DNA from: an uncultured Curvibacter sp.
GTDB taxonomy: Bacteria; Pseudomonadota; Gammaproteobacteria; Burkholderiales; Burkholderiaceae_C
Length of the DNA stretch: 34,605 bases
Reading direction: 5' to 3'
Assembly (NCBI GenBank): GCA_903902035.1
Contig: CAIUTG010000133.1
Span: 1 to 34,605, forward strand
Shown: one piece after another, positions 1-34,605 of the stretch
Layout: each line of letters starts with the position of its first letter
How positions within the stretch are numbered: position 1 is the stretch's first letter
Translations under genes and position numbers: made by a program
The notes under the pieces: model-generated
Told to the model about the DNA's origin: nothing
The model's database searches: none
Seen by the model: the letters and a program-made list of their open reading frames with translations, nothing else

Positions 1-644
1 CGGAAGTCGGCCGCGACGGCAACGGACCCCGCCCGGGCATTGAGCCCCAGGGAGAGTCCATCGCACAGCCCCGTGGCAATCGCCAACACGTTTTTCACCG
101 CGCCACCGACTTCCACGCCAATCAGGTCCTCGCTGGCATAGACCCGCAGCTGGGAACTGTGCAAGGCACTCACCATCAAGTCCCTGAGCCGGACATCGGC
201 GGCGGCAGCCACCAAGGCCGTGGGCAAGCCCAAAGCCACCTCTTTGGCAAAACTGGGTCCGCTCAGGGCCCCCACCGCCAACTTGGGGACCACCTGAGCG
301 GCCACTTCATGGCCCAAACAGCCCCCCCTCTCGAAACCTTTGCAAAGCCAAGCCACCGGAGCGGTTTGACCAACCAAGGCCGTCAAGGTTTCCCTCAAGG
401 CGGACATAGGGGTGCCCACCACCACCAAGTCGGCACCTTGCACCGCGTCAGGAATGGCGCCAGCAACCAGACTCAGCGAGTCGGGCAAGGCGATTTGGGG
501 CAAGTAACGGGCATTGACACGCTGGGCGTGCATCTGCGCGATTTGCACCGGGTCTCGCCCCCAGAGGGTGACTTCATGCGAGCGAGCAGCCGCAACGGCC
601 AGGGCAGTGCCCCAAGCACCGGCGCCTAAAAAACTCAGTTTCAT
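1..644 (-). CDS. gpsA: Glycerol-3-phosphate dehydrogenase [NAD(P)+], partial (C-terminal part beyond left edge)
   Basis: Minus-strand reading from ATG at 644 gives [32 protein letters not shown], a Rossmann GxGxxG start typical of GpsA; next to secB. Confidence 0.93.
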
Positions 645-697
645 GCCGATTCAGGCCAGTTCAGACCCATGCTTGCCTTGCAAAACCGAGGGTCAAC

Positions 698-1171
698 TCA
701 GTTGAGGGTGGCGTTGTTGGCCGACTGAAGGGTGGCTTCCTGCGCTTTTTGTTGCTCGTACATGGCTTGGAAATTGATCTCAGCCAAATGCACCGGCGGG
801 AAGCCCCCCCGCTGCACCACGTCGGCCACATTGCCGCGCAGGTAGGGGTAAATGATTTGGGGGCAAGCCACCCCCAGAATGGGACCCATCTGGTCTTCCG
901 GCACATGGCGCACTTCGAAAATACCAGCTTGTTTGGCTTCTACCAGGAACACCGTCTTGTCCTTGATCTTGGTGTGCACATTGGCGGTGACGGACACTTC
1001 AAAGATGCCTTCAGCCACCACTTGGGTGTCCACGCTCAACTGAATGTCAACGCTGGGTTGGTCTTGTTCCAACAAAATCGCCGGTGAGTTGGGCTGCTCC
1101 AAAGACAGGTCTTTGAGGTAAACACGTTGGATTTGGAACACAGGGTTGTTTTCGTTGGGGGTGTCAGCCAT
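698..1171 (-). CDS. secB: Protein-export chaperone SecB
   Basis: 157 aa; [19 protein letters not shown] and [28 protein letters not shown] are SecB signatures. Confidence 0.96.
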
Positions 1172-1189
1172 GAAATGCTTTCAAACAGT

Positions 1190-1210
1190 AAAAAATCAGC
1201 CTGAGGCTGA
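1190..1210 (-). terminator. Rho-independent terminator-like hairpin between grxC and secB
   Basis: On the minus strand: TCAGCC-TCA-GGCTGA followed by TTTTTT; 6-bp perfect stem with 3-nt loop. Confidence 0.6.
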
Positions 1211-1233
1211 GAGGGTTAAAAAAGAAGATTATC

Positions 1234-1494
1234 TCAGTTGCCGTTCAAGAGCGGCAGCAAGCCCCCTTGAGCGTCCAAAGCCATGAGGTCGTCGCAACCG
1301 CCGACATGGGTGTCACCGATGAAAATTTGCGGCACGGTCCGTCGTCCGGTCGTCTCCATCATTTGCTGGCGTTGAGCCGGGTCGGTATCAACCCGAATTT
1401 CCTGGATTTCGACCACGCCCTTGGCTTTCAAAATCTGCTTGGCCCGCACGCAATAAGGGCAAACCGCGGTGGTGTACATCTTGACCGTTTTCAT
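1234..1494 (-). CDS. grxC: Glutaredoxin 3
   Basis: MKTVKMYTTAVCPYCVRAKQIL...CPYC active site, TVPQIFIG cis-Pro motif. The ORF-track start at 1635 is upstream of the likely start. Confidence 0.94.
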   Translation of the reverse strand: MKTVKMYTTAVCPYCVRAKQILKAKGVVEIQEIRVDTDPAQRQQMMETTGRRTVPQIFIGDTHVGGCDDLMALDAQGGLLPLLNGN

Positions 1495-1505
1495 GTTCCC
1501 CCCTT

Positions 1506-1913
1506 TTAAGCGCTTTGGGTCGGTAAATTGGCCTCTTTCCAGGCCGCCATGCCCCCTTGCAAAACATGGGCTTGTTGGTAGCCCATTTTTTGCACCTGCC
1601 CCAGGGCCTGGTTGGCACGCGCGCCTTTGGCGCACACCAGCACCAAGGGCAAGGCCTTGTTTTTGGCAACTTCGGGCAGGCGTTTTGCCAATTCACCCAA
1701 GGGGACATTGCGCGACCCCACCAGATGCGAAGCGCTGAATTCGGACGGTTCACGCACGTCCACCAGAATGGCCTTTTCGCGGTTCATCAGCTGAACCACC
1801 TGGTTGGGGCTCAAGCCATTTCGACCCGTTCCCTTGAGGATGGGCCACAGCAACAGCCCCCCCGAAAACAGCGCAATGACCACCAACAACCAGTTATCAA
1901 TCAAAAATTGCAC
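1506..1913 (-). CDS. Membrane-anchored rhodanese-like domain protein
   Basis: 135 aa; N-terminal TM segment, VDVREPSEFSASHLVGSRNVPLGEL and catalytic-loop-like LVCAKGARA. Confidence 0.88.
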   Translation of the reverse strand: MQFLIDNWLLVVIALFSGGLLLWPILKGTGRNGLSPNQVVQLMNREKAILVDVREPSEFSASHLVGSRNVPLGELAKRLPEVAKNKALPLVLVCAKGARANQALGQVQKMGYQQAHVLQGGMAAWKEANLPTQSA

Positions 1914-1986
1914 GAGGATCTTTCAAAGCAGCAAAGTCATGGATTCTAAAATGCGGGCTGAATTTGTTTTTTAACCCCACTGTTTT

Positions 1987-2685
1987 ATGTACCAACTTGT
2001 GCTCATTCGCCACGGCGAATCCGTCTGGAACCTGGAAAACCGCTTCACCGGCTGGACCGACGTGGCGCTCACGCCCACCGGCATCGCTCAGGCGCAAAAC
2101 GCCGGCCGCCTGCTGAAGGCCGCTGGCTTTGATTTTGATGTGGCCTACACCAGCGTTTTGAAACGCGCCATCCACACCCTGTGGCAAACCCTGGATTCGA
2201 TGGACCGCACCTGGCTGCCCGTGGTGCACCACTGGCGCCTGAATGAACGCCACTATGGCGCGCTGCAAGGGCTGAACAAAGCCGACATGGCCAAACAATA
2301 TGGCGATGCCCAAGTCCTTCAATGGCGCCGCTCCTACGACACCCCGCCCCCCGCTTTGGCGCCCAGCGACGCCCGCTGCGAACGCGGCGATGTGCGCTAC
2401 GCCAAACTCAAGCCCGACGAAGTGCCCCTCACCGAGTGCCTCAAAGACACCGTGGCCCGGGTGATGCCGCTTTGGAACGAATCCATCGCCCCGGCCATCC
2501 TGGCAGGCAAACGCATCGTGGTGGCCGCCCATGGCAACTCGATCCGGGCTTTGGTCAAGTACCTGGACCAAATCAGTGACGACGACATCGTGGGCTTGAA
2601 CATCCCCAACGGCCAACCTTTGGTCTATGAATTGGATGCCCAACTCAAACCCATTCGCCACTATTACCTGCAAGACCCCGTCTGA
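1987..2685 (+). CDS. gpmA: 2,3-bisphosphoglycerate-dependent phosphoglycerate mutase
   Basis: [34 protein letters not shown] and [28 protein letters not shown]. Confidence 0.96.
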
Positions 2686-2790
2686 AGCAGGGGGCCAACG
2701 CCCCGATACGCCTTTTAGCGGTAGGACCATTCATACGAACGGCAGAGCGCCGTTGAGACTCGGTGTATATTGCCGAACAAAGGGTTGTCT

Positions 2791-4227
2791 ATGGGTGAAA
2801 AACTAAGAATCACGGCGTGGGTCTCGGCGGGCATTTTGGCCGGTGCCCTGACCACAGTGTCCTTGCAAACGGTGGCGCGTGGCAATTTGTCGCCGCTGCC
2901 GTTAGAGGAATTGCAGCAATTGGCGGCCGTCTTTGACATGGTCAAAACCGATTACGTCGAGCCGGTTGATGAGAAAAAACTGATCTCCGATGCCATCTCG
3001 GGCATGGTGTCGGGACTCGATCCGCACTCGCAGTATTTCGACAAAAAGTCTTTCAAAGAGTTTCGGGAAGGCACCACGGGCTCTTTCGTTGGGGTGGGTA
3101 TCGAGATCACTCAGGAAGATGGTTTGGTCAAAGTGGTCTCCCCCATTGAAGGCTCACCCGCCTTCAAAGCCGGTCTCAAACCCAATGACTTGATCACCAA
3201 AGTGGACGATGTGGCCGTCAAAGGCCTGAGCCTGAACGATGCCGTCAAACGCATGCGGGGCGAGCCCAAAACCACCGTCGTGCTGACGGTGTTTCGCAAA
3301 GACGAAAACCGCACCTTCACGGTTTCCATCGTGCGCGACCAAATTCACACCCAATCGGTGCGGGGCAAGGTGATGGAGCCAGGTTACGCCTGGATTCGAC
3401 TGAGCCAGTTCCAAGAGCGCACCGTTGAAGACTTCGCCCACAAACTGGAAGAGATTTACAAACAAGAGCCCCACCTCAAGGGCTTGGTGCTGGACTTGCG
3501 CAACGACCCAGGGGGGTTGTTGGATGCGGCGGTTGCCGTCTCGGCCGCGTTCTTGCCTGAGGACGCCACCGTGGTCTCCACCAACGGTCAATTGCCGGAA
3601 AGCAAAGCCGTCTTCAAGGCCTCACCCGAGTTCTACGAACGGGGCCTTGGCGCGGACCCCCTCAAGAACCTTCCCAGTGCACTCAAGAAAGTGCCCTTGG
3701 TGGTGCTGGTCAACGAGGGTTCGGCATCGGCCAGCGAAATCGTGGCGGGCGCCTTGCAAGACCAACACCGGGCGACCATCATGGGCAGCCAGACCTTTGG
3801 CAAGGGCTCGGTACAAACCGTGCGGCCTTTGGGACCCGATACCGGCCTGAAAATCACCACCGCCCGTTACTACACGCCCAGTGGTCGCTCCATCCAGGCC
3901 AAGGGCATCGTGCCCGATATCTGGATTGATGAAACCGCCGAAGGCAGTCCATTTGCCGTCCTGCGCATGCGCGAAGCGGATTTGGACAAACACCTCAACA
4001 GTGGCCAGGGCGAAGAAAAACCCAACCCCGAGCTGGAAAAAGCCCGAGACGAAGCCCGCAAGCGTTTAGAGGAAGAAGCCCTCAAGCCCCTGTCTGAACG
4101 CAAACCCCCAGAAATGGGCAGCGACAAAGACTTCCCTTTGAGCCAGGCCATTTTGCAACTCAAGGGCCTGCCGGTGGTGGCCAGCAAGAGCCAGGTTGAA
4201 CGCAAAGCGACTACCGGAGAAGAATGA
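2791..4227 (+). CDS. S41 family carboxy-terminal processing peptidase (CtpA/Prc-like)
   Basis: MGEKLRITAWVSAGILAG..., PDZ segment, NEGSASASEIVAGALQD and GSQTFGKGSVQ Ser/Lys dyad motifs. An upstream TTG at 2770 is possible, but ATG 2791 is preferred. Confidence 0.93.
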   Translation: MGEKLRITAWVSAGILAGALTTVSLQTVARGNLSPLPLEELQQLAAVFDMVKTDYVEPVDEKKLISDAISGMVSGLDPHSQYFDKKSFKEFREGTTGSFVGVGIEITQEDGLVKVVSPIEGSPAFKAGLKPNDLITKVDDVAVKGLSLNDAVKRMRGEPKTTVVLTVFRKDENRTFTVSIVRDQIHTQSVRGKVMEPGYAWIRLSQFQERTVEDFAHKLEEIYKQEPHLKGLVLDLRNDPGGLLDAAVAVSAAFLPEDATVVSTNGQLPESKAVFKASPEFYERGLGADPLKNLPSALKKVPLVVLVNEGSASASEIVAGALQDQHRATIMGSQTFGKGSVQTVRPLGPDTGLKITTARYYTPSGRSIQAKGIVPDIWIDETAEGSPFAVLRMREADLDKHLNSGQGEEKPNPELEKARDEARKRLEEEALKPLSERKPPEMGSDKDFPLSQAILQLKGLPVVASKSQVERKATTGEE

Positions 4228-5033
4228 ACGACGAGCAACTGCTGCGCTACTCGCGGCACATCCTGCTCGATGAGTTCGGCATCGAAGGCCAGCAATCTTT
4301 GCTCCAGTCGCGGGTTTTGGTGATTGGGGCTGGCGGCTTGGGTTCACCCGTCGCCCTGTATCTGGCCTCGGCGGGCGTGGGGCATTTGGTCTTGGTCGAC
4401 GATGACACCGTTGAGTTGACCAACCTGCAACGCCAAATCGCGCACAACATGGCTCGGTTGGGGCAGGCCAAGGCCTTGTCTGCCCAGCAGGCGGCACAAG
4501 CGCTGAACCCGGAGGTCCAGGTGAGTGCCTTGGTGGCTCGGGCCGACGCCGACTTGCTCGAAGCACAAGTCCCACTCGCCCAGGTCGTGCTGGATTGCAC
4601 CGACAACTTTGCCACCCGTCAACGCATCAACCAGGCCTGTGTTCGCCACCGCGTGCCCCTGGTTTCGGGTTCAGCAATCCGTTTTGATGCCCAGGTCAGC
4701 GTCTTTGACCCCCGGCGCAGCGACAGTCCCTGTTATGCCTGCATTTTTCCGCCGGACCATCCGCCCGAAGAAACCCAATGCGCCACGCTGGGCGTTTTAG
4801 CGCCTTTGGTCGGGATGATCGGTAGTTTGCAAGCGCTCGAAGCCATTAAACTCCTGAGCGGGGTGGGCGATGCGTTGGTTGGCCGTTTGCTGATGCTCGA
4901 TGCTTTGCACATGAATTGGAACACGTTGAAACTCAAGCGCTCACCCCAGTGCCCTGTTTGTCAGCCCAACACCGTTTCAGATCCAGTTCATCCGCACATA
5001 AAACCGACACGATCTCATCCAAACCCGCCTTAA
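4224..5033 (+). CDS. moeB: HesA/MoeB/ThiF family adenylyltransferase (molybdopterin-synthase adenylyltransferase-like)
   Basis: RYSRHILLDEFGIEGQQ, VIGAGGLGSPVALYLASAGVG, DCTDNFATRQRINQACV and two CxxC pairs; start overlaps the protease stop (ATGA). Confidence 0.88.
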   Translation: MNDEQLLRYSRHILLDEFGIEGQQSLLQSRVLVIGAGGLGSPVALYLASAGVGHLVLVDDDTVELTNLQRQIAHNMARLGQAKALSAQQAAQALNPEVQVSALVARADADLLEAQVPLAQVVLDCTDNFATRQRINQACVRHRVPLVSGSAIRFDAQVSVFDPRRSDSPCYACIFPPDHPPEETQCATLGVLAPLVGMIGSLQALEAIKLLSGVGDALVGRLLMLDALHMNWNTLKLKRSPQCPVCQPNTVSDPVHPHIKPTRSHPNPP

Positions 5034-5049
5034 GTAGGAAATATCCTAC
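5034..5049. promoter_or_regulatory. Perfect inverted repeat GTAGGA-AATA-TCCTAC, candidate response-regulator operator
   Basis: Seen directly in sequence just after the moeB stop, 64 bp before the response-regulator start. Confidence 0.4.
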
Positions 5050-5112
5050 AAAACTTCGGCCGAAAGGAATGGAAAATCAGATGATCGGACTCGCCGAGCA
5101 AAGAAAGACCCC

Positions 5113-5499
5113 TTGCACTTACGCGCCTTCATCATCGAAGACCACCCCATCATCCGGGCCAGCCTGGTCGCCACTTTGGCAGAATTGGCCAACGTCGAAG
5201 TGGTGGGCTGCCTGGAGAATGAAACCAGCGCCAGGGTCTGGCTACAACAACACCCCCAAGACTGGGATTTGGGCATCGTGGACCTGTTTTTGCGTGATGG
5301 CTCTGGCCTGGGGGTCATTGCGGCTTGTCAGCAGCGTTCGAGCCACCAAAAAGTGGTGCTCTTGAGCAACTTCGCCATCAGCGAGGTGCGTGACCGGTGC
5401 CTGCAATTGGGGGCCGACGCGGTGTTCGACAAATCCAATGAAATCGACGCGCTGCTGGACTACTGCCGCATGCTGCAACGGGCCATGCTCATTCGATGA
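5113..5499 (+). CDS. Stand-alone receiver-domain response regulator
   Basis: MHLRAFIIEDHPIIRASLVATLAEL...WDLGIVDLFLRDGSG...VVLLSNF...VFDKSNEID; receiver fold with Asp in IVDLFL. TTG start; no output domain. Confidence 0.8.
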   Translation: MHLRAFIIEDHPIIRASLVATLAELANVEVVGCLENETSARVWLQQHPQDWDLGIVDLFLRDGSGLGVIAACQQRSSHQKVVLLSNFAISEVRDRCLQLGADAVFDKSNEIDALLDYCRMLQRAMLIR

Positions 5500-6121
5500 G
5501 TTGATTTTTGAGGGCGTAATAGGTCAGATCGCTGTTGCTGCTGAGGTTCATTTTTTCCATCAAGCGGGTGCGGTAAGTGCTAACGGTTTTCACACTGAGT
5601 GACAACGCATGAGCAATTTCTGTGGGAGTGACCCCCTGCGCCAGCTTCAAAAAAATTTGGAACTCCCGCTTGGACAGCTCTTCGTGCAAGGGAACATCCT
5701 CACGTCGGTTCAGGCTGTCGGCCAACATTTCAGCCACGGTGGGCGTGATGTAGCGCTTGCCCAGCGCAATGGTGCGAATGGCATCGACGATTTGCTCGGG
5801 GTCGCACTCCTTGTTCAAGTAGCCACTGGCCCCTTGTCGGATCAGGCTGACGGCGTAGTGCGCCTCCGGGTAACCCGACAGAATCAAAATGCCAACATCG
5901 GGTGCCTTGGCCCGTATCATCCCCAAAACATCAAGGCCGGATTGACCCGGCATGGACAAATCCATCAACAACACATCCATTTCAAACTGCCGCACCAGGT
6001 CGATGGCCTCGCGCCCATTGGCCGCGTCGCCCACCACCCTTAAATCCACATAGTCAGCAAAAAAATTTCGCAATCCCGAACGCACAATTGCATGGTCATC
6101 CACGATGCCGATTCTGATCAT
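5489..6121 (-). CDS. NarL/FixJ family response regulator (REC + LuxR-type HTH)
   Basis: MIRIGIVDDHAIVRSGLRNFFADY...VLLMDLSMPGQSGLDVL...LSKREFQIFLKLAQGVTPTEIAHALSLSVKTVSTYRTRLMEKM. Confidence 0.93.
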   Translation of the reverse strand: MIRIGIVDDHAIVRSGLRNFFADYVDLRVVGDAANGREAIDLVRQFEMDVLLMDLSMPGQSGLDVLGMIRAKAPDVGILILSGYPEAHYAVSLIRQGASGYLNKECDPEQIVDAIRTIALGKRYITPTVAEMLADSLNRREDVPLHEELSKREFQIFLKLAQGVTPTEIAHALSLSVKTVSTYRTRLMEKMNLSSNSDLTYYALKNQLIE

Positions 6122-6163
6122 TTGGTATTCTTTCTCTACTTTCTACAGGGGAGACGCATCAAA

Positions 6164-6193
6164 ATGAGCCATTCCCGCCGCAATTTCTCATGA
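6164..6193 (+). CDS. Candidate 9-codon upstream ORF/leader peptide MSHSRRNFS
   Basis: ATG 6164 ... TGA 6191-6193, preceded by SD-like AGGGGAG; its stop overlaps the kinase start (ATGA). Confidence 0.4.
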   Translation: MSHSRRNFS

Positions 6194-7226
6194 TCACACC
6201 CTTCCCCAACCGTTTCAAACCCTTGCGCAACGCCGCGATGGGCTGGTGGCCAGTGATGCTGGGTGGGGCTCTGTTTGCTTGTCTGATTTTGTTATTTTTA
6301 AATCAAGTTATATACGGACAAACTGTAAAAGAGTTAAACATCAATGCAGGTTTACAACAAACCGCAGGTCATTTCGATGAATTGTTACAGATCGAGCGGC
6401 TGCGTCAACTGGATCGGCTGCTGAATTGGATCCACGCCGGCATGGCCCTGATGGTCAGCACCGCCTGCATCAGCCTTTACATCATCCTGGATCGGGTGTC
6501 CAAGTTGCGCCGGGAGGATGAAAAGAATTTTCTGAACGCTGCGCACGAACATGCCCGACTGGAAGCCTTGGTCACAGAGCGTTCAGAAAGTTTAGCCACG
6601 CTGGCCACCCATTTGCAACATGTCCGGGAAGAAGAGCGGGGATTTCTGGCGCGTGAGTTGCACGATGAGTTGGGGGCCTTGTTGACGGCCGCGAAGTTTG
6701 ATGTGGCGCGCGTCAAAGCCAAGCTAGAGACCCAGCAAATTGATTTGGCCTTGGAGCGATTGACCCACCTGAATGCCACCTTGAACTCGGGCATTGCCCT
6801 CAAACGCCGCATGGTCGAAGACTTGCGGCCCTCTTCCTTGGCCAATCTCGGTTTGGTGGCAGCGCTTGAAATTCTGGCGCGTGAGTTTTCCGAGGGTTCG
6901 CGCTTGCCAGTCAAAGTCCAGCTGGAAGAGGTGCAACTGTCCACATCCAGCGCCCTGACCGCTTACCGTCTGGTGCAAGAATCCTTGACCAACATCGCCA
7001 AACACGCCCAAGCCAAAGAAATTCAAATTCAATTGAGTAAAACCCAAACCGGTGCCAGTGTGGTCGTGGAAGACGATGGCGTGGGTTTCGAGTCCAACAA
7101 AGTCAAACCCACCTCACATGGCCTGGCAGGCATGCAGCACCGAGTGACTTCGGCGGGGGGGCAACTGAGCATCCGCCAACGAGGACCGGAGGGGGTACCC
7201 GGGTCGAGGCTCTCCTGCCCTTTTAA
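6190..7226 (+). CDS. Sensor histidine kinase (HisKA_3/HATPase_c), C-terminus interrupted by an apparent -1 frameshift in a G tract
   Basis: Two TM segments, LARELHDELGALLTAAKFDVARVKAKL H-box, HGLAGMQHRV G-box. As given, the frame runs on to 7329 with unrelated residues; adding one G at 7191-7195 restores PEGGTRVEALLPF* ending at 7226. Confidence 0.85.
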
Positions 7227-7711
7227 GCCGCCAACTTTTGCTTCAAGGCCTGCAACACCACGGGGGGCACAAACTGCCCCACCTCGCCCCCCAAGGTCGC
7301 AATTTCACGCACCAGCGTGGAGGAGATGAATTGATACTGCGGATGGGGGGTCAGGAAGACGGTTTCCACATCGGGCACCAAAGCCCGGTTCATGCCCGAG
7401 AGCTGAAATTCGTAATCAAAATCGGTCGCGCTGCGCAAACCCCTGACCATGACCTGACCGCCCCGAGCCGCAACAAAATGCGACACCAAGCCATCAAATG
7501 TGAGTACCTCCACTTGGGGGTAGGGCCTGACCACTTCTTGGACCAGCGCCACCCGCTCTGAGAGGCTGAACAGGGTTTTTTTGTGGTGGCCTGCGGCCAC
7601 CGCCACGATCAAGTGGTCAAACAAGCCCGCCGCCCGTCGCAACATGTCTTCATGCCCCAGGGTGATGGGGTCAAAAGTGCCTGGGTAAACGGCAATCACT
7701 TGGCGGCTCAT
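7223..7711 (-). CDS. coaD: Pantetheine-phosphate adenylyltransferase
   Basis: VIAVYPGTFDPITLGHEDMLRRAAGLFD...VMVRGLRSATDFDYEFQLSGMNRAL...YQFISSTLVREIA. Confidence 0.96.
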   Translation of the reverse strand: MSRQVIAVYPGTFDPITLGHEDMLRRAAGLFDHLIVAVAAGHHKKTLFSLSERVALVQEVVRPYPQVEVLTFDGLVSHFVAARGGQVMVRGLRSATDFDYEFQLSGMNRALVPDVETVFLTPHPQYQFISSTLVREIATLGGEVGQFVPPVVLQALKQKLAA

Positions 7712-7751
7712 GGGTACTCCTGCGGTGGTTTCAGCGCCCCATTATCCGCGC

Positions 7752-8384
7752 TCAGGGCGTCGCTGCGGGCCGTGCTCTTTGGAGCAAATGGGCATGCACC
7801 TGACCCGCTTTCAAATGGCGCAACACCCGCCAAGCACCGTCTGCGGCTTGGTGTTGGCTTTGCAGCGCTTGGTTCAGCCCCTCGTCTTGCCACTCTTGGC
7901 GGGCTTCGAGGTAAATGAAGCCCTCCGGCTTGAGCGCAGCGGCGGCCAAGGACAATGCCAACGCATAACAATCGCTGTCAAAAGGGGGGTCTAAAAAAAC
8001 CAGGTCCAACTCCGGTTGGGTGGCCCGTTGACGCAACTGGGCCAGGCCGTCCCCCCGCACCACGGTCACCCTTTGGGCCTGCAAGGTGCGTTGTGTGGCC
8101 TGAAGGTGGGCCACCAACGCCTTGGATTGCTCGACCAGGCACACGCTGGCGGCCCCGCGCGAAGCGGCCTCCCAACCCAGCGCCCCCGTGCCTGCAAAGG
8201 CATCCAGACAGTGCCAACCCGTCAAGTCCTGACCCAACCAGTTGAACAAGGTCTCGCGCACCCGGTCGGGCGTGGGGCGCAAACTCAAGGCCTCGGACAC
8301 AAAAGGCACGACCAAGCGCCGCCGACGCCATTGCCCACCAATGATCCGGATTTCACCCGGGTGAACCGCACGGGGTTGTTTCAA
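7752..8384 (-). CDS. rsmD: 16S rRNA (guanine(966)-N(2))-methyltransferase RsmD
   Basis: IRIIGGQWRRRRLVVP...LRPTPDRVRETLFNWL...CLDAFAGTGALGWEAASRGA...LVFLDPPFDSD. Confidence 0.94.
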   Translation of the reverse strand: MKQPRAVHPGEIRIIGGQWRRRRLVVPFVSEALSLRPTPDRVRETLFNWLGQDLTGWHCLDAFAGTGALGWEAASRGAASVCLVEQSKALVAHLQATQRTLQAQRVTVVRGDGLAQLRQRATQPELDLVFLDPPFDSDCYALALSLAAAALKPEGFIYLEARQEWQDEGLNQALQSQHQAADGAWRVLRHLKAGQVHAHLLQRARPAATP

Positions 8385-9808
8385 GGCTGGGCCCCCACCA
8401 GCACCGTGACCATGCGCTCGGGTTGCAAATGCCGCGCCATGGCTGCCCGCACTTCGGCCACCGTGACCCGCTGAATGTGCTCGGTCCAGGTGTCCAGGTA
8501 ATCGAGCGGCAAATGGTGACGGGCCATGTTGGCGACGTTTTCCAACAGTTTGCGGTTGTTGTCGATGCGCAGGGGAAAGCCCCCCACCAGGTTGTCTTTG
8601 GCGGCTTGCAACTCGGCCTCGGTGGGTCCCTCCGCCAGGTATTGGCGCAAAACCTCACGCGCCACGCCCAAAGCCTGATCGGCTTGGTCAGGTCGGGTTT
8701 GCAAACCCAGGGTGAAAGCACCTTCGTGCAAGCCAGGCGCAAAACCGCTGTAGACGCTGTAGCTCAGGCCACGGTCTTCCCGCACCGCCTGGGTCAAGCG
8801 CGACACAAAGCCGCCGCCGCCCAAAATGTAATTGCCCACCAGCAAGGGAAAATAGTCGGGGTCGCTGCGGCGGATGCCGGGTTGCCCCAACAAGACATGG
8901 GCTTGGGCCGAGTCAAAGGGAATTCGCAAAGTCTGTGCGGCCTTGAGTGGCGCCACATCGGGCACCGCAGGCAAGGCGTGGGCCGCGCAGTGGCTGGCGC
9001 CATTCAGGGCCGAACCGGGGGCCGAAGGGGAAACCAGGCCCTGGGTCAGGTGTTGCACAGCGGCTTCGGTCTGCGCCCGGTTCAAGGCCCCCACCACGGT
9101 CACGGTGGTCTGACAGGGATTCAAGGTTCGCTGCAAATAGACCTGCATGTCGCTGACGTGAATGGCCTGCAAACTGGCCACGCTGGGCATTTGACCGTAA
9201 GGGTGGTCCCCATAAACGGCTCGGCCAAAGGCCTTGGCCGCGACCGTGCCAGGCTGGGTGTCGGCCTCTTTCAATGCCGCTTGCAAACGCTCTTGCTCAC
9301 GCTGCCAAATCGGGGCTGACAGGCTGGACTCATTCAGTTCTCTGGCGGCCAGCGCCAGCGCGGGTGCCCACTGCGCAGGATCGGTCAGCGACCTGAGCGC
9401 AAAGCTCAGGCGGTCGCTGCTGGCCGAGGCACTGAAGGCGGCCCCCAAATCGGCCCAAGCCTCCCCCAATTGGTTCTCGTCCATGGCAGGCCCGGCGGCG
9501 GATTGTTTGACGCCCAAGCCGATCATGTCGGCGGTGGCCGCGGCCAATCCGGCTTGGCCTTTGGGATCGCGTCGGCTCCCCCCGTCGAACTCCAGCAAGA
9601 CATCGACCATGGGGATGGCGGGGCTTTCCACCAAATACACCTCCACCCCATTGGCCTGGGTCCAGTGCTGAATCGGGATGCCCGCTTGGGCCGATGCGGC
9701 CAGGCCCGACAAAACGCCGCAGAACAAAGCAGTGCGGGGGATCGAAGCAATGGTTTTTGTGAAAAATGAGGGCATGGCCGGGCCTTTAGTCTGCATGGTG
9801 ATGTTCAC
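8381..9808 (-). CDS. M16 family peptidase-like protein lacking the HxxEH motif (probable non-catalytic partner)
   Basis: 475 aa; signal peptide, M16 fold motifs (NYILGGGGFVSRLTQAVREDRGLSYSVYS). The region expected to carry HxxEH reads GLAAATADMIGLG. Confidence 0.85.
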   Translation of the reverse strand: MNITMQTKGPAMPSFFTKTIASIPRTALFCGVLSGLAASAQAGIPIQHWTQANGVEVYLVESPAIPMVDVLLEFDGGSRRDPKGQAGLAAATADMIGLGVKQSAAGPAMDENQLGEAWADLGAAFSASASSDRLSFALRSLTDPAQWAPALALAARELNESSLSAPIWQREQERLQAALKEADTQPGTVAAKAFGRAVYGDHPYGQMPSVASLQAIHVSDMQVYLQRTLNPCQTTVTVVGALNRAQTEAAVQHLTQGLVSPSAPGSALNGASHCAAHALPAVPDVAPLKAAQTLRIPFDSAQAHVLLGQPGIRRSDPDYFPLLVGNYILGGGGFVSRLTQAVREDRGLSYSVYSGFAPGLHEGAFTLGLQTRPDQADQALGVAREVLRQYLAEGPTEAELQAAKDNLVGGFPLRIDNNRKLLENVANMARHHLPLDYLDTWTEHIQRVTVAEVRAAMARHLQPERMVTVLVGAQP

Positions 9809-11267
9809 CCACCGCCCGCTTGGGGCGATTGGGGTCCAGGGGTTGAGGTTGTAAAACCCCGATGGTCAAACCATCGTCACCAAAATAGCGTTGTGCCACC
9901 GATTGCACCTGGGCCGGGGTCACGGCTTTGAGGGCTCGAATCAACCGGGGACTGGCGTCCAAAGCCAGGCCTTGGGCCCAATTCGAGCCGAGCTCTTGGG
10001 CTTGGTTGAAGATCGAATCCAGTTTGTAAACTTCGCTGGCCACCCACTGGGTTTTGACCCGATTCAACTCCGCCGGGTTCACGCCTTTTTCAGCCACCTG
10101 TCGCACCTGTTCACGCAAGGCCGCCACCACCGCATCAGCGGACTGGCCGGGGGCAGGAACGGCGTCCAACACAAACAACTGTGGCCCCCGCCCCAACAAA
10201 CCATTGCTGGCGCCCGCACGGTCAGCCAAGCGTTTGGGGCCCTGGGTCAGGGCTTTGTCCAGACGGGCGCCGGCATAGCCATCCAGCACCGCCGACAACA
10301 CCGTCAAGGCCAGGGCGTCTTGTGAAGCGGGGTCCAAAACCTCGTCCTCGGTCTCGCCCTGTTTCAAAGGCTGCTTGAAGGCGGTCAACTGCGGCACCTT
10401 GAAAGCCAGCGCCACGTAGGCCTGCTCAGCCGGGGCCTTGAATTCAAAGCGGCGCAAGCCCTTTTGTTCGGGCTCCAGGCGGGGCTTGCGCACCGGCAAG
10501 GCCCGATCGGCAATGGGCTCATAGTATTTTTGGGCCAAAGCCAACGCCTGCTCGGGCGTGATGTCGCCGGCAATCACCACCGCCGCGTTGTGCGCCACAT
10601 ACCAACTCTGCCAGAAATGGCGCACATCATCGGCCACCATGCTGTCCAGGTCTCCCATCCAACCAATCACCGAACGGTGGTAAGGCGAGGCCACAAAAGC
10701 CTGGGCATTCAAGGCCTCCTGCAGGGCGGCACGGGGGTTGTCATCGGTGCGCATGCGGCGCTCTTCCTTGATGACTTCGATTTCCTTGGTGAACTCGGTG
10801 TCCGGCCATTGGTTGTGGGCAAAACGATCGGACTCCAAGGCCATCACATCGGCCAATTTGCTCGCCGGAACCTGCTGAAAGAAGGCCGTGAAGTCCTCGG
10901 TGGTGAAGGCGTTCTCACGCCCGCCCAAACGGGCCACCTGGCGTGAGAACTGACCGGCTGGCACACGGGGTGTGCCCTTGAACATCATGTGCTCCAGGGC
11001 ATGGGCGACGCCACTGGTGCCATCCACCTCATCGATGGCCCCCACCCCCACCCACAGCATGTGCGCCACGGTGGGCGCGCGGTGATCGGGCTTGACGATC
11101 AAGGTCATGCCATTGGCCAGTTTGAACTGCGCCACGCCCTCGGCCTGCCCCCCACCGGCTTGTGCCATGGCAATCGAGGGGGGCAGCAGCCAGGCCGAAA
11201 CGACCAAAAACAAGGCGGCGCTTTGGATTTTGAGTGAGGTTTTGGCGAAGGGCATGGGCATTTTCAT
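9786..11267 (-). CDS. M16 family zinc metallopeptidase with intact HxxEH
   Basis: MKMPMPFAKTSLKIQSAALFLVV signal peptide; GVAHALEHMMFKGTPRVPAGQFSRQVARLGG. The start could also be 11279 (MAHSMKM...). Confidence 0.9.
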   Translation of the reverse strand: MKMPMPFAKTSLKIQSAALFLVVSAWLLPPSIAMAQAGGGQAEGVAQFKLANGMTLIVKPDHRAPTVAHMLWVGVGAIDEVDGTSGVAHALEHMMFKGTPRVPAGQFSRQVARLGGRENAFTTEDFTAFFQQVPASKLADVMALESDRFAHNQWPDTEFTKEIEVIKEERRMRTDDNPRAALQEALNAQAFVASPYHRSVIGWMGDLDSMVADDVRHFWQSWYVAHNAAVVIAGDITPEQALALAQKYYEPIADRALPVRKPRLEPEQKGLRRFEFKAPAEQAYVALAFKVPQLTAFKQPLKQGETEDEVLDPASQDALALTVLSAVLDGYAGARLDKALTQGPKRLADRAGASNGLLGRGPQLFVLDAVPAPGQSADAVVAALREQVRQVAEKGVNPAELNRVKTQWVASEVYKLDSIFNQAQELGSNWAQGLALDASPRLIRALKAVTPAQVQSVAQRYFGDDGLTIGVLQPQPLDPNRPKRAVGEHHHAD

Positions 11268-11283
11268 AGAATGTGCCATTCTA
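11267..11283. promoter_or_regulatory. Perfect palindrome TAGAATG-TGC-CATTCTA carrying opposed -10-like TAGAAT boxes between ftsY and the M16 operon
   Basis: 17-bp palindrome seen in sequence in the divergent intergenic region. Confidence 0.4.
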
Positions 11284-11294
11284 AGAACCAATTC

Positions 11295-12311
11295 ATGTTC
11301 TCATTTTTAAAGAAAAAAATAGCCCCATCGCCCCCACCCGTCGTCCCAGCGCCGGTGACAGGGGCGGTGGCCCCGACGCCGGTCCCGTCCAACGAGGCCC
11401 CTTCTCAGGCCCAACGGCAAGGCTGGCTGCAACGCCTCAAAACAGGCCTGAGCAAGACGGGGGGTCAGCTGGTTTCGGTGTTCACGGGCACCCAAATCGA
11501 CGAGGCCTTGTACGAGGAACTCGAAACGGCTTTGTTGATGGCCGACACCGGTGTCAAGGCCACCCAGTTTCTGCTCCATGACCTCAGGCGCCGGGTCAAG
11601 GAAAGCAAGGCCACCGAACCCCTCCAGGTCAAAGCCCTGCTGATCGAGGGCTTGACCGCCTTGCTGAGCCCGCTGGAAAAGCAACTGACCATTGGCCAGC
11701 ACACCCCCACCGTCATCATGGTGGCCGGCGTCAACGGCGCGGGGAAAACCACCTCCATTGGCAAACTCACTCAGCACTTGGCCCAAAGCGGTGCAGCGGT
11801 CTTGCTGGCCGCGGCCGACACCTTCCGTGCCGCCGCGCGCGAGCAACTGGGGGTCTGGGCCGACCGCAACGCGGTTGAAATCGTCAGCCAGGCTGGGGGT
11901 GACCCCGCCGCGGTCAGCTTTGACGCCGTCCAAGCGGGGCGTGCCCGGGGCAAAGATGTGGTGTTGGTGGACACCGCGGGTCGTCTGCCCACCCAAACCC
12001 ACCTGATGGAAGAGCTCAAGAAAATCAAACGGGTCTTGACCAAGGCCGACGCCAGTGCCCCCCATGAGGTGCTGCTGGTGATTGACGGCAACACGGGCCA
12101 AAATGCGCTGGCTCAGGTGCGCGCCTTCGACGACGCCATCGGGCTGACCGGACTGATTGTCACCAAACTCGATGGCACCGCCAAAGGCGGGGTCCTGGCA
12201 GCGATTGCCCAGGAGCACCCCATTCCGGTTTATTTCATCGGCGTCGGTGAACAATTGGAAGATTTACAAACCTTCAAGGCCCAGGAATTTGCCCAGGCCT
12301 TGCTCAACTGA
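11295..12311 (+). CDS. ftsY: Signal recognition particle receptor FtsY
   Basis: MFSFLKKKIAPSP..., GVNGAGKTTSIGKLTQHL, AADTFRAAAREQL, VLVDTAGRLPTQTHLMEELKKI, GLIVTKLDGTAKGGVLAAI. Confidence 0.97.
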   Translation: MFSFLKKKIAPSPPPVVPAPVTGAVAPTPVPSNEAPSQAQRQGWLQRLKTGLSKTGGQLVSVFTGTQIDEALYEELETALLMADTGVKATQFLLHDLRRRVKESKATEPLQVKALLIEGLTALLSPLEKQLTIGQHTPTVIMVAGVNGAGKTTSIGKLTQHLAQSGAAVLLAAADTFRAAAREQLGVWADRNAVEIVSQAGGDPAAVSFDAVQAGRARGKDVVLVDTAGRLPTQTHLMEELKKIKRVLTKADASAPHEVLLVIDGNTGQNALAQVRAFDDAIGLTGLIVTKLDGTAKGGVLAAIAQEHPIPVYFIGVGEQLEDLQTFKAQEFAQALLN

Positions 12312-12357
12312 CCCTCTGGGCCTTCAGAGGCCACGCACATCGGTTCTCCAAAAACCA

Positions 12358-12384
12358 TTAGCACTCTCGGCAAGAGAGTGCTAA
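12358..12384. promoter_or_regulatory. CIRCE element (HrcA operator) upstream of rpoH
   Basis: TTAGCACTC-TCGGCAAGA-GAGTGCTAA, an exact match to the CIRCE consensus TTAGCACTC-N9-GAGTGCTAA. Confidence 0.95.
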
Positions 12385-12438
12385 TATGGCGTCTATCGGG
12401 GCAAACGCCCCTTGAAACCGACTCGAAAGGATGCTGGA

Positions 12439-13401
12439 ATGTCCCTTCAAAACCAGAATTTGGCTACGGCCATTGCCTTGCCTGCTTGCCCCCAAGAGGC
12501 CACCGCCTTGAGCTGGGGCTTGTTGCCGCCGCTGGGCAACCTGGACGCTTACATCACCGCCGTCAACCGCATGCCCCTGCTGACGCCTGCGGAAGAACAA
12601 CAACTCGCGCGCGATCTGCGTGACCACAACCAAGTGGAAGCCGCCGGTCGTTTGGTGATGTCGCACTTGCGTTTGGTGGTCTCCATCTCACGCCAATACC
12701 TGGGTTATGGCCTGCCCCACGGTGACCTGATCCAAGAAGGCAATTTGGGCTTGATGAAGGCCGTCAAACGCTTTGACCCCGACCAGGGGGTGCGCCTGGT
12801 GAGCTATGCCATGCACTGGATCAAGGCCGAGATCCATGAATACATTCTGAAAAACTGGCGCATGGTCAAGGTGGCCACCACCAAGGCCCAGCGCAAGCTG
12901 TTCTTCAACCTGCGCTCCATGAAGCAAGGTTTCAAGGCGGACGCCTTGGATGAGGCCAGCACCCACCGCGACACCCTGAGTGACGCCGAAGTCAGCCTCA
13001 TGGCCAAGCGCCTCAACGTCAAACGGGAAGACGTGCTGGAGATGGAAATGCGGCTCTCCGGCGGCGATGTGTTGATGGACCCCAGCCCCCAGGACGACTC
13101 GGACAAAGCCTTTGGTCCGATTGCCTACCTGAGCGACGCACAGCACGAGCCGACCGCCATGCTGGAAGCCCAGCAACACGACCGTTTGGCCAGCGATGGC
13201 CTGGCCATGGCGCTCGAAGGCCTGGATGCGCGCAGCCGCCGCATTGTGGAAGAGCGTTGGCTCAAGGTCAACGACGATGGCAGTGGCGGCATGACGCTGC
13301 ACGACTTGGCCGCCGAATATGGCGTCAGCGCCGAGCGGATTCGCCAGATCGAAGTCGCTGCCATGAAAAAAATGAAAACCGCCCTGGCTGAATTCGCCTG
13401 A
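12439..13401 (+). CDS. rpoH: RNA polymerase heat-shock sigma factor RpoH (sigma-32)
   Basis: GDLIQEGNLGLMKAVKRFDPDQGVRLVSYAMHWIKAEIHEYILKNWRMVKVATTKAQRKLFFNLR (RpoH-box), C-terminal LHDLAAEYGVSAERIRQIEVAAMKKMK. Confidence 0.96.
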   Translation: MSLQNQNLATAIALPACPQEATALSWGLLPPLGNLDAYITAVNRMPLLTPAEEQQLARDLRDHNQVEAAGRLVMSHLRLVVSISRQYLGYGLPHGDLIQEGNLGLMKAVKRFDPDQGVRLVSYAMHWIKAEIHEYILKNWRMVKVATTKAQRKLFFNLRSMKQGFKADALDEASTHRDTLSDAEVSLMAKRLNVKREDVLEMEMRLSGGDVLMDPSPQDDSDKAFGPIAYLSDAQHEPTAMLEAQQHDRLASDGLAMALEGLDARSRRIVEERWLKVNDDGSGGMTLHDLAAEYGVSAERIRQIEVAAMKKMKTALAEFA

Positions 13402-13413
13402 CGGAGGAAGGCG

Positions 13414-14037
13414 CTAAGGGCTGGCCAAAAGCAGCTGGACATCGTCCAAAATGGCCTTGGCCCCGCTGCTGTAGCGGCTGAACAAACGGATGCGGCCCTG
13501 GGGATCAAAAAAGTAGGTGCCCGCCGTGTGGTCAAAGGTGTAAGTGCCTGGGGTTTTGCCCTCCACCTTTTTGTAATAAATCTTGAAAGCCTTGGTCACG
13601 GCCGCCAACTGCTCGGGGCTGGCTGGACGCAACGCCAAGAAGCCAGTGTCCTGGTTTGAATCTGCACCGGCCTCACCGCTGAAGCCCGCCATATAAGCCC
13701 GCAACACTTCGGGCGTATCGCGCTCAGGGTCCAGCGAAACGAACAAGACCTGCAAACGGCTCCCCGCCGAGCCCAAGGCGTGTTTGACCTCGGCCAATTC
13801 AGCCAGGGTGGTCGGGCACACGTCCGGGCATTGGGTGTAACCAAAGAACACGGCCACCACCTTGCCTTTGAAGTCGCTCAAATGACGCATCTGACCCGAA
13901 GCGTCGGGCAAGTCCAACTGGGACGCGTAGTCGGCCCCCGTGATGTCAACCGACTTGAATTGGGGCCGCTCAGAATGGCAGGCGCTTAAACCCAACAAGC
14001 TGAAGGCCAGCAACAGGCCCAGCACACGATGTTTCAT
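13414..14037 (-). CDS. SCO1/SenC family copper chaperone
   Basis: [23 protein letters not shown] lipobox; [21 protein letters not shown] Cxxx[29 protein letters not shown]. Confidence 0.94.
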
Positions 14038-14927
14038 AGGTAATGGTCCACCAGCAAGGCGGCAAACAACAGGCTCAGGTGATAAAGCGAAAAGCGGAAA
14101 GTCGCCCGCGACAACTCGTCCGAATAATGACGCCACAGCTTCCAGGCGTAGCCCATGAAGCCCAAACTGAGCAAAACCGCGCAAACCAGGTAAAACCAGC
14201 CACTCATGCCCTCGGCAAAGGGCATGACACAAGCGGCGAACAGCACCACGGTGTACAGCAAGATTTGCAAGCGCGTGAAGGCGCTCCCGTGGGTCACGGG
14301 CAGCATGGGCAAGCCCGACTTCCTGTAATCTTCCACGCGGTACAACGCCAGTGCCCAGAAATGAGGCGGCGTCCACAGGAAAATGATGAGGAACAAAATC
14401 AAACTCTCGGCGCTCACTTGGCCGGTCATGGCGGCCCAACCCAGCACCGGCGGCATGGCCCCCGAAGCGCCACCAATCACGATGTTCTGCGGCGTCAAGG
14501 GCTTGAGGATCACGGTGTAAACCACGGCATAGCCCACAAAAGTGGCAAAGGTCAACAGCATGGCCAGCGGGTTCACCCACACATACAAAATGACCGAACC
14601 CAACACGCACAGCACACTGGAAAAAGCAAATGCCTGCCCATCGCTGAGTTGGCCCTTGGCCGTGGCGCGCCAAGCGGTGCGACGCATTTTGGCGTCAATG
14701 CCTTTTTCAACCAGGCAATTGAACACCGCAGCCGCTCCCGCCACCAGCCAAATGCCGCCACAGGCAATCAAAGCCAAACGGACATCGGCCCAACTGGGCA
14801 CGCCAGGCACAGCCAAAACCATGCCGATGAGGGCACAAAACACAATCAATTGCACCACGCGCGGCTTGGTCAGCTGGTAGTACTGGCTGATCAACGACAA
14901 CCGAGAGAGAGGGACGACAGCGCTCAT
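14034..14927 (-). CDS. ctaB: Protoheme IX farnesyltransferase
   Basis: [36 protein letters not shown]...[25 protein letters not shown]...[18 protein letters not shown]. Confidence 0.95.
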
Positions 14928-14949
14928 TTCAACCACAAATAAAAATCCA

Positions 14950-16068
14950 TCAAATCGGTGCCAGGACCGGCGGCGCGCTGGCCTGACTTCGACTGGTGCA
15001 CAAGCACCAGACCAACAAGCCCAGCAAAGCCGCAGCCCCCCCCGTGTGCAGCACCGCCGCCAACAAGGGCCAGCCCAACACCACATTGCTCAAGCCCGTC
15101 AGCAATTGCAAGCCCAGCACAGCGCCCAAGGCCCTGGCCGCCGCCCGCTGGAACCGGGCCAAACGCCAAGCCAAGCCACCAACAAAGGCCAACACGCCGT
15201 AGGCCATCAAGCGGTGAGTGTAATGAATTGCGGTCAAGGCAGAAAACACCAAAGGCTGACCATCGCTGCTCAGGCCCAAGGGGCGCCACAACTCGAAGCC
15301 TGCGCCAAAATTCATCACAGGCCACCAAGCGCCCTGGCACAAAGGAAAGGTGTTGCAAACCAACACCGCGTAATTGGTACTGACCCATCCCCCCAGCAGC
15401 ACCTGCAACACCACCAGCCCCAATGCGATCCACAACCCCGCCCGCAACAACGGGGGCAAGGCAGTGGCAGCGGGTTGGCGCTGGGCCGCCAGCTGCACCA
15501 CCAACAAGGCCAGCAACACCAGCCCCCCCAGCAGGTGCAGGGTGACCACCGCCGGGAACAGCTTCAGGGTCACCGTGAAGGCCCCAAAAGCCCCTTGCAG
15601 CAAGACCCAGAGCAAAGTCAAAGTGGCCCAAGCCCGCCGCTGTTTGTGTTTGAACAAAGCGCCCAACCAGGCCAACACAATCAAGGCCCCCACGGCCGTG
15701 GCCAAATAGCGGTGCACCATTTCGATCCAGGCTTTGCCCTCGCTCACCGCACCGGTGGGCATGGCCTGATGGGCCGCCGTGATGTCGGCCAGGGCGGTCA
15801 AGGGGCTGGCCTGACCATAGCAACCCGGCCAATCGGGGCAACCCAAGCCCGAATCGGTGAGACGGGTGAAGGCGCCGAACAGGATCAGATCAAAAGTTAA
15901 AAACAGGGTGATGACCGTCAGCGCCTGCCAAAACGAATTGGGATGACCCCGTTTTTGTTGCCACAGCAGCCAGGCCAGCGGCCCCAAGGCCAGCAAGGCG
16001 CCCACCAGGGCCACTGGCCCCAAGGGGGCCAGGTTGAACAGGCTCAAGGCGGTCGGGGCGGCATCCAT
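14950..16068 (-). CDS. ctaA: Heme A synthase (COX15/CtaA family)
   Basis: [28 protein letters not shown]...[15 protein letters not shown]...[21 protein letters not shown]...[11 protein letters not shown]. Confidence 0.95.
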
Positions 16069-16072
16069 CGTC

Positions 16073-16777
16073 TCAGCGACCTTCCGTGTCCCAAGAGGCG
16101 GAAGCCCGCAGCAGGCGATCCAAGTCGCGTTTGGCGAGTTTGGCCTCTGCCGCATGGGCCAAATCCAGCGATGCTGGGAAGCGCATCATCCAATGGCCCA
16201 TCGGGTCCACCACATACAAATGGTCCGACAAATGCTGCCCAGGGGCCGGGGCCAACCAGGCCTGCAGCACCTCGGGCTTGACCCGCAGCACGGTGGCCTC
16301 GGTCAAGGCCGGCTTCAAACGCTCGGGCAGGGTTTGCCCATCGGACACCAGCCAAACCCAATCCACACGGCCTTTTTCAGCCCCCAAGGATTCCCGCATT
16401 TGGCGCTGCAGGTAGAGGTGTTTTTCACAGCGGGCGTCACAAGCTGCGTCGGCCACACTGAGCAGCAGCCATTGGCCTTTGAGGCGGGTCAAATCCATTG
16501 AAGCCCCCGCTTGGCGTCCGCTCAAGACTTCGGCCTGGGCCGTGGGCAAACCCGGCTGGTCGGCAATCAGTTCGCCATAGCTGTGGGAAGCGCTGGGGCG
16601 AATGAAGTAGTAGGTCACATAAGAGGCCACCACGGGTGAGGCACAAATCAGCAAGACCAGCAACATCTTGACCCGGCCAAGTCGAGTTCGCTCAGCCGGA
16701 TTGGGGCCAGGGGTGGGCAGCTTGTGTACCGTCAATTCAAGCACTTGGTCCTCCGAGGAGGGGTTGTCAACTGTCAA
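16073..16777 (-). CDS. Single-TM protein of the oxidase assembly cluster, unknown function
   Basis: 234 aa; one TM (MLLVLLICASPVVASYVTYYFI), remainder likely periplasmic; lies between SURF1 and ctaA. Confidence 0.75.
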   Translation of the reverse strand: MTVDNPSSEDQVLELTVHKLPTPGPNPAERTRLGRVKMLLVLLICASPVVASYVTYYFIRPSASHSYGELIADQPGLPTAQAEVLSGRQAGASMDLTRLKGQWLLLSVADAACDARCEKHLYLQRQMRESLGAEKGRVDWVWLVSDGQTLPERLKPALTEATVLRVKPEVLQAWLAPAPGQHLSDHLYVVDPMGHWMMRFPASLDLAHAAEAKLAKRDLDRLLRASASWDTEGR

Positions 16778-17568
16778 GATCGTCCCACTTTAAAAAAGGC
16801 AAACCATAAAAACCCAGCCGCAGCCAAGACCGACAAGCCAAACCATTGCAGCGCATAGCCCTGGTGCTTGGCCATGTCCGCCCCCGGCTCAAACCAATGG
16901 CGCAAAAGACCATCGTCGGGCGGGGCTTCCCCCCCCTCTTGAGACTCGGCAGACAACTGCACCAACGACCCGCTCAACAGGTTCAAACCCGTTTCGCGTT
17001 GCAACGCGGCTTCGTCGAGATTCTGCCGCAAATGCGCAAAGCCCTGGCTGGGGGCGGGGGCACCCAACTCCAGCAGCTTGGAAGGCGCCAATGCCACGCG
17101 TGCCGTGAGGCTCACCACCCCGCTGGGCGTGGCGATGGATGGCAATTGGTCTCGTTCCTGAAAATTGCGTGGCAACCAACCCCTTTGGACCCAGACCGCT
17201 TGGGGGGTGTTTTCAAGCTGCAAGGGCGTGAGCAAAAAGAAACCCACCCGGCCATCCATTTGCCGGTTGTCCAAAAACACATTGAATTGAGGCAGCCAAG
17301 TGCCTCGGGCAATGACCCGGCGATGCAACCACTGGGTTTGACCCCAGTTTTGAAGTCCCTGTTCGCTCAAGTTCACCACAGGCAAGGCGCGTTGCGTGGT
17401 CATGGCCGTTTGCCAAGCTTGTTTTTCAGCGGCACGGCTCAACTGCCAAAATCCCAGGCGCGCCGTCACCCCGACCACCAACAAGCTGGCCAAGGCGATC
17501 CACCAAAACCTCATGCGGCTTGGCGGTTTTTTCACAGGGCGGGCTGGATCACGAGATAATGGGGCCAT
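16774..17568 (-). CDS. SURF1 family cytochrome oxidase biogenesis protein
   Basis: MRFWWIALASLLVVGVTARLGFWQLSRAAEKQAW...VFLDNRQMDGRVGFFLLTPL...WVQRGWLPRN; C-terminal YALQWFGLSVLAAAGFLWF. The start may be 17568 or an internal ATG at 17514. Confidence 0.93.
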   Translation of the reverse strand: MAPLSRDPARPVKKPPSRMRFWWIALASLLVVGVTARLGFWQLSRAAEKQAWQTAMTTQRALPVVNLSEQGLQNWGQTQWLHRRVIARGTWLPQFNVFLDNRQMDGRVGFFLLTPLQLENTPQAVWVQRGWLPRNFQERDQLPSIATPSGVVSLTARVALAPSKLLELGAPAPSQGFAHLRQNLDEAALQRETGLNLLSGSLVQLSAESQEGGEAPPDDGLLRHWFEPGADMAKHQGYALQWFGLSVLAAAGFLWFAFFKVGRS

Positions 17569-17788
17569 GAATTATTTGGTGATTGTGGCATTTGTCGGCA
17601 TCTTGGTCAGTCTGGGAGCGGCCCTGTTTTTTATGCTGAGAGGCAGTGGTGCTGACGAGCAAAAAAACGCCCGCATGGCGCGAGCCCTGGCGCTGCGTGT
17701 GGGGTTTTCCATTTTTATTTTTCTGACCATTTTGTTGGCTTGGTGGATGGGCTGGATAGAGCCCACGGGAATCAAGCCCGGACAATAA
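17567..17788 (+). CDS. Small twin-transmembrane protein (DUF2909-like)
   Basis: MNYLVIVAFVGILVSLGAALFFMLRGSGADEQKNARMARALALRVGFSIFIFLTILLAWWMGWIEP; opposite strand to the flanking oxidase genes. Confidence 0.85.
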   Translation: MNYLVIVAFVGILVSLGAALFFMLRGSGADEQKNARMARALALRVGFSIFIFLTILLAWWMGWIEPTGIKPGQ

Positions 17789-17813
17789 AAAAGCGCCGCA
17801 AGGCGCTTTTTTT
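17787..17813. terminator. Bidirectional rho-independent terminator between the DUF2909-like gene and coxC
   Basis: AAAA-AAGCGCC-GCAA-GGCGCTT-TTTTT; A and T tracts on both sides give a U tail in both directions. Confidence 0.88.
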
Positions 17814-17834
17814 GTAGCGGCCGAACCAGGGGCC

Positions 17835-18716
17835 TTACATCCAATACACCAGGATGTACAAGCCCAGCCACACCACGTCCACAAAGTGCCAATACCAAGC
17901 GGCCCCTTCAAAACCAAAATGTTTGGTCGGTGTGAAGTGGCCTTTTTGCAGGCGCAGGGTAATGAAGAGCAGCATCAGCATGCCGATGAACACGTGGAAA
18001 CCGTGAAAACCCGTGAGCATGAAAAAGGTCGATCCATACACACCGGAGGTCAGCTTGAGGTTCAATTCAGAGTAGGCATGTGAATACTCATACCCTTGAA
18101 CAAACAAGAAAACCACGCCCAACAACACCGTCATCCACATGAAGGCAATGGTTTTGGAGCGCTGACCGGCTTGTAAAGCGTGGTGGGCAATCGTGAGGGT
18201 CACACCAGAAGACAACAGCAAAGCCGTGTTGATGGTGGGCAACCAAAACGGGGTCATGGTCTGGAAGGGCTCCACAATGTCTGCTGGTGACGCCGTGGCC
18301 CCCGGCATGGCGCTGGGCCAAACCGCTTTGAAGCCAGGCCACAAAATTTCATTGGTCAAACTGCCCAAGGCGGGCACCGAATGCACCCGGCACCACCACA
18401 GGGCGGCAAAGAACGCACCGAAGAACATGACTTCCGAAAAGATGAACCAGCTCATGCTCCAGCGGAAAGACAGATCGATCTTGTGTCCATATTGGCCTTC
18501 TTGGCTTTCTCCAATGGCATCCGAGAACCATTGAAACAAAACCACCAAGAACCAGGCCAAGCCAACGAACAAGACGTATTTGCCCCAGTCCACGTCGTTG
18601 ACCCATTGGGAGGCGCCAAAGATGACGCCCAACAAACCCACGGCCGCCATGAAAGGGTGACGGGATCCATGGGGAACATAGTAATAAGGGGTTCCACTGT
18701 GGGGGGTCGAACTCAT
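17835..18716 (-). CDS. coxC: Cytochrome c oxidase subunit III
   Basis: PYYYVPHGSRHPFMAAVGLLGVIFGASQWVND...FRWSMSWFIFSEVMFFGAFFAALWW...HGFHVFIGMLML...AAWYWHFVDVVWLGLYILVYWM. Confidence 0.96.
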   Translation of the reverse strand: MSSTPHSGTPYYYVPHGSRHPFMAAVGLLGVIFGASQWVNDVDWGKYVLFVGLAWFLVVLFQWFSDAIGESQEGQYGHKIDLSFRWSMSWFIFSEVMFFGAFFAALWWCRVHSVPALGSLTNEILWPGFKAVWPSAMPGATASPADIVEPFQTMTPFWLPTINTALLLSSGVTLTIAHHALQAGQRSKTIAFMWMTVLLGVVFLFVQGYEYSHAYSELNLKLTSGVYGSTFFMLTGFHGFHVFIGMLMLLFITLRLQKGHFTPTKHFGFEGAAWYWHFVDVVWLGLYILVYWM

Positions 18717-18765
18717 TTTTATCTCCTACCTCTTAAACAAAATACCAACGTGTCAAACAACAACC

Positions 18766-18945
18766 TCAAGACGTGACCCAATGCACCAAGGCAATCAGGC
18801 CAAACACCAGCAGCAAGACCGACACAAAACCCACCACCATCACGGGGATCAACCCCACGGCAGCACCGTCTTTTTCCCACTCGCTGCCTTGGCGCAGTCC
18901 CACAAAGGACCAAGCCACGGCTTTGACCGTTCGCCACCAACTCAT
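18766..18945 (-). CDS. Small DUF2970-like membrane protein, 59 aa (missing from ORF track)
   Basis: Read from the minus strand: MSWWRTVKAVAWSFVGLRQGSEWEKDGAAVGLIPVMVVGFVSVLLLVFGLIALVHWVTS; sits between coxC and ctaG. Confidence 0.85.
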   Translation of the reverse strand: MSWWRTVKAVAWSFVGLRQGSEWEKDGAAVGLIPVMVVGFVSVLLLVFGLIALVHWVTS

Positions 18946-18949
18946 GCCG

Positions 18950-19534
18950 TCAAGCCCCCACCGGAGCTGGCGGTGTTTTGCCGCCCACTTCGAAAAAGGT
19001 GTACGACAAGGTGATGGTTTTCACATCCTTGGACAATTTGGGGTCGATGTAGAACACCACCGGCCAAGAGCGCTTCTCACCCGGATCGAGGGTGTATTGG
19101 TTGAAGCAGAAACACTCCAGCTTGGTGAAATAGGGCGACGCTTGATTGGGCGCATAACTCGGAATGGCTTGAGCCGACATGCGCCGGTTTTGCACATTTT
19201 GAAATTCATACATGACCGTGGTCAACTCACCCGGATGCACCACCACCGAGCGCGTTGCGGGCTTAAAGATCCAGGGACCCCGAGCATTGGCATCAAACTC
19301 GATGGTGATGCTGCGGCTCAGATCCACCTGGGTATTGCCCGGATGGCCTGCACTGCGGCTGTCCACCGCATTGCCCGGCACATCGCGTTCGGTCAATGCC
19401 AGAATATTGAGGCCTGTGGCCTCACAAATTTGCCGATACAAAGGCACCAGGGCATAGCCAAACGCAAACATGCCCAAGACCACCACGGCCAATTTGAGGA
19501 CCATCTTGGTGTTGTGACGCTGTGAGGCAAGCAT
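18950..19534 (-). CDS. ctaG: Cytochrome c oxidase assembly protein CtaG/Cox11
   Basis: FGYALVPLYRQICEATGLN...VHPGELTTVMYEFQN...PNQASPYFTKLECFCFNQYTLDPGEKRSWPVVFYIDPKL. Confidence 0.95.
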   Translation of the reverse strand: MLASQRHNTKMVLKLAVVVLGMFAFGYALVPLYRQICEATGLNILALTERDVPGNAVDSRSAGHPGNTQVDLSRSITIEFDANARGPWIFKPATRSVVVHPGELTTVMYEFQNVQNRRMSAQAIPSYAPNQASPYFTKLECFCFNQYTLDPGEKRSWPVVFYIDPKLSKDVKTITLSYTFFEVGGKTPPAPVGA

Positions 19535-19560
19535 GGCGGGCTGAGACGGGTCCCGTGTGA

Positions 19561-19674
19561 TCAGGGATGGGCCAAGAGAAAACCCTTGGCGATGAAACCC
19601 ACAAAGAACACCACCGCCACCGAGGCCAAAATCAGCGCCATCTTGAGGTTGCTTTTCTTTTGTTCAGGTGTCAT
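19561..19674 (-). CDS. Cytochrome oxidase small assembly-type protein, 37 aa (missing from ORF track)
   Basis: Read from the minus strand: MTPEQKKSNLKMALILASVAVVFFVGFIAKGFLLAHP; single TM, between coxA and ctaG. Confidence 0.82.
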   Translation of the reverse strand: MTPEQKKSNLKMALILASVAVVFFVGFIAKGFLLAHP

Positions 19675-19689
19675 GACGGTGTCGGTCCA

Positions 19690-21315
19690 TCAAGCAACGA
19701 TGCGGTTGGCTTCGGCGTTCAGCTTGGGTGGGTTTTCAAAGGTGTGGAAAGGGGCCGGTGAAGGCACTTCCCACTCCAGACCCTCCGCGCCTTCCCAGGG
19801 TTTTTGGGCGGCTTTTTCGCCTTGGCCGCGCATGCAAGGCAGGACCACGAACAAGAAGAAATAAACCTGCGCAAAACCAAAGAAGAACGCACCCACCGAG
19901 GCCACTGCATTGAAGTCAGCGAACTGCATGGGGTAGTCGGCATAACGACGGGGCATGCCCGCCAAGCCCAAGAAGTGCATGGGGAAAAAGGTCACGTTGA
20001 AGGCGATCAAAGACACCCAGAAGTGAATCTTGCCACGGGTTTCGTTGTACATCACGCCCGTCCATTTGGGCATCCAGTAGTAAACCCCGCTGAACATGGC
20101 AAACAACGAACCCGCCACCAGCACATAGTGGAAGTGAGCCACCACGTAGTACGTGTCTTGCAGTTGGATGTCGATGGGCGCCATGGCCAGGATCAAACCT
20201 GTGAAACCGCCCATGGTGAACACAAAGATGAAGCCCACCGCAAACAACATGGGGGTTTCGAAGGTCATGGAGCCACGCCACATGGTGGCGATCCAGTTGA
20301 AGATCTTCACCGCCGTTGGCACGGCAATCAGCATCGTGGCGTACATGAAGAACAACTGGCCCGTCACCGGCATGCCGGTGGTGAACATGTGGTGCGCCCA
20401 CACGATGAAGGACAGGATCGCAATCGACGAAGTGGCGTACACCATGGAGGCGTAACCAAACAACTTCTTGCGGGCAAAGGCAGGCACGACCTGGCTGATG
20501 ATGCCGAAAGCCGGCAAGATCATGATGTAGACCTCAGGGTGACCGAAGAACCAGAAGATGTGTTGGTACATCACCGGATCGCCACCCGCTGCTGGGTTGA
20601 AGAAGCTGGTGCCGAAGTGGCGATCGGTCAAGGTCATGGTGATGGCACCGGCCAAGACGGGCATCACCGCGATCAGCAAGTAAGCCGTGATCAACCAGGT
20701 CCAGGCGAACATGGGCATCTTCATCAAGGTCATGCCAGGCGCGCGCATGTTCAAGATGGTGACGATGATGTTGATCGAACCCATGATGGACGAAGCCCCC
20801 AGGATGTGCATGGCAAAAATGCCGCTGTCCATGGTGGGGCCCATTTGCAGGGTCAAAGGCGCATACAAGGTCCAGCCAGCGGCAGGGGCGCCGCCGGGCA
20901 TGAAGAAGGAAGTGACCAGCATCAGGGCCGCAGGAATCATCAGCCAGAAACTGAAGTTGTTCATGCGCGCAAAAGCCATGTCAGAAGCGCCGATTTGCAG
21001 CGGGATCATCCAGTTGGCAAAGCCCACAAAGGCCGGCATGATGGCGCCAAACACCATGATCAGGCCGTGCATGGTGGTCAATTGGTTGAAAAACTCCGGC
21101 TGGAAAAACTGCAAGCCAGGCTGAAACAACTCCAGGCGAATCATCAGGGCCAACACGCCCCCCACCATCAGCATGGTGAAGGCAAACAGCAAATACAAAG
21201 TCCCGATGTCTTTGTGGTTGGTGGCGTAAACCCAGCGACGCCAGCCCGTCATGGCATGGCCATGATCATCATGACCGTCGTGGGCATGGTCGTGGTGGTC
21301 GAGAACTGCACTCAT
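19690..21315 (-). CDS. coxA: Cytochrome c oxidase subunit I
   Basis: [22 protein letters not shown]...[37 protein letters not shown]...[12 protein letters not shown]...[17 protein letters not shown]. Confidence 0.97.
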
Positions 21316-21330
21316 GGATTCTTCCCCTTA

Positions 21331-22512
21331 TTACTTGCTACGTTGGGTCAGCACTTCGGCAGGCTGGACCAACTGGTTGGTCTTGTTGGACCAGTTGTTT
21401 TTGGTGTAGGTCACCACGGCGGCGATGTCGGTGTCCGAGAGGGCCTTCCAAGAAGGCATGGCTCCGTTGTTTTGCCCATTCAACAACACCTGAATTTGTT
21501 TGGCATGGTCATCGGCCAGAACCACGGCAGCGCCATCCAAAGGCTTGATGGGGCCGCCCCCTTTGCCATTGGGTTGGTGGCACGCCACACAGTTGGTGGC
21601 ATAGACTTTTTCGCCACGCTTGAAGAGCTCATCAAAGACCCAAACCTTGTTCGGGTCATCGGCCTTGGCGGCGGCTTTTTTCAGCTCTGCCTGAGCCCAA
21701 GCGGAGTAATCCTCGGCCGACAAAACCTTGACCGTGATCGGCATGTAGGCGTGCTCTTTGCCGCACAGCTCGGAACACTGGCCGTAAAAAGTGCCCACGC
21801 GCTCAGCCTTGAACCAGGTATCACGCACAAAACCAGGGATGGCGTCTTGTTTGACCCCGAAAGCAGGCACCGACCAGGAGTGGATCACATCATCGGCGGT
21901 GGTGATGATGCGGATTTTTTTACCCACCGGCACCACCAAGGGGTTGTCGACGCGGAACAAATAATCATTGGGCACGTCGCCTTTGGCCCCCTCGTTGGAC
22001 AGGGTGCGCTGCGCCGAATCCAGGTTCGAGATGTAGGACAGACCTTCGCCTTCCCCCTTGAGGTAGTCGTAGCCCCATTTCCATTGGTAGCCAGTGACTT
22101 TGACCGTCAAGTCGGAATTGGTGGTGTCCTTCTGGGCCACCAACACCTTGGTGGCGGGCAAGGCCATGAAAATCACAATGATGAAGGGCGCTGCCGTCCA
22201 CAACACTTCGACGGTGATCGATTCGCTGAAAGTGGCCGGCTTGTGACCCACCGATTTGCGGTGCTTCCAAATGGAATAGAACATGACCGAGAAGACGGCC
22301 ACGAAGATCACCAAGCAAATCACCATCATCATGGCGTGCAGGAAATGCTGCTCTTCCGCAATTTTGGTGGCGGCCGGGGTCAAATTCATCTGCATCACAG
22401 CGGGGCCGCCCGTCAGACTTTCCGTGGCTTGTGCCACACTCAAACCCAGGAGGTTCAAAACTCCAAAGAGGCCAGCGGCCCAGGGATTGGAAATGCGCTT
22501 CATCATGTTCAC
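21331..22512 (-). CDS. coxB: Cytochrome c oxidase subunit II with C-terminal cytochrome c domain
   Basis: VTGYQWKWGYDY, HSWSVPAFGVKQDAIPGFVRDTWFKAERVGTFYGQCSELCGKEHAYMPI (CuA), then YATNCVACHQPNGKGGG (CxxCH). Confidence 0.95.
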   Translation of the reverse strand: MNMMKRISNPWAAGLFGVLNLLGLSVAQATESLTGGPAVMQMNLTPAATKIAEEQHFLHAMMMVICLVIFVAVFSVMFYSIWKHRKSVGHKPATFSESITVEVLWTAAPFIIVIFMALPATKVLVAQKDTTNSDLTVKVTGYQWKWGYDYLKGEGEGLSYISNLDSAQRTLSNEGAKGDVPNDYLFRVDNPLVVPVGKKIRIITTADDVIHSWSVPAFGVKQDAIPGFVRDTWFKAERVGTFYGQCSELCGKEHAYMPITVKVLSAEDYSAWAQAELKKAAAKADDPNKVWVFDELFKRGEKVYATNCVACHQPNGKGGGPIKPLDGAAVVLADDHAKQIQVLLNGQNNGAMPSWKALSDTDIAAVVTYTKNNWSNKTNQLVQPAEVLTQRSK

Positions 22513-22587
22513 TTTTTCAAATTAACAACCAACTCGGAGCCGCTTAGCCGCACCCAGTCGCAGACGCTCAACAAAAGCCTGGGAATT

Positions 22588-22601
22588 TTGACACAAATCA
22601 A
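22588..22601. promoter_or_regulatory. FNR/Anr-like box upstream of coxB
   Basis: TTGAC-ACAA-ATCAA; 9 of 10 positions match TTGAT-N4-ATCAA; 76 bp before the coxB start codon. Confidence 0.5.
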
Positions 22602-22629
22602 TTTCATTTCATGGCGTTTTTCCTAGCAC

Positions 22630-23556
22630 TTACCCTCGGTCCTGCTCGGACTTTGTCGGACCTTGACGACGCAAGGAGGCTTTCATGTCGTCCAGTGAAA
22701 TCACGGCTTCAGGGGCCACCTTGAGCCGAGTGGGCGGTTTGATGGCATGTCCATAAATCACTTCAAAGGTGAGTTGCATTGGCGACATCGTTTCAAGGGC
22801 CCGCTTCAGGCTGGCCCCCCACCCACGCCCCCGGCAGGCCCCAAACCGCTGTGGGTGGAGGTTGCGCCCCAGCTCCCGCAATTCTTCCAACAAACGCTCA
22901 GGTGTCGCATAGGTCAACACAATCCGCTCCATGTCCATCACCGGCTCGGAAAAGCCCGCCTCCACCAGCAAATCACCCCAGTCGTGCATGTCCGTAAACG
23001 CCTGGGCGGGCGCGGGCCAGCCCAGCTGTTCATAAAGGGCGCGCAGCTCCTTCAAGGTATCTGGGCCCAAGCAAGAGAACATCAAAAAACCATCGTTGCG
23101 CAAACTTTGATGCCAGTCCGACATCCACTGCACCGGCTGCGCCGTGCTGTGCAAGCCCATATTGGACCAAACCATGCCCATGGCGTGCGCGGGCGGCAAG
23201 CCAAATTCAGGGCCGGTTTGGCCGCCCCACCAACGCTGGGCATGCCACCACGGGGGCACCAAGGCCCGTTGGCTTTGCGCCAAGGCCCTGGGCGAAGGTT
23301 CGTGCACCCATTGACGGGCGGCTGGATAAGCCCCCGCCACCAGCCGATGCGCTGCCAAGCCCCCCCGAGCAGGCGCCCAATCCAGCCACGCATCCGGGCG
23401 CTGTTTGATCCAGTTCAAGCGCTCGGCCATGCGCCGCCCCACTTCTTCATGCAGCCAAGGGCTGGTGGGCGAGGTCAAAGGGGCCCCCATCAGGTTCTGC
23501 CAACGGCGAGCGGCTATCGGGTCCAGGGGCGGCGGGGCATGATCGGGCAAAGACAT
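22630..23556 (-). CDS. BioC-like SAM-dependent methyltransferase
   Basis: RMAERLNWIKQRPDAWLDWAPARGG...VWSNMGLHSTAQPVQWMSDWHQSLRNDGFLMFSCLGPDTLKELR; C-terminal FEVIYGHAIKPP. Confidence 0.82.
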   Translation of the reverse strand: MSLPDHAPPPLDPIAARRWQNLMGAPLTSPTSPWLHEEVGRRMAERLNWIKQRPDAWLDWAPARGGLAAHRLVAGAYPAARQWVHEPSPRALAQSQRALVPPWWHAQRWWGGQTGPEFGLPPAHAMGMVWSNMGLHSTAQPVQWMSDWHQSLRNDGFLMFSCLGPDTLKELRALYEQLGWPAPAQAFTDMHDWGDLLVEAGFSEPVMDMERIVLTYATPERLLEELRELGRNLHPQRFGACRGRGWGASLKRALETMSPMQLTFEVIYGHAIKPPTRLKVAPEAVISLDDMKASLRRQGPTKSEQDRG

Positions 23557-23576
23557 GCCCGCAGTATATTGAGCCC

Positions 23577-24293
23577 ATGCCCTCACTGCCCAGCCTTTGC
23601 TGGGTCTGCCACGCCTGGCCCAGCCAGGTCATCTGCCCCGAATGTGTGCAGCGTTTTGCAGCGCCCCGGCCACGCTGCCCACGGTGCGCCCTGCCCCTGA
23701 GCCCCCCACCCCAGTCGCCCGCTGGCGTCAATCCGGTGTGCTCCGACTGCCAGCGCAGCAGCACCCCGCCCTTGCTGGACTCTTGCACCGCCTGCGTGGA
23801 CTATGGCTTCCCCTGGGCCGGTTGTGTGGTGGACTTCAAATTTCACCAGGCCCCGGCCTGGGCCCAGGTCTTGGCGGCCCTGATGCAGCTCAACCCCTTG
23901 CTGGAAGAACAACTGGGCCGGGTGGACCATGTGCTGGCCATGCCCCTGTCTCCCCAAAGCTTGCGTGAGCGGGGTTACAACCAGGCCCTGTTGCTGGCCC
24001 GCGCCCTTTGCCCAGAGCGATTGCGCCCTGGCTGGCTGCTCAAGCTGCGTGAAACCGCCGCCCAAAGTGAACTCAAGGGGGACGCCCGCTTGACCAATCT
24101 GCACGGGGCTTTGGCGGTGGAGCCCCTGGCCCACCCCAACATCAAGGGGGCCCGCTTGCTGGTGGTGGATGATGTGATGACCACGGGCAGCACCCTCTAC
24201 ACCGCCGCCAGACGGTTGCGTGCCAGCGGCGCCATCGAAGTGCATGCCGCGGTGTTTGCTCGCACGCCAGCCCCCGACACGCCGGAGGGATGA
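23577..24293 (+). CDS. ComF family phosphoribosyltransferase-like protein
   Basis: Zinc-finger-type CWVCHAW..CPECVQRF..CPRCALPL; DHVLAMPLSPQSLRERGYNQALLLAR; GARLLVVDDVMTTGSTLYTAARRLRASGA. Confidence 0.93.
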   Translation: MPSLPSLCWVCHAWPSQVICPECVQRFAAPRPRCPRCALPLSPPPQSPAGVNPVCSDCQRSSTPPLLDSCTACVDYGFPWAGCVVDFKFHQAPAWAQVLAALMQLNPLLEEQLGRVDHVLAMPLSPQSLRERGYNQALLLARALCPERLRPGWLLKLRETAAQSELKGDARLTNLHGALAVEPLAHPNIKGARLLVVDDVMTTGSTLYTAARRLRASGAIEVHAAVFARTPAPDTPEG

Positions 24294-24772
24294 GGGACAA
24301 TCCAAACATGTTTCATATTGTTTTGGTAGCGCCCGAAATCCCCCCCAACACCGGCAACGTCATTCGCCTGGCGGCCAACACCGGCTGCACCTTGCACCTG
24401 ATTGAGCCCTTGGGTTTTTCCATGGAAGACCGCTACATGCGCCGCGCCGGGCTGGACTACCATGAGTACGCCGAGGTCAAAAAACATGCCCATTGGCAGG
24501 CGTTTCTGGACACGCAACAACCCCGCCCCGAGCGGCTTTTCGCCATGACCACGCACGGCTCCCGGCCGCCTTTTGAGTTGGCGTTTTTACCTGGTGATTG
24601 TTTTGTCTTTGGTTCCGAAACCCGAGGTTTGTCGCCTGATCTGCGCGCGCAATTTCCCCTCGACCAAAGGCTGCGCCTGCCCATGCTGGCGGGTCAACGC
24701 AGCCTGAACCTCTCCAACGCCGTGGCCGTCACCATTTATGAGGCCTGGCGTCAAAACGGTTTCGGCACCTGA
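24290..24772 (+). CDS. trmL: tRNA (cytidine(34)-2'-O)-methyltransferase TrmL (SPOUT family)
   Basis: MFHIVLVAPEIPPNTGNVIRLAANTGCTLHLIEPLGFSMEDRYMRRAGLDYHEY...FVFGSETRGLSPDL...NLSNAVAVTIYEAWRQ. The start may instead be ATG 24308. Confidence 0.93.
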   Translation: MRDNPNMFHIVLVAPEIPPNTGNVIRLAANTGCTLHLIEPLGFSMEDRYMRRAGLDYHEYAEVKKHAHWQAFLDTQQPRPERLFAMTTHGSRPPFELAFLPGDCFVFGSETRGLSPDLRAQFPLDQRLRLPMLAGQRSLNLSNAVAVTIYEAWRQNGFGT

Positions 24773-24788
24773 AACCCAAGGCCCGAAC

Positions 24789-25244
24789 TCAGGCGTATTG
24801 ACGCACCACCGTTTCGGCCACACACACCGGCTTGGGGCTGCCTTCGCGCGCCACCGTCACGGCCCAGACGAATTGGTAGCCCGCGCCCTCCAGGGGCTCG
24901 GCTTGCAACAGTTTCAAATGGGCCTGCAGGCGGCTGCCCACGGGGACAGGGGCCGGAAAACGCACCTTGTTCACCCCATAGTTCACGCCCATGCGAACCT
25001 GACGCACCACCAAGGCGGTTTGGAAAAACTGCGGCAGCAAGGACAAGGTCAAAAACCCATGGGCGATCGTCGTCCCAAACGGCCCCGCCTGGGCCCGCGC
25101 CACATCGGTGTGAATCCACTGGTGGTCACCCGTGGCCTGCGCAAATTGATTCACCTGATCCTGGCTGGTGGTCAACCAATCGCTCTGGGCAATGTCCTGG
25201 CCCACACACAGCGCCAACTCGTCCAAGGTTTCAAATGACCTCAT
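24789..25244 (-). CDS. MaoC family dehydratase
   Basis: ITTSQDQVNQFAQATGDHQWIHTD-type hot-dog hydratase motif, AHGFLTLSLLPQFF, NYGVNKVRFPAPVPVGSRLQAH. Confidence 0.88.
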   Translation of the reverse strand: MRSFETLDELALCVGQDIAQSDWLTTSQDQVNQFAQATGDHQWIHTDVARAQAGPFGTTIAHGFLTLSLLPQFFQTALVVRQVRMGVNYGVNKVRFPAPVPVGSRLQAHLKLLQAEPLEGAGYQFVWAVTVAREGSPKPVCVAETVVRQYA

Positions 25245-25259
25245 TTTTTGCTCCTTCTT

Positions 25260-25877
25260 TTATTTGTTGACCCAGGCGCACAAGGGACGCCACTGCAGTT
25301 GGTCTTTTTCCAGGCGGGCCGATTTCACGTCGAACAGGCTCAACCCACGGGCCGCCAAATGCACATAGTTTTGCGTGTCACGCAACAGCGCCACCACGGG
25401 GTAGCCCAATCGGGACACGAACTCATGGAGCTGATCGGCCGCGATGGTGCGCTCGTCCACCCGCATGCCGACCAGGCCCACCGACAACTTGTCGGTTTTT
25501 TTCATTTCCTGCAAACGGTCCAAAAAATCCCGCGTGGCATACATGTCAAAGATACTGGGCTGCAGGGGAATGATGACCTTGTCGGCCAGCTTCATCACGT
25601 CCTTCAGGCGCGCGCCATGCAAGCCCCCGGGGGTGTCCAGCACCACATCGCTGACTCCCTTGGGGACGCGGGCGGTCAGGTCATCGGCCACGTCCCAGGC
25701 TTGAATGGGCCTGGCCGCAGCGGGACGCAAACGCAGCCAGGTGCGAGACGACTGCTGGCGGTCGGCATCCCCCAGCATCACGCGGCGACCTTGACTGGCC
25801 AAATAACCGGCCAAGTTCGTGGACAGGGTGGACTTGCCCACACCACCTTTGGGATTGGCCACAACAACGACGGACAT
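25260..25877 (-). CDS. ParA family ATPase (orphan)
   Basis: MSVVVVANPKGGVGKSTLSTNLAGYLASQGRRVMLGDADRQQSSRTWL (deviant Walker A); VVLDTPGGLHG. Confidence 0.9.
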   Translation of the reverse strand: MSVVVVANPKGGVGKSTLSTNLAGYLASQGRRVMLGDADRQQSSRTWLRLRPAAARPIQAWDVADDLTARVPKGVSDVVLDTPGGLHGARLKDVMKLADKVIIPLQPSIFDMYATRDFLDRLQEMKKTDKLSVGLVGMRVDERTIAADQLHEFVSRLGYPVVALLRDTQNYVHLAARGLSLFDVKSARLEKDQLQWRPLCAWVNK

Positions 25878-25953
25878 AGCAGCTCCTGTCATTCACACAA
25901 GCCTTATCCTAGCCGGTCTGAGCCTGGTCATTGAGACACGATAATGACAGGCT

Positions 25954-26388
25954 ATGTTTAATCCCTCTCAAGAAGATGTGCGGCGTTTTTTTTGTGCTGC
26001 CCATCAGAAAGCCCAAAACAACGCGCCCATGGAAGCCATCGAAGTGCTGGCGGCCCAGTGGATTGAAGAACACCCCGAATACCTGGCTGACTTGGCCGAT
26101 GCCGATGCCGCCGTGGCCCGCGTCTACGACGGTCAAGGCGGGCAAAGCAACCCCTTTTTACACCTGTCGATGCACCTGTCCATCAGTGAGCAATGCAGCA
26201 TTGACCAGCCACGCGGGATTCGTCAGGCCATCGAATTGTTGACCCACAAACGCAACTCATTGCATGAGGCCCACCACGCCGCCATGGACTGCCTGGGGCG
26301 CATGCTTTGGGAAGCCCAAAGCAGCGGGCGAACGCCCGATGGGGACAGCTACGTGGCGTGCGTTCAACGCCACGCCACGCGGGACTGA
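25954..26388 (+). CDS. DUF1841-like protein of unknown function
   Basis: MFNPSQEDVRRFFCAAHQKAQNNAPMEAIEVLAAQWIEEHPEY...NPFLHLSMHLSISEQCSIDQPRGIRQAIELL; family recalled from memory. Confidence 0.8.
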   Translation: MFNPSQEDVRRFFCAAHQKAQNNAPMEAIEVLAAQWIEEHPEYLADLADADAAVARVYDGQGGQSNPFLHLSMHLSISEQCSIDQPRGIRQAIELLTHKRNSLHEAHHAAMDCLGRMLWEAQSSGRTPDGDSYVACVQRHATRD

Positions 26389-26397
26389 AACAAACGC

Positions 26398-27084
26398 TCA
26401 GTGAAAGCGGGACTCGGGGACGGTCTTGAGTTCGCCGTCCAAGCTGCCGAGGTAGCCTGCCAAGGCTTTCAATTCATTGTTGCTGAATTGCTTGGCAACG
26501 CCACCCATGATGGCGTGGTTGCGGCCCATCTGGGCATGGCCTTCGGTTTTATAGGCTTTGAGGGCCACGAACAAATAGTCGGCATTCTGACCCGCCAGCT
26601 TGGGGTAGCTGGGGTCAAGCGGCTTGCTGAAATTGCTGCCATGGCAAGAGGCACAAGCCCCTTTGGTCAACAAAGCGCTCACCTCCGCGCTCGGTGCTTT
26701 GACGGGTGCGTCGGGCAGCGCCTGGGCGCCATCGACTTTGCCCAAGCCCGCATAGAAGGCCGCCACATCGGCGATGTCTTGGTCACTCAAAGAGGCGGCA
26801 ATGCCCTTCATGGTGGGGTGCTTGCGGTCATCCTTGCGGTAGGCACTCAAGGCCGACACCAGGTATTTTTCGCCCTGACCCGCAATTTTGGGGACCTTAT
26901 AAACTTCCGGAAAAGTGGCTTGGTAGCCGGGAATGTTGTGGCAGCCCAAACACATGGCCACTTTGTGGGCGCCTGCGCTGGCGTCACCTTTGACGTCGTC
27001 TGCCTGGGCAGGGGTCGCCGTCAAAGTGAATGCCGTCACTGAAGCGACAGCCAGAGCAAAGAACGGGGTCATCAGCTTATTCAT
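26398..27084 (-). CDS. Diheme cytochrome c (cytochrome c4-like)
   Basis: Signal peptide MNKLMTPFFALAVASVTAFTLTATPAQA; two heme motifs CLGCH and CASCH. Confidence 0.93.
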   Translation of the reverse strand: MNKLMTPFFALAVASVTAFTLTATPAQADDVKGDASAGAHKVAMCLGCHNIPGYQATFPEVYKVPKIAGQGEKYLVSALSAYRKDDRKHPTMKGIAASLSDQDIADVAAFYAGLGKVDGAQALPDAPVKAPSAEVSALLTKGACASCHGSNFSKPLDPSYPKLAGQNADYLFVALKAYKTEGHAQMGRNHAIMGGVAKQFSNNELKALAGYLGSLDGELKTVPESRFH

Positions 27085-27160
27085 TTTGCTTGCACAATCA
27101 GTTGTTCCTCGAGGATTATATGAATCACTCGACCGACTTAAACCCAGAGAAACCCTTCCC

Positions 27161-28024
27161 ATGAAATTTAACGGATCACAAAATTACGTCGCCACCCAAG
27201 ACCTGATGTTGGCCGTCAATGCCGCCATGACTTTGAAGCGCCCCCTGTTGGTCAAAGGCGAGCCCGGCACGGGCAAAACCATGCTGGCCGAAGAAGTGGC
27301 GACGGCGCTGGGCATGCCCTTGTTGCAATGGCACATCAAGTCCACCACCAAAGCCCAGCAAGGGCTGTATGAGTACGACGCGGTGAGTCGCTTGCGCGAC
27401 TCACAAATGGCCTTGGTGGGGGGGTCCGACACCGGCGAACGGGTCAAGGACATTCAAAACTACATTGTCAAAGGCGTTTTGTGGCAAGCCTTCACGGCCG
27501 AAGAGCCTGTGGCCCTGCTGATCGACGAAATCGACAAAGCCGACATCGAGTTCCCCAACGACTTGTTGCGTGAACTCGACCGCATGGAGTTTTATTGCTA
27601 CGAAACCCGCGAGCTGATTCGGGCCAAACAACGCCCCCTGGTTTTCATTACCTCCAACAATGAGAAGGAACTGCCCGACGCCTTTTTGCGCCGCTGTTTC
27701 TTTCATTACATCAAGTTCCCCGAAGCCGACACCATGAAGCAAATCGTGAACGTGCATTTCCCGGGCCTCAAATCCGAGTTGTTGACGGCGGCCATGAAAA
27801 CCTTTTACGACGTGCGCAGCCTGCCCGGCCTGAAGAAAAAGCCCAGCACTTCTGAACTGCTGGACTGGCTCAAACTGTTGCTGGCCGAGGACATTCCCCT
27901 CGAAGCCCTGCAAAGCAAAGACAACAAGGTCAGCGTGCCGCCCTTGGTGGGGGCCCTGCTCAAAAACGAGCAAGACGTCACCCTGTTTGAAAAGCTGGTG
28001 TTCATGAACCAGCGCAACCGCTAA
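27161..28024 (+). CDS. MoxR-type AAA+ ATPase
   Basis: PLLVKGEPGTGKTMLAEEVATALG (Walker A), VALLIDEIDKADIEFPNDLLRELD (Walker B), FITSNNEKELPDAFLRRCFFHYI. Confidence 0.93.
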   Translation: MKFNGSQNYVATQDLMLAVNAAMTLKRPLLVKGEPGTGKTMLAEEVATALGMPLLQWHIKSTTKAQQGLYEYDAVSRLRDSQMALVGGSDTGERVKDIQNYIVKGVLWQAFTAEEPVALLIDEIDKADIEFPNDLLRELDRMEFYCYETRELIRAKQRPLVFITSNNEKELPDAFLRRCFFHYIKFPEADTMKQIVNVHFPGLKSELLTAAMKTFYDVRSLPGLKKKPSTSELLDWLKLLLAEDIPLEALQSKDNKVSVPPLVGALLKNEQDVTLFEKLVFMNQRNR

Positions 28025-28044
28025 AAGCGTCGCACCCAGCCGCC

Positions 28045-28632
28045 ATGGTCTTTGCCCAACCCATCACCCTTCAAGGCCCCTGGGTCACGCTGGAGCCTTT
28101 GCGTGCCGAACACGCTAAAGAAGCCCGCGAAGCGGTGCAAGACGGCGAACTCTGGAAGCTGTGGGTGACCCGCATTCCACCGCCAGAAGAAATGGCTGAC
28201 GAAATTCAACGCCGTTTGCATGAGCAAGCCCAGGGCCGCTGGTTGCCCTTCGCGCTGCGCGATGCGCAAGGCCGCTTTGCTGGCATGAGCAGCTACCTGA
28301 ACATCGACGCCACAAACCGTCGGCTTGAAATTGGCAGCACCTGGCTGCGTGCCAGCGCCCAGCGCACGGCCCTCAACACCAATGCCAAATTATTGCTGCT
28401 GACCCATGCCTTTGACGCGCTGGGCTGCGTGGCGGTGGAGTTCAGGACCCACCACCTTAATTTCCAAAGCCGCGCCGCCATTGCCCGCCTCGGGGCCAAA
28501 CAAGACGGCATCCTTCGCCAACACCAGCGCTTGCCCAACGGCAGTTGGCGCGACACCGTGGTGTTCAGCATCCTCGACCATGAATGGCCCACGGTCAAAA
28601 CCCATTTGACGCACTTGCTCCATGTTGATTGA
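28045..28632 (+). CDS. GNAT family acetyltransferase (RimJ/RimL-like)
   Basis: ITLQGPWVTLEPLRAEHAKEA...LEIGSTWLRASAQRTALNTNAKLLLLTHAFDALGCVAVEFRTHHLNFQSRAAIARLGAKQDGILR. Confidence 0.9.
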   Translation: MVFAQPITLQGPWVTLEPLRAEHAKEAREAVQDGELWKLWVTRIPPPEEMADEIQRRLHEQAQGRWLPFALRDAQGRFAGMSSYLNIDATNRRLEIGSTWLRASAQRTALNTNAKLLLLTHAFDALGCVAVEFRTHHLNFQSRAAIARLGAKQDGILRQHQRLPNGSWRDTVVFSILDHEWPTVKTHLTHLLHVD

Positions 28633-29812
28633 CTTTTTTTATACCCTGCGTGCGGCCAAGTTGCCAGTCTCCGTGAAGGAACTCCTGGTGCTGCTGGAAG
28701 CCTTGAAGGCCCATGTGGTTGGGCCCAGCTCAGAGGGCGCCTTCAAGATCGACGACTTCTACTACCTGGCTCGAATCACCCTGGTCAAAGACGAAAAGCA
28801 CTTCGACAAATTTGACCGGGCCTTTGGCGCCTATTTCAAAGGCGTTGAACTGCTGGCCGACTTCACCAAGGAAGTGCCGCTGGAGTGGCTGCGCAAAAAC
28901 CTGGAGCTCGAACTCAGTCCCGAAGAAAAGGCCAAGATAGAAAAACTCGGCTGGGACGAGCTGATGGAAACCCTGAAAAAGCGTTTTGAAGAACAAAAAG
29001 AACGCCACGAAGGCGGCTCCAAATGGATTGGCACCGGCGGCACCAGCCCCTTTGGTGCCAACGGCTACAACCCCCAGGGCATTCGCATCGGTCAAGAAAA
29101 AAGCCGCAACAAAAGCGCCGTCAAGGTCTGGGACCAACGCGCCTACCAGGACTACGACGACAGCCAGGAGCTGGGCACCCGCAACATCAAGGTGGCCCTG
29201 CGCCGGCTGCGCAAGTTTGCCCGTGAAGGCTCGGCCGAAGAGCTGGATTTGCCCGATACCATCCGCTCCACCGCCGCCAATGCGGGCTGGCTCGACATCA
29301 AAATGGTGCCGGAACGCCACAACAACGTGAAAGTGTTGCTGCTGATGGATGTGGGCGGCACCATGGACGAGCACATTGCACGGGTCGAGGAAATGTTCTC
29401 GGCCGCCAAGGCCGAATTCAAACATCTGGAGTTTTATTACTTCCACAACTGCGTGTACGACTTCATGTGGAAAAACAACAAGCGCCGTTTTGCCGAGAAG
29501 TTCCCGACCTGGGACATCCTGCGCAAGTACAACAAGGACTACAAGCTGATCTTCATCGGCGACGCCACCATGAGTCCGTATGAAATCCTGCAGCCTGGCG
29601 GCAGCGTCGAATACAACAACGAGGAGCCCGGCGCCGAGTGGCTGCAGCGGCTGACCAGCACCTTTCCGCGCTTTGCCTGGATCAACCCCGAACCCCAGGG
29701 GGTGTGGCAGTACCGACAGAGCATTGCCGTGATCCAGCAACTGATGAGCCAGCGAATGTATCCGTTGACGCTGAAAGGATTGGAAGAAGCGATGCGCATG
29801 CTATCAAAATAG
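28622..29812 (+). CDS. VWA domain-containing CoxE-like protein
   Basis: MLIDFFYTLRAAKLPVSVKELLVLLEAL...VKVLLLMDVGGTMDEHIARVEEMFSAAKAEF...FIGDATMSPYEIL. Confidence 0.9.
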   Translation: MLIDFFYTLRAAKLPVSVKELLVLLEALKAHVVGPSSEGAFKIDDFYYLARITLVKDEKHFDKFDRAFGAYFKGVELLADFTKEVPLEWLRKNLELELSPEEKAKIEKLGWDELMETLKKRFEEQKERHEGGSKWIGTGGTSPFGANGYNPQGIRIGQEKSRNKSAVKVWDQRAYQDYDDSQELGTRNIKVALRRLRKFAREGSAEELDLPDTIRSTAANAGWLDIKMVPERHNNVKVLLLMDVGGTMDEHIARVEEMFSAAKAEFKHLEFYYFHNCVYDFMWKNNKRRFAEKFPTWDILRKYNKDYKLIFIGDATMSPYEILQPGGSVEYNNEEPGAEWLQRLTSTFPRFAWINPEPQGVWQYRQSIAVIQQLMSQRMYPLTLKGLEEAMRMLSK

Positions 29813-29816
29813 GCGC

Positions 29817-31739
29817 ATGTTCAGGCACAAACGAGGCAGGCCGGCTTTCAAGCCGGCTTTTTTTATGGTGGCATGGCTGGCGACGACCCTGCTCCTGCTG
29901 CCGGCCTCCGGGCGAGCGGCGTCAACCGAAATCGAACCCGGAACCGAGACCGAATCCTCTGCCCCCAAACCGGCCACACCCGCCGCTGCTCAGCCTGCTT
30001 TCCAGCTCGAAGTGAAGGCGCCCGAGCCGCTGCGCGAGACCCTGCTGCGTCATCTGGCCCTACAACAGTACCGAGAAATGCAGGACCTGGACCAGGAGGA
30101 ACTGGCCCGGCTGCTGATCGCGGCCCAGGACAACGCCCGAAACCTGCTCGCCACCCAGGGTTATTTTTCGCCGGAAATCCACATCAGCCTGAGCGAAGCA
30201 CCCGAGCCCGCGGCCACGGACGAAACCCCTGCCCAGCGCCCAGCGCCGCGCACCGTGCTGATCGAGGTCACGCCGGGTGAACCGGTGCGCGTGGCCAGTT
30301 TTCAGCTCAAGCTCAGCGGTGATGTGCTCCACAACGCCCAACTCGAAGCCGTGCAGCGCAGCCTGAACGAAAGCTGGGGCCTGCGTCCCGACGCCATCTT
30401 CACCCAGGCCGCCTGGGACGCTGCCAAGACCGAGGCGCTGCGACGCCTCACCGCCGTGCGCTACCCCACCGGCCACCTGGTCCAGAGCGAGGCCCGGATC
30501 GACCCCGAGACGCGGCGCGCCGAACTCAGCGTGACGCTCGACTCAGGCCCCGACTTCCGCTTCGGCGACGTGGTGGTCGAGGGCTTGCAGCACCACAGCA
30601 CCGAGCTGGTGCAGCGCCTGGCCCAGATTCCCAAAGGCAGCACTTACACCCAGCTCAAACTGCTGCAGGCGCAACAACGGGTGGCCGACAGCGGCTACTT
30701 CGATTCGGTCTTCATGACCCTGGACACCAGCGGCGACCCGCAGGCCGCCACGGTGCATGTGCAGGTGCGCGAAGCCAAATTGCACAAGCTGGTGACGGGG
30801 GTGGGTATCAGCACCGACAGCGGGGCGCGCCTGTCGGCCGAACTCACCCAGCGACAGCTGCCGTGGCTGGACTTGCGCGCCCTCAGCAAGCTCTCGCTCG
30901 ACCGCGATACCAAGACCCTGAGCAGCGAACTCAGCAGCCAACCCGACGAGGACAACTGGCGCTGGGTCAACTCGGGCCAATTGCAGCGTCAGGTCGGCAG
31001 CACCGATCCGATCAACAGCCTGACGCTGCGCAGCGGCCGCACCAAGACCGAGGAGCACTACGACCGCAACGTCTACCTGCAATACGACCACAGCCTGACC
31101 CAGAGCGCGCCACCCGAATCGGCCTCCAGTGTGTCGGCCAATTACGCCTGGACCCAACGCAACTTCAACAGCCTCCCCTTCCCTACCAAGGGCTACGGCT
31201 TGGCCGTCGAGCTCGGTGCTGGTCTGACCCTGGGCAGCCAGCGCGAGCCCTTTGTGCGCAGCCGCGCCCGCGTGCTGGGCTACCTGCCTTTCAACGAGGC
31301 CGAGTACCCCCAATCGGACCAGGCCCCCCGATTGGTTTGGCGCGCCGAGGCTGGGGCGGTGGTCGCACGCAGCTCGGTCACCTTGCCCAGCACCCAGCTG
31401 TTCCTGACCGGTGGCGACACCACGGTGCGCGGCTATGGCTACCGCGAAATCGGCGTGGTCCAGGCCGATGGCAGCCTGGCGCCCGGCCGCTACCTGAGCG
31501 TTGGCAGCCTGGAATGGCAAAAGCCCATCGTGCACAACGGCCTGGCCACCGGATTTGACGGCACCCTTTTCATCGACGCCGGGGCGGTGGCCGACCAAGT
31601 CAGCGCGCTGCACGCCAAGGTCGGTGTGGGCGTGGGCACACGCTGGCACAGCCCCATCGGCCCGCTCGCAGTGGGTCTGGCCTGGGGCGTCGCCACCCGC
31701 CGCTTGCGCCTGCACCTGGCGGTTGGTTTCACTTTCTGA
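29817..31739 (+). CDS. tamA: TamA-like Omp85 family outer membrane assembly factor
   Basis: 640-aa ORF; POTRA-like N-terminus, GYFSPEIHI, GYLPFNEAEYPQ, VFLTGGDTTVRGYGYREIG-like (LFLTGGDTTVRGYGYREIG), C-terminal LHLAVGFTF. The start could be 29817 or 29865. Confidence 0.9.
   Translation: MFRHKRGRPAFKPAFFMVAWLATTLLLLPASGRAASTEIEPGTETESSAPKPATPAAAQPAFQLEVKAPEPLRETLLRHLALQQYREMQDLDQEELARLLIAAQDNARNLLATQGYFSPEIHISLSEAPEPAATDETPAQRPAPRTVLIEVTPGEPVRVASFQLKLSGDVLHNAQLEAVQRSLNESWGLRPDAIFTQAAWDAAKTEALRRLTAVRYPTGHLVQSEARIDPETRRAELSVTLDSGPDFRFGDVVVEGLQHHSTELVQRLAQIPKGSTYTQLKLLQAQQRVADSGYFDSVFMTLDTSGDPQAATVHVQVREAKLHKLVTGVGISTDSGARLSAELTQRQLPWLDLRALSKLSLDRDTKTLSSELSSQPDEDNWRWVNSGQLQRQVGSTDPINSLTLRSGRTKTEEHYDRNVYLQYDHSLTQSAPPESASSVSANYAWTQRNFNSLPFPTKGYGLAVELGAGLTLGSQREPFVRSRARVLGYLPFNEAEYPQSDQAPRLVWRAEAGAVVARSSVTLPSTQLFLTGGDTTVRGYGYREIGVVQADGSLAPGRYLSVGSLEWQKPIVHNGLATGFDGTLFIDAGAVADQVSALHAKVGVGVGTRWHSPIGPLAVGLAWGVATRRLRLHLAVGFTF
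29840..29864 (+). terminator. Rho-independent terminator downstream of the MoxR-GNAT-CoxE genes, embedded in the 5' end of the tamA ORF
   Basis: GCCGGCT-TTCA-AGCCGGC followed by TTTTTTT; the next bases are ATG at 29865. Confidence 0.8.
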
Positions 31740-31747
31740 TCTGCACC

Positions 31748-34605
31748 ATGAGCCCCGAGCACCCACCCGCCTCCCCAACGCCCTCCGACCCTCGGGGTGC
31801 CGAAGGCGCACGCACTCACGCCGCGCGGCGCTGGCCGCGGCGCCTGGGCTGGGCTGCCCTGGGCCTGTTCGGCTTGCTGCTGGCTTTGTTGGGCAGTCTG
31901 TGGGTTTGGAGCGGCAGTGAAGGCTCGCTGGCCCAAGTACTCAACTGGACTTCGCGCCTGCTGCCCGCCGAGCAGCAACTGCAAGTCAGCGGCGTGCGCG
32001 GCAACCTGCGGCGGGGTGGTCAGATCGCCCAGCTCAGCTGGACCCAGCCCGGCACCCGCGCCACCGTCCACGGGCTGCGCCTGACCTGGAACTGGCAGGA
32101 CCTGCTGCAACGCCAACTGACCCTGAGTGAACTCAGCGCCGACACCCTCGAAGTGCGCAACCACGGCCCCGCCCCGCCCAGCGAGCCTTTACTGGCACTG
32201 AACCTGCCGTTGACCCTTGACGCTGCGTTGCGGCTGGGCCAGCTCAGCCTGCCTGATCAAGGGGGGTTGAGCTTGTCGGGACTGAGCGCGCACTACTACT
32301 ACAACGGCGAGCAACACCTGCTGCAATGGTCGAGCTTGACGCTGGCAGCCGGTCACTACCGTGGCAGCATTCGCCTGCAGGGAGCCGCGCCGATGGCGCT
32401 GCAGGCCCAGCTCGAAGGCGAAATCGCGACCGGCCTGCAGGCCCCCGCACCATCGCAGCTGCAGGCCCGCGCCAGCCTGCAAGGCACGCTGTCGGGCGCG
32501 TCAGCCGAGATTCGGCTGATGGCCCAGCTGCAACCCGGACAAACGGGACCGGCCGCCAGCGCCCACTCAGCCAAAGATGCCATGCAGGCCCAAGCCCAGG
32601 TCGAGGCCCGGCTGCGGCCCTGGGCCGAGCAGGTGCTGCCCGAGGCCCAGGCGCGCTTGAGCCAGATCGACCTCAGCCTGCTGTGGCCCCAGGCCCCGGT
32701 GACGGCCCTGTCAGGCCAACTCGATGTCCAGCCCGGCCACGACGCCAGCCATGCTTGGGAGGCCCGGCTCGAACTGCGCAACCCCCGCGCCGGCCCCTGG
32801 GACCAGCACCGCCTGCCCGTCGACCAGCTCAAAGCGCAAGTGCGCCAACAGACCGACGGTGCTTGGTTCCTCGACCCCGTTGATGTCCGCATCGGCAGCG
32901 GGCAGCTGCACCTGCAGGGTCGCTGGCAACCGGGCAGCGCCACCCCTTGGTTGGCCGAGGCCCGGCTGCAAGCCCTCTCGCCCCAGCGCTTGCACAGCGC
33001 CGCCCCGGCAGCGGCCATCGATGGCCACGCCGCCCTGCGCGCCCTGCCCGGCACGGGCGAGGCGCTGGGATTCGAGTTCGAGCTCCATCCTCATGGTGGC
33101 CCCCGAGCCGAATCGAACCTGACCAAGACCTTGTGGAGCGCGCTGCAATTGCGGCAGGCCAGCGCGCGCGGCCGCTGGCAAGGCCAACAGCTGCAAATCG
33201 ATCGGTTGCAGATCGAATTGACCCAGGCCCAACTGGTCGGCAGCCTGCAATGGGAGCTGACCAGGCAGCAAGGACAGGCCGACCTGAACCTGCAGGCCCC
33301 CGGCCTGCGGGCTCAACTCAAAGGCCAACTGAGCGCCGAACAAGGCCAGGGCCAGTGGCTGGCCCAATTGGACGATGCCGCCGCGCTCACACGCTGGCTG
33401 CGTCAATGGCCCGGCCTGGCAGATCAGGCCCTGCCCAGCCAGGGGCAGGGCCTGAGCGAAGGCCAATGGCAAGGCGGCTGGGGGGCCATGGCCGCCGCCT
33501 GGCAAGGCCGCAGCACACCCCCGCACAGCCAAGCCTTGAGCGTCAATGCCCGCATCGAACTGCCCCGGCTCGACTGGCCGGCCGACCCCACCACGGGCCA
33601 AGCCTTGACGCTGCGCCAACTTCAGCTGCGCCTGGGCGGCACCCTGCCCGGCGCACCCGGCAGCCTGCCCGTCGAATTCAGCCTGGGTGGCGAGGTCAGC
33701 CAGGCCGGGCGCCAGGCCAGCCTGCACCTGAGCGCCCGTGCGGGCCTGGACGAGGCCGATGACAAAGGCAGCTCACGCTGGCAAGCGCGTGTGGACAAAC
33801 TCAGCTTGGCGCTGCAGGAAGGCCGCTCAACCAGCCCCTGGCAGTTGAAGCTGGCCAGCCCGGTCACGCTGGGCCTCAGACACCAGGCTCAGGCCGACCT
33901 GACCGAACTCAGCCTGGCACCCGGCGAAGCCCGCCTGAGCCATGCCGGTGCGCCCGAGCTGGGCCTGCGTTGGCAAAACAGCCAATGGGCCTCGCAACAG
34001 GGGCAAACGCGCTGGTCCACCAGCGGCCAACTGCAAGACCTCACCTTGCCCTGGATTGAACAAATCATGACCTTGGCCCAGGGCGGCACCCCGGCCAGTC
34101 TGGGTGTTTCGGGCGATCTGCGCCTCAACCTTGACTGGCGAGCCAGCACTCAACCGCGCCTGAAAGCCGAGCTGCGCCTGAGCCGCCAGAGCGGCGACCT
34201 GCGACTGCAAGCCGACGACCTGCCATCAGGCGCAAGCCTCGCCGAGGCCCAGCGCAACGCTGGCGTCCGCGTGGCCGAGGCCGTACTGAGCCTGGATGAC
34301 GGGGCCGTCGAGGCCGCACTCCAATGGGACAGCGCGCGCGCCGGCCAGTTGCAGGCCCATTTCGGCACCCGGTTGAGTCAGGGCCTGAACTGGTCGCCCG
34401 ACGCACCGATCAGCGGTTCACTCAATGCCCAGTTGCCCAAACTCGGTGTCTGGTCCCTGCTGGCACCGCCCGGCTGGCGCATGCGCGGCACCCTGGACGC
34501 CCGCGCCACCCTGCAAGGCACTTTGCAAAAGCCCGATTGGCAGGGCGAAATCCACGCCAGCGACCTGGCGCTGCGCTCGGTGGTCGAAGGCGTCGAGTTG
34601 CGCGA
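31748..34605 (+). CDS. tamB: TamB-like translocation/assembly module protein, partial (continues past right edge)
   Basis: Open frame from ATG 31748 to window end (not in ORF track because it has no stop): N-terminal TM GWAALGLFGLLLALLGSLWVWSGSEGSLAQVLNWTSRLLP, then long repetitive beta-rich sequence; directly downstream of tamA. Confidence 0.88.
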   Translation, partial: MSPEHPPASPTPSDPRGAEGARTHAARRWPRRLGWAALGLFGLLLALLGSLWVWSGSEGSLAQVLNWTSRLLPAEQQLQVSGVRGNLRRGGQIAQLSWTQPGTRATVHGLRLTWNWQDLLQRQLTLSELSADTLEVRNHGPAPPSEPLLALNLPLTLDAALRLGQLSLPDQGGLSLSGLSAHYYYNGEQHLLQWSSLTLAAGHYRGSIRLQGAAPMALQAQLEGEIATGLQAPAPSQLQARASLQGTLSGASAEIRLMAQLQPGQTGPAASAHSAKDAMQAQAQVEARLRPWAEQVLPEAQARLSQIDLSLLWPQAPVTALSGQLDVQPGHDASHAWEARLELRNPRAGPWDQHRLPVDQLKAQVRQQTDGAWFLDPVDVRIGSGQLHLQGRWQPGSATPWLAEARLQALSPQRLHSAAPAAAIDGHAALRALPGTGEALGFEFELHPHGGPRAESNLTKTLWSALQLRQASARGRWQGQQLQIDRLQIELTQAQLVGSLQWELTRQQGQADLNLQAPGLRAQLKGQLSAEQGQGQWLAQLDDAAALTRWLRQWPGLADQALPSQGQGLSEGQWQGGWGAMAAAWQGRSTPPHSQALSVNARIELPRLDWPADPTTGQALTLRQLQLRLGGTLPGAPGSLPVEFSLGGEVSQAGRQASLHLSARAGLDEADDKGSSRWQARVDKLSLALQEGRSTSPWQLKLASPVTLGLRHQAQADLTELSLAPGEARLSHAGAPELGLRWQNSQWASQQGQTRWSTSGQLQDLTLPWIEQIMTLAQGGTPASLGVSGDLRLNLDWRASTQPRLKAELRLSRQSGDLRLQADDLPSGASLAEAQRNAGVRVAEAVLSLDDGAVEAALQWDSARAGQLQAHFGTRLSQGLNWSPDAPISGSLNAQLPKLGVWSLLAPPGWRMRGTLDARATLQGTLQKPDWQGEIHASDLALRSVVEGVELR

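Follow-up and report, generated by a model that had tools for sequence, protein, structure and literature searches.

The window analysed here, a 34,605-nucleotide stretch of DNA from an uncultured Curvibacter sp., carries rpoH, which encodes sigma-32, the heat-shock sigma factor (TIGR02392; cut-off of 323.1 bits), downstream of ftsY on the same strand (Table 1). A pattern search of the window found TTAGCACTC-TCGGCAAGA-GAGTGCTAA between the two genes, which is a perfect 27-bp CIRCE (0 mismatches) meeting the operator consensus TTAGCACTC-N9-GAGTGCTAA; ftsY stops 46 bp upstream of it, and 54 bp separate its end from the rpoH ATG (12439-12441). The original prediction had placed a perfect CIRCE 54 bp before the rpoH start codon, and its position, mismatch count and spacing were borne out exactly. 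No second CIRCE was present in the window at <=3 mismatches, where shuffles gave an expectation of 0.01, and an Rfam scan of the window returned no match. Right after the ftsY stop, CCTCTGGGCCTTCAGAGG (12313-12333) can form a hairpin and lacks a T run. On the other side of ftsY, two adjoining genes (8381-11291, minus strand) are divergent from it, the second of which (9786-11291, minus strand) matches M16-type peptidase models below the cut-off.

Table 1. Features of the rpoH upstream region and flanking genes in the window.
Feature	Position	Strand	Basis
ftsY, upstream gene	11271..12311	+	TIGR00064, 325.6 bits
Place of the relatives' sigma-E promoter (GGAACTT-N16-TCnAA), decayed in the window	12346..12373	+	Alignment; rpoE and rseA absent
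CIRCE operator, perfect: 9-bp arms, 9-bp spacer	12358..12384	+	Sequence search; kept in relatives
Putative sigma-70 extended -10, TGC-TAATAT, over the CIRCE right arm	12379..12387	+	Sequence; conserved in relatives
Ribosome-binding site AAAGGA	12426..12431	+	Sequence
rpoH, heat-shock sigma factor sigma-32, 320 aa	12439..13401	+	TIGR02392, 389.5 bits

The genome to which the window belongs (G000; 2.35 Mb, 95% complete) contains one hrcA, which is full length (339 aa; TIGR00331, 311.9 bits, where the cut-off is 197.2). Throughout this genome, CIRCE at <=3 mismatches occurs exactly twice, before groES and before rpoH, and a reversed control pattern gave zero matches. The proposal that the rpoH palindrome serves HrcA, which absence of hrcA would have contradicted, therefore stands, with an intact repressor gene and two candidate operators. 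At groES, CIRCE directly follows a sigma-32 promoter, CTTGAAA-N13-CCTTAT (11/13 match), and almost all of the 25 groES sites that were compared share this layout. Upstream of hrcA itself there is no CIRCE and only a weak sigma-32-like match, and we found no evidence of HrcA autoregulation in this genome.

The rpoH site is conserved, as the original prediction had called for. Among 61 relatives, rpoH upstream regions were readable in 58 genomes, including that of the window, and 56 of these 58 contain CIRCE at <=2 mismatches across the order. Nearly every one of the 61 relatives has two CIRCE copies, at groES and at rpoH (compared with the places of RpoH and 25 groES loci). At named rpoH loci, which include those of Curvibacter, Variovorax, Acidovorax, Comamonas, Polaromonas, Limnohabitans, and others, CIRCE was present at <=2 mismatches in 80/80 and was perfect in 64. 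One member of the genus, G005, has the rpoH upstream region of Curvibacter lanceolatus (L039 and L087 match), which suggests that a relative of this genus with a small genome is the source of the window. Presence of the site also tracks presence of HrcA. A complete relative genome (G055) encodes RpoH, lacks HrcA, and has no CIRCE anywhere, and in a class sample of 80 rpoH upstreams, about one per family, a site at <=3 mismatches precedes rpoH in 64/69 HrcA-positive genomes compared to 2/11 HrcA-negative genomes (Fisher p = 4e-7, where p-values overstate the independent evidence because genomes share descent). By contrast, 0/2740 shuffled upstreams contain CIRCE at this threshold. These counts refute the explanation that HrcA acts on groESL only and that the CIRCE at rpoH is a chance copy, to which we assign practically no probability, even though groESL has been described as the only constant HrcA target (PMC545781). 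The link between HrcA and rpoH can nonetheless be lost, as implied by the five HrcA-positive class genomes (5/69) without CIRCE at rpoH, the two HrcA-negative genomes that have one, and a relative (G045) in which HrcA is present yet rpoH holds only a 4-mismatch CIRCE remnant. In the two HrcA-negative genomes, G132 (L224) and G223 (L217), the rpoH CIRCE has 1 and 3 mismatches, respectively, and HrcA was not found; a missing contig, a recent loss of hrcA, or another repressor are candidate explanations.

Alignment of 109 rpoH upstreams on CIRCE revealed a second conserved element. GGAACTT is sharply conserved just 5' of CIRCE, and TCnAA is conserved within the 9-bp spacer, with 16 bp between them. 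Conservation falls sharply beyond the operator and these promoter elements, and DNA farther upstream is near random. Judged by its sequence, GGAACTT-N16-TCnAA is a sigma-E promoter of the same form as rpoHP3 of E. coli, which in strain MG1655 reads TGAACTT-N16-TCTGA and lacks CIRCE (best match, 8 mismatches). This motif call is supported by the transcription of the rpoH (fam) promoter of Bordetella bronchiseptica by SigE in vitro (PMC3490749). Across the class, the -10 of the sigma-E promoter (GGAACTT-N16-TCnnA) falls inside CIRCE at 80/122 loci, at position 7 (n=58), position 11 (n=20), or position 9 (n=2), and matches with the -10 in CIRCE occur at about 95 times their density in flanking DNA. 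The occurrence of several registers suggests that the overlap itself is kept, rather than one fixed alignment. The earlier reading of the rpoH site had thus recognized CIRCE and missed the overlapping sigma-E -10 of most relatives. In the window itself, GGAACTT-N16-TCnnA is absent before rpoH, whereas it is present in most relatives.

A likely sigma-70 promoter also overlaps the operator. TGCTAA closes the right arm of CIRCE, and the nAT that follows it at rpoH completes a TGC-TAAnAT extended -10. The final T is kept at 117/122 rpoH sites and occurs at 1/25 groES sites, and TGnTAnnAT is found at the right-arm position in 79/80 named loci; it is this retention at rpoH, set against its rarity at groES, that makes a sigma-70 promoter at TGC-TAAnAT likely. 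In the window, TGC-TAATAT matches the consensus without a good -35, a generic sigma-70 scan near the site gave nothing above threshold, and transcription is predicted to start near A12395. Hence, CIRCE overlaps conserved promoter elements of a stress gene in the relatives, and the corresponding promoter of the window is predicted. Other candidates for this upstream region were rejected: sigma-32 autoregulation of rpoH, for which the best match to CTTGAAA-N12-15-CCCCAT in the intergenic region was 8/13 compared to 11/13 at groES, and an RNA thermometer in the rpoH leader (z = -0.38 relative to shuffled sequences).

The absence of the sigma-E promoter from the window coincides with loss of the sigma factor. 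G000 and two sister genomes (G001 and G008) are 2.3-2.5 Mb in size, compared to 4.8-6.8 Mb in the rest of the genus, and neither an RpoE-type sigma factor, even at E 1e-5, nor RseA was detected in any of the three; the completeness of G000 is 95%, and its two sisters corroborate the absence. All three have lost GGAACTT, and the CIRCE spacer and upstream DNA have diverged, while the CIRCE arms are perfect and TAATAT is unchanged. Three further genomes (G016, G022, and G030) also lack rpoE, rseA, and the sigma-E promoter. Within the family, the sigma-E promoter lies on CIRCE in 23/29 rpoE-positive compared to 0/6 rpoE-negative genomes (p = 6e-4, subject to the same shared descent). The separate losses of hrcA and rpoE imply that the HrcA and sigma-E inputs can go independently of each other, and the window keeps HrcA only. 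As a separate observation, the predicted rpoH leader contains a hairpin, GGGGC-AAAC-GCCCC (12398-12411), which shows paired changes in G001 (GAGGTAAAATGCCTC) and G008 (GAGGTAAAATACCTC) among the three genomes of this rpoE-less sublineage.

This sublineage bears on whether the rpoH CIRCE is a relic, at which HrcA binds with little effect because read-through from ftsY or another promoter mainly drives rpoH. The loss of rpoE and of the sigma-E promoter, and the closeness of ftsY on the same strand, are compatible with a relic. However, the arms have stayed perfect in G000, G001, and G008 despite divergence of the spacer and upstream DNA, and TAATAT has not changed. Intact arms amid divergence point to ongoing selection, and we consider a relic improbable.

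A further alternative is that the inverted repeat acts as an mRNA hairpin, such as a 5' stability element, a thermometer, or an ftsY terminator, and not as a DNA operator. The arms would form a strong stem, the minus strand fits a terminator pattern, and a transcribed CIRCE affects mRNA stability in Bacillus. However, no T run follows the stem on the plus strand, and mRNAs begun at the starts predicted from the sigma-E -10 and from TAATAT, which are located within or past CIRCE, would not include the stem in full. Shuffled sequences fold as well as the leader downstream of the predicted start. The arms instead equal the HrcA consensus base for base, they vary asymmetrically (for example, TTAGCAGTC with the right arm unchanged), and CIRCE tracks the presence of hrcA. 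An RNA role for the palindrome is therefore unlikely, with about the same small chance as a relic.

We favor the interpretation that the palindrome is an HrcA operator that represses rpoH by covering its promoter, and we put the probability of this reading, which is drawn from sequence comparisons, at roughly 0.87. Promoter occlusion by HrcA is very likely because CIRCE is fused to conserved promoter elements. The claim that HrcA represses the sigma-32 gene is thus strengthened by the presence of hrcA, by conservation, by co-loss, and by promoter overlap, with repression itself predicted. We infer HrcA binding, occlusion, the transcription start, and the heat response as parts of the following circuit. 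In unstressed cells, free GroEL would keep HrcA active, and the repressor would bind the operator and block RNA polymerase at the extended -10, TGC-TAATAT. Once GroEL is taken up by unfolded protein, HrcA would become inactive, rpoH would be transcribed, and the amount of sigma-32 would rise. Sigma-32, together with direct derepression, would then increase groESL expression, and fresh GroEL would restore HrcA activity and close the loop. In most relatives, the sigma-E -10 in the same operator would allow envelope stress and GroEL shortage to be combined at this point, and HrcA bound there would mask the -10 region at each of the two promoters. Other HrcA proteins are known to depend on GroEL. 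In Campylobacter, HrcA binding is stimulated by GroE (PMC8533110). If HrcA activity depends on GroE here as well, the rpoH promoter should become accessible upon heating or in the presence of unfolded protein. The original description of two heat-shock circuits wired in series proved too simple: groESL, a sigma-32 target by its promoter sequence, would also be repressed by HrcA, and this arrangement implies a feed-forward loop with negative feedback by GroEL.

Parts of this arrangement resemble known systems. In Geobacter sulfurreducens, a CIRCE was predicted upstream of rpoH at position -51 in 2004 (Table 8 of PMC545781). As in the window, that CIRCE is perfect and lies at a nearly equal distance from rpoH, hrcA is present in the genome, and groESL is a target; unlike the window, G. 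sulfurreducens is a Deltaproteobacterium in which hrcA-grpE-dnaKJ also has CIRCE, and its rpoH site is an in silico prediction for which a sigma-E element was unreported (PMC545781). E. coli rpoHP3 and B. bronchiseptica fam are promoters of the same sigma-E type as that lying across CIRCE in most relatives and lost in the window; E. coli differs from the window's genome in having neither HrcA nor CIRCE, and HrcA and CIRCE go unmentioned in the relevant passages of the fam paper (PMC3490749). HrcA and CIRCE at groESL or dnaK in Bacillus, Campylobacter, and Chlamydia share the operator, the repressor family, and the GroEL modulator with the window. However, the HrcA targets in those bacteria are chaperone operons, whereas in the window a sigma-factor gene is the predicted direct target. 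A 2003 study by Permina and Gelfand may have listed CIRCE at some betaproteobacterial rpoH genes. The literature searched contained nothing direct on HrcA control of rpoH in betaproteobacteria and, with subscription papers and RegPrecise outside its scope, no description of a sigma-E -10 within CIRCE or of the class-wide pattern. Judged by this literature, CIRCE before rpoH had already been predicted in Geobacter, and the overlap of sigma-E promoter and CIRCE and its class-wide pattern are apparently new.

From the distribution of these elements, we lean toward the view that a composite HrcA operator and sigma-E promoter, with the -10 built into CIRCE, was the ancestral rpoH control point of the class. 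The E. coli type, with sigma-E P3 and no HrcA, would be derived by loss of hrcA, and the window lineage would be derived in the other direction, with HrcA but no sigma-E. The textbook heat-shock circuit was worked out in E. coli, a bacterium that lacks HrcA; if the layout described here functions as its sequence indicates, E. coli is probably the exception. Three stress-response systems that tend to be investigated separately meet at one short site, and natural knock-outs exist in both directions, with HrcA missing in some lineages and sigma-E in others. If the interpretation is true, a large part of the class regulates its sigma-32 gene by way of a repressor that senses GroEL availability, and HrcA sits on the very bases that sigma-E polymerase must melt, so that cytoplasmic and envelope stress would compete at this site.
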